Below, piece by piece: positions 1-64,000 of a stretch of 64,000 nt of DNA; the stretch's first letter is position 1, and every line of letters starts with the position of its first letter. Made by a program: the position numbers and the translations under genes. The notes beneath the pieces are model-generated. The model made no database searches. It had not been told where the DNA came from and saw only the letters and a program-made list of their open reading frames with translations. The stretch covers positions 1 through 64,000 of the forward strand of contig NZ_KB903434.1 of NCBI RefSeq assembly GCF_000379765.1, in the 5' to 3' direction. The stretch is from Flexithrix dorotheae DSM 6795. Its GTDB lineage: Bacteria; Bacteroidota; Bacteroidia; Cytophagales; Flammeovirgaceae.

Positions 1-274
1 AGTGTTTTTCCGTTTTATCAAACAAGAACTCAATGTCAGCCACCTGGTATCACTCAATAAAAATGGTATTGAAGTCATCATTTATATGACCCTAATAGTT
101 GCCATGCTCCTGCTTATTTACAAAAAAGCTAATAATATTGGTTATAAAACTGCTAAAAAAAGGTTTAAAACCGAAATAAGAGAACTTGCTATTGCCATTA
201 TGATTTATCTAGCTGGAGGTAACCCGGAACGAATCTTTAAAAATAAAAATGGTCGGAATTTCTTCCGACCATGA
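1..274 (+). pseudogene. C-terminal fragment of an IS4-type DDE transposase (cut by window edge)
   Basis: The reading frame enters from the left edge and ends at a TGA at 272-274. The visible 90 residues resemble the C-terminal end of IS4-family transposases of Bacteroidota: a basic segment, then a hydrophobic strand (YMTLIVAMLLLIYKK), then a helical tail ending in a GGNPERIFK-like motif. The first codon in view is GTG and is probably internal, so the true start lies outside. It is therefore not possible to say whether the gene is intact or a remnant. No paired terminal inverted repeat can be checked from one end. The family call rests on remembered similarity of the tail. Confidence 0.55.
251..270. 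repeat. 8-bp inverted repeat overlapping the transposase stop
   Basis: GGTCGGAA and TTCCGACC form a perfect 8-bp stem with a 4-base loop, ending one base before the transposase stop codon. There is no T-run after it, so it is a poor intrinsic terminator. It may still block read-through from the element, or belong to its terminal region. Confidence 0.4.
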
Positions 275-324
275 CTGGGCCATTAGCCCTCTTCAACATT
301 TAAATAAGATAAGTAGTATTCTTG

Positions 325-753
325 CTATCGTCTGAACGCCAAGACAGCAGCGCCACAATAACTTTTTGAGTTTTGGAATGTAAAACTTAAATAATAAATC
401 CCTGTTGCCCTGCATTTAAAGGTCCAACCTTCCAAAAATTTATTATTGTAAAAGCTAGAAACCATTTTGTTCCTTTTGGAATCGTATAAAGTCCCAATTA
501 AACCCTGAGCACTTCCATCTTTTCCTGATATTCTAATCTGATAATTTGTATCTTTACTAAATACACAGGTATACTCTACCTTTTTCCTTGTACCTCCTCT
601 ACCATCAATTCTATAACTTTTTGAAAATTGAAACCCAGATTCCAAAGATTTCATACTTTTATTTACATAAAGCTCTGAATTACATTGTGCAAAGGCCGAA
701 TTCAGGAAAAAACTGGTAATCAATACAATCCCTGCAATAATTACTTTTTTCAT
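325..753 (-). CDS. small exported protein of unknown function
   Basis: A 142-residue protein with a clear signal peptide (basic start, hydrophobic core, cleavage near SAFAQ). The mature part has four cysteines, which could form two disulfides in the periplasm or outside. The rest alternates polar and aromatic residues as in a small beta-sandwich. I do not recognise the family. It lies 28 bases downstream of the lipoprotein gene at 782-1690 on the same strand, so the two are probably co-transcribed, and it may be a partner of the lipoprotein and the ABCG transporter upstream. Start is ATG at 753. Confidence 0.7.
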   Translation of the reverse strand: MKKVIIAGIVLITSFFLNSAFAQCNSELYVNKSMKSLESGFQFSKSYRIDGRGGTRKKVEYTCVFSKDTNYQIRISGKDGSAQGLIGTLYDSKRNKMVSSFYNNKFLEGWTFKCRATGIYYLSFTFQNSKSYCGAAVLAFRR

Positions 754-781
754 AAATAATTTCTGTTTTCCGGTTAAAAAG

Positions 782-1690
782 TTACTTGATTATTTTATTC
801 CTAATTGATTTTAATAAACTGGTAATACTATCAATATCCCGGTCAGAAATCTTTATTACACTTTTGGTGTTGTCAACAACCACAAGTACACCGTTTTTCT
901 CAACCATTGTGGGTTGCCCATAAACTGTTTCAATCTCTATTTGATCATAGATGCTTTGAAGCTTTTTCAAATCAGTAATTAATTCACCAAATCCATTTTT
1001 TGTTTTATAAACATCAAGAACAAGTAAAATTCTATCAAGTACAATTTTCTGTTCTCCGATCTTTTCTTTTAAGACCTCATTTTTTGTTCTATTGTGAACC
1101 AGAGTGGTTAAGTAAACTGCTTCAATCCAGCCACCAGTCAACAACAAAATGCTTAAATATTCCCTTTTTTGTTCCCTGAGGTGATAATTAATTTTTTCAA
1201 AATTTGCAGTGGTTGTTCTTAAAAGAGCCTCTAAATCTTCATCTGCGCTTTCTGCCAATTTCTTTAAAGTAGCATAATCAAAGAATTGTCCTATTGTAAG
1301 GCCTTCTGCCAGATTTTGAACTGAATTTAGATAATTCAGAGCATCCTGATTTTTGTTGTAAATATTTGAATATCCTAAATCTGTTCCATAAATACCCAGG
1401 TTTAAGGCTTTATCAAAATTAGTATTATAATTTGAAACCCTGCCAGGATCATTTAGGTCGGCTTTATTATAAACTGAACCAACTTCTTTAATTAACAATG
1501 AAATTTCTAATGGAGATGGAATTGATTGCAAGATATCATTTATAATGTCGTCATCCACCGCAGAGGCTTCTTCTTGTACAGGATCTACAGATCCGGCTAA
1601 TTGCTGAGGGCTTTCGCTGCTTGATGCATTATTTGCCCCACATCCTACTAATAGTGTTATTGATAGTATGATTGAATACAGGTTTCTCAT
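782..1690 (-). CDS. lipoprotein of unknown function next to ABCG transporter
   Basis: A protein of about 302 residues with a lipoprotein signal ending in the lipobox LVGC (Cys17), followed by a serine/acid-rich linker. I chose the ATG at 1690. A TTG five codons upstream (1705) is in frame but less likely. The body is mostly alpha-helical with long amphipathic stretches, and a short beta segment (GVLVVVDNTKSV) lies near the C-terminus. No catalytic motif is visible. The gene follows the TerB-ABCG transporter gene with an 81-base gap on the same strand. A role as a lipid-anchored accessory of that transporter is an inference from position only. Confidence 0.7.
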   Translation of the reverse strand: MRNLYSIILSITLLVGCGANNASSSESPQQLAGSVDPVQEEASAVDDDIINDILQSIPSPLEISLLIKEVGSVYNKADLNDPGRVSNYNTNFDKALNLGIYGTDLGYSNIYNKNQDALNYLNSVQNLAEGLTIGQFFDYATLKKLAESADEDLEALLRTTTANFEKINYHLREQKREYLSILLLTGGWIEAVYLTTLVHNRTKNEVLKEKIGEQKIVLDRILLVLDVYKTKNGFGELITDLKKLQSIYDQIEIETVYGQPTMVEKNGVLVVVDNTKSVIKISDRDIDSITSLLKSIRNKIIK

Positions 1691-1786
1691 GATTATTTTT
1701 TTCAAAATTAAAGTGAGACTTTAAATAGATTAAAAATTTTTAAAACTATGAAAACAAAGTTTTTGATCAACGATCACTTAGTATTA

Positions 1787-4700
1787 TTATTTTCTTTTAA
1801 ATCTTCTCGAACTTACATTACTAAATTGCCTAATTAACTTTGACAACCAATCATAATATAAGGAAATGTAGAGCATAAAAGTCATTAACCAAATCACCGC
1901 CAAATTGAAAACATAAGTATCAAAATATTTCCCAAAAAATGGTTTTTCTGAGGCTAAAAATTGTGCCCTATAATTTAGTGGATTTTCCGAAAGTTTTGGC
2001 ATCTGGTATACAGGATCAACAATTTGGATAATTTCTCCATTTTCCACATCAATCCTTTCTTCGGCCGAACTATTCTTCATTAGGCTAGTCAACTGATCAT
2101 TAGAATACCTATCAATCAGCTCCTTAAGGTTTTCTCCTTCTTTAAGCCTTTGCTGCATAACATAAAGGATAGAATCCTTAGCCTCACCTGCATTTACTAA
2201 GTTAAGGCTATAAAATCCTTTTGAATCTTCCAAATGATACCATAATCGGGATGAAACTGATTCATCATAATTTTCAATAGATATATTTTTAAAATCTTCA
2301 AGGTTTCCTTCTCCAGCATTTATGGTGTAAGGATCTTTCAAAAACTCCGATTTGAGAATCTGTAGATTAGCTGCAGCTAAAGCTTTTGTAGAATCATTTT
2401 TTTGCTCAAGCAAAGAATTAGTCGCTGTAATTAACTCCTGCATTTTTGGAATCCAGTAGGCTGCTTTAAAGTTATTGATGCTTTCTTGCTTTTCGTATTC
2501 AAATATCCCACTCTGGTATTTGTTTCCCTTAAATTGCTCCACAGCCAATGCTTCGTAGGACCATCTGGAAGCCATCCCATCAGCAATTAGAGGAACCATT
2601 CCTCTTTTACTTATGACATTATTTAATTTATCAAAGTCAAAAATCACCCCACTTAAAACCAATTGAGGAATAATTAATAATGGAATTAGAATATATACTG
2701 TAACCGCAGAATTAAATGCAGACGAAATATTTAACCCAAGCACATTGGCATGGCAAGAAACCGTAAATAAAACAAGCCAATACATTATATTTAGCCCCTC
2801 AATCTCTAATATCGTATTGCCAATCAAAACGAAACTCAGGGTTTGAATACCTGAAAGGGAAAATAAGATAATCAGTTTGGAAATTAAGTAACTACTTCTA
2901 CTCAAATTCAAAAACTTCTCTCTTTTAAGAATTTTTCTATCCCTAATAATTTCCTCAGCACTTACTGACAATCCCATAAAAAGGGAAACAATTATACAGA
3001 TTAGTATATAGGCAGGTATATTATCATTATGCCTATAAATATATTCCATATCATGGCTTCCTTTATATCTAATAATAAGGGCCAATATTAAAGCCAACAA
3101 TGGAGCTTCAACTAAATTAATAGCCAAATATTGGGTATTACTAATCTTAGACAGAAAATCCCGAATGGCAAAAATCACTGTTTGATTTAGCTTTGTTGGG
3201 ATCTTTAAAGTTTTGGGAGGTTTTTCTTTTATATCTTCCTTTCTATCCAAAACATGTTCTTCCTGAAAGCATTTGTGCCATTCCATTGGCTGAACCTTTC
3301 TCCTGTTTGTAAATTCTCCATATTCATCCACCACACGGGCTTCAATAATATTGAAAATCTGTTCCGGATTAACATTACCGCAGGTATGGCACTGCCCCTG
3401 CTCACTGTCAACTTGTCCTGAGGCTTTTTTGAAGTAAACAACTGCCTCTACTGGATTACCATAAAAGATTGGATAGCCACCAGTATCCATCAGAAACATC
3501 TTATCAAACATTTTATATATATCTGAAGATGGCTGGTGAATTACGACAAATATTAACTTACCTTTTAAAGACAATTCTTTTAAAAGGTCAATTACGTTTT
3601 CAGAATCCCGGGACGATAATCCAGATGTGGGTTCATCTACAAACAAAACAGCTGGTTCTCTAATTAATTCGAGAGCAATGTTTAATCTTTTTCTTTGCCC
3701 ACCACTTATTTTTTTATTTAATACATTTCCAACCTTTAGATCTTTAATTCTATCCAATCCAAGACTCTCTAAAACTTCCATTACACGCTTGTCCAATTCC
3801 TCCTTGGTAGAACCTTTGAAACAAAGCTTCGCGTTGTAAAACAGGTTTTGGTAAACTGTGAGGTCTTCTATCAATAAATCATCCTGGGCTACATACCCTA
3901 TAATCCCCTCGATCTTATCTTTTTCGGTGTAAATATTAAATCCATTTATCAACACTTCTCCTTTAGAAGGATTTTCTAAACCGGCTAAAGTGTTTAACAA
4001 TGTAGTTTTACCAGCTCCACTGGCTCCCATTATTCCAATGAGCTTTCCAGTATTTTCTGAAATATTTACATTTCTAAGACCGATATCCCCATTTGGAAAT
4101 TTAAATTCCAGTCCATAAACATTGAAGGAAATTTTATCGGCCTCTTTGTCACTATTGTATCTTGAAACAAGGTCACTGTAATATAATGGAGCTCCTTTAG
4201 GAGTTTTAAATACACTTCCAGGTGAAAACTGTAAAATACTGCCTTTTTTCACTGGCATACTATTGAGATATATTTCATCAATCCCAGTGTATTTCGTGAA
4301 ATAAAGACCAACACTTTTAACCCTAACAAAAATAATTTCTCCATCAAGAAGTCCTGAATCAATAAATTTAATTTTACTTCCTTCAGGAGGCATCTCATCA
4401 TCGAAAATCAGGATATCTTCATGATTTAATTTTGATGAGTGCTCTTCAATTACAAAACTTTCAATTAATTTATATTCATCGGTAGGAACATTAAATACAG
4501 TGGATACAGTATTTATAATTTCCATCCTCTGAGGAGTAAATGATCTATCTGCTGCTAATAATTCCAGAAGCTTACTTAATACAATAACCTTCTGTTTTTG
4601 GTTTAGGGTTTTATTAATTTTCCTACAAATCCCTAGTGTCCTCACAGAATCCTTTACATTGGTCAACCTCTTTTTAGCTCGTTTTTTTCCACCATCCTCA

Positions 4701-4900
4701 TCCTCTGCAGGAACTAATTCCTTTACACCATAATCTGAAAATTTATCGTACAATGCAATATATTCCTTAACAGTATTTGTATCCAATTCCTGCTTAAAAT
4801 ACTTTATTACAAAGTTTCTTTCACCCTCTGTAACCCCTCCATCCTGCTTGGAGATTATGGCAAATAACTGGGTTAGTGCTTTTAGGATTTCTTCACTCAT
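1787..4900 (-). CDS. TerB / FHA-like / ABCG-type ATP-binding and permease fusion protein
   Basis: A 1037-residue half-transporter. Residues 1-150 resemble a TerB-type helical domain. Residues about 165-250 look like a degenerate FHA domain (IYLNSMPVKKGSI stretch). The ABC ATPase follows: Walker A GASGAGKTT (about 292-300), signature SGGQRK (399-404), Walker B AVLFVDEP (417-424) and the switch histidine in VVIHQP. A linker at about 504-545 holds CHTC and a later HKC, a possible metal site. The C-terminal half is an ABC-2/ABCG membrane domain with a long extracytoplasmic loop before the last helix. ABCG-type proteins usually export lipids or hydrophobic compounds; the substrate here is unknown. 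The gene lies downstream of the SiaC-like gene. Confidence 0.9.
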   Translation of the reverse strand: MSEEILKALTQLFAIISKQDGGVTEGERNFVIKYFKQELDTNTVKEYIALYDKFSDYGVKELVPAEDEDGGKKRAKKRLTNVKDSVRTLGICRKINKTLNQKQKVIVLSKLLELLAADRSFTPQRMEIINTVSTVFNVPTDEYKLIESFVIEEHSSKLNHEDILIFDDEMPPEGSKIKFIDSGLLDGEIIFVRVKSVGLYFTKYTGIDEIYLNSMPVKKGSILQFSPGSVFKTPKGAPLYYSDLVSRYNSDKEADKISFNVYGLEFKFPNGDIGLRNVNISENTGKLIGIMGASGAGKTTLLNTLAGLENPSKGEVLINGFNIYTEKDKIEGIIGYVAQDDLLIEDLTVYQNLFYNAKLCFKGSTKEELDKRVMEVLESLGLDRIKDLKVGNVLNKKISGGQRKRLNIALELIREPAVLFVDEPTSGLSSRDSENVIDLLKELSLKGKLIFVVIHQPSSDIYKMFDKMFLMDTGGYPIFYGNPVEAVVYFKKASGQVDSEQGQCHTCGNVNPEQIFNIIEARVVDEYGEFTNRRKVQPMEWHKCFQEEHVLDRKEDIKEKPPKTLKIPTKLNQTVIFAIRDFLSKISNTQYLAINLVEAPLLALILALIIRYKGSHDMEYIYRHNDNIPAYILICIIVSLFMGLSVSAEEIIRDRKILKREKFLNLSRSSYLISKLIILFSLSGIQTLSFVLIGNTILEIEGLNIMYWLVLFTVSCHANVLGLNISSAFNSAVTVYILIPLLIIPQLVLSGVIFDFDKLNNVISKRGMVPLIADGMASRWSYEALAVEQFKGNKYQSGIFEYEKQESINNFKAAYWIPKMQELITATNSLLEQKNDSTKALAAANLQILKSEFLKDPYTINAGEGNLEDFKNISIENYDESVSSRLWYHLEDSKGFYSLNLVNAGEAKDSILYVMQQRLKEGENLKELIDRYSNDQLTSLMKNSSAEERIDVENGEIIQIVDPVYQMPKLSENPLNYRAQFLASEKPFFGKYFDTYVFNLAVIWLMTFMLYISLYYDWLSKLIRQFSNVSSRRFKRK

Positions 4901-5194
4901 TTATCTGGATTGATAAAATTTTTAAATAAGAAACTATATCTCAAAAATTTTCAATTAAAAAAAACTAATATCTTAACGGAGTTGGCAAAGAATATTGCTG
5001 ATGATAAGTAAAAAAGTGCAAGTTAAATTTAGGAGAATAAGAATGAGTAAGGCTTTCTTAGGAGGCAAGCTTTTTTCCTGCTTGATAAATTAATTTTGTG
5101 CAGGTGTTTACGAAAAGCAAAAAATGTTTGCTTTGTTATAGATTAGAGAAGAATTTCCCATAGCACTTTTTATACTATGGGAAATTATAAAACC
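4901..5194. other. 294-base gap between SiaC-like and ABCG genes
   Basis: No gene is seen. Apart from the hairpin at 5152-5186, there is a small CAAGC/GCTTG stem near 5068-5085. The gap presumably carries the promoter of the transporter gene (minus strand), but I see no convincing match to the Bacteroidota consensus TTTG/TAnnTTTG. Confidence 0.4.
5152..5186 (-). terminator. 12-bp hairpin just downstream of the SiaC-like gene
   Basis: AATTTCCCATAG pairs perfectly with CTATGGGAAATT across an 11-base loop, 8 bases past the SiaC-like stop codon. The stem is strong but the minus-strand U-tract is poor (CTTCTCT). It could be a terminator, an attenuator that reduces transcription into the transporter gene, or a 3' stabilising hairpin. 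Confidence 0.5.
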
Positions 5195-5557
5195 TTAGTA
5201 AGTTTTAAAATCGAAAGGAACATCAACTAATTCAGAGAATTCTTCTCCTGCTTCTTCCATATCTTCATCATCCTCATGAAAGTACCAAACTACGTTAGCA
5301 CCTTCTACCTCTTCAAGTTTAGATAAAATATCTAAAATTAATTTGGAAGAAGCGGTATTAAAGTATTCTAATTTAAATAAAAAAGGAGTATTATCATTAG
5401 GATTATCCTTGTACTGCTCCAACCAATCCAAAACAGGCTGGAAAAATTCAGCTGAATCCTCCGGTAAGGATCTTCCAGATAATTCAAAAACTTTGTTTTC
5501 TTTATCTAAAAGTATTTTTGGAGTATCTTCAGTCCCTTCTAAGTTTAAAATATTCAT
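5195..5557 (-). CDS. siaC: SiaC-type regulatory phosphoprotein (DUF1987)
   Basis: A 120-residue acidic protein of the DUF1987/SiaC family. In Pseudomonas aeruginosa SiaC is the switch protein phosphorylated by SiaB and dephosphorylated by SiaA; unphosphorylated SiaC activates the diguanylate cyclase SiaD. Here the motif EYFNTASSK places a threonine at residue 68, the same number as the phosphosite reported for SiaC. The C-terminus is rich in Asp and Glu. The gene is 15 bases after the SiaB-like kinase gene and forms an operon with it. No diguanylate cyclase is in the window, so its output partner is unknown; the ABCG transporter is the next gene downstream. Confidence 0.88.
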   Translation of the reverse strand: MNILNLEGTEDTPKILLDKENKVFELSGRSLPEDSAEFFQPVLDWLEQYKDNPNDNTPFLFKLEYFNTASSKLILDILSKLEEVEGANVVWYFHEDDEDMEEAGEEFSELVDVPFDFKTY

Positions 5558-5572
5558 ATTATTAAGCGTTTA

Positions 5573-6115
5573 TTAGATTCTAGGAATAGTGGTTTTTAAT
5601 GAAAAGAATGAAAGTTCTTGGTTTATTGGCTCAAAGTCAAAAACTAATTTTTTACCTGATTTCCGAGCCATATCTACAAATCCTAATCCAGCCCCTCCTT
5701 TCTCTGAAAGAGAACCGTTTCGGATAATTTCTTTATATAAAGATTTAAGACCATCCTTATCAAGTTTATTAATGTTGGTAAGTTTTTCAGACATACTTTC
5801 AACATTATTGGAAAGGATAGCATTTCCTGAGGTTATGAAATATTCATCTTCCTGCTTTCCAATCATAAATATGGCATTGTTCTTACCATAAAGCTCCACA
5901 TCAAAGCTTTCTGAATGCTTACAAATGTTTTGAAGACATTCTACCATAACATTGAAAACTTTTCTTTTAATACCAGATTCTTCGCCAAAAGAATCCATAT
6001 TTCTTTCTGCCATGGCTAATACTGATTTAGTTATTTCCTGGGTAAACTCACCCTCGTAAACCAATATCAGGTTTTTCTTCAACATGGTCTTGTGTAAATC
6101 ATAGATATATTTCAT
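5573..6115 (-). CDS. siaB: SiaB-family protein kinase (HATPase-like)
   Basis: A 180-residue protein of the SiaB family (DUF6272), cytoplasmic, with a GHKL-type ATP-binding fold. The N-box-like helix reads VECLQNICKHS and the G-box-like loop is GGAGLGFVDMARKSG. Its expected job is to phosphorylate the SiaC-type protein encoded 15 bases downstream. The gene lies 103 bases after the PP2C sensor-phosphatase gene, giving the phosphatase-kinase-substrate order of a SiaABC partner switch. Start is ATG at 6115. Confidence 0.85.
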   Translation of the reverse strand: MKYIYDLHKTMLKKNLILVYEGEFTQEITKSVLAMAERNMDSFGEESGIKRKVFNVMVECLQNICKHSESFDVELYGKNNAIFMIGKQEDEYFITSGNAILSNNVESMSEKLTNINKLDKDGLKSLYKEIIRNGSLSEKGGAGLGFVDMARKSGKKLVFDFEPINQELSFFSLKTTIPRI

Positions 6116-6218
6116 AACTCGTTATTTTTCAGCTACCTAACTCTTATGGTTGGATTCTTAATACTATAATTTATAAGAATTAAAATTATTGTTTTATATG
6201 TATTGAAATTTGTATTTA

Positions 6219-9200
6219 TCAGAACTTTATTCCTATCATTAATACATCATCCGTCTGTCTTTTACCTTCTTTCCAATCATTAAATTCTTGGATGAATCGG
6301 TCTCTAATGTCAGCCATATTTTTATGGTTTCTTTCGGAAATTATTGCCCTGATTCTTTGGTTACCAAATTTTTTATTTAATTCTCCTCCAAATTGATCTG
6401 GGAATCCATCTGAGAACATATAATACTCATCCCCTTGTCTTATGTCCATTCTATGGGTGGTAAACTCAGTTCTGGTTTTATATTTTCCTCCTCCAATTGG
6501 GAACTTATTTCCTTTAACCTGTACTAATTCGTTATTGGTAAATAAATATAATGGTCTGTTGGCTCCCGCATATTCAATGAAATTATCTTTGTAGTTCACC
6601 CTCAAAAGTGCTATATCCATACCATCTCTTGTAGTTGCATCCTCATCATCCTGTCTCAATGTTCTGGTAACACCAGCATTCAGACGATCCAAAACCACTC
6701 CGGCAGAAAGATTCTTCCTCCCATTAATTATATCATTCAGAATAAAATAACCAATCAGAGATATTAATGCTCCTGGAACTCCGTGTCCAGTACAATCAGC
6801 TGCTGCTATATAGATATCATCTCCTTTTTGAATAAACCATGGAAAATCCCCACTTACAACATCTCTTGGTTGATAAAAAATAAATGAATCCTCAAATACC
6901 TGCTTTATGATTCTGTCGTCAGGTAAAATTGCAGTTTGAATTCTTTTAGCATAATTAATACTCTCCGTAATTTTCTTATTATTTGCTCTAATCTCAACTT
7001 CCGTTTTCTTCCTTTCTGTGATATCGTGAGATACAAATAATACTGACTCTACCTTATTATTTTCTCCAAATTCAGGAATTGCATTTACCTGCATCACTCG
7101 CTCTTCTCCGTCAAGAATTGGGAAATTCATCTCTATAGAAACTTTTTCCTTTTTCTCAAGAACCTCTTCAAAAATTTCTTTCCAGGACGCTTTTATTCCC
7201 CCATCAATTTCAATTTCCTCAAGCGATTTGGATAGATAATACTCTGGTTTTTGTTTTGTGAGGGTAGAAATTACAGGATTAATGTAAAAGAAAATTCCCT
7301 TGTTATTTAACCTCTTTATCAAATCTAGTGAATTTTCAGAAAGTGCCTGCATCTGGCTTCTCATTCGTTCCTCTTTCTCGGCCCTTCTTCTTTCCGTAAT
7401 ATCCCTAGAATTAATTACAATTCCCTCAATTGCAGAATCATTAAGTAGGTTATTTCCTGTAGCCTCCAACCAAACAGTTTCGCCATCACTCTGTTTATAT
7501 TCATACTGAACTGTTATACTTCTATCAGGATACTTTAATAGTTTTTCGAACATACCTTCAAATGTTTTCACACTATTAGGATGAACATTTTCTATATCTT
7601 TAAAGCCTATTAAATCCTCTGCATAGTAACCTAAAATTGGTTCAACTGAAGGGCTAACATATCTTACTACTCCATCTTTTTCATAAATTGTTATTACCTC
7701 AGAAGCATTTTCAAGTAATACTTGTAGCCTTTTTTGACTTCGGTTTACTTCTAATATTTGATCTTCTAATCTGTGATTAGTCCTTTTTAGTTCTTCCTGA
7801 GTAGCTTCCATTTCTTCAGCATTCTGTCTAAGAATTTCTTGCTGAAGTTGTAATTCCTCACTCATTTTCTGAGATTCCTGAAGTAGGTTTACAGTCTTCT
7901 CATTTACCTTAATGTTGAAAATCGTTCTGGCGATAATTACACTAATTTCTTCTACGAAAGATATTTGGGTCTTATTGAATTTATCGAATCCGGCAAATTC
8001 CATTATTCCATATATCTTTTCATCTGTGATCAATGGAACCAATAATAAGCAACTAGGTCTTTGGTCCCCAAGTAGCCCAGATGAAATGGTTACATAGTCA
8101 TGGGGAATTTCAGTTCTTAAAATCACCTCTTGTTCTGCTGCACATTGCCCCACTAATCCCTCTGCAAATTTAAAGCTCGCTTTAAGGTATTTCTTTTTAC
8201 CATAGGCATAACTCGACTTTATTTCAAATAAAGGATTATTGGAATCTTCATCATTTAAGGTATAAAATGCTCCTTGGATAGCTCCAATTTTTTCAACCAT
8301 ATAACCCGTAATCTCATCACCAAGATCTTCAAGGTTATTATGTAATCTTAATAATTGACTTATTTCGGCAATACCCCCTACAATCCAATTTCTTTCTTTA
8401 TCCTTTTTTTCAGACTCCCTGATACTTTCACTCATCGTTACAAGAGCATTTCCTAAAAGGTCATCCTCGCTCATTGGAGTAAAGTCTGCATCATAATTAC
8501 CTTCTCCAATTTGATGGGCAAAATCAGCGGTATTTTTCAATGACGATACTAAATCCTGGACTGCAAAAGCCATTTCTCCAATTTCATCATTAGAGGATTT
8601 AGTAGATCCTTCTGGAAGTATACCCTTTGAGACTAACTTTAATTTATTTTTTAGAGATAAAACCGGATTTGTTAGAAATTTAGAGAAAATTAAAGAAATA
8701 AAAATAGAGAAGATTAAAATTATCCCACCAGACCTTAAAAAAGTCCATATTAAGGATTCCTGCACACTATTTATCTCTTCTTCATCCATTTTTACAATCA
8801 TACCCCATTTGGTATTAGGAATGAAGGACCAACATGCTAAAGTTTTATCATCATTATAATCAATATCCCAAATAAAATCAGTTGAATCATTCATTACCGC
8901 TTTAGTTGCAGCCATAGAATAATCGTTATTCTGAGGATCAACTACAGTAGTCATTAGTCCCACATCCGACTTTCGCAGTGGACTAATAAACCTAACCATG
9001 GAACCAGATACTTTACAAAGCAAAATTTCACCTGATTCACCCAAACCTGAATAATCTTGAAGGATAGGAAATATTTTTTCACTTACATTTACCTCAATAA
9101 TTGCATATCCTGTAGATTCGTTGAATTCATTTTGTAACTCAGAAGCTACATATAAACAAACCTTTTCATCCAGCCCAATAAAAGGATCGCTATAGTAAAT

Positions 9201-9677
9201 ATGTCTTGCTTCAGATTTTACTTCGTTGAAGTTTCTATAAACTTGCCCTACAAAAACATCATTGGATGCCTTGTTATATTGATTCGTTACAACTCCATCA
9301 TTGTCTGTAATTATTATATTTTTATACCCGTAGTTTTCATAAATAGGCTGAAGGTTAGAAAGAGAATTATCAGAAAAAGATTCAGCATTCGGCTGAATAG
9401 AATCAATGGCTACCTCAATAGGCTCATCCTCCAAATGGGATTCATTTCCAAAATTGAATTTCTTAATGATGCCAAGATTAGCTTCTAATTGATTGAATAA
9501 TCCACTTATTTCAGCACTTTTAGAAGAATTGATTACACTTAATGTCTCCCTATATCTACTCTGGATCGACTCCTGACTCTGGATGTAGGAAAGGTAACTA
9601 ATGGCGAGAATTGAGATGATTACCACTGAAAGTAACAGTAGGGTAATCTTGGTGCCTATTTTTATTTTTTTAAACAT
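6219..9677 (-). CDS. membrane sensor phosphatase: Cache-like/HAMP/GAF/PAS/PAS/SpoIIE-PP2C (SiaA-like)
   Basis: A 1152-residue protein. A first membrane helix (about 13-33) is followed by a roughly 280-residue extracytoplasmic sensor region of dCache type, a second helix (about 312-335), HAMP, a GAF domain (about 440-590), a coiled coil, two PAS domains (typical RDITERRR and HDITERKK ends) and a C-terminal SpoIIE-type PP2C phosphatase. Metal-site motifs are present: SGDF, ADCTGHGVPGAL, FSDGFPDQ and the late TDD. The position after SGDF, usually Tyr, is Pro. By family and context it should dephosphorylate the SiaC-type protein encoded downstream when its sensory domains are triggered. Confidence 0.9.
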   Translation of the reverse strand: MFKKIKIGTKITLLLLSVVIISILAISYLSYIQSQESIQSRYRETLSVINSSKSAEISGLFNQLEANLGIIKKFNFGNESHLEDEPIEVAIDSIQPNAESFSDNSLSNLQPIYENYGYKNIIITDNDGVVTNQYNKASNDVFVGQVYRNFNEVKSEARHIYYSDPFIGLDEKVCLYVASELQNEFNESTGYAIIEVNVSEKIFPILQDYSGLGESGEILLCKVSGSMVRFISPLRKSDVGLMTTVVDPQNNDYSMAATKAVMNDSTDFIWDIDYNDDKTLACWSFIPNTKWGMIVKMDEEEINSVQESLIWTFLRSGGIILIFSIFISLIFSKFLTNPVLSLKNKLKLVSKGILPEGSTKSSNDEIGEMAFAVQDLVSSLKNTADFAHQIGEGNYDADFTPMSEDDLLGNALVTMSESIRESEKKDKERNWIVGGIAEISQLLRLHNNLEDLGDEITGYMVEKIGAIQGAFYTLNDEDSNNPLFEIKSSYAYGKKKYLKASFKFAEGLVGQCAAEQEVILRTEIPHDYVTISSGLLGDQRPSCLLLVPLITDEKIYGIMEFAGFDKFNKTQISFVEEISVIIARTIFNIKVNEKTVNLLQESQKMSEELQLQQEILRQNAEEMEATQEELKRTNHRLEDQILEVNRSQKRLQVLLENASEVITIYEKDGVVRYVSPSVEPILGYYAEDLIGFKDIENVHPNSVKTFEGMFEKLLKYPDRSITVQYEYKQSDGETVWLEATGNNLLNDSAIEGIVINSRDITERRRAEKEERMRSQMQALSENSLDLIKRLNNKGIFFYINPVISTLTKQKPEYYLSKSLEEIEIDGGIKASWKEIFEEVLEKKEKVSIEMNFPILDGEERVMQVNAIPEFGENNKVESVLFVSHDITERKKTEVEIRANNKKITESINYAKRIQTAILPDDRIIKQVFEDSFIFYQPRDVVSGDFPWFIQKGDDIYIAAADCTGHGVPGALISLIGYFILNDIINGRKNLSAGVVLDRLNAGVTRTLRQDDEDATTRDGMDIALLRVNYKDNFIEYAGANRPLYLFTNNELVQVKGNKFPIGGGKYKTRTEFTTHRMDIRQGDEYYMFSDGFPDQFGGELNKKFGNQRIRAIISERNHKNMADIRDRFIQEFNDWKEGKRQTDDVLMIGIKF

Positions 9678-9720
9678 TTCTGAATAAAGTTTCCCTGCGA
9701 GATTGTCAAAATTTTTGATA

Positions 9721-10542
9721 TTAATTATCCACCTCTACTTCAGATAATTCTTCCTCCTCTAAAAAAAGCTCAATGGCCTGCTTTAAAAAATCTATATCAC
9801 CATTCTTAAATTCAGAAAATGATGCGATTTCTAACACTCCTTTAACGTGTTCTTTTAATTTTATTGGAAGAATTGCCAAATTATTTGGGGTGGCATTTCC
9901 TAAACCAGAAATGATAGAGATATAGCCATCTGGCACCGAATCTAATACGATATCTTTCCCGCTTCCAGCTACCTGACCTGCTATTCCCTCTCCATATTCA
10001 TACCTAAGTTTTTTACTTTCAGGAACTTGGTAAGCATAACCTGCTTCCAACTCAATATATCTAATTCCGTCTTCTTCAGTACTTAGATATAATGCTCCCA
10101 TACTAGCATCAAGTTCCTTACATATTTCTGATAATGCTCCCTTATAATTAAGTCTTTCTTCCGAACTGTGAAGTATAGATTTAAACCTATGTAGCCTTTC
10201 AGTAAAAACAGAACCCTGATCCTGGCCAATGGTTGAATCAAAATCTTCATCCTTCCTTTCTTTCTCCACATAGATTATATTCTCCTTAGCATTATGGAAT
10301 GCTTTTAAGGAAAAAGAAAAAAGTAATAATAATACGAGAAAAAGATTAGCTCCCAGCAAAAGATAAACAGGCATTGAAGCTTCTTTGGCAATATTGATTT
10401 TTGAAATTTCAATAATCCCTATCGATTTTAAGATTCTTTCCGGGTTTCCCATTAGTTCCACCACCGAAAATCCCGATACTACTACAAATAATACAATTAG
10501 GGAGATGAGGAAAGCATTAATATTCTTATTGATAAATTTCAT
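9721..10542 (-). CDS. membrane-anchored GAF-domain protein
   Basis: A 273-residue protein with two N-terminal membrane helices (about 10-30 and 60-80) enclosing a short extracytoplasmic loop, then a charged linker and a C-terminal GAF domain (about 125-260). The GAF domain is visibly related to the one in the phosphatase encoded next: both have a G(I/L)(A/V)GQ turn, a P..Y(V/I)(T/S)I(S)SGL segment and a G(I/V)(M/L)E(F/I)A strand. The gene ends 43 bases before the phosphatase gene on the same strand. It likely tunes or scaffolds that phosphatase (inference). No output domain is present. Confidence 0.8.
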   Translation of the reverse strand: MKFINKNINAFLISLIVLFVVVSGFSVVELMGNPERILKSIGIIEISKINIAKEASMPVYLLLGANLFLVLLLLFSFSLKAFHNAKENIIYVEKERKDEDFDSTIGQDQGSVFTERLHRFKSILHSSEERLNYKGALSEICKELDASMGALYLSTEEDGIRYIELEAGYAYQVPESKKLRYEYGEGIAGQVAGSGKDIVLDSVPDGYISIISGLGNATPNNLAILPIKLKEHVKGVLEIASFSEFKNGDIDFLKQAIELFLEEEELSEVEVDN

Positions 10543-10779
10543 AACTGTAAGTTTTACGAAAGAAGAATGTCGCTACTTTTTAGCCTTGCATAATTTTTTA
10601 TAATTTCGATAACCGTTAATGCATGACTAATTTGCAATGCATATCAATACATTAAATAGCCCAGCTAATTCTGAAATATTGTTTAAGTTAATTATTTGAA
10701 AGTGATCGTATAGTTCAGGGGGTATTAACCTGAATTCAAAAGAGTACCCTTTTTATACTTAAGAAATCAATTTTTATTA

Positions 10780-11379
10780 TTAACCAGACCTAAGCATTTG
10801 GTCTAATTCTAACAAAAACTCAATTATTTGATCTGTTTTTAGCACATGGTCAATCTCCGTTACTGATAATGCAGAATTAGGCATAGTACTAATCATACTT
10901 TCCTCAGGATCTTGAATAATGGTCAGACCTCCCCTATCCTTAATCTTCTGCATGCCAAGCGCTCCATCCTTATTTGCACCTGACATTAATATTCCAATTA
11001 GTTTATCTCTGTAGGCATAAGCCGCAGACTCTAAGGTAATATCGATTGCAGGCCTCGAATTATTTATTAATCCTTCTGTTGAGAGGGACATGGTATTTCC
11101 CAATTCAATGGACAAATGATAATTTGCAGGAGCTAGATAAACCAACTCTCTTTTGATTGATTCCTTATCAAACGGCTCATGAATTGATTTTAAGCTTTTT
11201 ATAGACAAAGCCTCCACAAATCCATGACGAACATGCTTCAAACGATGCAAGCATAAAAATATTGGCAGTGGAAAATCCTTAGGAATAACCGATAATATCT
11301 TCGTAATCGGCTGAAAACTTCCTGCTGATCCTCCTATTGCAATTGCCTTATATTTTGTACTTAATTTGAATCTCGTCAT
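10780..11379 (-). CDS. cheB: stand-alone CheB-type methylesterase domain
   Basis: A 199-residue cytoplasmic protein made up only of the CheB C-terminal esterase domain. The catalytic serine is in AIGGSAGS (Ser18), the histidine in LCLHRL (His45) and the aspartate in the SGANKDGALG loop. The N-terminal receiver domain of classical CheB is missing, so the esterase is not under phosphorelay control in cis. The family removes methyl groups from, or deamidates, glutamates on signalling proteins. It is 61 bases after the CheR gene; no chemoreceptor, CheA or CheW gene is in the window, so it probably serves a non-chemotaxis function. Confidence 0.88.
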   Translation of the reverse strand: MTRFKLSTKYKAIAIGGSAGSFQPITKILSVIPKDFPLPIFLCLHRLKHVRHGFVEALSIKSLKSIHEPFDKESIKRELVYLAPANYHLSIELGNTMSLSTEGLINNSRPAIDITLESAAYAYRDKLIGILMSGANKDGALGMQKIKDRGGLTIIQDPEESMISTMPNSALSVTEIDHVLKTDQIIEFLLELDQMLRSG

Positions 11380-11440
11380 TGCGATACCAACCCGGCTTTT
11401 GATTTAAATGTTTTTAGATTTTTTGTGTGATATTTTTCCT

Positions 11441-12268
11441 TTAGTCTTTTATTTTTTTATAAATCTTTTCTTCATTATTTACTACAATAAATTTATTGGC
11501 AATATCACACCAAATTAAAGACTCTTTGGACCCAATAGCCAGGTATCCGTATCGGAAAAGGCTCTCATGCAATTTATATAACACATCGTTTTGCAAAGTC
11601 TGATTAAAGTAAATCATTACATTTCTGCACAAAATCAAATCGAACTTTGAAAATACTACCCCCTTTACCAAATCATGTTTTCTGAATGATACCTGCCGCA
11701 TTAAATTAGGATCAAAAACAGCTTTACCATTTTGTTCCTGAAAATATTTGTCTATGGTATATTTCCCTTCAAACCTTTCATAATTCGAAGAATTTAATTC
11801 CATATTCTTAAGGCTCACAGTCCCTTTTTTTGCCCTGTCAATTATGGCAGTGTCAATATCAGTTGCAATTATGTTTGAACGATCTAATACTCCCATTTCC
11901 TCTAGTAAAATTGTCATGGAAAGTACTTCCTCGCCTGATGAACATCCTGCATGCCATACATTAAGCTTATTGTGATTCAGCAGAATATTTGGAATGATTT
12001 GTTCTTTGAGTACCGACCAAAAAGACGGATCTCTAAACATCTCTGTAACATTTACAGTGATTTCGGAAACAAACTCCTCAAAAAAAGATGGTGTAGATTC
12101 TAATTTATCGATCAAAGAATCTATTGTTTTAAATTTGTACAATTCTACGATGCGTTTAATCCTACGCTTAAATGAAGACATAGCATAGTTCTTAAAGTCA
12201 TAATCGTATTTATCTTTGATTAACTCTGTGAGTTTCCTAAGTTCCGCAATTTCTATTTCCTGCTGCAT
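11441..12268 (-). CDS. cheR: CheR-type glutamate O-methyltransferase
   Basis: A 275-residue protein with the CheR N-terminal helical domain (about 1-70, basic patch SSFKRRIKRI) and a SAM-dependent methyltransferase domain. Motif I reads HAGCSSGEEVLS, and the conserved RNVMIYF follows the LILC strand. It uses S-adenosylmethionine to methylate glutamates of a partner protein. It is the first gene of a pair with the CheB domain gene, 61 bases apart. Because no methyl-accepting receptor is encoded nearby, the substrate could be one of the adjacent sensor proteins, whose coiled coil is glutamate- and glutamine-rich; this is an inference. Confidence 0.9.
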   Translation of the reverse strand: MQQEIEIAELRKLTELIKDKYDYDFKNYAMSSFKRRIKRIVELYKFKTIDSLIDKLESTPSFFEEFVSEITVNVTEMFRDPSFWSVLKEQIIPNILLNHNKLNVWHAGCSSGEEVLSMTILLEEMGVLDRSNIIATDIDTAIIDRAKKGTVSLKNMELNSSNYERFEGKYTIDKYFQEQNGKAVFDPNLMRQVSFRKHDLVKGVVFSKFDLILCRNVMIYFNQTLQNDVLYKLHESLFRYGYLAIGSKESLIWCDIANKFIVVNNEEKIYKKIKD

Positions 12269-12844
12269 ATTTTCATTAATTTAAAGACATTCCTCTTATT
12301 CCGGAAATCTGCCTTTTTTAATTGCAAAGTGGTCTTTTTTTCAGGTAATCCCTTTGCCTTTAATAAAAGTTAATGTAACTACGAACAAATGTCTCAATTG
12401 GTATTTTCCAATCTCTCTTTTTCGCCTTGTGTTTGAAGTAAGATAACTCCCTTTTGGGAAAGAAACCTAAATAAAAAATACACCTGTAAAAGAAGTCGAT
12501 TCAGTTTAAAAAATTATTAATTCAATTTATAGAAAAAATCCAAAACCAATAGTTTCAGGCTAATATAATCATATTCTTCCGGTCCATTCTGATTTTACAA
12601 TTTAATTTTTTCCCTATATATAAATGTCTGGATATATCCATTTCCAAGGATTATCAAAGTCTAAAAGGAAGGCCTAACAATTTCAATTTCATTTACCCTT
12701 CTTTTCAGATACTGAATTAAAGAAAAAAAAGCGAATTTTAATTTTATCTTAAAAACATTGAACAACTTCAATGAATAATAATTACTATTTTACTTAAATC
12801 TCCTTAAATTCAAACATTAAAAAAATCCTAATATCTCACTCAAA
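12269..12844. other. 576-base divergent intergenic region
   Basis: Very AT-rich region between the divergent CheR and dehydrogenase genes. It must hold the promoters of both. The only ordered element seen is the 12-base palindrome TGGATATATCCA at 12629-12640. No small gene or recognisable RNA was found. Confidence 0.5.
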
Positions 12845-14203
12845 ATGGAACGCTCATTTAAAAATCATCTCAAAAGCTCTTTCGCTGTTTCAATTGCCAT
12901 TACCATATTTGCTATTAGCTTATTTTCCTGTGACAGTAGCAGTTCAAAACAAGAAAATGTAAACGTTAAGGCTGATCATGCATTTCCGGCCGCTGATGCA
13001 GATAATGGAGGACTAACCCTCCCTGAAAACTTTGGGGCAATTGCCGTAACTGATTCAATTGGCCGGGCCAGGCATATCGCTATCAATAATCAAGGTGATA
13101 TTTTTGTAAAAATGAGAACATTGGCTGATGAAAAGGGTGTGCTTTATTTAAAAGATTCTTCCGGGAATGGGAAATTAGATTTAATTTCAGGCTTCGGAGA
13201 TTTTGGGGGAACAGGTATTGCCATTTATAAAGATTTCTTATACTGCTCATCCGATTCTGCAGTATACAGATATAAAATGGAAAATGGAATTGTAAAACCA
13301 AACACACTACCAGATACCATTGTTACTGGTTTCATTGTTCAAAGAACCCATGCCTCCAAGCCCATTGCATTCGATGGGAACGGAAATATGTATGTAACTA
13401 TTGGTGCACCATCCAATGCATGCCAGGAATCTCCCAGAACACCTGGTTCAAAAGGTCATGACCCTTGTTCTCAATTGGACTTTCAGGCCGGTATCTGGCA
13501 ATTTAAAGCTGAAAAATTTAATCAGACTTTAAAAGATGACGGGCACAGATACGCAACAGGGATAAGGAATGCTGTAGCCATCGATTGGAACTTTAAAGAT
13601 AACGCGCTCTATGCCTTACAACACGGTAGAGATCAACTCAGTCATTTATTCCCAGAATACTATACTCAGGAGCAAAGTGCCGAACTTCCTGCAGAAGAGT
13701 TCCTAAAAATTGCCGATGGAGATGATTTTGGCTGGCCATATTGTTATTACGATCAATTTCAGGAGAAAAAAATACTTGCTCCTGAATATGGCGGAGATGG
13801 ACAAAAGATAGAAAGATGTGAAGGGATTACTCCTCCAATTTTAGCCTTCCCCGGTCATTGGGCCCCAAACGACCTTCTTTTTTATACAGGTGATCAATTC
13901 CCTGAAAAATATAAAAATGGTGCCTTTATCGCATTTCATGGTTCATGGAACAGGGCTCCTTTTCCTCAACAGGGATATTTCGTTGCATTTGTCCCTTTCA
14001 AAGATGGCAAGCCTGAAAAAGAATGGGAAAGATTTGCTGAGGGCTTTACTCAGGTAGATTCTGTAATGTCTACCAACGATGCCAAATTCAGGCCTGTAGG
14101 CCTTGCAGAAGGCCCGGATGGATCCTTATTTATCTCTGATTCTGCTAAAGGAAAAATTTGGAGAGTGATTTATTACGGAAATAAACTGGCATTGAAGGAT
14201 TAA
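12845..14203 (+). CDS. PQQ-type sugar (sorbosone/glucose) dehydrogenase-like lipoprotein
   Basis: A 452-residue exported protein with a lipoprotein-like signal (ISLFSCD). The mature part is a beta-propeller of the soluble PQQ glucose/L-sorbosone dehydrogenase family: GNGNMYVT, RNAVAIDW, a Gly/Asp-rich IADGDDFGWPYCYY segment, HGSWNRAP and the terminal PVGLAEGPDGSLFISD. These enzymes oxidise aldoses or sorbosone in the periplasm and pass electrons to a cytochrome. A cytochrome c lipoprotein gene follows 173 bases downstream. The true substrate and the presence of PQQ are not provable from sequence; related propellers are often of unknown activity. Confidence 0.85.
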   Translation: MERSFKNHLKSSFAVSIAITIFAISLFSCDSSSSKQENVNVKADHAFPAADADNGGLTLPENFGAIAVTDSIGRARHIAINNQGDIFVKMRTLADEKGVLYLKDSSGNGKLDLISGFGDFGGTGIAIYKDFLYCSSDSAVYRYKMENGIVKPNTLPDTIVTGFIVQRTHASKPIAFDGNGNMYVTIGAPSNACQESPRTPGSKGHDPCSQLDFQAGIWQFKAEKFNQTLKDDGHRYATGIRNAVAIDWNFKDNALYALQHGRDQLSHLFPEYYTQEQSAELPAEEFLKIADGDDFGWPYCYYDQFQEKKILAPEYGGDGQKIERCEGITPPILAFPGHWAPNDLLFYTGDQFPEKYKNGAFIAFHGSWNRAPFPQQGYFVAFVPFKDGKPEKEWERFAEGFTQVDSVMSTNDAKFRPVGLAEGPDGSLFISDSAKGKIWRVIYYGNKLALKD

Positions 14204-14376
14204 AAAGTTGAATAATTATTAATTCAACTCCCTTTCAATTTGTTTATCAAAGATTTATATTTTTTTTTGCCAAACTATTGTGTAGGATAGAGGTTGATAT
14301 TTTATGTTTTCAAATACTCAGCCTTTAGTTACTCAAGCTATATTTATTTTATTTTAATCTATTATTTACTACAGAA

Positions 14377-14853
14377 ATGAGAAAAGGATTATTTGTTCTG
14401 ATTGCAGGTATAATAATTTCGGCCTGGTCATGCCAGGGGAAAAAGGAAGAAACTGCCCAAAAAGAAGCACCTGTTGTTAAAGAAGAACCAAAACCTGCGG
14501 CTCCAACCGCTGAGGATGTAATTGCAGCCGGGGAAAAAGTATATAATACCTATTGCATGGTTTGCCACCAAAAAGATGGAAACGGAGTAGCTGGGATGAA
14601 CCCTCCACTCACCCAGACTAAATACGTTCTTGGAGATAAAACTGAATTAATCACGATTGTTTTAGGCGGGCTAAGCGGTGATATTGAAGTAAAAGGCGAG
14701 ATGTATTCTAATGTAATGCCTCCTCACAACTTCCTGAATGACAAACAGGTATCTGATGTACTTACCTTTGTAAGGTCAAGTTTTGGAAATGATGCTGATG
14801 CAGTTTCTAAAGAAGAAGTTGCCACAGTAAGAGCAGCTCTTGAAGCCAAATAA
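14377..14853 (+). CDS. c-type cytochrome lipoprotein
   Basis: A 158-residue protein with a lipoprotein signal (AWSCQ, Cys19), a Lys/Glu/Pro/Ala-rich tether (about 22-45) and one cytochrome c domain. The heme motif is CMVCH (60-64) and the likely distal ligand is the Met of YSNVMPPH. It should be anchored in the periplasm and accept electrons from the sugar dehydrogenase encoded upstream, or hand them to a terminal oxidase (inference from context). A strong terminator follows. Confidence 0.9.
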   Translation: MRKGLFVLIAGIIISAWSCQGKKEETAQKEAPVVKEEPKPAAPTAEDVIAAGEKVYNTYCMVCHQKDGNGVAGMNPPLTQTKYVLGDKTELITIVLGGLSGDIEVKGEMYSNVMPPHNFLNDKQVSDVLTFVRSSFGNDADAVSKEEVATVRAALEAK

Positions 14854-14872
14854 TTAATTACTCAAATTTTTC

Positions 14873-14915
14873 AAACCTGAAGGAAAGAGAAGTTTTCCTT
14901 CAGGTTTAATTTTTT
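14873..14915 (+). terminator. intrinsic terminator after the cytochrome gene
   Basis: A 14-bp perfect stem, AAACCTGAAGGAAA with TTTCCTTCAGGTTT, a 7-base loop and a following T-rich tract ending in TTTTTT. Confidence 0.9.
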
Positions 14916-14933
14916 AGTCTAACAACTATTAAA

Positions 14934-15722
14934 ATGGATACTAACCTAACCGGCAAAAATGCATTAGTTTGCGGCAGTACTCAAGGTATTGGGAAAGCTG
15001 TAGCAATTTCATTGGCTTCCCTTGGAGCGAATGTAACTTTAATGGCAAGAAATGAAATTGCCTTAAAGGAAGTTATTCTGGAACTTGATAGCTCAAAAGG
15101 TCAGCAACATAGCTTTTTAGTAGCTGATTTTTTTAAGGCTAATGAAGTTAAAGATGTTATTCAGGAGTTCTCCCAATCCCAGTCAGCATTTCATATTCTG
15201 GTAAATAATACTGGAGGCCCCGCCCCGGGAAGTGCTTATGATGCCAATACTGAGGATTTTTTAAAAGCATTTTCAGCACATTTAGTTTGTAACCAGCATC
15301 TGACGCAAGTCCTAGTACCATTAATGAAAAAAGGAAATTACGGTCGAATTATTAATATCATTTCCACTTCTGTGAAAGTTCCTATAGTTGGTTTGGGTGT
15401 TTCTAATACCACAAGAGGAGCTGTAGCAAGCTGGGCAAAAACTCTCGCCACAGAATTAGGGCAATTTGGCATAACAGTTAATAATGTACTCCCTGGTCTT
15501 ACCAAAACCGGAAGACTGGATAATTTGATAAAAAACAGGGCAGAAAAAGCTGGAAAACCTGTAGAAGAGTACGAAGTTTTTATGCAGGAAAGCCTCCCTG
15601 CGAAAAGGTTTGCCCAACCAGAAGAAGTAGCTAATGCTGTGGCATTTTTAGCTTCTCCTGCAGCCGCTTACATTAATGGAATAAATCTTCCTGTGGATGG
15701 AGGCAGCACCCCTTGTCTGTAA
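14934..15722 (+). CDS. atypical short-chain dehydrogenase/reductase lacking the Tyr-Lys pair
   Basis: A 262-residue Rossmann-fold SDR. The nucleotide loop is GSTQGIG (TGxxxGxG-like) and NNTGGP fits the NNAG motif. The catalytic region reads IISTSVKVPIVGLG then VSNTTRG, so where classical SDRs have YxxxK this protein has Asn and Arg; the serine is kept. The C-terminus has the usual PVDGGST end. A family of such FabG-like SDRs with a SNTxRG signature exists in other bacteria as I recall, with unclear activity. It may use a different proton donor or bind without reducing. Start is ATG at 14934, shortly after the cytochrome terminator. Confidence 0.87.
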   Translation: MDTNLTGKNALVCGSTQGIGKAVAISLASLGANVTLMARNEIALKEVILELDSSKGQQHSFLVADFFKANEVKDVIQEFSQSQSAFHILVNNTGGPAPGSAYDANTEDFLKAFSAHLVCNQHLTQVLVPLMKKGNYGRIINIISTSVKVPIVGLGVSNTTRGAVASWAKTLATELGQFGITVNNVLPGLTKTGRLDNLIKNRAEKAGKPVEEYEVFMQESLPAKRFAQPEEVANAVAFLASPAAAYINGINLPVDGGSTPCL

Positions 15723-15786
15723 TTCTGGAATTATTTTTCAATTTTTGCTCTTTTTATAGCAAAGAATAAAAACATTTCTAATCACT

Positions 15787-15794
15787 TATCTTTG
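15787..15794 (+). promoter_or_regulatory. possible -7 box (TATCTTTG) for the NUDIX gene
   Basis: The octamer TATCTTTG fits the Bacteroidota -7 consensus TAnnTTTG and lies about 60 bases upstream of the NUDIX start. No clear TTTG -33 box is seen at the right spacing, so this is weak support. Confidence 0.3.
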
Positions 15795-15854
15795 TGGCTG
15801 GGATAATTATTAGATTTAATAATAAATTATTCACCCTATCAAAACTCGTAAAAC

Positions 15855-16388
15855 TTGAAATTTTGTAGCAATTGTGGAAGCGATCAAATTGTTTTTATTA
15901 TTCCTGAAGGAGATAATAACAGACGGTTTGTTTGCAACAATTGTGATACAATATTTTATCAAAATCCAAAAATAGTTGTGGGTTGTATTCCTCTCTATCA
16001 GGATAAAATTCTGCTTTGCCGAAGATCAATTGAACCCCGCTTTGGTTTCTGGAATTTACCAGGCGGCTATATGGAAAATGGTGAAACTGTAGAAGAAGGT
16101 GCCAAACGGGAAACCCAGGAAGAAGCAAATGTGGATATTACCATTCGACACCTGCATTCAGTATTTAATCTCCCAACTGTAAACCAGGTCTTCCTGCACT
16201 TCATTGCGACCATAAATAAAATAGACCTTTCTCCCACTTCTGAAAGTTCTGAACTCAGGCTTTTTAATTATGATGAAATTCCATGGGAAGAATTAGCCTT
16301 TCATTCCAATAAATTTGCATTGGAAACTTTTTTCTTGAATAAAGAAAGAAATGAGTCCAAAGTACACATCGGCAGTTTTTGGAAATAA
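15855..16388 (+). CDS. zinc-ribbon NUDIX hydrolase
   Basis: A 177-residue protein starting at TTG (15855); no ATG precedes the zinc ribbon. The N-terminus holds two CxxC pairs (CSNC at 4-7 and CNNC), a zinc ribbon as in NudC-like hydrolases and ADP-ribose pyrophosphatases. The NUDIX box follows: GGYMENGETVEEGAKRET plus EEANVD, matching GX5EX7REUXEEXGU except that the last Gly position is Asn. It probably hydrolyses a nucleoside diphosphate-linked compound in the cytoplasm; the substrate is unknown. Confidence 0.85.
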   Translation: MKFCSNCGSDQIVFIIPEGDNNRRFVCNNCDTIFYQNPKIVVGCIPLYQDKILLCRRSIEPRFGFWNLPGGYMENGETVEEGAKRETQEEANVDITIRHLHSVFNLPTVNQVFLHFIATINKIDLSPTSESSELRLFNYDEIPWEELAFHSNKFALETFFLNKERNESKVHIGSFWK

Positions 16389-16550
16389 CCTCAATAGACC
16401 AATTTAAATAAAGGATATTTCTGGAAAAATTCCCCTCTATTCCTCTTTTCTGCCAGTTCACTTCTTATAAAATGAAGTGAGTATCCTTCCAGGTTATCAT
16501 TGTATTGTGAATTTATTCAAAGTACAAAAAAAACTAAAAACACATTAACA

Positions 16551-17111
16551 ATGAAAAAGCTATTAATTTTTGCAATTTTATTATTCCAGGTGGGAATATT
16601 TGCAAATGCTCAAACGGATGAAAATCAAAAAAAATTATCCAGAAAGGAACGCAAGGAGCTAAAGAAAAAAGAGGCAATTGAAAATAAAGCCAGGTTACTT
16701 GAAATAGTAAACAATAAGGCCTTTGTACTGGAAACACATACCGTTTTTGACAGATATGGGATGAGTTATAACATGAACCCTACTACCAATTTTGTGGGAT
16801 TGAAGGATGAAACCTCCACTGTACAACTGGGATTTGATCATCTGGTAGGATGGAATGGAGTTGGAGGAATTACCCTTGATGGAAGAGTAACAAAATTTGA
16901 AGTGGATGAAGGCAAAGATGGCCAGCCAATTACGGTAAAATTCAGAGTAATGGGAGCTGCAATGGGCCCAGCCAGTATCATCATTACCATTCAGTCGGAT
17001 GGAAATGCCAGAGCTTATATTTCAGGTGATTTTGGAGAAAGGATTTCATTTCAGGGAAGATTCGTAAGCACAGAAGAATCAATCGTTTACAAAGGCACAC
17101 CATTATATTAA
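16551..17111 (+). CDS. DUF4251 exported protein
   Basis: About 186 residues from the ATG at 16551; the longer frame begins at a TTG with no signal sequence and was not used. The signal peptide (MKKLLIFAILLFQVG, cleavage near ANAQ) is followed by a lysine/glutamate-rich helix and then the DUF4251 domain, a beta-rich fold seen in Bacteroidota: FVLETHTVFDR at its start and a glycine-rich GDFGERISFQGR stretch near the end. Function is unknown. It is probably periplasmic. Confidence 0.85.
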   Translation: MKKLLIFAILLFQVGIFANAQTDENQKKLSRKERKELKKKEAIENKARLLEIVNNKAFVLETHTVFDRYGMSYNMNPTTNFVGLKDETSTVQLGFDHLVGWNGVGGITLDGRVTKFEVDEGKDGQPITVKFRVMGAAMGPASIIITIQSDGNARAYISGDFGERISFQGRFVSTEESIVYKGTPLY

Positions 17112-17128
17112 TTCTTATAAAATACCGA

Positions 17129-17169
17129 GAAGGGGGCCTCAATTTTATTTTTGAGTCCCTCTTTTTTTA
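17129..17169 (+). terminator. terminator after the DUF4251 gene
   Basis: GGGGCCTCAA pairs imperfectly, with wobble, with TTGAGTCCCT, followed by CTTTTTTT. It lies 18 bases past the stop. Confidence 0.7.
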
Positions 17170-17281
17170 TGATGCTGATTTTATTTTCATATTTGAAAGT
17201 CTCCATTTAATATTGGAGGTGTCGATTCCAGTAGATTTTTTTTAAATTCATGGCAACCTATAATGAAACTACCCAAAATAG

Positions 17282-17737
17282 ATGAAAAATATAATCTTCC
17301 TCTTTATTTTCCTGCTCTATTTTAATTGTAATGCTCAGGACCCTGAGGAAAAAGTAATCATTAAAAAAGTGGATCAGTTTTTTGAAGCGTTGGAAAAACA
17401 GGATACAGTTTTATTTAAGAGTCTCTTTGCTACTAACGTGCAAATCTGGTCCGTCATAAAGAGACAGGATTCTGTGAAGTATTCTATGCGGTACTTTCAG
17501 GAAGACATTGGACGATTTAATCCCAATCAAATCATTCAGGAGAAACCATTGGATTATGACATAAAAATTCACCACGAAATTGCCACAGCCTGGATTCCAT
17601 ATACACTCAGTGTAAATGATAAATTTTCCCATTGCGGTATTGATGTATTTACTTTTTTTAAAACCAGCCAGGGATGGAAAATTATTAATTTATCCTACAC
17701 TGTTGAACCCAATGGCTGCGAAGAAATCCAAAAATAA
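17282..17737 (+). CDS. exported NTF2-like protein
   Basis: A 151-residue protein with a short signal peptide (cleavage near NCNAQ) and an NTF2/SnoaL-like (DUF4440 type) cone fold: an N-terminal helix (VDQFFEALEKQD), a middle acidic segment and C-terminal strands ending in GWKIINLSY. Such proteins bind small ligands or act as isomerase-like domains; no catalytic residues can be assigned. It ends 12 bases before the amidase gene, suggesting co-transcription. Confidence 0.75.
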   Translation: MKNIIFLFIFLLYFNCNAQDPEEKVIIKKVDQFFEALEKQDTVLFKSLFATNVQIWSVIKRQDSVKYSMRYFQEDIGRFNPNQIIQEKPLDYDIKIHHEIATAWIPYTLSVNDKFSHCGIDVFTFFKTSQGWKIINLSYTVEPNGCEEIQK

Positions 17738-17749
17738 AAAACTTACCCG

Positions 17750-18472
17750 ATGAAAATTTGTGTGGCACAAATGCATCCTGAAAAAGGAGATATTTCAAAA
17801 AATATTGATAAACATATTTCTTTTCTTCAAAAGATATTAGCCTTTAAACCTGGTGCTATTTTTTTCCCTGAGCTATCACTTACGGGATATGAACCAAAAC
17901 TTGCCAAAAGTCTGGCAACTACCCTGCATGATGAAAAGCTTGATATTTTCCAACAAATAAGCGATTCAAATAAAATATCAATCGGATTGGGATTACCATT
18001 AATTTCAAAAGATGGAATTCTTATCAGTATGATCGTTTTTCAACCTGAAATACCCAGAAAATCTTATGCAAAACAAATGTTGCATGAAGATGAATGGCCT
18101 TGGTTTATACCAGGGAAAGAACAAGTACTTATTTCCATTTACAATCAGAAAATAGCACCAGCCATTTGCTATGAAAGTTTGCAACAGGAACATGCGGAAA
18201 AAGCTCATAAACTCGGGGCAAATGTTTATCTGGCGAGTGTAGCGAAATCAAAAAAAGGTGTGGAAAAAGCCAAAATCCATTTCTCCAAAATTTCCCAAAA
18301 GTATGAAATACCTGTATTGATGGCCAATTGTACAGGCTTTTGCGATAATTTTGAAAGTACTGGAAATTCTGCTATATGGAATAAAGAGGGCAAATTAATC
18401 GCACAACTTAGCGAAAAAGATGAAGGTATACTCCTTTTTGATACTTATACTGAAAAAACAACCGCTATTTGA
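17750..18472 (+). CDS. carbon-nitrogen hydrolase (nitrilase superfamily amidase)
   Basis: A 240-residue cytoplasmic enzyme of the nitrilase superfamily. The catalytic glutamate is in FFPELSLTGY, the lysine likely in SYAKQMLHEDE, and the nucleophilic cysteine in APAICYESL. These enzymes hydrolyse amides, carbamoyl compounds or nitriles. The usual signals of NAD synthetase or apolipoprotein transferase branches are absent, so the substrate is open. It ends 4 bases from the convergent PagL-like gene. Confidence 0.88.
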   Translation: MKICVAQMHPEKGDISKNIDKHISFLQKILAFKPGAIFFPELSLTGYEPKLAKSLATTLHDEKLDIFQQISDSNKISIGLGLPLISKDGILISMIVFQPEIPRKSYAKQMLHEDEWPWFIPGKEQVLISIYNQKIAPAICYESLQQEHAEKAHKLGANVYLASVAKSKKGVEKAKIHFSKISQKYEIPVLMANCTGFCDNFESTGNSAIWNKEGKLIAQLSEKDEGILLFDTYTEKTTAI

Positions 18473-18476
18473 TCTT

Positions 18477-19568
18477 TCACCATCTTGCTCCTACCCTCAC
18501 ATCCATAAAATCAGCTACATGACCATGGGCTTTTAAAGAAACTCCCACATTAAACCATTTCCCCCACCGATAATAAACAGCATACCGTTGAAAAAAAGAT
18601 TTATCATTAAATTCATAGGGTTTATAAGCATAAAAACCTATTTGCTGGGTGAAAGAAAACCGTCCAAAAATAAGGGCATGTCCCAGCATTAAGGAAAAAA
18701 GAAAGGGTTTAAATGCTCCTGTGTTTCTTTCAGAAAGTTCTCCCTGGGCTCCATTATAGTAAAACTCAAATCCTCCGGAAATCCCATTTACATTACTAAC
18801 AGCTCGCATCACTCCACCTTCTAGCCCAATATTCAGATGAGCTGTTTCCTTATTTATTGAATCCTTTTCAAGAGTCCTTCTGGATCCACCCATAATAAGA
18901 TAACGCTGCCAGGGTTTTGAAAGCAACCCTGACTTAGGGGAATATTCAGGGAATTGTAAATCGTTGAGATTTTTTTCTAATCCTACAGATATGGTAGGAA
19001 AATTCATGCCTTTATTAGGCTGCCGGGCTCCTCCATTACTGATATGATTGTAATTGACACCTATCTGAGCGGTGAAAGATGGAGTTATTTTAAAATTGAA
19101 TCCCAAATTTGCTAATAGAATAAAACTTATTGGAGAACTGTAAAACAGATTATTTGGGTTAGAAATTTCATCATAAACCTGGTTGAGATAGGAAATTCCC
19201 ATGCCTCCTCTTATCGTCATGAAAAACCTGGACTTAAACCCTAAATAAGGTTCTCCAAACAACATTAAGTTATAGGAACTGCCCAATTCCTGCGGATTCT
19301 GGTAGTTAAAATAATAAAACCCCAAACCCATTTTTGAAAAGCAATTGCAATTTTCCCAGGCATTTTCTCCAGTTAAAATAAGGCCTGTTTCTATTTGAAA
19401 ACCCCATGGATTACTTTTGGAGACTTCTTTTAATGACTGGTCATGAGGAATTATAAACCCAACATGCCCACCAGATCCTACAAACCAGTTTTTCTCCTGG
19501 GAAAAACAACTAAAAGCTGAGCAAACCAAACACACCATTGAAGTGATAAACCAGCCAGGGTTTTTCAT
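18477..19568 (-). CDS. PagL-like acyloxyacyl hydrolase (outer-membrane lipid A deacylase family)
   Basis: A 363-residue protein with a signal peptide (cleavage near CFSQ) and alternating beta-barrel strands. The segment YNHISNGGARQPNKG carries the His-x-Ser pair of PagL lipid A 3-O-deacylases, and a glutamate follows in VGLEKNL. It ends in an aromatic-terminated strand (RVGARW) typical of outer-membrane proteins. PagL is about 170-185 residues, so this protein has an extra C-terminal half with further barrel-like strands. It may remodel lipid A; activity is not proven. Confidence 0.78.
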   Translation of the reverse strand: MKNPGWFITSMVCLVCSAFSCFSQEKNWFVGSGGHVGFIIPHDQSLKEVSKSNPWGFQIETGLILTGENAWENCNCFSKMGLGFYYFNYQNPQELGSSYNLMLFGEPYLGFKSRFFMTIRGGMGISYLNQVYDEISNPNNLFYSSPISFILLANLGFNFKITPSFTAQIGVNYNHISNGGARQPNKGMNFPTISVGLEKNLNDLQFPEYSPKSGLLSKPWQRYLIMGGSRRTLEKDSINKETAHLNIGLEGGVMRAVSNVNGISGGFEFYYNGAQGELSERNTGAFKPFLFSLMLGHALIFGRFSFTQQIGFYAYKPYEFNDKSFFQRYAVYYRWGKWFNVGVSLKAHGHVADFMDVRVGARW

Positions 19569-19661
19569 TTTAGGAACACAAATAGTAGTTTATAACATTT
19601 TCTTGATGGCATTATAGCCTTTTTTAAATAAACAAACTACAAGGTAAATGTTTTAATTCAT

Positions 19662-20639
19662 TCAATAATCCATCCCGGATTCCCGGCTTAGAAACTGTAT
19701 GTATTGATTTTTCAAGGCATTTAAACTTTCCTTTCGGTTACGCTTTTCTTCTAATTTTAAAAATTTTTCGTATATCTTTTTCCTTTCCATAAAATCCATG
19801 AAATTTTGAGAAGGAAACCAAATCTCAAAAAGCCGAAAATCCATCCACAAATCTTCAGGGCTTATATTTTCCAAGTAAACCAGACACTTTCCATTTGGGT
19901 TGGGAAAGCAGGAATCAAAATCTATGGGCAGTAATAACTTACAATTTTTGATTTCCAAAGTATCAGGTAAAAATGCTCCGGTAAACCTTAAAACATGGTC
20001 GCTGCTTATCTCCTCCAGAATAAAATGTGAACCTAACCTGGCATCATTAAACCTTACTTCTTTAGCAAATTTCACCTTTTTTAAAACCAGGGAATCATCT
20101 ACACTAATTTCCTCAAAACCTGTTTCACCCCGGAAATTACTATTCTGGCAATTGACACTTTGAAAATGAGAACCCATAAAAAAAGCATCGTGGCTAAAAT
20201 CTACATCCGAAAGATTAACCTCATCAGAAAAACCGGACATCCAAAAAAGGGCATTGCCATAAAAATGGCTTCCACTGAAATCTACTGGCGCTTTTGCCTT
20301 CACAAAACAAAAATTGGCTCCTAACCGAAACTCACATCCTTTAAAATCAACTTTACTTTTAAAGTCGGTTTTTTTAAAAATACATGGCGCATGGAAAGTA
20401 GCCTGTGAAAAATTTGCAGAGCAAAATATTTGGGAAGAAAAAAAATCTACCTCCTGATTAAAAACACTACTATCACAATTAAGTAATCCTACGGGCTTAT
20501 ATTTATAGTTTACCGGGTTGGGGAAAATCATTCCCCTGGTATTTAATTTAAATTGCTGTGCGTTCAGGTTTTGAAGGGAGAAAAGCAAAATACATAAAGC
20601 CCAAAAGGATCTGCCATAAGTATTAATAAAGTATTTCAT
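19662..20639 (-). CDS. exported pentapeptide-repeat protein
   Basis: A 325-residue protein with a signal peptide (cleavage near LNAQQ). Residues about 60-240 contain many A(N/D)F-type five-residue units (for example SANFSQATF, VDFKGCEF, VNLSDVDFSHDAFF), the pattern of a right-handed quadrilateral beta-helix. Most pentapeptide proteins are cytoplasmic, so export is notable. The C-terminal 60 residues are charged and helical (coiled-coil-like KFLKLEEKRNRKES). Function unknown. Confidence 0.82.
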   Translation of the reverse strand: MKYFINTYGRSFWALCILLFSLQNLNAQQFKLNTRGMIFPNPVNYKYKPVGLLNCDSSVFNQEVDFFSSQIFCSANFSQATFHAPCIFKKTDFKSKVDFKGCEFRLGANFCFVKAKAPVDFSGSHFYGNALFWMSGFSDEVNLSDVDFSHDAFFMGSHFQSVNCQNSNFRGETGFEEISVDDSLVLKKVKFAKEVRFNDARLGSHFILEEISSDHVLRFTGAFLPDTLEIKNCKLLLPIDFDSCFPNPNGKCLVYLENISPEDLWMDFRLFEIWFPSQNFMDFMERKKIYEKFLKLEEKRNRKESLNALKNQYIQFLSRESGMDY

Positions 20640-20831
20640 GTGTGATTAAGAAAAGTTTCAAATCCCTCCATGAAGTTTCTTCCCAGCCTTTTTAAAGTTA
20701 AGAATATTTTTTGAATGAGACCGCTTCAGGTTTTAATTTATTTCCGAGAAGTAATTTTGATTTTTTTAAAATAATAGTACTTCTATTCTATTCAAAAGCC
20801 ACCATTAAATTCATTTTAGTTAATCACCAAA

Positions 20832-20867
20832 CAAAAAAGGCTTCGGAATATCAATTCCAAAGCCTTC
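20832..20867 (-). terminator. terminator of the second partner-switch operon
   Basis: AAGGCTT-GGAAT pairs with ATTCC-AAGCCTT around an ATCA loop, with one internal C/A mismatch. On the minus strand it is followed by TTTTTTG. It lies just past the stop of the kinase gene. Confidence 0.85.
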
Positions 20868-20887
20868 TTCTAATCTTTATTTTCTTT

Positions 20888-21301
20888 CTACCTGGCTAAT
20901 GATTTATACAGCCGGCAAACATTTAGACCTTCATTTTTTTCAATTTGAATTCTATCCATTATCTTTTTCACCAGGATCAAACCAATTCCCCCGTTCTTCT
21001 TATTTTTGATTACTTTTTCCATAGTAGGAACAGAATAATCGGTGATATTAAAAATTTCTCCCTGGTCAATTATTTCGAAAACCAAATTTTCACTTTCTGA
21101 AGTAATCCTGATTTCGAGTTCATCTGCTGAATTGCAGGAATGAGAATGAATAATCAGGTTGGAACACACTTCGTCAATTGCCACAATAATCAAATTCATT
21201 TCCTTGTCAGGTATTTCATGCTCTCCTAATACAGAGTTTACAAAATCCCTGATGGTCTTTAAATTTGATTTGCTACAACTAACCCTTATCTTTTGTGTCA
21301 T
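20888..21301 (-). CDS. RsbW/SpoIIAB-like serine kinase (anti-sigma type)
   Basis: A 137-residue GHKL ATPase of the RsbW/SpoIIAB group. The N-box reads IVAIDEVCSNLIIHS (Glu and Asn ligands), the DxG motif is IIDQGE and the G-box is NGGIGLILVKKIMD. In the classic switch such a kinase phosphorylates a STAS antagonist and binds a sigma factor. Its ATG is directly next to the stop of the STAS gene (no gap), so the two are translationally coupled. No partner sigma factor is encoded nearby, so the kinase may act on another target. Confidence 0.88.
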   Translation of the reverse strand: MTQKIRVSCSKSNLKTIRDFVNSVLGEHEIPDKEMNLIIVAIDEVCSNLIIHSHSCNSADELEIRITSESENLVFEIIDQGEIFNITDYSVPTMEKVIKNKKNGGIGLILVKKIMDRIQIEKNEGLNVCRLYKSLAR

Positions 21302-21640
21302 TTAAATCAATGGTTTTGCTTCATCCTTGGTAGTTACGATAGGCAGTAATTTATCTAATCCTAAAATTTTAAACACATTAAAAACTTTATCGTTCATCCC
21401 AAAAAGTGCCATGGATAGCGTTCCTTCTTCATGATCTTCAATTCTGGAAGTAAAAACACCAATTCCCGGAGAAGAAATATAGCTTAATTCTAAGCAATCG
21501 AACAAAATTTTACTTCCCCCCTGGTCGATCACATCCTGTATGGCATCATCCAATTGTACGGAAGAACTAGCTTCTAGTTCGCCTTTTATTTTAATGATGT
21601 AAAAATCACCCTCTTTTTGTGTTTTTAACTCCATCTGCAT
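21302..21640 (-). CDS. STAS-domain anti-sigma factor antagonist (RsbV/SpoIIAA-like)
   Basis: A 112-residue single STAS domain. The phosphoacceptor loop reads SYISSPGIGVF, with Ser56/Ser57 aligned with the phosphorylated serine of SpoIIAA; a proline stands between the Ser pair and the Gly. It is the likely substrate of the RsbW-like kinase encoded next and of the PP2C phosphatase encoded 35 bases upstream. Start is ATG at 21640, with a second ATG two codons later. Confidence 0.88.
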   Translation of the reverse strand: MQMELKTQKEGDFYIIKIKGELEASSSVQLDDAIQDVIDQGGSKILFDCLELSYISSPGIGVFTSRIEDHEEGTLSMALFGMNDKVFNVFKILGLDKLLPIVTTKDEAKPLI

Positions 21641-21675
21641 TAATGTACGTGTTTAATATTGAAATGGTTAGCAAA

Positions 21676-23721
21676 TTAAAATTTAATTATCAAAACAGTG
21701 TAATCATCATCAATATTTGTGTCATTTTTAAAGCTAATTAATTCTTCGATCAAAGATTTTCCAATTTTCTTTAACGGCAACTTTTTATGACTCTCAAAAT
21801 GTTTATGTAATCGATCATACCCATATTGTTCCGATGTTTCATTGTTCATAGTTTCTACAATTCCATCGGTGAATAGCATCATCAAATCATTTTTTTGAAA
21901 TGGCAATTCATTAATCTCCACATAGTTTTCATACCGGTCATTTCTCACAATTCCCAAACCTAATCCTCCTGTTTCCAGGTATTTCACTTTATCTTCATCA
22001 CTTTTATAAAATAAAGTAGGGCAATGACCAGCCCTTGAGAAGGTGATTTTTTTTGTTCTTGTATTGATGTGATAATAACTCGCAGTAATAAAAGCCGATT
22101 TTTCCAAACAATCAGATAATGCTGCATTGGCCTTCACCAAAAATTCTGACGCATTTAAGTTTGACCTTACCAAAGCCTGGAAAATTCCTTTCATTTGGGC
22201 CATATTAAAAGCCGCTGAAATTCCCTTTCCTGCAACATCGGCAATTATTATCACAAAATCTTCCTCCGAAATTTTGAAGAAATCGTAGTAATCCCCTCCT
22301 ACTTCTGTAGCCGATTCAGAAATGGCAAAAATTTCAAAATTCTCATTCACCCACTGCTCTTTGGGCAATAAGCGGGAATGTACCCTTTTGGCAATTTCCA
22401 ATTCCCCTTTATACCGTTCGTTCTCAACTGCCTGGGAGATCAGGTTAAAATTGTGAATAGCAATCCCAGCCTGGGCCACAAAAGTATTCACCATTTCTAC
22501 CATGGAATTATCAAAAGCATTATTGATATGTTTCATCAGAACCATGGTGCCAAGGTTTTGCTCACCTGATTTTATAGGTACTGCCAAAATGGATTTATAT
22601 TCCTGATGATTAGGACTAGTGAAAAAATTCCGCTTCCCTATAATTTTTGTTTTTTTGCCATCATAGCCGGAATTATATATCAACTTTTTAATTTCCAGGG
22701 CTTTCCGGTCGGAGAAGTTTATACATTTAAAATCCTTGCTTTCATTTGTCTGCAACCATGAAGCATCTGCAGCCACTGTGTTATGGGTACTATCCAACAA
22801 TATCTGATAAAGGGCTTCTACATTTTCCCCTTCTATTATAGTATCGCTAAGTTTATGAAAAATGGAAAGCTCCTTAATTTTCTTCTCAAATACCGAAGAA
22901 GTGGGCAGGTTGAAAATTATAACTAAAAGTGATGTAAATGAATAGGTTATGATGAAAAGAAATAGCCCTGAAAAGAAAATATTTTGTCCATAATCTCCTA
23001 ATATTAAACTTTCGTTTTCCTGATACGAAGACAGACTGGCATAAAAATAAGCCAGACAAAAAAGAATAACCACCAATTGAAAAACACTGGTAATTTTTTG
23101 GGAAAACACTAAATGAGGAACCCATTTCAGATTCACACTTATCACCATTATCCAGATAAAGAAAAAACCAATCAGTGGGGTAAAAATGACTTCCAGGCTA
23201 TCTATTTCAAAAAAATGAAGGACAATTGCAGAGAATAAAGCATACTCAAAACCATACCAGGAGAAAAAAGCAAATTCACTTTTCTCGTACAAAATCATTC
23301 TCTTCCAAATGACAAAAGCAGAAAAAAGCAGGGTAATTAAGAGTGCAAATTCAATGTAAAAAGTAAATATTTTTATAAGGTGGTCATTATTTGGTGTTGA
23401 ATGAAACACATTGGATAATAATGACAAAATCCCTGAAAATAAGGTACAAACCAGGGCGGTGAGAAATACCTGCCATATCATATCATGGAGTACTACATGT
23501 CTTTTTTCCCTGGTTTTTTGCCAGAAATAAATGTAGATTCCAATAATAAAAATGTTGAGAAAAGTACCTTTAAATACTGGTGAGAAGTTTTGATTCTGGA
23601 TATGAAGTTCGTAACGATATTGCTCAATAAGACCGGCAAATAACAAAATCCCCCAGCTTAGTGAGGCCAATGTTAAGGCAATCCTTCGGAAACTTTTGCT
23701 GGTCAACTGAAACAATTTCAT
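21676..23721 (-). CDS. seven-helix membrane GAF-SpoIIE/PP2C phosphatase (RsbU-like)
   Basis: A 681-residue protein. The N-terminal 270 residues contain about seven or eight membrane helices. A GAF domain follows (about 290-430) and then a SpoIIE-type PP2C phosphatase (about 450-681) with VGGDYYDFF, IADVAGKGISAAF, LFTDGIVE and the late DDDY metal motifs, all intact. It should dephosphorylate the STAS antagonist encoded 35 bases downstream. First gene of a three-gene operon (phosphatase, antagonist, kinase) that ends at a strong terminator. Confidence 0.92.
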   Translation of the reverse strand: MKLFQLTSKSFRRIALTLASLSWGILLFAGLIEQYRYELHIQNQNFSPVFKGTFLNIFIIGIYIYFWQKTREKRHVVLHDMIWQVFLTALVCTLFSGILSLLSNVFHSTPNNDHLIKIFTFYIEFALLITLLFSAFVIWKRMILYEKSEFAFFSWYGFEYALFSAIVLHFFEIDSLEVIFTPLIGFFFIWIMVISVNLKWVPHLVFSQKITSVFQLVVILFCLAYFYASLSSYQENESLILGDYGQNIFFSGLFLFIITYSFTSLLVIIFNLPTSSVFEKKIKELSIFHKLSDTIIEGENVEALYQILLDSTHNTVAADASWLQTNESKDFKCINFSDRKALEIKKLIYNSGYDGKKTKIIGKRNFFTSPNHQEYKSILAVPIKSGEQNLGTMVLMKHINNAFDNSMVEMVNTFVAQAGIAIHNFNLISQAVENERYKGELEIAKRVHSRLLPKEQWVNENFEIFAISESATEVGGDYYDFFKISEEDFVIIIADVAGKGISAAFNMAQMKGIFQALVRSNLNASEFLVKANAALSDCLEKSAFITASYYHINTRTKKITFSRAGHCPTLFYKSDEDKVKYLETGGLGLGIVRNDRYENYVEINELPFQKNDLMMLFTDGIVETMNNETSEQYGYDRLHKHFESHKKLPLKKIGKSLIEELISFKNDTNIDDDYTVLIIKF

Positions 23722-24007
23722 TTAGTCTATCTTTGTGCTACTTTCGAAGCTGCTAATTTTGAAGGATTTATTTAAAAAACAGTATTTTATTTAAAGAGAT
23801 CGGTATAAATTTATTTGAGGATTGTTTTTTTATACCAAATAGTTGCAAAGCTTGTTTTTGAAGTTTGGAAGCTTCAATTACTCCATACATCTAAAGGCTT
23901 CAAAAGTAAAAAAAAGTTGAAAAGTTGCCAATCAATTACAACCACAAGTACCAGAATTCAAATTTGGGTACATTTATTTTTTTAAATATAATCAACAAGT
24001 TGAATTA

Positions 24008-25504
24008 ATGATAGACTGGATATCAGTTTCTGTAAACAATCAAAATTTTATAATCGCAAAAAAATGTGGCAGATTTCTTTCACTGCTTGCCATTAGTATA
24101 TTTCAATTTAGTCATTTATTTGCCCTTGAACTAAATCATCCTTCAGCGCCTGAATTCTCCGGTACAAAAGATAGTTTAATTGTAAATGAAATCGTGATTA
24201 TTGGAAACAAAGTCACTAAAAAACATATCATTTTAAGAGAGCTCGATTTTAATGTGGGAAGTAAAATTTCTGAGGAAAATATTTCTCAGTTTTTCGAATT
24301 GGAGGAAAATAAACTAAGAAACACCAATCTATTCATTACACAGGAAATCGATTATTATGAAGCAGGGACTGCTTCAAATGAAATTGTAGTTCAAATAAGC
24401 CTGAAAGAAAGATGGTATACTTTTCCTATTCCCATCATTAGCCTGGCTGACCGAAGTTTCAATGAATGGTGGCAAAACCAGAACCATGATTTAAGCAGAC
24501 TGAATTATGGCATCAATTTTAAAAGAAAAAATTTCAGGGGTAGAAAAGAAGATTTGGGGATTTTGTTTCAATTTGGCTTTACCAAAAGAGTAAGACTAAT
24601 TTATAGGGTCCCCTATCTCAATAAAGCCCAAAACCTGGGTATTACCACCAGAATTAGTTATGCTGAAAATAAAAATATGGCTTACAATACCATTAACAAC
24701 AAACTTACAAATGTGGATGGAGATGGCAGGGTTATGAGGACCCGGTTTGATGCAGGAATTTCCCTCACGAAAAGAGACGGTTTTTATAATTTTCATACTT
24801 TTGGACTTAGATTTTTTAATAATAGTATTGCCGATACGGTGGCTCAACTCAATCCGGATTATTTCCTTGATTCGGTCCGTTATCAGAAGTTTTTTGAATT
24901 AAGCTATAGCTTCACTAAAGATTTTAGGGATTTTGCAGCATATCCCAGAAAAGGACATTATTTCTCGGTAGAGGCTTATAAGTTAGGACTGGGGCTTTGG
25001 GACGATGTGGATATTTTTGGAGTGGCTGGGATTTATTCAAAATATATGGATTTGGGTAGCAACTTTTTTTATTCATTGTCAGCCTCTGGAAAATTATCAT
25101 TTCCTGAAAAACAGCCTTATAACCTTTTTAAAGCGCTTGGTTACAATCAAAATTTTGTAAGAGGATATGATTTATATGTGGTTGATGGTTACCATTACGG
25201 ACTTATCAAAAATACGATGAGATGGAAATTATTCGATAAGGAGATTAATGCAAAAAATGTAATCCCTATCGATCAGTTTAATACCATTCCGCTTGCCATT
25301 TATCTTAAAGGTTATTTTGATGCTGGCAGAGTGAGAAACAACAATGTGGAAATTTTTAATGAAAGACTAACAAACAAGCCCATATATGGTTATGGGCTTG
25401 GATTGGATATTGTTACCTTTTATAATGCAGTTTATCGCTTCGAGTACTCCTTCAATAACAATGGTGAATCAGGCTTTTATTTATATTTTAAGGCTGATAT
25501 TTAA
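24008..25504 (+). CDS. POTRA plus BamA/TamA-type outer-membrane barrel protein
   Basis: A 498-residue Omp85-superfamily protein. A signal-like hydrophobic segment (about 20-41) is followed by one POTRA-type domain (about 58-130: VNEIVIIGNKVTKKHII, LRNTNLF) and a C-terminal barrel of the bacterial surface antigen (D15) type, ending in the aromatic-rich strand GFYLYFKADI. The fold inserts or exports outer-membrane proteins or lipids. The single POTRA is fewer than the five of BamA, so this is an accessory member. The start lies 41 residues before mature sequence, so a later start is possible. Confidence 0.85.
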   Translation: MIDWISVSVNNQNFIIAKKCGRFLSLLAISIFQFSHLFALELNHPSAPEFSGTKDSLIVNEIVIIGNKVTKKHIILRELDFNVGSKISEENISQFFELEENKLRNTNLFITQEIDYYEAGTASNEIVVQISLKERWYTFPIPIISLADRSFNEWWQNQNHDLSRLNYGINFKRKNFRGRKEDLGILFQFGFTKRVRLIYRVPYLNKAQNLGITTRISYAENKNMAYNTINNKLTNVDGDGRVMRTRFDAGISLTKRDGFYNFHTFGLRFFNNSIADTVAQLNPDYFLDSVRYQKFFELSYSFTKDFRDFAAYPRKGHYFSVEAYKLGLGLWDDVDIFGVAGIYSKYMDLGSNFFYSLSASGKLSFPEKQPYNLFKALGYNQNFVRGYDLYVVDGYHYGLIKNTMRWKLFDKEINAKNVIPIDQFNTIPLAIYLKGYFDAGRVRNNNVEIFNERLTNKPIYGYGLGLDIVTFYNAVYRFEYSFNNNGESGFYLYFKADI

Positions 25505-25539
25505 CAAGAGCCGTACAAAGCTTCCGTGATATTAAGATG

Positions 25540-25908
25540 TTAAGCAATCTTTCTCTTTCTTGCAGCCTGAAAATGAACTAACAACACCACAAAAGTAATA
25601 GCCAGACCGAAACATTCCCTGGCCTCCTCAATGAAGATTTTATTGGGAGCCATTTTCTCAAATATTTCATCAGTATTGTGATTGGCAAACCAGTCGTAGA
25701 CTCCGGGAGACAAATAAATGGTGCCCACAAGACTTAGTGTCATCAAAATTCCTATCAATGGAATATTATATTTATCCATAATAGCGAAAGCAGAAATTCC
25801 CGCTACTATCGCATAAAAAGTGGCCCAAATATATGGGTCAGGATCATTCAATTGAACAACAGAAAATACGGCAAATAAAAAAGTAAAAATGATGTTTAAA
25901 ATTTTCAT
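25540..25908 (-). CDS. TMEM220-family membrane protein
   Basis: A 122-residue protein with four predicted membrane helices and the family start FAVFSVVQLNDPDPYIWATFY, matching the conserved QLNDPDP.W motif of the TMEM220 family that is found in bacteria and animals. Function is not established. It lies downstream of the Gfo/Idh/MocA oxidoreductase gene on the same strand with a 132-base gap. Confidence 0.85.
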   Translation of the reverse strand: MKILNIIFTFLFAVFSVVQLNDPDPYIWATFYAIVAGISAFAIMDKYNIPLIGILMTLSLVGTIYLSPGVYDWFANHNTDEIFEKMAPNKIFIEEARECFGLAITFVVLLVHFQAARKRKIA

Positions 25909-26040
25909 TATATATACTTTATTTCGAAGTTGGATTCGTTTTTTGCCGCAAATATCCGATAATCAGGGGAAATTCTCAATATAATATTATTCCATTTATC
26001 ATCAGCAGCAAAAAGAATATCATTTCCATTCAATTCACAA

Positions 26041-27087
26041 TTATAAAGTGATTGTTTTCCTCTGCTGATGACTTTCCTGAGCCAGTTCAATGATTTTTAT
26101 CACGTCCAATGATTCCTCCGGTTTTACTAAAAGTGGCTTATTTTCCCGAATTACTTCATATATATTCTGATAATAATCCTGATAACACCCTGGAATAGTT
26201 TCGATCTGGCCTTCTATATGCAAGCCTCCTACTTCTGTATTTAGCCAGCCAAAGTCCTCCTCATTTTCAGTTCCCCAGTCGTCACCAACAGGTAGAAAAC
26301 CAGCCTTCAGCATATCTTCCTGCGGATCTATTCCATATTTGGTAAAAGAGCCTAAAGTACCATGGCAGGTATATCGGGGACCAGCTTCTCTCACCAAATA
26401 TCCAGACTTTAACAACACTTTTAAGTTATCATAATCCATGCGGATTTCGTAATTATCAATTACTTTTCCCCCCGTTCTGGTAATTCTCAGGTCAGCAGTT
26501 ACTGCAGTGGGCATTCCAAATAACACCAATGCCTGATCAATCATATGGGAACCAAGATTATATAAAATACCTGTTCCTGCTCCTTTTTTCTCTTTCCAGG
26601 TATTTTCCTGAATAAAATTTCGATATCTATCGTAATGAGATTCAAACTCTACAAGTCTCCCGACTAACTTATTTTCAATTACTTTCTTTACTGTAAGAAA
26701 ATCCCCATCCCATCTGCGGTTTTGGAAAACACTCAGCATTTTTCCTTTTGCTTTCGCCAGGTCAATTAATTTTTGACCATCTTCGGAAGCGATGGTAAAT
26801 GGTTTTTCTACAATTACATGTTTCCCTTTTTCCAATGCTGCAGTGGCCATTTCCACATGTAAATGATCCGGGGTATTTACAATGATCAGTTCTATTTCCG
26901 GATCATCAATGAGTTCTTCATATTTTCTGGAAATTACCGCATATGGATATGTATCTGCAGATCTGCTATGGGTTCTTTCTAATATTTTACTGATTTTAAA
27001 ACCATCATTCGATGCCAATAAAGGACAATGGAAAACCTTACCCGACATTCCAAAAGAGGCTACTCCAACTTTTATCTGATCTTTCAT
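26041..27087 (-). CDS. Gfo/Idh/MocA-family NAD(P)-dependent oxidoreductase
   Basis: A 348-residue cytoplasmic oxidoreductase. The Rossmann loop GVASFGMSGKVFH is at the N-terminus and the EKP motif is in VIVEKPFTIASEDGQ, as in inositol and glucose-fructose oxidoreductase relatives; the C-terminal alpha/beta domain contains GLHIEGQ. These enzymes oxidise or reduce sugars or their derivatives; the substrate is unknown. Start is ATG at 27087. Confidence 0.9.
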   Translation of the reverse strand: MKDQIKVGVASFGMSGKVFHCPLLASNDGFKISKILERTHSRSADTYPYAVISRKYEELIDDPEIELIIVNTPDHLHVEMATAALEKGKHVIVEKPFTIASEDGQKLIDLAKAKGKMLSVFQNRRWDGDFLTVKKVIENKLVGRLVEFESHYDRYRNFIQENTWKEKKGAGTGILYNLGSHMIDQALVLFGMPTAVTADLRITRTGGKVIDNYEIRMDYDNLKVLLKSGYLVREAGPRYTCHGTLGSFTKYGIDPQEDMLKAGFLPVGDDWGTENEEDFGWLNTEVGGLHIEGQIETIPGCYQDYYQNIYEVIRENKPLLVKPEESLDVIKIIELAQESHQQRKTITL

Positions 27088-27495
27088 TTTCTTAGCAGTT
27101 GTGATTATTTATTTTGAGAATTAATTTTTCTGAAGAGATTTTAGGGAAAATTAGAGATCCTCAGGCAATTTTCCAATTCAGGGATAAAGGATTCATACAA
27201 TTCAATGTGGCAATTCACCCATCCTTTTATTTTAAAAAATTCATCCCAATAAAAAGCCAACTACTGATGGTAACCATTTCTGTATCAATATTACCACTCG
27301 AAAAAATCTATTGGACTCAGGAATTGGAATTTCATAGATTTATTGAGACTAGTGTGACTAACACAAAATCCGGATTTGTTTTATTAGTGTTAATCAAATA
27401 ATTACCGGGAACTTTCTTGTCAAATAAAATTAGCTCCTGTCGCACCAATGTAATTGAAAAGAAATTTTTTTAGTGTCATAAACTTACAAAAGCAT

Positions 27496-29880
27496 ATGTT
27501 TAAAAATTACCTGAAGGTAGCCATTCGAAATATCCAAAAAAGCAGGGTAACGGCTGTAATTAACATTTTGGGTCTGGCTGTGGGCATGGCCTGCTGCATG
27601 CTGATTTACATTTTTGTTCAAAATGAACTTTCATACGATAAATTCCATAAAAATTCCGACCGGATTTTAAGAGTTTTAACCATTGATAAAGCACTTGGTG
27701 TAAGTAACAACCTGGTTGGTATTACCTACCCTCCCCTTGGCAAAGCCCTTAAAGAAGAATTTCCAGAAGTTAAAGAAGCTGTAAGAATCAATTTAAGTGG
27801 GAGAAATCTGGTCACTTATAAAGATCAGAATTTTTATACTGAAAATCTGGTGTATGCAGAGCCTTCCCTGTTCACCGTTTTCGATTTTGAATTGAAAGAA
27901 GGAAAAAAGGGCCATGTATTATCCACACCCTATACCGCAGTGCTCACCGAAACTATGGCAAAAAAAACTTTTGGAGTTGAAGACCCTATCGGAAAGACCA
28001 TTACATTAGACAATCAAAATGAGATAGAAGTGGTAGGCATTATGGAAGATGTAAAAGATAATTCTCATCTGAAATTTGATGTGATGGTTTCCCTATACCC
28101 TACTCAGCAGGACTCAGGCTGGGTGCAATGGCTGGATTCATGGAATTCTATAAGTATGTCCACTTATATTTTACTCGATGCACCCGAATCCCAGACTAAG
28201 GTTGATGCCAAGCTTGAAGACCTGATCAGAAAAAAAGGGGTGAGAGAAAGTTTTAATGTCACCACACAGCGATTTGAAGAAGCTCATTTACAATCTTCAG
28301 ATATTTTATTCGATGGTTTAAACCAGGAAAAAGGTCAAATTGGCTATGTGAAAACACTCACCATTGTAGCCATTTTCGTCATTCTGATTGCTTCATTCAA
28401 TTTTATGAATCTCTCTACAGCACAATCATCAAAAAGGGCCAAGGAGGTAAGTATGCGTAAAATTCTGGGCTCAAACAGAGGACAATTAATTTTCCAATAC
28501 ATTGGCGAATCAATATTCCTGTCATTTTTGTCTCTGTCACTTGCCTGCATTTTAGTAGCCGTTTTTGGTTCTTATGCTGCTTTGCCCATTGAAAGCAACC
28601 CCATTTTATTTCTCTTTTCCCAACCGGAAAATTATATCATCATTTTGGGAGGTACTCTTTTGTTAGGTATTATTTCAGGAATTTATCCGGCAGTAGTGCT
28701 TTCAGGTTTCCAGCCTATCAAAATTGTGAAAGGGAAATTTACCAGTGGCAAAAAAGGCGTCTTCCTTCGTAGAGTTTTGGTAGTATTGCAATTTGCCGTT
28801 TCCATTGGCCTGATTATCGGGACTACCATCGTTTTCCAACAATTGGATTATATCAAAAATAAAAACCTGGGATTTGACAAAGATCAAATCATCAATTTAA
28901 GATTAGCCAATCAGGAGCTTCAGGAAAAAGCAGTAACCTTAAAAAATAAATTAGAGCAAATTTCAGGTATAGAGAAAGTCGCTTTTGCTTCATCTTTGCC
29001 AGGTCAGGGATTTGGCAGAAGGGGAATCGTCCCTGAAGGTTATAGCCAGGATGATGATCCCTGGATTGTAAGCATAATGTCATGTAATGAAGATTATTTT
29101 TCCCTGATGAATATGGAAATTTCTGCTGGCAGGAATTTTTCTCCTGAATTCGGAACTGAGCGGGAAGAGTCTATTATCATCAATGAAGCTGCTGCAGAAG
29201 CGATAGGATGGGATGATCCGATTGGGAAAAAAGTGCAGATAAGACAAACTGATATGACTGTGGTCGGAGTAGTAAAGGACTTTCACTTTACCTCCATGCG
29301 TCATAAAATTGAGCCTATCCTTATCAGTTACCTACCTGAGGCAAATAATTCCATGGTGATAAAAATAAAAGGTGGAAATATTCCTGAAACAATTGCCCAA
29401 ATGGAAGAACAATGGGCTGAAGTCAACCCTGCCTTACCTATGGAATATACTTTCTTTGATGAGGATTTTGGTAATCTATATCAAAGTGACGAAGTTTTTT
29501 CATTGTTAATTATCAATTTTACCTGGCTGGCCATTTTTATTGCATGCCTTGGCCTATTTGGACTGGCTTCTTTCATAGCCGAGCAAAGAACAAAAGAAAT
29601 TGGAATCCGAAAAGTACTGGGTTCAAAAATTTCTGCTATTGTAGTTTTATTGTCTTCAGAATTCGTAAAGCTGGTATTAATTTCAAACCTGATTGCCTGG
29701 CCCATAGCCTATTTTGCCATGGAAAACTGGCTTCAGGATTTCCAATATAAAATAGATATTGGATTTGGCTCATTTTTAATGGCAGCTTTTCTGGCTTTAT
29801 TCATTGCCTTGGCCACTGTAAGCTATCATTCCATAAAAGCAGCCTGGGCAAATCCGGTAAATAGCCTGAGAAGTGAGTAA
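27496..29880 (+). CDS. FtsX/MacB-type ABC transporter permease (lone)
   Basis: About 794 residues from the ATG at 27496; an upstream TTG was rejected because the ATG gives the canonical MFKNYLKVAIRN start. It has the 8-helix double architecture of Bacteroidota MacB/FtsX permeases: an N-terminal helix (AVINILGLAVGMACCM), a periplasmic MacB_PCD domain, three helices (about 280-420), a fourth and second periplasmic domain, and three final helices with EIGIRKVLGSK. No ABC ATPase is encoded nearby, so it must pair with one elsewhere. The role may be export of peptides or cell-envelope stress response; not provable. Confidence 0.9.
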   Translation: MFKNYLKVAIRNIQKSRVTAVINILGLAVGMACCMLIYIFVQNELSYDKFHKNSDRILRVLTIDKALGVSNNLVGITYPPLGKALKEEFPEVKEAVRINLSGRNLVTYKDQNFYTENLVYAEPSLFTVFDFELKEGKKGHVLSTPYTAVLTETMAKKTFGVEDPIGKTITLDNQNEIEVVGIMEDVKDNSHLKFDVMVSLYPTQQDSGWVQWLDSWNSISMSTYILLDAPESQTKVDAKLEDLIRKKGVRESFNVTTQRFEEAHLQSSDILFDGLNQEKGQIGYVKTLTIVAIFVILIASFNFMNLSTAQSSKRAKEVSMRKILGSNRGQLIFQYIGESIFLSFLSLSLACILVAVFGSYAALPIESNPILFLFSQPENYIIILGGTLLLGIISGIYPAVVLSGFQPIKIVKGKFTSGKKGVFLRRVLVVLQFAVSIGLIIGTTIVFQQLDYIKNKNLGFDKDQIINLRLANQELQEKAVTLKNKLEQISGIEKVAFASSLPGQGFGRRGIVPEGYSQDDDPWIVSIMSCNEDYFSLMNMEISAGRNFSPEFGTEREESIIINEAAAEAIGWDDPIGKKVQIRQTDMTVVGVVKDFHFTSMRHKIEPILISYLPEANNSMVIKIKGGNIPETIAQMEEQWAEVNPALPMEYTFFDEDFGNLYQSDEVFSLLIINFTWLAIFIACLGLFGLASFIAEQRTKEIGIRKVLGSKISAIVVLLSSEFVKLVLISNLIAWPIAYFAMENWLQDFQYKIDIGFGSFLMAAFLALFIALATVSYHSIKAAWANPVNSLRSE

Positions 29881-29904
29881 TTTTTGATTTAAAATAAATA
29901 TGAT

Positions 29905-29936
29905 GAGGGAAGGCTATTTGTCTTCCTTCTTTTTTT
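29905..29936 (+). terminator. terminator after the FtsX-type permease gene
   Basis: GAGGGAAG pairs with CTTCCTTC (one G-T wobble), loop GCTATTTGT, then TTTTTTT. Confidence 0.8.
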
Positions 29937-29979
29937 GGGCAAAATTGGAAATTAGGGTTTTCCCCAATAATTTGAAGGC

Positions 29980-30945
29980 ATGTTGGAAATCAGAAAATAT
30001 CAGGAGACTTTAAAAAAGGACTGGGATCAATTCATAGCGGATTCACAGGCATCTTCTATTTTATTTTTCCGAAATTTCATGGAATATCATGCCGATAGAT
30101 TTCAGGACTTTTCCTTAGTGATATTGGAGGATGATAAAATTTTAGGAGTCCTTCCTGCTAATACTCATGACGGCATTCTGTATTCCCATCAGGGACTTAC
30201 TTATGGAGGGCTTATATTTAGTAAAAAAATAGATGTGGAAACAACCTCAGCATGCTTTCATTCCCTTTTTGATTATTTACATCAGCAAAACATCAATAAA
30301 CTTATTTATAAATCCTGTCCGGACTTTGTAAAATCAGAACCTCATTCAATTGAAGATTTTTCTTTCAATCGGGTAAATGCCCGGCTTATTAATCAGGAAA
30401 TTAGTTTTGCAATCAATTTAAAGACACCTGTTCACATTCAGCAAAGAAGAAAAAGGGGAATTAAAAAAGCGTCAAAGCTTGGATTAAAAATTCACCTGGA
30501 TGAAAGTTGGGAAAAATTCTGGGAAAACCTGGAAAATAATCTATATACAAAATTTCGAACTCAGCCTACACATGCTTTAAAAGAAATCCATTATCTGAAA
30601 AAACAATTCCCGGATCACATTCATCTTTTTACCTGTCATAAGGATACAGACTTGCTTTCCGGAATGGTTATTTTTACCAACTCCAATTTTGTGCATGCCC
30701 AATATATTTCCAGTTCAGAGAAAGGAAGAGAGCTGGGTGCAGTAGATTTTCTAATGAATCATCTGCTCAGTCATTTTTCAAATTACAATTTTTTCAGCCT
30801 GGGTGTTTGTACCAACAAAGAAAATAATACCATTAATAAGGGATTAATGAACTGGAAGGAAGGCTTTGGCGCAAAACCCTTTATACAAAACACCTATTCT
30901 TTGGAGACTAAAAATTTCCATCTACTCGAAAATATCTTCGTTTAA
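29980..30945 (+). CDS. FemAB/GNAT-like acyltransferase
   Basis: A 321-residue cytoplasmic protein of the FemAB/GNAT-like group common in Bacteroidota: an N-terminal W-(D/E)-FI pattern and SSILFFRNFMEYH, a middle RRKRGIKKASKLGLKIH block and a C-terminal domain that ends GLMNWKEGFGAKPF, as in GNAT proteins that transfer amino acids or acyl groups to envelope glycans. Acceptor and donor are unknown. The M16 peptidase gene begins 73 bases downstream on the same strand. Confidence 0.75.
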   Translation: MLEIRKYQETLKKDWDQFIADSQASSILFFRNFMEYHADRFQDFSLVILEDDKILGVLPANTHDGILYSHQGLTYGGLIFSKKIDVETTSACFHSLFDYLHQQNINKLIYKSCPDFVKSEPHSIEDFSFNRVNARLINQEISFAINLKTPVHIQQRRKRGIKKASKLGLKIHLDESWEKFWENLENNLYTKFRTQPTHALKEIHYLKKQFPDHIHLFTCHKDTDLLSGMVIFTNSNFVHAQYISSSEKGRELGAVDFLMNHLLSHFSNYNFFSLGVCTNKENNTINKGLMNWKEGFGAKPFIQNTYSLETKNFHLLENIFV

Positions 30946-31018
30946 TACACTTTCTTGATTTATTTTTGACAGCTCCATTAAAATCTCAGGGATTTTGAGG
31001 AAGAAGTAGAAAGGAAAC

Positions 31019-32281
31019 ATGACGGAATTTGAAGAATACACCTTTCCAAATGGGATAAGGGTTTTACATAAGCAGGTAGAGAATACTAAAATTGCGCATT
31101 GCGGTTTTATTCTCAATATTGGCAGTCGGGATGAAAAGCCTCACCAGATTGGCATTGCACATTTTTGGGAACATATGGCCTTTAAAGGCACTAAAAAAAG
31201 AAAGGCCTATCACATTTTAAATCGTCTCGATTCGGTTGGTGGTGAAGTGAACGCCTATACCACCAAAGAAAAGATCTGTTTTTATGCTTCTTTGCTGGAT
31301 GAACATTTCGAAAAGGCTGTAGATTTATTATCGGATATCACTTTTAATTCTGTTTTTCCCGCCAAGGAAATTGAAAAAGAAAGAAGTGTGATATTGGAGG
31401 AAATGTCCATGTACAAGGATGATCCTTCAGATGCCATCCAGGATGAATTCGATGAAGTCATATTTGGCGATCATCCCTTAGGTTACAATATTCTTGGAAC
31501 TAAGGAAAGTGTCAGGGCTTTTCATAAGGTTGATTTCGATAATTTTATTAGGGAAAACCTGGATACTGAGGAGGTTATTTTTTCCAGTGTAAGCAAACTG
31601 CCTTTTAAAAAAGTAATAAGAATCGTGGGAAAATACCTTGAAGAAATTCCAAGGCTTCAGGCACCAAAAAACAGACAGCTTTTTACCGGTTATTCCGTAC
31701 AACAGGTTACCAAAACCAAGCAGATTAGCCAATCCCATTGTGCCATCGGTACTACTTCTTTTCCACAAGATCATGAAAACAGAATTCCGTTTTTTATGTT
31801 AGTTAACCTCCTGGGAGGCCCCGGAATGAATTCAAGGCTAAATTTGGCTATAAGGGAAAAATATGGATTTGTTTACGGCATTGATGCCCATGTGACATCT
31901 TTTCAGGATACCGGCTTATTTGCCATTCATTTTGCAACTGAGACTGAAACATTAAAAAGATGCAGGTCACTTGTGAATAAGGAACTGAAAAAACTAAGAG
32001 AAAAGCCTCTGGGAAGTCTTCAGTTGCATGCTGCCAAACAACAAATTATGGGGCAACTGGCTATGTCCGATGAAAGTAATCTGGGTTTCATGCTCATGAT
32101 GGGTAAAAGCATGCTAGACTTGGGAAGAATTGAAAGCCTTAATAGTATTTTTGAACAAATTAAGGCGGTTGATGCAAAAAAAATCATGGAACTTTCCAAT
32201 GAAATTTTTACAGAAGAAAAACTCAGTTCTCTTACTTTTATGCCAGACCCTGAGTTTTTAGCTCAAAAGGAAGAAGATTAA
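31019..32281 (+). CDS. M16-family zinc metallopeptidase
   Basis: A 420-residue peptidase of the M16 (pitrilysin/insulinase) family. The inverted zinc motif HxxEH is HFWEH (48-52), and the later glutamate ligand lies in the EKERSVILEEM segment. The C-terminal half has the inactive M16C domain (FMLVNLLGGPGMNSRLNLAIREKYG). It has no signal peptide, so it likely works in the cytoplasm or as a complex with a second subunit. It degrades small proteins or peptides. Confidence 0.92.
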   Translation: MTEFEEYTFPNGIRVLHKQVENTKIAHCGFILNIGSRDEKPHQIGIAHFWEHMAFKGTKKRKAYHILNRLDSVGGEVNAYTTKEKICFYASLLDEHFEKAVDLLSDITFNSVFPAKEIEKERSVILEEMSMYKDDPSDAIQDEFDEVIFGDHPLGYNILGTKESVRAFHKVDFDNFIRENLDTEEVIFSSVSKLPFKKVIRIVGKYLEEIPRLQAPKNRQLFTGYSVQQVTKTKQISQSHCAIGTTSFPQDHENRIPFFMLVNLLGGPGMNSRLNLAIREKYGFVYGIDAHVTSFQDTGLFAIHFATETETLKRCRSLVNKELKKLREKPLGSLQLHAAKQQIMGQLAMSDESNLGFMLMMGKSMLDLGRIESLNSIFEQIKAVDAKKIMELSNEIFTEEKLSSLTFMPDPEFLAQKEED

Positions 32282-32300
32282 TATAAAAATTCTTCCTTTT
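32265..32300 (+). terminator. terminator overlapping the M16 peptidase stop
   Basis: An 11-bp perfect stem, AAAAGGAAGAA with TTCTTCCTTTT, with a 14-base AT loop. The left arm lies inside the last codons of the gene. Only the T's of the right arm form the U-tract. Confidence 0.55.
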
Positions 32301-32321
32301 GAAATTCCAGAAAATGCCACA

Positions 32322-33092
32322 CTAATTTTTTTCTTCTACTTCAGCTCCTTGTAGCAGTTCCTGTTTGATGGTATTTTTCCTGGTTTTCATATTCAGTAAT
32401 TCTACTATAAAAGCAAAAGCCATGGCAAAATAGATGTATCCTTTGGGCACATGCTCGCCAAATCCCTCAATGACCAGCAAAAACCCTATTAATACCAAAA
32501 AAGAGAGGGCAAGCATTTTAAGTGTAGGATGTCTTTCCACAAAATCTCCAATGGATTTGGCCGCAAAAAGCATAATGGAAAGAGAAATAATTACTGCTGT
32601 AATCATAATGGTTACATTTTTCACTAATCCAACGGCAGTTAAAATGGAATCAAAAGAGAAAACTATATCAATGATTACAATTTGAAAAATGGTTTTTGCC
32701 ATACTTGCGGTAAAAACCTTTGTTGTTTTTTCTTCATGACCTTCAATTTTATCGTGAATTTCTGCAATACTTTTAGCCATTAAAAACAAACCTCCACCCA
32801 ACAGGATCAGGTCTCTGCCACTAAAATCCGGATCTACATGAATTGTTTCAAAAAAACTGATGCTGAAAATAGGTTCCTGAAGTCCAATTATCCAGGTAAT
32901 TCCCAATAACAGCAAAATCCTCACTACCAGCGCAAGAATAATTCCTACATTTCTCGCTTTATCCCTCTGATGCGGTGGCAGTTTGTTGGCCACAATGGAT
33001 ATGAAAATAATATTATCAATGCCAAGAATTATTTCCAGGCATGTAAGGGTGAACAAGCTAATTAGTCCAGCCGTGGTGAGTATTTCAGCCAT
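32322..33092 (-). CDS. TerC-family integral membrane protein
   Basis: A 256-residue membrane protein with about seven helices. It has the family features: acidic residues buried in helices (CLEIILGIDNIIF and IIDIVFSFDSIL) that may bind metal ions, and GSTERC-like ends. TerC proteins are linked to metal-ion (Mn) homeostasis and to tellurite resistance in other bacteria. The gene is monocistronic, with a 440-base gap upstream. Confidence 0.9.
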   Translation of the reverse strand: MAEILTTAGLISLFTLTCLEIILGIDNIIFISIVANKLPPHQRDKARNVGIILALVVRILLLLGITWIIGLQEPIFSISFFETIHVDPDFSGRDLILLGGGLFLMAKSIAEIHDKIEGHEEKTTKVFTASMAKTIFQIVIIDIVFSFDSILTAVGLVKNVTIMITAVIISLSIMLFAAKSIGDFVERHPTLKMLALSFLVLIGFLLVIEGFGEHVPKGYIYFAMAFAFIVELLNMKTRKNTIKQELLQGAEVEEKN

Positions 33093-33532
33093 TCTTTGTT
33101 ATCTTCTTAAGTAGTAATTCAAAATTAATCGTGTATTATTTTGCCATAAAAGACCGATAGATAGATTACTATTTCTCGGAAATAATAGCACGGGTGCTTA
33201 TTTAATAGTTTAAAACCTTTTGGTATCCGTTTTTTACTAATTTTTTGGCAATAAAATAAAACTTTCAATACGAGTAAATTTAAAAAAATGTTGAGTCAAA
33301 TTTATGCGTAAAAGTTTAATCCAAAGGAGTAATTTAATTTCGTAGTGAAGTAATTAATCTCAAATTAATCCCCTTAAAATTAACATATTTGTCATTTCCC
33401 CGAAATATACAGACCTTCGCAATTAAATTGAAAAACCTCCTAAAATATTTAAAGAAAAACCCTATCAATTTAGAGTAATTCTGGCAATATTAAGGATATT
33501 ATCTACTTCCATTTTAATCTAAAACTGGTGCA
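33093..33532. other. 440-base divergent intergenic region
   Basis: AT-rich region between the divergent TerC and panB genes, presumably holding both promoters. No small gene, repeat or recognisable RNA was found in it. Confidence 0.4.
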
Positions 33533-34351
33533 ATGTCAGTCCATCAATCAAACATAAAGCGCGTTACCACTCATATTTTGCAGGAAATGAAGGCAAGGGG
33601 TGAAAAAATATCCATGCTTACCGCCTATGATTTCTCCATGGCAAAAATTCTTGATGCTGCCGGCATTGATATACTTCTGGTTGGCGATTCGGCATCCAAT
33701 GTAATGGCTGGAAATGAGACCACCCTTCCTATTACCTTAGACCAAATGATTTATCATGCTACCTCTGTGATAAAGGCTGTAAAAAGGGCATTTGTAGTGG
33801 TGGATATCCCCTTTGGTTCTTATCAGGGAAATTCTTCGGAAGCTTTAAGATCTGCTATACGGATTATGAAGGAGTCCGGGGCACATGCTGTAAAACTGGA
33901 AGGAGGACGGGAAATAAAGGAATCTGTTTTGAGGATATTAAGTGCTGGTGTACCTGTAATGGGCCATTTGGGTTTAACTCCTCAGTCTATTTATAAGTTT
34001 GGCACTTATACCGTTCGGGCCAAAGAAGAAGAAGAAGCTAAACGGTTACTTGAAGATGCTAAAATTTTGGAAGAATGTGGCTGTTTTGCCATTGTACTGG
34101 AAAAAATCCCGGCCAAGCTGGGGGAACAAGTAGCCAAATCGGTGAATATCCCGGTTATTGGTATAGGTGCTGGTGGCGGTGTAGATGGACAGGTTTTAGT
34201 CACACACGATCTGTTGGGTATTACCAAAGATTTCCAACCCAGGTTTTTAAGAAGATATGCCGATTTGTTTAATGTAATGACCGAAGCCGTTCAGGGATAT
34301 ATTAAAGATGTGAAAGGAAAGGAATTTCCCAACAAAAAGGAATCTTATTAA
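33533..34351 (+). CDS. panB: ketopantoate hydroxymethyltransferase
   Basis: A 272-residue enzyme that converts 2-oxoisovalerate to ketopantoate with a folate C1 donor, the first committed step to pantothenate and CoA. Family motifs: [36 protein letters not shown] and a metal-site aspartate in [10 protein letters not shown]. The catalytic glutamate is in [10 protein letters not shown], and [11 protein letters not shown] follows. Full length for the family. No panC or panD is in the window. Confidence 0.96.
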
Positions 34352-34370
34352 GATTGGTTGTTTTCTTTAG

Positions 34371-35081
34371 TTATCTCCTTCGTCTTTTATTTTTATCTTC
34401 AAATGAAAGCGGAGCGTAAAAGGAAAATTTCACCCTGAAAATATTATCATTTCCGGATTTTTCTCCGAGTTGAGAAATATTATCAAGGTAATCCGTAAGT
34501 GGATTTACTAATCCCATTTGATACCCTATTCCAAATCCTGGTTTAAAAAAATACAAGGCTCCTAAATTGGTGGGAAGTTGAAAAGCATTGGTATTGTAAT
34601 CTTCATCAGTGGCTCTGGTATCTATTTCCTGAGTAAGTTCATTTCCCGACTCATCTTTCGGTAAAAACTTCATAAATCCAACACCCTGACTTAGGTAAAC
34701 AGCAAAATTTTCTTTTTTTATAAGGTTAATAAAAAGGTTGTAGTTGACTGAAAAGACATCTGTAGCAAAAAATTTATTCACCGTTTTTGTATTGTCTTCA
34801 GGCCTTGTTAAAAACAGGTTTTGTCCTTTCAATTTCCCAAAGCTAATTTCAAACTGACTATTCAACCTTTTTTTCCTATTCAGTTTTAATCCCAAATGGA
34901 CAAATCCATTCCATTTTGAATATGTTTCATTTAAATCTCCTTTATATGCATTTGCGCTTAAACCAAAGTCCAGTAAAACTTTAGGCTCACGGAAATACAT
35001 TTTATTTTTTTGTCCAAAAGTCTTGAAAGTGGTAAGGACCGAAAGTCCTACAACCAGGAGAATATACTTTATGGAAAGCAT
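34371..35081 (-). CDS. outer-membrane beta-barrel-like protein (DUF6089-like)
   Basis: A 236-residue protein with a signal peptide (cleavage near FGQ) and repeated amphipathic strands. The ANAYKGDLNETYSKW segment and the FKPGFGIGYQMG strand resemble a beta-barrel family common in Bacteroidota (DUF6089-type). The C-terminus ends in a basic tail (EDKNKRRRR), which is unusual for a barrel. It is convergent with panB, 19 bases apart. Function unknown. Confidence 0.7.
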   Translation of the reverse strand: MLSIKYILLVVGLSVLTTFKTFGQKNKMYFREPKVLLDFGLSANAYKGDLNETYSKWNGFVHLGLKLNRKKRLNSQFEISFGKLKGQNLFLTRPEDNTKTVNKFFATDVFSVNYNLFINLIKKENFAVYLSQGVGFMKFLPKDESGNELTQEIDTRATDEDYNTNAFQLPTNLGALYFFKPGFGIGYQMGLVNPLTDYLDNISQLGEKSGNDNIFRVKFSFYAPLSFEDKNKRRRR

Positions 35082-35191
35082 AATGGAATTTTAAATTCAA
35101 ATGACCAAAAAATAAATTGGTCCAAAAATTTTAATTTGTCATTCCATAACGCATGAAGCCCCAGACTAATATGTGTTACCATTGTTCCAAT

Positions 35192-35228
35192 AAAAAAAGT
35201 CCCTAAACCAATCAGGTTAAGGGACTTT
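35192..35228 (-). terminator. terminator of the TPR gene
   Basis: AAAGTCCCT and AGGGACTTT form a 9-bp stem with a 15-base loop. On the minus strand a run of seven T's follows. Confidence 0.85.
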
Positions 35229-35250
35229 CTCTGTACTGAAATAAGTCTAA

Positions 35251-36522
35251 TTATTCTCCAGCTTCTGGTAAAGCCTCAAGTTGCTTCCTTACAGCAGCTA
35301 GTTTTTCTTTTTCGCCTAAGTAATAGAACATTCTTTCCAGAATTTCATAAGACTGTCTTTCCTTTGGCTCAAGTTGTGTGATTTTTTCAAAATAAGGAAC
35401 TGCTTTTCCAAATAAATCCTTTCCTTCTTCTTCTAATTTTTTACCCTCATCACTGGTGAATTTACCGTTCATATCCTTATGCTCACCTGATGCTACGATC
35501 TTTTTATTTCCAAGTGTAAAATACATAGCTCCAAGGTTGAAGTTAGCATCATAATAATCAGGATCTAACTCAATGGCTTTCTTATATTTCTCAGCTGATT
35601 TTTCAAAATTATCAGTTCTGTCATAAAGAATACCTAAGTTAAAATAAAGTTGTTTGTCTGGTTTTGCAGCAACAGCATCTTCAAGAGAGGCAATAGCTTC
35701 ATCAGTCTTATCTAATCTGATGTAGCAATTGATTTGGTGCGTTTGTAAGTCCTGATCTTCAGGAAAAGCTTTTCTACCTGCATTTACGGTTTCCAGTGCA
35801 GCAGCATAGAACTCAAGCATTTTAGCCGAATCAGCAGCATTTTCAGCTTCAGCTCTCATTTCTTCAGCCAAGTTCAAATCAAGTTGTGCCAAATACTTAA
35901 AACCAGTTGGTTTGTCGTAATTCAAATCGATTAATTTTTGGCAGTAAGTTCTGATTTTTGCCTCGTCAGCAGGCTCCAGGTTATAAGCTGCATTGATGAT
36001 GTTCAGCACAGAGTTCGTATCAGTTGGAACCACTACCAGTACTTTCTCAAAATTTTCTATTGATGTCTCTAAATCATCAGCGTTGTAAGCATCTACCGCC
36101 TTATTAAAGAATGCACCATAAAGATTATCTACGATTGGAGCAGCAAAGCCAGGAAGCTGAGGACCAAAAGCCTCCATATAAGTCTGGGTAGATTCTTTTT
36201 CATATTCCTTTACTTTATCCAAAGCACTCATTACTTCTTCCAAAGGATTATCAGAAAGAGACGCATATTTTTCATCCTCTGCAAGAGCAATTGCAGAATA
36301 CACTTTTGCCTTGGTTAACCAAGGCTTACCTTTAGTTAATTTTTTCGCATTTTTAGGCTCAGCAATATATCCATCGATATGAGCTTTGGCCATGTCCAGT
36401 TCTCCCTTATTCAGGAAATCAATAGCTTTAAACTCTGATGGCTTTTTAATTTCTTGTGCATTTGTAATAAAAGCAAAACAAAATGCAGTTATGTAAATAA
36501 ATGATAAAACAAAATTTTTCAT
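35251..36522 (-). CDS. exported tetratricopeptide-repeat protein
   Basis: A 423-residue protein with a signal peptide (cleavage near TNAQE). It is an alpha-helical solenoid; clear TPR units lie at about 280-350 (LYFNLGILYDRTDNFEKSA, AIELDPDYYDANFNLGAMYFTLG). The low cysteine content and acidic surface suggest a periplasmic scaffold. Its partner is unknown. A strong terminator follows the gene. Confidence 0.9.
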   Translation of the reverse strand: MKNFVLSFIYITAFCFAFITNAQEIKKPSEFKAIDFLNKGELDMAKAHIDGYIAEPKNAKKLTKGKPWLTKAKVYSAIALAEDEKYASLSDNPLEEVMSALDKVKEYEKESTQTYMEAFGPQLPGFAAPIVDNLYGAFFNKAVDAYNADDLETSIENFEKVLVVVPTDTNSVLNIINAAYNLEPADEAKIRTYCQKLIDLNYDKPTGFKYLAQLDLNLAEEMRAEAENAADSAKMLEFYAAALETVNAGRKAFPEDQDLQTHQINCYIRLDKTDEAIASLEDAVAAKPDKQLYFNLGILYDRTDNFEKSAEKYKKAIELDPDYYDANFNLGAMYFTLGNKKIVASGEHKDMNGKFTSDEGKKLEEEGKDLFGKAVPYFEKITQLEPKERQSYEILERMFYYLGEKEKLAAVRKQLEALPEAGE

Positions 36523-37017
36523 ACTAAATGAATTTAAGTTTGAAGATTAGCCTTGCAGGACTAACTTAATTACTAATTTTATTGTCTAATTAATTGAAAT
36601 TGTGAAATATTAGTTTGGTAGTATTAAGATTATGCTCCTATTTATTTTATTAGTTTTGCAGGCATAAATTTCATTCCTAATTACAAAATCCTGATCTGCA
36701 GATACAAAAATAAAAAAATTAATATTTATTCCCTTAATTATTAAATGTAAGTTATCCCCAATTTTACCAGATTTTCAGCATCATTTTTCCCTGTGTAAAG
36801 GAATGAAATGAAAACTTTAGGCCCAGTTCGCGGACTTAAGCAGGGAGAAATACCCAGAATGATGTGTTAGGATTAATTGATTTTTCCGGCTGGTTGGCAG
36901 AATAATGAAAGATACGGCACTATTCATAACTGTTGATGATTAATGCCTGCTAATATTTAGAAAGAATAGCCTGCTCCAATTAAAACTAATCAGACCAGGC
37001 TATTTAAAACCGAAAGA
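36523..37017. other. 495-base gap upstream of the TPR gene
   Basis: Non-coding, AT-rich. It holds the TPR promoter region and, near 36965-37004, the hairpin at the end of gyrA. No small gene was seen. Confidence 0.5.
36965..37004 (-). terminator. hairpin after gyrA
   Basis: AATAGCCTG pairs with CAGGCTATT (9 bp) across a 22-base loop, 14 bases past the gyrA stop. The U-tract is weak. Confidence 0.55.
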
Positions 37018-39534
37018 TTATTCTTCTCCTCCCTCTGAGCTTTCTTCTTTGTCTATATTTTCCTCAGTATCAACTTGTGACTCAACCTCTTCATCAATCC
37101 TTTCTATTTTTGCTACAGAAGCAATTTCATCATTATCATTCAATCTAATCAGTTTTACACCCTGGGTAGCTCTACCCATTACCCTGATGGCATTCATACT
37201 CATCCGGATAGTAATTCCTGATTTAGTGATGATCATTAATTCATCAGTATCATTGACATCCTTAATACTAATTAACTGACCGGTTTTTTCCGTAACATTT
37301 AAAGTTTTTACTCCTTTTCCTCCTCGGTTGGTAATTCGGTAATCATCAATAGAAGATCGTTTACCAAAACCTTTTTCCGAAACCACCAGCAGACTTGATT
37401 CTTTATCTTCCACACATACCAGCCCAATTACCGAATCTTCCGGACCGGCAAGGGAAATCCCTCTCACTCCTGAAGCGCCTCTCCCCATTGGTCTTACCAA
37501 AGATTCATTGAACCTAATCGCTCTTCCGGATTTTAAGGCAAGTAAAACTTCATGGTTGCCATTGGTAAGCTGTACGTCCAATAACTGGTCTCCTTCTCTC
37601 ACGGTAATGGCATTGATTCCATTTTGCCTTGGCCTAGAATAAGCTTCTAATGTAGTTTTCTTAATAACACCTTTGGTGGTAGCCATCACCAGATAATGGT
37701 TATTAATGTAATCCTCATCTTTCAGGTTATTTACATTAATCACCGCTTTTACGCTATCGTCCTTATCAATCTGGATAAGGTTTTGCATTGGCCGTCCTTT
37801 GGATGTTTTTCCTCCTTCCGGAACTTTATAAACTTTTAACCAGAATACCTTACCCATTTCCGTAAAAATAAGCAGGAAGTTATGGCTACTGGCTATAAAT
37901 AAATGTTCCGGATAATCATCCTGTTTGGTTACCACACCTCTGGAACCAACACCACCTCTTCCCTGAGTCCTGTATTCTTTTAATGGGGTCCTTTTCATAT
38001 ATCCCTCATTGGAAATCGTAATTACCATTTCCTCATTAGGGATCATATCTTCTACTTCAAAATCCTCTGCATTGAAAACAATCTCAGATCTTCTTGGATC
38101 ACCATATTTATCTTTCAGCCCTGTCAACTCTTCTTTAATGATATCCATTCTCATGCCTTCATTAGCCAGAATTTCTTTCAAATCCTCCACTAATTTCAAG
38201 ACTTCATTATACTCCGCCTGGATTTTATCACGCTCAAGACCTGTCAACCGCTGAAGTCTCATATCCAGAATAGCTTTCGCCTGAACTTCGCTCAAACTAA
38301 AGTTTTCCATCAAGCCAATTTTGGCCACTTCAGGATCTTTTGAATTCCGGATTAATGTAATTACTTCATCCAGGTGATCAAGAGCAATTAATAAACCTTC
38401 TAAAATATGAAGCCTTTTTTCAGCTTCATCAAGATCATATTGCGTTCTTCTGATCACTACCTCATGCCGGTGATCAACATAATGCCTGATAAGATCTTTT
38501 ACATTTAGTGTTTTTGGTCTTCCATTTACAAGGGCAATATTATTAACACTAAATGAAGTCTGAAGCTGAGTTTGCTTGTATAGGGTATTCAATACCACAT
38601 CCGAAATAGCATCTCTTTTCAGTTCATAAACTATCCTGATACCATTTCTGTCAGATTCATCTCTTATATCGGAAATTCCCTCAATCTTTTTATCATTGAT
38701 TAAGGCAGCTGTCTTTTCAATCATCATGGCCTTATTCACCATATATGGAATTTCGGTCACTACGATTTGTTCCCTTCCCGATTTGGTTTCCTCAATTTCG
38801 GCCACAGATCGCATTACCACCCGGCCTCTTCCGGTTTCCAAAGCTTTCTTTACCCCATCATAACCGTAGATAATTGCTCCAGTTGGGAAATCAGGCCCTT
38901 TGATATGCTCCATCAGGCCATCAATAGAAATCTCCTTGTCATCTATATAGGCAATAATGCCATCTACTACTTCACCTAAATTATGCGGAGGCATGTTGGT
39001 TGCCATACCTACGGCAATACCAGAAGTTCCATTTACCAAAAGGTTTGGAAATTTCCCGGGTAGCACAGATGGTTCCTGTAAGGAATCATCAAAATTCCCC
39101 TGAAAATCTACTGTATTTTTTTTGATATCAGCCAGCATCTCACCAGCCACTTCCTTAAGCCTGGCTTCTGTATACCTCATTGCCGCTGGGGAATCGCCAT
39201 CGATTGATCCAAAGTTTCCCTGACCATCAACTAATGGTACTCTTAATGACCAGTTCTGAGCCATTCTCACCATTGAGTCGTAAACTGATGAATCTCCATG
39301 GGGGTGGTATTTACCTAAAACTTCCCCTACAATTCTTGCTGATTTTTTATAGGGGCGATTGTAGTAAACCCCCAGGTCAGCCATTCCAAATAATACTCTT
39401 CTGTGTACTGGTTTAAGGCCATCTCTCACATCTGGTAAGGCCCTTGAAATAATTACCGACATCGAATAATCGATGTAGGCACCTCTCATTTCATCCTCGA
39501 TATTAATCGGGATAATATTTTCTCCTTCAGCCAT
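37018..39534 (-). CDS. gyrA: DNA gyrase subunit A
   Basis: An 838-residue gyrase A subunit, which cuts and rejoins DNA to add negative supercoils with GyrB. The catalytic tyrosine is Tyr121 in [10 protein letters not shown]. The quinolone-resistance region reads [10 protein letters not shown] with Ser82 and Asp86 in the wild-type positions (E. coli Ser83/Asp87). The C-terminal beta-pinwheel has the GyrA-box-like QGRGGVG, which supports GyrA over ParC. It ends in an acidic tail ([20 protein letters not shown]). Single gene with its own flanks; gyrB is not in the window. Confidence 0.97.
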
Positions 39535-39945
39535 TATTTTCTATTAAAAAACGTCTTAATAATAAAGGGGTGCAAGATACAAATTAATCATTAATTAATC
39601 ATATAATGATGGCAGCTTAATGCAGTTTATCGGCATTTTATCCAACTTTTTAAGTTTTTTAAGAAAATTTCATGGAGCTGCCATATTTCTCTTAATCCCA
39701 TAAAGGAATTATATCTCTTTCAATGGGTTCATAAATCCGATATTGAGGTCTCATTCAGTATAATTCCAATTGGATCAATTGGTAGATGTTTATTCGATCA
39801 GTCAGTTGGTTTTTAAAACTAAAGAAGGAAAAAACGTTCCCAAAATGGCTCTTATCTTATTTCCAAATCTTCCATTTTAAATAGAATTCCCTAAATTCAC
39901 CCTATCAATAAAAATATCAGTCATTTTATTAAACCTAAATTGAAA
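39535..39945. other. 411-base divergent region between gyrA and an oxidoreductase
   Basis: Presumably holds both promoters. A weak minus-strand -7-like TATCTTGC is at 39572-39579 (gyrA side). The dyad CCAATTG-GAT-CAATTGG lies at 39766-39782. No gene was seen. Confidence 0.4.
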
Positions 39946-41235
39946 ATGAAAAGAAGGGACTTTGTAAAAAAATCCTCTGCAGCAAGTTTAGCTTTTTCTG
40001 CTCTTCCTATTATTAATCTCCATGCTAAAGATAAAAAATATACAACTGCACTGGTAGGAAGCGGCTGGTGGGGTATGAATATCCTAACCGTTGCCATTAA
40101 AGCTCAAAATGTGAAAGTTGTGGCACTGGTTGATGTAGATGCCAATCAACTTCAGGATGCCAATTCTAAAGTGGAAGAATTGTGTAATGACAAGCCTAAA
40201 CTTTATGGTGATTACCGGGAAATGTTGCAAAAAGAAAAACCAGAAATCGTAATTAATGCCACTCCTGATCACTGGCATGCACTGGTAACCATAGATGCGG
40301 TGAATTCCGGTGCGCATGTATATGTGGAAAAACCAATTGGGCATACTATAAATGAGGGCAAGGCCATGATTAAAGCTGCTCGTGCGAATAACAAAATGGT
40401 ACAGGTTGGGCTGCACCGACACATTTCTCCTCACAATATGGCCGGAATTGAATTCTTAAAATCAGGCAGAGCAGGAGATATTGGTATGGTCAGGTCATTT
40501 GTCCATTACGGATATCATGAACCAAAAATTGTGGAAGATTCCGAACCTCCAAAAGGGCTGGATTGGGATATGTGGTGTGGTCCCGCTCCGCTTGATGCTT
40601 ATAATCCCCAAATTCATCCTAAAGGTTTTAGAAATTACCTCGATTTTGCCAATGGCACTGCCGGGGACTGGGGGGTTCACTGGTTCGATCAGATTCTGTG
40701 GTGGACAGAAGAAAATTATCCTAAAAAGGTTTTTTCTACCGGAGGTAAAAATATAGTGAGAGACAATTCTGATGCTCCGGATCATCAGGTTATTAATTTT
40801 GAATTTGAATCATTTACGGCTACCTGGGAACACCGAAAGTTTGGAACAAATAATGCCGAAAACCACAACATTGGATGTTATTTCTATGGCACCAAAGGCA
40901 CCTTCCATATGGGTTGGCTGGATGGATGGACTTTCTACCCAAATGATAAAAAAGGGGAAATCATTCACATGGATCATAGTTTACACAAACCCGACTGGCA
41001 AAATATTCCGGAACTTTGGGATGATTTTATTAAATCAATTGAAACGGATAAACTACCAGTTGCGGATATCCAACAAGGCCACTATGCGACAAATATGAGT
41101 TTGCTTGGAATGCTTTCTTATAAACTTGGAAGAAGTGTAGAGTGGGATGGAAAAAAGGAGTTGATTGTAAATGATAATGAGGCCAATAAGCTCCTATCTC
41201 GGGACTACAGAGGCCCGTGGAAATACCCTGTTTAG
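39946..41235 (+). CDS. exported Gfo/Idh/MocA-family oxidoreductase
   Basis: About 429 residues from the ATG at 39946 (a TTG six bases upstream is less likely). The N-terminus MKRRDFVKKSSAASLAFSAL has a twin-arginine-type signal, as in many Bacteroidota Gfo/Idh/MocA enzymes that fold with NAD in the cytoplasm and are exported. The Rossmann loop is GSGWWGMN and the EKP motif is in YVEKPIGHTINEG; HRHISPHN and the DWGVHWFDQILWW stretch are typical of the exported branch. Substrate unknown; likely a sugar or cyclitol. Confidence 0.9.
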   Translation: MKRRDFVKKSSAASLAFSALPIINLHAKDKKYTTALVGSGWWGMNILTVAIKAQNVKVVALVDVDANQLQDANSKVEELCNDKPKLYGDYREMLQKEKPEIVINATPDHWHALVTIDAVNSGAHVYVEKPIGHTINEGKAMIKAARANNKMVQVGLHRHISPHNMAGIEFLKSGRAGDIGMVRSFVHYGYHEPKIVEDSEPPKGLDWDMWCGPAPLDAYNPQIHPKGFRNYLDFANGTAGDWGVHWFDQILWWTEENYPKKVFSTGGKNIVRDNSDAPDHQVINFEFESFTATWEHRKFGTNNAENHNIGCYFYGTKGTFHMGWLDGWTFYPNDKKGEIIHMDHSLHKPDWQNIPELWDDFIKSIETDKLPVADIQQGHYATNMSLLGMLSYKLGRSVEWDGKKELIVNDNEANKLLSRDYRGPWKYPV

Positions 41236-41240
41236 TCTTT

Positions 41241-41285
41241 AAAATAGTATCACATTTACAATTTATAATAATGTGATACTATTTT
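41241..41285 (+). terminator. terminator after the exported oxidoreductase
   Basis: A perfect 16-bp stem, AAAATAGTATCACATT with AATGTGATACTATTTT, loop of 13, followed by a T-rich tract. It is one of the strongest hairpins in the window. Confidence 0.9.
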
Positions 41286-41484
41286 CCTTCATTTTTGATT
41301 TTATCTATGATCCATTTTCAAATACATCCAAATATTCACTTACTGACTCCCTGATCTTTTCCTCCCACTCACAAATGTTCCCTTATCTGGTAAAAGCCTT
41401 CCAAGTTTGACAGGTAAAAGGAGAATTTAACAAACCTCAAAATGTTAAAAACATCCTTTATCTATTACCTAACAAATAGAAATC

Positions 41485-41922
41485 ATGGGAATATTAAATA
41501 AATCTTTCTTTAAGGGAATAGATATTTTTCTTAGGGAAAAACAATTTTTTATAGGTTTTTTAAAAGACAAAAATCTGGTTTATCTGGAATCTAAAGGTTT
41601 TATTTTTGAAGAAAGACTCAGAAATGCCTGCCTGGTTATTTTAGAAGTGCTTCAAAAAACCGGGGCCAGAAGTATTATTATAAACTTAAGTCTGTTGTCG
41701 GTAATTGGTGAACAGGACAGGTTATGGATGAAAGAAGTCTTTTACCCACAGATGAAAAAATTATTGTTGGCCAATATTTATATCATTTCGCCTGACAGCT
41801 ATTTTGGGAAGTTAAGTATAAAAGATCTTAATATTAAGGAAATTTATAAACCGAGAGAGGGTTGTACCCTTTTAGAGTTTGATTCTTTAGATAAGCTTTT
41901 ATTAAGTGATCCAAAATTTTAA
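41485..41922 (+). CDS. STAS/SEC14-like domain protein
   Basis: A 145-residue cytoplasmic protein. It matches the pattern of a Bacteroidota family with a SpoIIAA/SEC14-like fold: a buried strand (KNLVYLESKGFI), a helix, a strand with a small-residue end (ARSIIINLSLLSVIGEQDRLWMKEVFYPQMKK) and a final segment. No phosphoacceptor serine is clearly placed. The family role is unknown, but domains of this kind may read out partner switches. It is a single gene with a terminator at each side. Confidence 0.6.
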   Translation: MGILNKSFFKGIDIFLREKQFFIGFLKDKNLVYLESKGFIFEERLRNACLVILEVLQKTGARSIIINLSLLSVIGEQDRLWMKEVFYPQMKKLLLANIYIISPDSYFGKLSIKDLNIKEIYKPREGCTLLEFDSLDKLLLSDPKF

Positions 41923-41945
41923 ATTGTAAGCACTATTTAACCTTC

Positions 41946-41980
41946 AAAACTGCTACTATCAAAAGTTAGCAGTTTTTTTT
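41946..41980 (+). terminator. terminator after the STAS/SEC14-like gene
   Basis: AAAACTGCTA pairs with TAGCAGTTTT (10 bp) across an 11-base loop, with eight T's from the right arm outward. Confidence 0.9.
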
Positions 41981-42419
41981 ATCCCATGTGGAAACTGTCT
42001 GAAGTAAATCCTTCAGGCTGGTTATGGCAGATATGGTTCCATGCTTTCAGTGGGGACTGTCCTGCCAGTTTTTTCCTAAAAAATATCCCTCATTATTTAT
42101 CTCAAAATGGAATCGCTTAAACCAAAATCTAAGCATTTTCCTCATGAAATCACTAACTTTTGATGACCTCGTTTTTTTAGTAAGGCTTAACCCATCGAAA
42201 GCCTAAAACCTTTTAATTACCTTTTCTGCTAATCCGATGCAGATTTAAAATTCCTTCATTTTAAAAAGTACAAGTGGAAATCTTCCAAACTTCAATTAAT
42301 ATGTTAATTTTAGGCCTAATTGGTTTGGGTATGTTTTCTTTGATTTCACTTTTAAAATAGTCCGAACCGATTATGCAAAAAAAAATGACATTTCATTTTT
42401 TGATTTTTTAAAGAAACAT
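41981..42419. other. 439-base gap before the HtrA-like pair
   Basis: No recognisable gene. A 60-codon open frame at 42024-42206 has neither a signal nor a family pattern and was not called. The region probably holds the promoter of the HtrA-like gene. Confidence 0.4.
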
Positions 42420-43451
42420 ATGATGAAAAAAAACTTTGCCCTGTTATTACTTTTTTTCACCTCCACTTACTCATTATTTTCCCAGGATTTTGCGCCATTA
42501 TTTAAAAAACTGGACCCTTCGGTAGTGGTGATTTACACCAAAGAAAAATCCTTAACTACAGTTGCAGGAATGGGGAAGGCCATGATTGATGCAGAGGGAC
42601 TTGGTTCCGGGGTACTCATTTCCGAAGAGGGGGATATATTGACCGCCTCTCATGTAGTGCATACCGCTGAGGATATTATGGTGAAATTTTCGGATGGAGA
42701 TGCAATTCCGGCAAAGGTAATAGCTTCCAATCCAAGTGCTGATGTTGCCCTTATCCGGCTGGTGAGCAGAAAAGCCAATGCTACGGTAGCAAAAATTGGA
42801 GACTCCGATCAGGTAAAAACCGGGGAAATGGTAATGGTTATTGGAGCCCCATTAGGCCTAGAACATTCTCTTTCTACTGGTTATATTAGTGGCAAACATG
42901 AATCGCATAAAACCAAAAGTGTTTTCTCTCAATCCGAATTCTTTCAAACGGATGCCTCCATAAATAAAGGAAATTCCGGAGGGCCCATGTTCAACATGGA
43001 TGGGGAAGTCATTGGGATTGTTAGTTATATATTAAGTGAGTCAGGTGGTTTTGAGGGAATTGGATTTGCCGCAACCAGCAACATTGCAAAAAAACTGGTA
43101 TTGGGAGATAATCCTTTTTGGTCGGGGCTGGAAGGAATCCCTCTTACCGGAGAATTAGCAGAAATCTTCAATTTACCACAACCTATCGGGCTACTCGTCC
43201 AAAAAGTAGTTCCTCTAACTCCTGCTGATATTATGGGAGTAAGGGGAGGAATTTATGAAGCCAGAATTGAGGGGCAAAGTATTTTATTAGGTGGTGATAT
43301 TATTTTGGCTATTAATGACATTGCACTGGATTCAGGAGAAAAAATAGACGAAATAGTGGATCAGCTGGCAAGCCTTAAAACTGGAGACTCCTTTACCTTC
43401 ACTGTTTTCAGGGCAGGGAAAAAAGAAGTATTAAAAGGAGTTGTACCTTAG
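42420..43451 (+). CDS. exported HtrA/DegP-like S1C serine protease, copy 1
   Basis: A 343-residue protein with a signal peptide (cleavage near LFSQD). The trypsin-like domain has an intact triad: His78 (TASHVV), Asp108 (SADVALI) and Ser186 (KGNSGGPMF). A C-terminal PDZ-like domain is about 90 residues (LLVQKVVPLTPADIMG, GGDIILAINDIAL). Usual role: periplasmic quality control under envelope stress. A close paralogue follows 177 bases downstream, and the two appear to be a tandem duplication. Confidence 0.9.
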   Translation: MMKKNFALLLLFFTSTYSLFSQDFAPLFKKLDPSVVVIYTKEKSLTTVAGMGKAMIDAEGLGSGVLISEEGDILTASHVVHTAEDIMVKFSDGDAIPAKVIASNPSADVALIRLVSRKANATVAKIGDSDQVKTGEMVMVIGAPLGLEHSLSTGYISGKHESHKTKSVFSQSEFFQTDASINKGNSGGPMFNMDGEVIGIVSYILSESGGFEGIGFAATSNIAKKLVLGDNPFWSGLEGIPLTGELAEIFNLPQPIGLLVQKVVPLTPADIMGVRGGIYEARIEGQSILLGGDIILAINDIALDSGEKIDEIVDQLASLKTGDSFTFTVFRAGKKEVLKGVVP

Positions 43452-43628
43452 GGCTGCTGAAATTGAATAAGTAATTCAATTTATTATAAAAAAATCGGTC
43501 GACTGATCGGCTGAAATATATCGCGAATTTCGTCAGGACAGACTTTCTGTTCATCTGATGGCGACCAAAGCCTCAGATTTTAAATTATTGACTTTGATAT
43601 TAACCCAAGAATTAAATAGAAAACTAGA

Positions 43629-44660
43629 ATGAAAAAACAATTTCTTACCCTGTTATTAATGATTTTCGGTGTCATTTTTCAAGGCCAATCTCAGGATGTA
43701 AGCGAGCTTTTCCGTAAAGTAAATCCTTCGGTAGTAGTGATAATGACCCAGGAGAAAAGCCTTACTAATCTGGGAGGAATGGGAAGAGCCATGGTAGCTT
43801 CCCAGGGATTGGGATCCGGGGTGCTTATTTCCAAAGAAGGAGAAATCCTTACGGCTTCTCATGTGGTAAATACTGCTGAAAAAATATCTGTAAAGTTTCT
43901 GGATGGAGAAGAAATTCCCGCTTCAATTGTTTCTGTTGATAAACAAGCAGATGTGGCTTTAATCAAACTAAACTGGCCTAAAAAAAATGGAGTGGTGGCT
44001 AAATTAGGAGAAAGTAATAATGTCAAAACGGGAGAAAGAGTGATTGTGATTGGCTCTCCTTTGGGGCTTGAGCATTCTTTATCTGTGGGAAATATTAGTG
44101 CAAAACACATCAAAACAGCCAGATCACATGGTTTTATACAATCCGAGTTTTTCCAGACTGATGCCGCCATCAATCATGGAAATTCCGGTGGGCCCATGTT
44201 TAATCTAAATGGCGAGGTGATTGGAATTGTCAGTTATATTTTGAGTCAGTCAGGGGGCTTTGAAGGGCTTGGTTTTGCAGCTACCACCAATATTGCCAAA
44301 AAACTTGTTATCGACCGCAGGCCATTCTGGACCGGATTGGAATCGGTGCCATTAAATGGAGAACTCGCCAAAATTTTTAATCTTCCGCAGGAAATGGGGC
44401 TTTTAGTACAAAAGGTAGTTCCCTTGTCACCTACCGATATTATGGGATTGAAAGGAGGTGTTTATGAAGCTGAAATAGAGGGGGAAAAATTACTTTTGGG
44501 AGGGGATATTATTTTATCAGTTGATAAATTCAATATTTCTCCTCAATTAAATGAAGAAGAACTTTTGGATCATTTTGCCCAATTAAAGTCTGGAGATACC
44601 TTTAGTGTGAAAGTATTGCGGAAAGGGGAAATCATTACGCTTAAAGGTTTAGTGCCATAA
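43629..44660 (+). CDS. exported HtrA/DegP-like S1C serine protease, copy 2
   Basis: A 343-residue paralogue of the preceding gene, equal in length and collinear throughout. The triad is intact: His78 (TASHVV), Asp (QADVALI) and Ser (NHGNSGGPMF). It has the same signal peptide type (GQSQD) and the same PDZ-like end (GGDIILSVDKF). The two differ mostly in surface residues and in the linker before the PDZ-like domain. It probably shares function with, or has split substrate range from, copy 1. Confidence 0.9.
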   Translation: MKKQFLTLLLMIFGVIFQGQSQDVSELFRKVNPSVVVIMTQEKSLTNLGGMGRAMVASQGLGSGVLISKEGEILTASHVVNTAEKISVKFLDGEEIPASIVSVDKQADVALIKLNWPKKNGVVAKLGESNNVKTGERVIVIGSPLGLEHSLSVGNISAKHIKTARSHGFIQSEFFQTDAAINHGNSGGPMFNLNGEVIGIVSYILSQSGGFEGLGFAATTNIAKKLVIDRRPFWTGLESVPLNGELAKIFNLPQEMGLLVQKVVPLSPTDIMGLKGGVYEAEIEGEKLLLGGDIILSVDKFNISPQLNEEELLDHFAQLKSGDTFSVKVLRKGEIITLKGLVP

Positions 44661-44856
44661 AAAACTAGTTTTGATTATCCTGAATTTTCAAATTGAAAAT
44701 TAGCCCAAACTCTTCTTTAAATGTGAAACTGGTATCTGGCAAGTGTTTGATTTTTAAGATTTTATTCAATGATTTTATCATTAGAGCATATTTAAATTTT
44801 AACTATTTCGCTGCAAACGCCCATTTATGAAACTTCACTTCAAAATAAAATTTCCA

Positions 44857-44871
44857 AATAGCGCTGCTATT
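44857..44871. repeat. 15-base interrupted palindrome, copy B
   Basis: AATAGCGCTGCTATT, the reverse complement of the copy at 51747-51761. It lies in a stretch that I read as intergenic (upstream of the ATG at 44992). Confidence 0.5.
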
Positions 44872-44991
44872 CAAAAATTTTCTTTTTTCGTGAGAACCCA
44901 AACCTGGACGTTTTCGCTTTGGTCCGACATTTCGGAAAACCTAAATTTTAAACACGCTATTAGAACCGAAAGGATTGTTATTTCCTTTTTT

Positions 44992-45696
44992 ATGGTAATC
45001 ACCAATGGACTGATTAGGAGTTTTGAGTCTAAAATCATCCTAATCCTTACTTATTTTATCATGTTTCAAAGTGGTTATCTTTTCGCTCAGAGTGAAAATG
45101 ATTCCACCAGGCACTACAGTGGCCCATTTCAAAAAGAAAGGTTTTTAACTGGTTTGAATGGAAATATTAGTTCGGGAGCTTTCAGCACATCCTCTTCCAA
45201 TAATCAAAAAACTTTTGATAACAGCTATTCATTTGGCACCAAAAGTGGCTTTTTTGTGAAAGATAAATGGGCAGTAGGCGGGGATTTTAAAATTTCAAGA
45301 AGTAGCCAGAATTCTACCATTAGTTATTCTTCAGAACTGCTTCAACTTGGTCCGTGGTCCAGGTATTACCTTTCCGATCACGATTATGGTTCATTATTCC
45401 CTGAAATTTCCATTTTCTATGCCAATTCAAGAGAGGATTCCCAAATTTTGAATGGTCCACAAAATTTCCATGAAGCCTTAAATACCAGAGGTGGTGGAAT
45501 TGAAGTTGGGGCAGGATTTACCTATATTATCGACAATAAAGTAGGATTTGACCTTGTCCTATCTTATAAATCCATTTTCCTTTCTGGCACAAAAGAGGAT
45601 TTCATTAATAATACCCAGACTAAAGAATCTGTGTTTACTGATGTAATTTCATTTAATTTTGGTTTTACAATTTTTATTGATGAATTCTTTTTCTAG
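44992..45696 (+). CDS. outer-membrane beta-barrel protein
   Basis: About 234 residues from the ATG at 44992. The open frame reaches back to 44827, but that upstream part has no signal sequence and carries a palindrome shared with another intergenic site, so the later ATG is preferred. The signal peptide (cleavage near LFAQ) precedes a Ser/Asn-rich segment and amphipathic strands ending in FNFGFTIFIDEFFF, with a terminal Phe as in outer-membrane proteins. Its stop overlaps the GTG start of the next gene (TAGTG), so the two are translationally coupled. Confidence 0.7.
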   Translation: MVITNGLIRSFESKIILILTYFIMFQSGYLFAQSENDSTRHYSGPFQKERFLTGLNGNISSGAFSTSSSNNQKTFDNSYSFGTKSGFFVKDKWAVGGDFKISRSSQNSTISYSSELLQLGPWSRYYLSDHDYGSLFPEISIFYANSREDSQILNGPQNFHEALNTRGGGIEVGAGFTYIIDNKVGFDLVLSYKSIFLSGTKEDFINNTQTKESVFTDVISFNFGFTIFIDEFFF

Positions 45697-46817
45697 TGAA
45701 AAAAAGCCTCATTATTATATTATTCCTGATTTATTCTGGTGTTGTTCATCAATCAGCATTTGGACAGAATAACCCTTCCCATGAAGCTGGATATAAATCA
45801 GATACAGTAGAATTTAAGAACTTCCGAACAGTATTAATTCCCATAATTTTCTATACTCCTGAAACACAATTCGGTTTTGGAGTCGGTGGCCAATTATTTT
45901 TCAGGACAAAAGGAAGCAGGATTGACACCAGACTTTCCAACGTATTTATATCTGCGATATACACGATAAAAAATCAATTCATCCTGGATGTCATTCCCAA
46001 GATTTATTTCAAAAATGAAAGGTATTTTTTTAATGGGGCATTTAAATATAAAATCTTTCCAAACAACTTTTGGGGTATAGGAAATAATACACCAGACTCC
46101 AACCTGGAGGAATATAATATGGAATCCTATGAAGTGAAAGCGGCATTCCTGAAACGCCTCCCTCCATCCCTAAACTTTGGTTTCGAATACCGATTTTTTC
46201 AACATGATGTAATTGAAGTTAAAGAAGATGGAATTTTGGCAAACGGAGAGGTAATCGGTTCAACCGGCACTACCCTCAGTGGGCTTGGTGTGGTATTCAA
46301 TCTCGATACGCGAGACAATTATTTTTCTCCGAATAAAGGCCATTATTTACAATTGTATGGTGGGTTTACCAGTAAAGCGATGGGCAGTACCCACAGTTTT
46401 AATAAATATGAAATTGATACCCGGAAATACTTTCCTTTAAAGGAAAATCATTTATTGGCTATTCAGGGATATTTCGAATTCAATTTTGGAGATGTACCTT
46501 TTCAGAATGCAGCCATTTTTGGTGGTGCGGACCGAACACGGGGATATTTTAAGGGACGGTATATTGATAACCATATCTACGCCATTCAGGCAGAATACAG
46601 GTATTCATTTCGCCCAAGGTGGAAGGTAGCGGGCTTTGTTTCTGCAGGAGAAGTAGCAGATATCCCTTCAAATCTAACCAAAGGAATAAAACCAAGTTTT
46701 GGAGGAGGAATCCGCTTCCAGATTCTGAAAGGCAATCCTTCAGTAATCCGGCTAGACTATGGTATTGGTCCCAATGGCAATAATGGGTTTTACTTTGGTG
46801 TGAATGAGGCTTTTTGA
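45696..46817 (+). CDS. BamA/TamA-type outer-membrane protein without POTRA
   Basis: A 373-residue protein starting with GTG at 45696, with a signal peptide (cleavage near AFGQ). It consists of a D15/BamA-type barrel (GFGVGGQLFFRTKGS at the start; ADRTRGYFKGRYIDNH is the family's loop-6-like RGY motif), and no POTRA domain precedes it. Ends in NGFYFGVNEAF, an aromatic C-terminus. It may be a porin-like or assembly-related barrel; the partner is the small barrel encoded just upstream. Confidence 0.85.
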   Translation: MKKSLIIILFLIYSGVVHQSAFGQNNPSHEAGYKSDTVEFKNFRTVLIPIIFYTPETQFGFGVGGQLFFRTKGSRIDTRLSNVFISAIYTIKNQFILDVIPKIYFKNERYFFNGAFKYKIFPNNFWGIGNNTPDSNLEEYNMESYEVKAAFLKRLPPSLNFGFEYRFFQHDVIEVKEDGILANGEVIGSTGTTLSGLGVVFNLDTRDNYFSPNKGHYLQLYGGFTSKAMGSTHSFNKYEIDTRKYFPLKENHLLAIQGYFEFNFGDVPFQNAAIFGGADRTRGYFKGRYIDNHIYAIQAEYRYSFRPRWKVAGFVSAGEVADIPSNLTKGIKPSFGGGIRFQILKGNPSVIRLDYGIGPNGNNGFYFGVNEAF

Positions 46818-46953
46818 AGTCTATTCTGGTTTACTCTTCTATTTTCCCCCTCCCTCCTTTTTATTACCAGTTCACTTTTTTTCTTTTTCTTGTACCTCAT
46901 TAATCAGGCATATTTGGTTTATAATCAAAAAGTCACTTTAAAAACCTGAAATC

Positions 46954-47361
46954 ATGAAAACGCTGCAAATTACTTTAACCGCAATCTTCTGTACTGCATT
47001 GTTATTCACAAACAATCTATATGCAGCAGGTTTGAAAATCAACGAACCAATAGCCACTAGTTATAAACATCTAAATAGTGAAAATATAGGTAGGCAAATA
47101 CTTGAAGAAGCCACTAAAGTTTATCCTAATCCCGGAAGTGATTTTTTTAAAATAGAAATTGACAGTGAAGAAATTAAAGGAGAAATGACCATTACCCTGA
47201 TTTCTCAAACTACTGGTGAAATCGCAACCAGCAAAAGGTTTTTAAAAATGGAAGATTTCCACACCGAAGAATTAGATTTAACACGGGCTCAGGAAGGAAA
47301 ATATACCATGATTATCACTAATGGAAGAACCAGTATCAGAAGAAACCTCTTAAAACTATAG
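46954..47361 (+). CDS. minimal exported protein made almost only of a type IX sorting domain
   Basis: A 135-residue protein. The signal peptide (cleavage near NLYAA) is followed by only about 20-25 residues and then a type A type IX secretion C-terminal domain from about residue 52: VYPNPGSDFFKIEID, strands, a GKYTMIITNG turn and a basic RRNLLKL end. Usual cargoes have hundreds of residues in front of this domain. It may be a small surface protein, a leftover of a larger gene or a decoy. The gene has its own gap upstream and ends at a bidirectional terminator. Confidence 0.85.
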   Translation: MKTLQITLTAIFCTALLFTNNLYAAGLKINEPIATSYKHLNSENIGRQILEEATKVYPNPGSDFFKIEIDSEEIKGEMTITLISQTTGEIATSKRFLKMEDFHTEELDLTRAQEGKYTMIITNGRTSIRRNLLKL

Positions 47362-47382
47362 AAATGAAAAGAATTTGGGATT

Positions 47383-47419
47383 AAAAAAACCAACCAGATC
47401 GTACATGGTTGGTTTTTTT
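47383..47419. terminator. bidirectional terminator between convergent genes
   Basis: AACCAACCA pairs with TGGTTGGTT (9 bp); an A-run precedes and a T-run follows. It serves the T9SS-type gene on plus and the DUF2911 gene on minus. Confidence 0.9.
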
Positions 47420-47438
47420 ATTTTTAAGTTTTCCTCAA

Positions 47439-47975
47439 TTACATGGTTACCTTAAATGGTACCTTTACCTTTTCCCAAACCATTGCTACTTCTTTAGCTT
47501 TTTCATCAAATTGATATTCTAATCTCTCCTGAGTAGCATCCAGGCTTTCGGTTTTTACATCCACCCGCAGAGCATCTTTACTTTCATCATATTTATAAGC
47601 ACCCCATTGCTCAGCTACAGTATTGAAAATAATAGTCCAGTCCCCCGATTCTTTAGGAATAATAAAAAAACTGTACTTTCCAGCGGGCAATGCTTTCCCA
47701 TTTATTTTCACAGCTTTATCTACTTCAAAAGTAGTCGCTTCATTGGCTCCGGCTCTCCAAACTTTATCATAAGCTTCCAATCCTCCCCAAATTTTCCGTC
47801 CTTTTACAGCCGGGGAACTATAATCCATTTTTATAGTCAGACCATCAACTTTGGCTTCCAGACTTTTTGCAGGGCTGGGTTTACCCTGCGCAAAAACAGA
47901 AGACAAAGAAATACAAAAAAAGAATGTCAATAAATGTCTTAGAAAAGCTTCATTTTTTAGTGAGTAGTTCATCAT
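47439..47975 (-). CDS. DUF2911 exported protein
   Basis: A 178-residue protein with a signal peptide (cleavage near FAQG) and the DUF2911 beta-sandwich: SPAVKGRKIWGGLEAYDKVWRAGANEATTF, ALPAGKYSFFIIP and the GDWTIIFN strand. Widespread in Bacteroidota, function unknown, probably periplasmic. It is convergent with the T9SS-type gene. Confidence 0.9.
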   Translation of the reverse strand: MMNYSLKNEAFLRHLLTFFFCISLSSVFAQGKPSPAKSLEAKVDGLTIKMDYSSPAVKGRKIWGGLEAYDKVWRAGANEATTFEVDKAVKINGKALPAGKYSFFIIPKESGDWTIIFNTVAEQWGAYKYDESKDALRVDVKTESLDATQERLEYQFDEKAKEVAMVWEKVKVPFKVTM

Positions 47976-48316
47976 TAAGCGTGTTTTTGTATGAAAAAAT
48001 ATTCAAATCCTCTAACATCATATCTGATAAAATTAATTCCCACTTAAAAAATAAACCTTCAGATTTTTGTACCCAGAGATGCAACTCAGGTATTTCAGAC
48101 TTTCAATAAAATTATCAAAATACTGAATATCAATATCTTACAATCACTTCCAAATAGAAATAAATTTCAAACTCCCCAAAAACATTTTTACAGTTTAAAT
48201 TGTTATTTATGAGCCATTCAAACAATTGTTAATTTATATTTGCACTTGTTTTAAATTTTAGCACATTTGTGTAAGGTAGTTGCATCCTACCATTATTTAA
48301 TTCAGACCCCATTGTA
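47976..48316. other. 341-base divergent region upstream of dxs
   Basis: Non-coding. It holds a TATATTTG -7-like box at 48235-48242 on the dxs side. No small gene or RNA was recognised. Confidence 0.4.
48235..48242 (+). promoter_or_regulatory. possible -7 box (TATATTTG) of dxs
   Basis: Exact fit to TAnnTTTG, about 75 bases upstream of the dxs start. No TTTG -33 box is seen at the expected distance. Confidence 0.35.
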
Positions 48317-50242
48317 ATGTTAATTGAGCCAGGAGAATTACTTTCAAAAATAGATAGCCCGGACGACTTGAAAAAAATCGATCCTTCAGACCTTTATAAA
48401 GTTTGCAAGGAACTCCGTCAATATATTATTGATAATGTTTCAGTATTTGGCGGACATTTTGGGGCAAGTCTGGGGGTAGTGGAATTGACGGTTGCACTTC
48501 ATTATGTTTTCAATACACCCAGCGATCAGGTAGTTTGGGACGTTGGCCATCAGGCTTACGGTCACAAGATATTAACCGGAAGAAGGGAAAAGTTCCATAC
48601 CAACAGAACTTATCAGGGTATTTCCGGTTTTCCAAGAAGATGGGAAAGTGAGTATGACGCTTTTGGAGTAGGCCACTCTTCTACCTCAATTTCCGCTGCG
48701 CTGGGAATGGCTATGGCTTCCAAACTAAAGGGAGATAACAAAAAACAACATATTGCTGTTATTGGAGATGGCGCATTAACTGCAGGCCTTGCCTTTGAGG
48801 CTATGAATCATGCGGGTTTCACCGATTCTAACATTATCATTATTTTAAATGATAATTGTATGGCCATTGACCCAAATGTTGGCGCACTCAAAGATTATCT
48901 TACAGACATTACAACTTCCCATATTTATAACAGAATAAAGGAAGACATTTGGAAAATACTTGGCAAACTGGATAAAGTAGCCCCAGGAGCCAGAGAAGCA
49001 GCTTCAAGGTTAGATCACCTGCTAAAATCTACCCTGCTTTCCCAAAGTAATCTTTTCGAAGCGCTTAACTTAAGGTATTTCGGACCAGTTGATGGCCATG
49101 ACATCAACCACATGGTTAGTGTTTTATCTGACCTGAAAGATATTCCCGGCCCTAAGCTTTTGCACTGTATTACTACAAAAGGAAAAGGATATGGCCCGGC
49201 AGAAAAAGACCAGACCAAATGGCATGCCCCTGGAAAATTTGACAAAGTAACCGGGGAAATAAAGAAGAAAATATTTGATACACCGCAAGCTCCAAAATAT
49301 CAGGATGTTTTTGGTAATACCATCGTAGAGCTGGCGGAAAAGAATGATAAAATTGTAGGAATTACCCCGGCCATGCCATCTGGTTCATCCATGAATATCA
49401 TGATGAAAGCCATGCCTGACCGGGCTTTTGATGTAGGAATTGCCGAACAGCATGCGGTAACTTTCTCAGCAGGTCTGGCTACTCAAGGGAAATTGCCTTT
49501 CTGTAATATTTATTCCAGCTTTATGCAAAGAGCTTACGATCAGGTCATTCACGATGTGTGTATCCAAAACCTGGCAGTAAACTTTTTCCTTGATAGAGCT
49601 GGATTTGCCGGAGCTGATGGGGCAACTCACCATGGAGCTTATGATTTGGCCTACATGAGATGTTTGCCTAATCTGATTGTAGCTGCGCCAATGGATGAAC
49701 CTGAATTGAGAAACCTGATGTATTCCTCTCAATTGCCAAGAGAAGGCCAGGCTTATACCATCAGATACCCAAGAGGCCAGGGTGTAACCCCGGACTGGAA
49801 AACTGAAATGCAGGAAATTCCGGTTGGGAAAGGCAGAAAAATCAGAGATGGAAAGGATTTGGCGATCTTAACCATCGGTCATATTGGGAATTATGCCAAA
49901 GAAGTGACTGCCAGACTGGAAAAGAAAGGATTAGATATAGCACATTATGATATGCGATTTGTGAAACCCCTGGATGAGGAAATGCTTCATGAAGTTTTTT
50001 CAACATTCAACAAGGTGATCACTGTGGAAGACGGCTGTATTCAGGGAGGTTTCGGAAGTGCCATCATTGAATTTATGGTTGATAAGGGTTATGCTTCCAA
50101 AGTAAAAAGGCTTGGAATCCCGGATGAAGTGGTAGAACAGGGAGAACAAATCGAACTCCAAAGGTATTCAGGGTTTTGTCCCGATGGTATAGAGAAAGAA
50201 GTTTTAGAGTTAATTGGGAAAAAGGTAACTTCTCCATTATAA
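48317..50242 (+). CDS. dxs: 1-deoxy-D-xylulose-5-phosphate synthase
   Basis: A 641-residue thiamine-diphosphate enzyme. It joins pyruvate and glyceraldehyde-3-phosphate as the first step of the MEP pathway to isoprenoids. Motifs: DVGHQAYGHKIL (thiamine region), IAVIGDGALTAGLAFEAMNHAG with the ThDP metal site, FGPVDGHD, and the transketolase pyrimidine domain (AEQHAVTFSAGLA). Full length for the family. A strong terminator follows. No other MEP gene is in the window. Confidence 0.97.
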   Translation: MLIEPGELLSKIDSPDDLKKIDPSDLYKVCKELRQYIIDNVSVFGGHFGASLGVVELTVALHYVFNTPSDQVVWDVGHQAYGHKILTGRREKFHTNRTYQGISGFPRRWESEYDAFGVGHSSTSISAALGMAMASKLKGDNKKQHIAVIGDGALTAGLAFEAMNHAGFTDSNIIIILNDNCMAIDPNVGALKDYLTDITTSHIYNRIKEDIWKILGKLDKVAPGAREAASRLDHLLKSTLLSQSNLFEALNLRYFGPVDGHDINHMVSVLSDLKDIPGPKLLHCITTKGKGYGPAEKDQTKWHAPGKFDKVTGEIKKKIFDTPQAPKYQDVFGNTIVELAEKNDKIVGITPAMPSGSSMNIMMKAMPDRAFDVGIAEQHAVTFSAGLATQGKLPFCNIYSSFMQRAYDQVIHDVCIQNLAVNFFLDRAGFAGADGATHHGAYDLAYMRCLPNLIVAAPMDEPELRNLMYSSQLPREGQAYTIRYPRGQGVTPDWKTEMQEIPVGKGRKIRDGKDLAILTIGHIGNYAKEVTARLEKKGLDIAHYDMRFVKPLDEEMLHEVFSTFNKVITVEDGCIQGGFGSAIIEFMVDKGYASKVKRLGIPDEVVEQGEQIELQRYSGFCPDGIEKEVLELIGKKVTSPL

Positions 50243-50267
50243 AAACTTTTTAAAAGAAATATTTACA

Positions 50268-50305
50268 GCCGCCAATTTTTATAATTGGCGGCTTTTTGTT
50301 TTTTT
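50268..50305 (+). terminator. intrinsic terminator after dxs
   Basis: GCCGCCAAT pairs with ATTGGCGGC (9 bp, GC-rich for this genome), loop of 7, then TTTTTGTTTTTTT. It also shows that the open frame at 50285 upstream of the permease ATG is not coding. Confidence 0.95.
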
Positions 50306-50344
50306 AAAGGAAGATTTCATTCTAACTACATTTTTCCTACTAAA

Positions 50345-51670
50345 ATGAACAAACCTCCGGAAACTGATCAACAAACTGGCTTAAAAAAAACACTGGGACC
50401 ATTAATGCTATGGGGGCTTGGTGTAGGATATGTGATTTCCGGGATGTATTTCGGATGGAATTTAGGATTGGAAAAAGGGGGAACCATGGGCATGGCCATT
50501 GCCACCTTTTTCATCATCATCATGTACATTACCTTTACTTTTAGCTACACAGAACTGGCCTGTGCAATTCCCAAAGCCGGTGGTGCTTTTGATTATGCGG
50601 ACAGGGGACTGGGCAAAAATCTCGGATTTCTGGCGGGAATGGCACAATTAGTAGAATTTGTTTTTGCTCCTCCAGCAATTGCACTTGCTATTGGAGCTTA
50701 TTTTAATATTTTCCTTCCGGATATTAATCCGCTAATGATCGCTATAATTGCCTATTTAATTTTTACAGGCTTAAATATTTATGGTGTAAAAGCAGCCGCT
50801 TCCTTTGAATTAATCATTACAGTATTTGCTGTAGTAGAATTATTAATATTTGCTGGAGCTACACTTCCTTCATTCGAGTTTGAAAACCTCACTAAAAATG
50901 CACTACCCAATGGTTTTACCGGAGCATTTGCCGCAATTCCATTTGCCATCTGGTTTTTCCTTGCCATAGAAGGAGTTGCCAATGTGGCGGAGGAAACTAT
51001 CAACCCTCAAAGAAATGTATTGATTGGTTTTGGCTCTGCTTTACTGACTTTGGTAACCTTATGTTTGCTCACATTTGCTTCTTCTGTAGGTGTAGCCGGC
51101 TGGGAAGCAGTAGTATTCAATCCGGAAACCAATGAGTTATCCGATTCTCCATTGCCACTTGCTTTGGGCAGGGTAGTAGGAGAAAGTGCATTTTTGTATC
51201 ACCTTTTGATTGTGATCGGACTTTTTGGTTTAGTAGCCTCTTTCCATGGAATTATCTTAGCAGCAGGAAGAGCGACTTTTGAATTTGGCAGAATTGGTTA
51301 TTTCCCTAAAAAACTGGGCTTAGTGAATAAAAAATTCCAGACACCTGCCAATGCTCTAATAGTCAACCTGATTATCGGAATTCTTGCCTTACTGACTGGA
51401 AAAACCGGAGAAATTATTACCATAGCCTGTTTTGGAGCATTAACCCTTTATTTCATTTCCATGATAGCCCTAATTCAACTTCGGAAAAAAGAGCCAAATT
51501 TGGAAAGACCTTTTAAAGTCCCGCTTTATCCCATTTTTCCCTATTTAGCTTTGATTATTGCCGTTTTTTCTTTCATTTCAATGACCATTTATAACTTAGA
51601 GCTGGCCGGAGTTTATTTCGGAATCATTTTTATTTCCTTTATTGGGTTTAAACTTTTTGTAAGGAAATAA
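50345..51670 (+). CDS. APC-family permease of the ethanolamine type
   Basis: About 441 residues from the ATG at 50345 (earlier in-frame codons lie in the dxs terminator). Twelve membrane helices. The start LKKTLGPLMLWGLGVGYVIS and the stretches GMYFGWNLGL and FVFAPPAIALAIGAYFNIF match ethanolamine permeases of the APC superfamily, which import ethanolamine. A glutamine-synthetase-like ligase gene follows after 207 bases, and a gamma-glutamylation route for the substrate is likely (inference). Confidence 0.85.
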   Translation: MNKPPETDQQTGLKKTLGPLMLWGLGVGYVISGMYFGWNLGLEKGGTMGMAIATFFIIIMYITFTFSYTELACAIPKAGGAFDYADRGLGKNLGFLAGMAQLVEFVFAPPAIALAIGAYFNIFLPDINPLMIAIIAYLIFTGLNIYGVKAAASFELIITVFAVVELLIFAGATLPSFEFENLTKNALPNGFTGAFAAIPFAIWFFLAIEGVANVAEETINPQRNVLIGFGSALLTLVTLCLLTFASSVGVAGWEAVVFNPETNELSDSPLPLALGRVVGESAFLYHLLIVIGLFGLVASFHGIILAAGRATFEFGRIGYFPKKLGLVNKKFQTPANALIVNLIIGILALLTGKTGEIITIACFGALTLYFISMIALIQLRKKEPNLERPFKVPLYPIFPYLALIIAVFSFISMTIYNLELAGVYFGIIFISFIGFKLFVRK

Positions 51671-51746
51671 ATCGAAGTGATTCAAACTTATTGTTTTTAA
51701 CCGAAAATGAATTTAAAAGAGACTTATTAAGACACTTTTTGAAAAG

Positions 51747-51761
51747 AATAGCAGCGCTATT
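51747..51761. repeat. 15-base interrupted palindrome, copy A
   Basis: AATAGCAGCGCTATT: the arms AATAGC and GCTATT flank AGC. The same 15 bases occur at 44857-44871 in reverse orientation. The site is intergenic between the permease and the ligase genes. Confidence 0.5.
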
Positions 51762-51877
51762 ATTGAAAAAAGTAACGCAGAAAAGGCTTTTTTAAAACAT
51801 TTTTCAGGAAATAGAAAAAGTTTAAATCACTTCATTCAATAAAACATCAATCTCCAAATCGAAAACAATATTCAAAA

Positions 51878-53236
51878 ATGACCAAAGACCAGATCATTGA
51901 AGAAGTAAAAAATTCTCCCTTAAATAAAGTAAAACTTGCCATTTGCGATATCGATGGGATTTTAAGGGGAAAAGTAATCCACAAGGAAAAGTTTTTATCG
52001 GTGGTAGAAACAGGATTTGGTTTTTGTGATGTAGTATTTGGATGGGATGCAGCAGATGTTTCTTATGACAATGGAAAATTTACAGGATGGCATACTGGCT
52101 ATCCTGATGCACAGGCTGTACTTGATTTAACTACCTACCGAAAAGTCCCATGGGATAATGATATTCCATTTTTCCTTGCAGATTTTAAAAGCGGGGCTGA
52201 TAAGGCTCTGGATATTTGCCCCAGGAGCTTATTAAAAAAAATTACTGCAGAAGCCAGAGGTTTAGGTTTTACACCTTTTTTCTCACAGGAATTTGAATGG
52301 TTTAATTTTAAAGAAACTTCCCAAAGTCTGGCAGATAAACAATTCAGTCAACCCCAGCCGATTACCCCGGGAATGTTTGGTTATTCCATCTTAAGGGCAA
52401 CCATTGGCAGTGAATTTTTCAACAGCCTTTTCGATCAATTAGAACAATTTGGCGTACCGTTGGAAGGCCTGCACACCGAAACAGGTCCGGGAGTTTTTGA
52501 AGCCGCCATTATGTACAGTGAAATTTTAGAAGCAGCCGACAGGGCGGTATTATTTAAAACAGGAGCTAAGGAAATTGCCTACAAACAAAATATAATGGCC
52601 ACCTTTATGGCCAAATGGAATGAAAAATTACCAGGTTGTAGTGGTCATGTTCATCAAAGTTTATGGGACGATCAAAAAAAGAACAATCTCTTTTATGATG
52701 AGAAAAAGGCCCACCAGATGAGTGATTTAATGGAAAGTTATATGGCAGGTCAATTACATTGCCTTCCATATATGCTCCCTATGGTTGCTCCAACAATTAA
52801 CAGTTATAAAAGATTAGTGGAAGGCGCCTGGGCACCCACTACCCTCACCTGGGGAATTGATAACAGAACCGTAGCCTTAAGGGCTTTACCCGGCTCCAAA
52901 AAATCTACCCGACTGGAAACCAGAGTTGTTGGCTCTGATGTAAACCCGTACCTAGCCATGTCAGCTTGTCTGGCCGCGGGTCTTTATGGAATTAAACATA
53001 AATTGAAATTAGAAGTAAAGCCTACCCAAGGCAATGGCTATGAGAATTTTTCGAATGGGACACTGCCATCATCTCTTGAAGAAGCTACCGCAAAAATGAA
53101 AAACTCAGAAATTTCCCGAGAATTATTTGGGGAAGAGTTTGTGGACCACTTTGTGCGCACCAGGGAGTGGGAAGTCAGGCAGTTTGCTCAAAAAGTAACC
53201 GACTGGGAATTAAAAAGATATTTTGAAATAATTTAA
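51878..53236 (+). CDS. glutamine-synthetase-like gamma-glutamyl ligase (GlnA3/GlnA4 type)
   Basis: A 452-residue protein of the GS superfamily. The N-terminal ICDIDGILRGK segment and the C-terminal catalytic part (EFEWFNF, ETGPGVFEAAI, GCSGHVHQSLWD, GIDNRTVALRALPGS, STRLETRVVGSDVNPYLA) are as in the glutamyl-amide ligases rather than in GlnA. In Streptomyces such enzymes join glutamate to polyamines or ethanolamine. Here the ethanolamine-type permease gene precedes, so gamma-glutamylethanolamide formation is plausible but untested. Its stop is one base before the MOSC gene ATG. Confidence 0.85.
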   Translation: MTKDQIIEEVKNSPLNKVKLAICDIDGILRGKVIHKEKFLSVVETGFGFCDVVFGWDAADVSYDNGKFTGWHTGYPDAQAVLDLTTYRKVPWDNDIPFFLADFKSGADKALDICPRSLLKKITAEARGLGFTPFFSQEFEWFNFKETSQSLADKQFSQPQPITPGMFGYSILRATIGSEFFNSLFDQLEQFGVPLEGLHTETGPGVFEAAIMYSEILEAADRAVLFKTGAKEIAYKQNIMATFMAKWNEKLPGCSGHVHQSLWDDQKKNNLFYDEKKAHQMSDLMESYMAGQLHCLPYMLPMVAPTINSYKRLVEGAWAPTTLTWGIDNRTVALRALPGSKKSTRLETRVVGSDVNPYLAMSACLAAGLYGIKHKLKLEVKPTQGNGYENFSNGTLPSSLEEATAKMKNSEISRELFGEEFVDHFVRTREWEVRQFAQKVTDWELKRYFEII

Positions 53237-53237
53237 G

Positions 53238-54053
53238 ATGGATATTCAACTTACTGAAATCAATATTTACCCTGTAAAATCACTAGCAGGAATTAGCATA
53301 AAAGAATCAATTCTGGAAGACACCGGCCTGCAATATGATAGAAGATGGATGCTTGTAGATGAAAACGGCAGATTTCTTAGCCAGCGGAAACATCCAAAAA
53401 TGGCTTTGGCCAAAACCCGGATCATCAGTGATCAGCTGATTATTTCTGTAAAAGATTTTGGTGAACTAAATATCGACAAAAAACTACAGACTGGGGAAAA
53501 AACTACTGTAGAGGTATGGGACGACCATTGCGAAGCTGTTTTTTTAAGTGATCAATATGACCAATGGTTTTCCGAATTTTTAGACTTTAAATGCCGACTG
53601 GTTTATATGCCAAATGATTCGAATAGAATTGTGGACACGCGATACAATCCGGATGGAAAAATTGTAAGTTTTGCAGACGGCTATCCCAATCTTTTGATTT
53701 CAGAGGCTTCTTTGGCAGATCTAAATACCCGATTGGACAGTCCGGTACCCATGAATAGATTTCGGCCAAATTTAGTAGTAAATGGCACACTTCCTTACGC
53801 TGAAGATTCCTGGGACAAAATTAAAATTGGGGAAATTGATTTCACAGTAGCAAAACCATGTGCCAGGTGTGTGCTTACCACGATAGATCAGGAAAATGGG
53901 CAAAAGGGAAAAGAACCTCTAAAAACCTTGTCCAGCTACAGAAAAAAGGATAAAAAAATCTATTTCGGACAAAACCTTTTACATGCCAACAACGGTATTT
54001 TAAAGCTGGGCAACTCTTTAAATATTCTAAAATCTAAAATTAGTATGATTTAA
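53238..54053 (+). CDS. MOSC-domain protein (YcbX-like)
   Basis: A 271-residue protein with the MOSC N-terminal beta barrel (TEINIYPVKSLAGISI, GLQYDRRWMLVDENGRFLSQR) and the MOSC domain (MNRFRPNLVV, then PCARCVLTTID carrying the likely active cysteine). MOSC proteins bind a molybdenum cofactor and reduce N-hydroxylated compounds, or carry sulfur. No ferredoxin domain is fused at the C-terminus, unlike YcbX. Start is one base after the ligase stop, so they are co-translated. Confidence 0.85.
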   Translation: MDIQLTEINIYPVKSLAGISIKESILEDTGLQYDRRWMLVDENGRFLSQRKHPKMALAKTRIISDQLIISVKDFGELNIDKKLQTGEKTTVEVWDDHCEAVFLSDQYDQWFSEFLDFKCRLVYMPNDSNRIVDTRYNPDGKIVSFADGYPNLLISEASLADLNTRLDSPVPMNRFRPNLVVNGTLPYAEDSWDKIKIGEIDFTVAKPCARCVLTTIDQENGQKGKEPLKTLSSYRKKDKKIYFGQNLLHANNGILKLGNSLNILKSKISMI

Positions 54054-54287
54054 AGCCTGTTTTTTATTAGCCTGTTTATTCAATTCTTACATCAAATCAT
54101 GTAAAACTAAACACCTGCCTATCTATATGAATTAATACCGAATTGGCAATATTACCGTTAATGGAACTTAATAAAATAATATCAAAAGCACGATAGATAT
54201 ATTTTGGTAAAGCACCTGCGTTCAAAAAACATCAAAATTAGGTAAAAAACTTACAAGGGTGCCTTTTTTAAGTTAGCGGAAGAATAT

Positions 54288-54932
54288 ATGAGATTAATAT
54301 TTACTTGTCTTTTAGTATTAAATTCAATTTTTGTAATCAACCAGGCAATGGCTCAACAAAAGGCTCCAAGGCCAAAATGCCTAATCAACCATAAAGAAAG
54401 GCCTGACGATTGCAGCCATGGAGGAGGACTTGTCATTGAATCAGCATTTGTTGTTTCAATGATAGAGGATGAAGAGGTAGAGGTTGTAATGTATTTCCAA
54501 AAGTACAACGGCTCCTGGGAAAGAAAAACTTATAGCAGAAAGGGCTCTGGAGAACTGATGTTAGACATTGCCTCCTGTGATTATACCGGAAATTATTTCT
54601 GTTTTCCCTACTATAAGTACCTGGATAACCTGAAGGTTCCTACCGGTGTGGAAGTGGAAACCATGCACGCTAAAAAAGGGACTTCACCCAGATTCAGAGT
54701 TTCAGAAATGAACAGAATAGACGATTGTAAAGGTGCTCAAATCGTAAAGGGAGAAGTTTTTACTCCAAATGGTGAAGAAGTAAAAATCACTTTGTTCCTT
54801 GAAAAGAAGGACGGACACTGGCGGAAAAAAGACTATCTTTTAGTGGGAAGCGGCTCAATCTATCTCGATATTGAAGACTGCGAACTCACTGGAAAATATA
54901 AATCCAAAATTCAAATTATGAGGGCTTTCTAG
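54288..54932 (+). CDS. exported protein with an internal duplication
   Basis: A 214-residue protein with a signal peptide (cleavage near AMAQQ). Two copies of a domain of about 100 residues are visible: first unit about 64-103 (VEVVMYFQKYNGSW to GSGELMLDIASCDYTGNY), second about 165-204 (VKITLFLEKKDGHW to GSGSIYLDIEDCELTGKY), each preceded by DDC. The cysteines are kept in both. The family is not recognised. It is convergent with recF. Confidence 0.75.
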   Translation: MRLIFTCLLVLNSIFVINQAMAQQKAPRPKCLINHKERPDDCSHGGGLVIESAFVVSMIEDEEVEVVMYFQKYNGSWERKTYSRKGSGELMLDIASCDYTGNYFCFPYYKYLDNLKVPTGVEVETMHAKKGTSPRFRVSEMNRIDDCKGAQIVKGEVFTPNGEEVKITLFLEKKDGHWRKKDYLLVGSGSIYLDIEDCELTGKYKSKIQIMRAF

Positions 54933-54938
54933 CTAGAA

Positions 54939-54965
54939 AATTGATGTGGTTTCATCAAGTTTTTC
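54939..54965. terminator. small hairpin between convergent genes
   Basis: TTGATG pairs with CATCAA across a TGGTTT loop and is followed by GTTTTT. It serves the duplicated-domain gene. Confidence 0.4.
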
Positions 54966-56064
54966 AGGTTCCGGGAATAATTTCTTCCATATTATAGAAA
55001 GCCACCTTTTCCCTCATATTATCCAGTAAAACGGCTGATCGCTCTGGTCTGGCATCTGTAAGAAAGATTTGCCCAAAAGTACCTTTGGAAACCAATTCCA
55101 GTAATTTTGCTATTCTATTATCATCAAGTTTGTCGAATATATCATCAAGCAGCAACAGCGGTTTATTTTGGGTAATTTCATAAATTACCTGAAACTGGGC
55201 TAGTTTTAATGAAATTACAAAGGACTTTTGCTGGCCCTGGGAACCAAATTTCTTGAGGGGGTAGTTGGAAATTTCAAATAGGAAATCATCTTTATGAATA
55301 CCCATACATGTACGCTGAAGCTGTAAATCCTTTTTGATATTCCTTCTAAATTCTTCCTCAAAATTTGCAGTCTGATGATGAGATTGATAGGTGAGTGCAA
55401 CTGGCTCAGCCTCATCACTAATAAAAGCATAATTTTCAAGGAAAATAGGTAAAAATTCTTCCACAAAAGCGTTTCGTTTTTCATAGATGCTTTTTCCCAA
55501 CCCAATGATGGGTTCATTGTAAGAATCCAGCAAATCCTGATCAAAGGTCCTGTTTTCGAAAAAATACTTTAAGAGATTATTTCTTTGCCGAATTAAGTGA
55601 TTATACTTCAATAGGTTATCCAAATAAATTTTATCCGTTTGAGAAATGGTATTGTCCATGAATTTTCTTCGGATTTCACTTCCTTCCCTCACCAAATCTG
55701 TATCATATGGGGTAATGAGGACACAGGGAAATTTCCCAATGTGTTCACTAACTTTTTCGTATTCTTTTTTATTGAGTCTAAAGGATTTTTTCCGGCCATT
55801 TTTAAGACTGCAATGAATTTTAAATTTTCGCTCTCCTGAATCAATTTCTCCTTCCACCAAAAAAAATGGATCACCGTGTTTTATATTTTGGTTATCTACA
55901 TAATTAAATGCGCTTTTTGTCATGCACAGATAATTGATGGCATCGAGTAAATTGGTTTTACCTACGCCATTTGCCCCCACAATGCAATTTATATCTTTTG
56001 GAAATTCAAGATCTAAATGTTCATAGTTTTTAAAAGATAGTAAATGTAAATTTTGTAAATGCAT
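54964..56064 (-). CDS. recF: DNA replication and repair protein RecF
   Basis: A 366-residue protein starting at the ATG at 56064 (an earlier TTG is in frame but gives an atypical start). It is an ABC/SMC-like ATPase that helps load RecA at gaps. Walker A GANGVGKTNLLDAI, signature FGSQGQQKSF and Walker B PLLLLDDIFDKL are intact. N-terminus MHLQNLHLLSFKNYEHLDLEF is typical. It is not beside dnaN or gyrB in this window. Confidence 0.96.
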   Translation of the reverse strand: MHLQNLHLLSFKNYEHLDLEFPKDINCIVGANGVGKTNLLDAINYLCMTKSAFNYVDNQNIKHGDPFFLVEGEIDSGERKFKIHCSLKNGRKKSFRLNKKEYEKVSEHIGKFPCVLITPYDTDLVREGSEIRRKFMDNTISQTDKIYLDNLLKYNHLIRQRNNLLKYFFENRTFDQDLLDSYNEPIIGLGKSIYEKRNAFVEEFLPIFLENYAFISDEAEPVALTYQSHHQTANFEEEFRRNIKKDLQLQRTCMGIHKDDFLFEISNYPLKKFGSQGQQKSFVISLKLAQFQVIYEITQNKPLLLLDDIFDKLDDNRIAKLLELVSKGTFGQIFLTDARPERSAVLLDNMREKVAFYNMEEIIPGT

Positions 56065-56242
56065 GAACAACCAACTTTAACCTCACCCAATAGTAATACT
56101 TTTCACTGCTTCAGGTAAATTATTTCTGCCTCTAAAACTCAATAAATTTTGGACTAAATTACGAAAAACAAATGATCAGGACTTTTTTAAGAGTTGAAAT
56201 TGTGCAAATTTGCTAAAATAATCAAGATTCACTTTTCAAGAA

Positions 56243-64000: not shown

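Follow-up and report, generated by a model that had tools for sequence, protein, structure and literature searches.

A partner switch and an exporter in one gene block

In Pseudomonas, the genes of the SiaABC partner switch are arranged in the order siaA-siaB-siaC-siaD, and the switch controls a biofilm signal. The first 64,000 nucleotides of contig NZ_KB903434.1 of Flexithrix dorotheae DSM 6795 (hereinafter the window) code for such a switch next to an ABC exporter, raising the question of what the switch acts on in this bacterium. We consider it quite probable that this SiaABC-type switch has the adjacent exporter as its output.

The block comprises nine ORFs on the minus strand (Table 1), with families above the Pfam cut-offs including DUF6272 (the SiaB family), SpoIIE/PP2C and PAS. 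A preliminary description of the locus proved right about these nine genes and their positions, and needs correction on the Cache-like and HAMP parts of SiaA: the Cache-like part scores 22.4 bits against a Pfam cut-off of 45, and no HAMP family is reported in Pfam at E <= 0.001. In order from CheR to the exported protein, the intergenic gaps measure 61, 237, 43, 103, 15, 294, 81 and 28 bp. The median SiaC–ABCG gap in related loci is 106 bp (range 15–585 bp; 119 pairs, overlapping loci included), and a pattern search of positions 4901–5194 found no minus-strand terminator-like hairpin. Terminator evidence of this kind is weak since the region has six sites matching the hairpin pattern, as compared to 6.5 expected in shuffles.

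Table 1. Features of the minus-strand block, by position in the window
Feature	Coordinates	Strand	Basis
CheR-type methyltransferase, stand-alone	11441..12268	-	Pfam CheR 142.4 bits, CheR_N 38.0 bits
CheB methylesterase domain without receiver domain, 199 aa	10780..11379	-	Pfam CheB_methylest 154.3 bits, residues 13-188; no second family
GAF-domain protein with hydrophobic N-terminal segments	9721..10542	-	Pfam GAF_2 43.9 bits; segments by eye from sequence
SiaA-like sensor phosphatase: weak Cache, GAF, two PAS, SpoIIE/PP2C	6219..9677	-	Pfam
SiaB-family kinase	5573..6115	-	NCBIfam SiaB_fam_kinase (NF038262) 179.7 bits, cut-off 85
SiaC-family phosphoprotein, exporter-linked class (Y65, N67, T68, A69)	5195..5557	-	Pfam SiaC 132.8 bits
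TerB / FHA-like / ABC ATPase / ABC-2 permease exporter, ABCG-like half transporter	1787..4900	-	Pfam TerB, ABC_tran, ABC2_membrane
Lipoprotein, orphan family	782..1705	-	Cys22 at lipobox-like site
Small exported protein, orphan family	325..753	-	Signal-like N-terminus in sequence; conserved position
Terminator-like hairpin 3' of last gene	249..272	-	Pattern match only

The three switch components carry the residues that define a SiaABC partner switch, namely Thr68 in SiaC, Glu and Asn in SiaB, and the Asp residues of the PP2C phosphatase. The PP2C part of the SiaA-like protein resembles the SiaA structure 6k4e (E 5.8e-34), and its metal-binding aspartates (D944, D961, D1090, D1143 and D1144) are conserved in 79/79 sequences. 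The kinase resembles 6kko_A, with E59 and N63 conserved in 97/97, and alignment of SiaC to the SiaC of 6kko matches Y65, N67 and T68. As in the SiaABCD system of Pseudomonas aeruginosa, whose genes are reportedly co-transcribed, a phosphatase, a kinase, SiaC and an output protein are encoded together, and the PP2C, kinase and Thr68 residues are kept. However, an ABC exporter here takes the place of the cyclase SiaD as the putative output, GAF and PAS domains are found in the sensor, Ala69 replaces Ser69, and all three proteins fall below the NCBIfam SiaABCD equivalog cut-offs (SiaA 206 against 700 bits, SiaB 84 against 225, SiaC 84 against 150).

The exporter and its exported neighbors

The exporter combines ABC_tran (residues 275-426) and, C-terminal to it, ABC2_membrane (573-760) in one chain, the arrangement by which we class it as ABCG-like. 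Its Walker A, signature and Walker B residues are invariant in the 16 sequences of set A1, and yeast PDR-type and ABCG proteins top the list of related solved structures. Padloc matches to the ATPase look generic, and a Phrogs search gave nothing below E 0.04.

The TerB domain passes its Pfam cut-off (26.1 against 24.4 bits). In a model of the exporter N-terminus (pLDDT 90.8), TerB aligns with 2h5n (Z 9.8, rmsd 3.5, 115 aligned) and 2ou3 (Z 8.3, rmsd 5.2, 138 aligned), values of Z that a helical bundle can reach by chance. The adjoining part, called FHA-like in the preliminary description, matches no FHA family by sequence in Pfam; in the model it has some resemblance to FHA domains (Foldseek probability up to 1.00 but best E 0.008; Z up to 7.8). 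FHA domains usually bind phosphothreonine through an Arg plus His motif, which is not evident in the consensus.

SiaC lies within 1.6 kb in 97/106 members of the exporter clade as compared to 2/24 of its sister clade, with fragments under 850 aa (e.g., G008, G011) left out. The sister clade has the same N-terminal part, its relatives aligning from residue 1 in several genomes; as this clade is mostly without SiaC, the N-terminal part is not a dedicated SiaC receptor. Four TerB residues, E4, Q19, R125 and I128, separate the SiaC-linked exporters from the other clade, a pattern that could reflect an internal charge swap, and we claim no docking site there. A contact map between SiaC and the exporter N-terminus (mean-field coevolution, 96 pairs) was dropped due to lineage artefacts, its top pairs being a few rare-lineage positions.

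Neither the lipoprotein nor the small exported protein has a Pfam family. The lipoprotein has an invariant Cys22, its model (pLDDT 87.3) finds no convincing fold match in the PDB, and its gene is near ABCG in loci both with and without SiaC. It is likely a partner of the transporter.

Conservation across relatives and an exporter-linked class of SiaC

The complete order CheR-CheB-GAF-SiaA-SiaB-SiaC-TerB/ABCG-lipoprotein-exported protein recurs in 18/40 chosen loci of relatives and in 37/80 named Bacteroidota-type loci; SiaC is on the strand of the exporter within 1.6 kb in 59/80 of the latter, these counts coming from a locus scan free of SiaC or SiaB loss to longer antisense ORFs. Environmental isolates with the whole cluster include Persicobacter sp. 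CCB-QB2 (L135) and Cesiribacter sp. SM1 (L127). This type of exporter is present in 39/58 relatives, with SiaC adjoining it in 37/39 by hand count, and is found without SiaC in L143, L168 and L190. Another genome (G356, L172) has the exporter, and a SiaB-based search placed its single SiaB gene next to a Ser69 SiaC; these cases count against the exporter as the output. The preliminary description regarded the SiaC–ABCG link as chance should related genomes show no co-occurrence; the link withstood that check, as the above-noted disparity between the exporter clade and its sister attests. The nine-gene block is real and not a chance neighborhood. Titles and abstract openings, mainly of open papers, yielded a few chance co-mentions and no work that links an ABC exporter with SiaC/DUF1987 or with a TerB domain.

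The SiaC proteins encoded with exporters form one clade (93/94). In those on the same strand with SiaB nearby, Thr68 is conserved in 91/91 and Ala69 is found in 89/91 (L140 and L102 have Ser69), while Ser69 is seen in 43/43 SiaB-linked SiaC without an exporter. Thr68 is also present in 2/3 of the exporter-linked SiaC without SiaB nearby. In the smaller groups Ala69 occurs in 3/3 exporter-linked SiaC without SiaB nearby, 1/3 with the exporter on the opposite strand and 1/5 with neither exporter nor SiaB; Ala69 is seen in two unlinked SiaC outside the 43/43 group, L009 from the Flexithrix genome itself and L225. These residue-69 counts cover SiaC of at least 60 bits and leave out identical proteins along with L001-L005, L010-L017, L116 and L117. 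Ala69 is therefore mostly class-specific, yet not exclusive to exporter-linked SiaC. In Pseudomonas, residue 69 of SiaC reportedly contacts SiaD. Class-separating SiaC positions are not significantly enriched at the known SiaD contacts (p 0.14; 5/14 contacts among the top 20). SiaD-contact positions are more conserved in exporter-linked SiaC (p 9e-5), a difference that may stem from nothing more than conservation of the core.

CheR, CheB and the sensor

Both catalytic domains of the chemosensory CheR/CheB pair are present, and Ser18, His45 and Asp138 of CheB, presumably its catalytic residues, are conserved in 66/66 cluster CheB. Unlike in chemosensory systems, the cluster has no chemoreceptor, the Pfam search having found no MCP methylation substrate in it, and CheB is without a receiver domain. 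There are three MCP matches in the Flexithrix genome outside the cluster, and no MCP match in the cluster-bearing genomes G031, G035, G037 and G052. Glu628 of SiaA, considered as part of a methyl-site signature, is present in 63/67 loci with CheB versus 4/11 without it, in a comparison over 100 columns that is uncorrected for their number and for kinship and leaves out L124 at a contig edge. This signature is weakened by nine of the 11 (G018, G023, G041 and the genomes of L160, L165, L167, L174, L185 and L186), which do have a CheB, either at another genomic site or immediately beyond the fetched stretch; of the two loci with no CheB found, L169 does not have Glu628 and L122 does. It is plausible that CheR and CheB act on SiaA. 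In a fuller version, CheR/CheB methylation would tune SiaA, SiaA would determine how far SiaC is phosphorylated, and SiaC would serve as a removable regulatory subunit of the exporter, so that chemotaxis-like adaptation is wired to transport and not motility; we consider this version less likely than not.

The output of the switch

As SiaA, SiaB and SiaC are homologs of the Pseudomonas proteins, a diguanylate cyclase encoded elsewhere is one candidate for the output. However, the claim in the preliminary description that no cyclase is present here extends to the whole genome (9.5 Mb, 99.3% complete), in which GGDEF (PF00990) has no match. It was likewise not found in 56/58 relatives, only two having any; the same search matched 8/14 control genomes. 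Thus, the Pseudomonas output is absent here, and a cyclase target is close to refuted. SiaABC–GGDEF loci do occur in the phylum: a GGDEF gene is directly 3' of SiaC in G179 and G187, and one ORF further in G323, where SiaB is broken up, indicating that the output has been swapped. In a phylum sample scored on the best two candidates per genome, SiaC is found in 18/296 genomes, of which 5 have a full-length exporter relative but lack GGDEF and 13 have GGDEF but lack a full-length exporter relative; the sample is small for genomes with SiaC, 3/5 of the exporter genomes coming from the same family (f19), and G102 has an exporter of the sister clade (L211).

Alternatively, SiaABC might control something encoded elsewhere, for example a second-messenger enzyme or a regulator of transcription, with the exporter merely co-transcribed. 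The Flexithrix genome has four further SiaC genes outside the exporter-linked clade, and the 16-17 kb fetched around each of them holds no ABCG relative, so SiaC proteins have other uses, and the 294 bp SiaC–ABCG gap points the same way. Yet, the exporter-linked SiaC proteins group in a clade of their own and carry, at the contact site, a residue that is mostly specific to their class, and SiaC of this type persists, with SiaB, elsewhere in three genomes whose exporter lies apart from it (G006, G036, G355). Further, three MAGs (G359, G360, G361), which may be incomplete, retain SiaC beside the exporter with no SiaB found genome-wide. We accordingly judge a passenger exporter unlikely. The same MAGs, along with the lack of an FHA match by sequence and of an evident Arg/His motif, speak against the FHA-like part of the exporter binding phospho-SiaC or another phosphoprotein, such that phosphorylation makes the contact. 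This reading, which draws on the predicted FHA-like part and on the reported precedent of the FHA domains of Rv1747, appears to us distinctly improbable.

The findings are best explained if the exporter has SiaC as a switchable partner. In the mechanism that we infer in all its parts (phosphorylation, binding of SiaC and where it occurs, which way export responds, what is exported, and tuning of SiaA by CheR/CheB), the membrane sensor SiaA would dephosphorylate SiaC at Thr68 and SiaB would rephosphorylate it. Unphosphorylated SiaC would bind the exporter, most likely at the N-terminal TerB/FHA-like cytoplasmic part or the ATPase, and change its activity. If, by analogy to SiaC–SiaD, phosphorylation breaks this contact, SiaA activity would couple a signal to export, with the lipoprotein and exported protein probably belonging to the transport half. 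The locus thus suggests a pump turned on or off by a phosphorylated partner protein, and we infer direct control of transport by the SiaC switch.

Related systems and implications

According to PMC7367683, the E. coli STAS protein MlaB binds the ABC ATPase MlaF of a phospholipid transporter; Thr52Glu weakens binding, whereas Thr52Ala retains it yet loses function, and MlaB is therefore not established as a simple phospho-switch either. As we propose for SiaC, a small STAS protein there sits on an ABC ATPase through a Thr-containing face; however, Thr52 phosphorylation there reportedly lacks experimental evidence, the transporter is of another type, and in the present block a kinase and a phosphatase are encoded alongside. 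Rv1747 from Mycobacterium tuberculosis, a single-chain ABC exporter with FHA domains, is reported to be encoded with, and modulated by, its Ser/Thr kinase PknF. There the exporter itself is a kinase substrate, in contrast to the separate phosphoprotein and the TerB domain of the system proposed here. The literature drawn on also includes PMC8457831, PMC7647112 and PMC3908365.

If the proposal is correct, it would provide a Ser/Thr partner switch with a transporter as its output, and a role for SiaC where searches find no diguanylate cyclase. CheR and CheB might then modify something besides a chemoreceptor. With a candidate kinase and phosphatase encoded beside exporter-linked SiaC, these loci would also be natural test cases for a question that MlaB raises (PMC7367683), namely whether phosphorylation controls the STAS-like partner of an ABC ATPase.

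The gene block in the window

The nine genes of the block encode, in transcription order, CheR, CheB, a GAF protein, SiaA, SiaB, SiaC, a TerB/FHA-like/ABC ATPase/ABC-2 permease protein (hereinafter the exporter), a lipoprotein and an exported protein. The domain families named in the preliminary description are present, save that the Cache match in SiaA falls below the cut-off and HAMP was not reported; the FHA-like part that it assigned to the exporter is recognized from the fold of the model only, in which the N-terminus comprises a helical TerB part and an FHA-like part. The lipoprotein family matches no Pfam family and showed no convincing PDB fold match. The genome (101 contigs, 9.5 Mb) has four further SiaC genes (L006–L009), two of which (L007, L009) lack an adjoining SiaB match.

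Coordinates of the features discussed
Feature	Sequence	Coordinates	Strand	Remark
Nine-gene block	Window	12268 down to 325	minus (all genes)	
Exporter	Window	1787–4900	minus	
Lipoprotein	Window	785–1705	minus	Invariant lipobox-like Cys; confident structure model
SiaC of L009	Locus L009, window's genome	8417–8818		
SiaC of L134	Locus L134	2–355		Contig edge

Co-occurrence of SiaC and the exporter

As tallied from the positions of their matches in 58 relatives, SiaC is found in 45 and an exporter relative (E <= 1e-60) in 43, with 42 having both and 12 neither. Three relatives have SiaC without an exporter relative (G022, G033, G049) and one (G030) has an exporter without SiaC, retaining the sister type alone, a related clade mostly without SiaC. 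The sister type is the sole exporter, with no adjoining SiaC, in 4 of the 43 (G026, G030, G043, G044). SiaC adjoins the exporter in 37 of the 39 relatives with the window's exporter type, the type being assigned from the tree or, for the G008 and G011 fragments, by 85–86% identity. An architecture scan using profiles built from relatives found all nine genes on one strand at 18 of the 40 loci examined in relatives, a chosen set including ten picked as copies without SiaC and thus not a rate. Among 80 named loci, the best of at least 578 confirmed matches and hence biased towards the window's exporter type, SiaC lies within 1.6 kb of the exporter on the same strand at 59, SiaA, SiaB and SiaC are all present at 51 and the nine-gene set is complete at 37. 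Their record titles span Cytophagales, Bacteroidales, Salinivirgaceae, Marinilabiliaceae and MAGs labelled Chlorobiota.

Several variants were observed. Many clusters in records labelled Bacteroidales or similar carry a tandem CheR pair (L142, L144, L148, L149, L156–L159 and others), SiaB–SiaC adjoins the exporter on the opposite strand in L211 and L150, three tandem SiaB genes precede SiaC in L102, and L177 has a SiaB-like ORF of 380 aa, about twice the usual length. The exporter in L139, titled Candidatus Planktophila lacus, probably reflects a binning error; the name belongs to an actinobacterium.

Suggested transport and regulatory units

Midpoint splitting of a tree of 130 exporters yields a window clade (n=106) and a sister clade (n=24), with SiaC within 1.6 kb of 97 members of the former as compared to 2 of the latter. 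A lipoprotein-family gene lies within 9.5 kb of the exporter on the same strand at 56 of the 59 named loci with SiaC and at 14 of the 21 without it (again among the best 80 of at least 578 matches). These patterns suggest two units, one for transport (exporter and lipoprotein, often joined by the exported protein) and one for regulation (CheR, CheB, GAF protein, SiaA, SiaB and SiaC). Mean divergence between the clades is highest in TerB (0.285, versus 0.112 in the ATPase), a contrast tempered by the lower conservation of the N-terminal part in general (mean column identity of 48%, versus 59% for the whole protein, from different sequence sets).

The cluster CheB is the sole CheB found in five genomes (G001, G031, G035, G037, G052). 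None of these gave an MCP match (G001 being 84% complete), and no chemoreceptor was found there as a possible CheR/CheB substrate; the obvious candidates for that role would be SiaA or the GAF protein. In G003, G009, G012, G014, G016 and G017, MCP signalling domains lie within ORFs about 2,100 aa long.

A distinct class of exporter-linked SiaC

The SiaC proteins linked to an exporter group in a single clade (support 0.916), which takes in 93 of the 94 as well as one copy whose exporter lies on the opposite strand. Tyr65, Asn67 and Thr68 are kept in all 91 linked copies with SiaB nearby, and position 69 is Ala in 89 and Ser in two (L140, L102). Ser69 is found in 40/40 copies with SiaB nearby and no exporter, and in 3/3 with a GGDEF gene nearby. 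The association of Ala69 with the exporter is not absolute: L009, with no adjoining SiaB or exporter, and L225 (in G006), which likewise lacks a neighbouring exporter, also have it. In the Pseudomonas complex, residues 65 and 67–69 are described as contacting the cyclase SiaD, with phosphorylation of Thr68 preventing binding (PMC8457831). Conservation of the SiaB kinase and SiaA phosphatase residues across all the linked genes makes a working switch probable.

Split and reduced loci

The block is divided in some genomes: G036 has the exporter at one locus and CheR-CheB-GAF-SiaA-SiaB-SiaC (Ala69) at another, G006 has three separate loci (exporter, SiaB-SiaC and CheR-CheB-GAF), G355 has a SiaB-SiaC pair (Ala69) away from the exporter, and SiaC-exporter is separate from the Che genes in G018 and G007. 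In complete clusters, L119 and L129 among them, CheR is preceded by a gene named cytidine-deaminase-like from its motif. Some Cyclobacteriaceae or Cytophagales MAGs lack all the genes that separate this one from SiaC: in L128 and L138 it is followed directly by SiaC-exporter, in L134 the exporter-linked SiaC, at a contig edge, has Pro replacing Thr68, and in L143, L168 and L190 SiaC is absent as well. The genomes of L128, L138 and L134 gave no SiaB match, and those of L128 and L138 no CheB, all being MAGs that may be incomplete. With that caveat, it is difficult to see why SiaC would stay next to the exporter in the absence of its kinase if SiaC were not itself of use to the exporter.

Cyclase or exporter as the likely output

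No GGDEF domain was found in the window's genome or in 56 of the 58 relatives, the exceptions being G011 (77% complete, 490 contigs) and G046 (a weak partial match). In a phylum sample of 296 genomes, 18 have SiaC. It is accompanied by a full-length exporter relative but no GGDEF in five (G000, G035, G200, G239, G102), of which three come from one family and G102 has an exporter of the sister type; the remaining 13 show the converse, GGDEF without a full-length exporter relative. Partial exporter matches in G326 and G334 (37–39%) begin at residue 259 or later. The order SiaA-SiaB-SiaC-GGDEF occurs in G179 and G187; in G323 SiaB is split and the GGDEF ORF lies one ORF beyond the position directly after SiaC. 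Thus, within one phylum, either a cyclase or this exporter can follow SiaC. In family f47 of this phylum, L198 and L199 have SiaA-SiaB-SiaC and then a GGDEF gene, resembling Pseudomonas SiaABCD, and the arrangement looks broken up in L207.

By analogy with Pseudomonas, where SiaC is described as holding on to a helical stalk of SiaD (PMC8457831), the helical TerB part is a candidate docking site for SiaC. The ATPase is another, which would parallel MlaFB (PMC7367683). The direction of any effect on the exporter is likewise predicted by analogy. With confidence slightly lowered by Ala69 in an unlinked SiaC of the window's own genome, we consider it likely that this SiaABC partner switch has the adjacent ABC exporter as its output.
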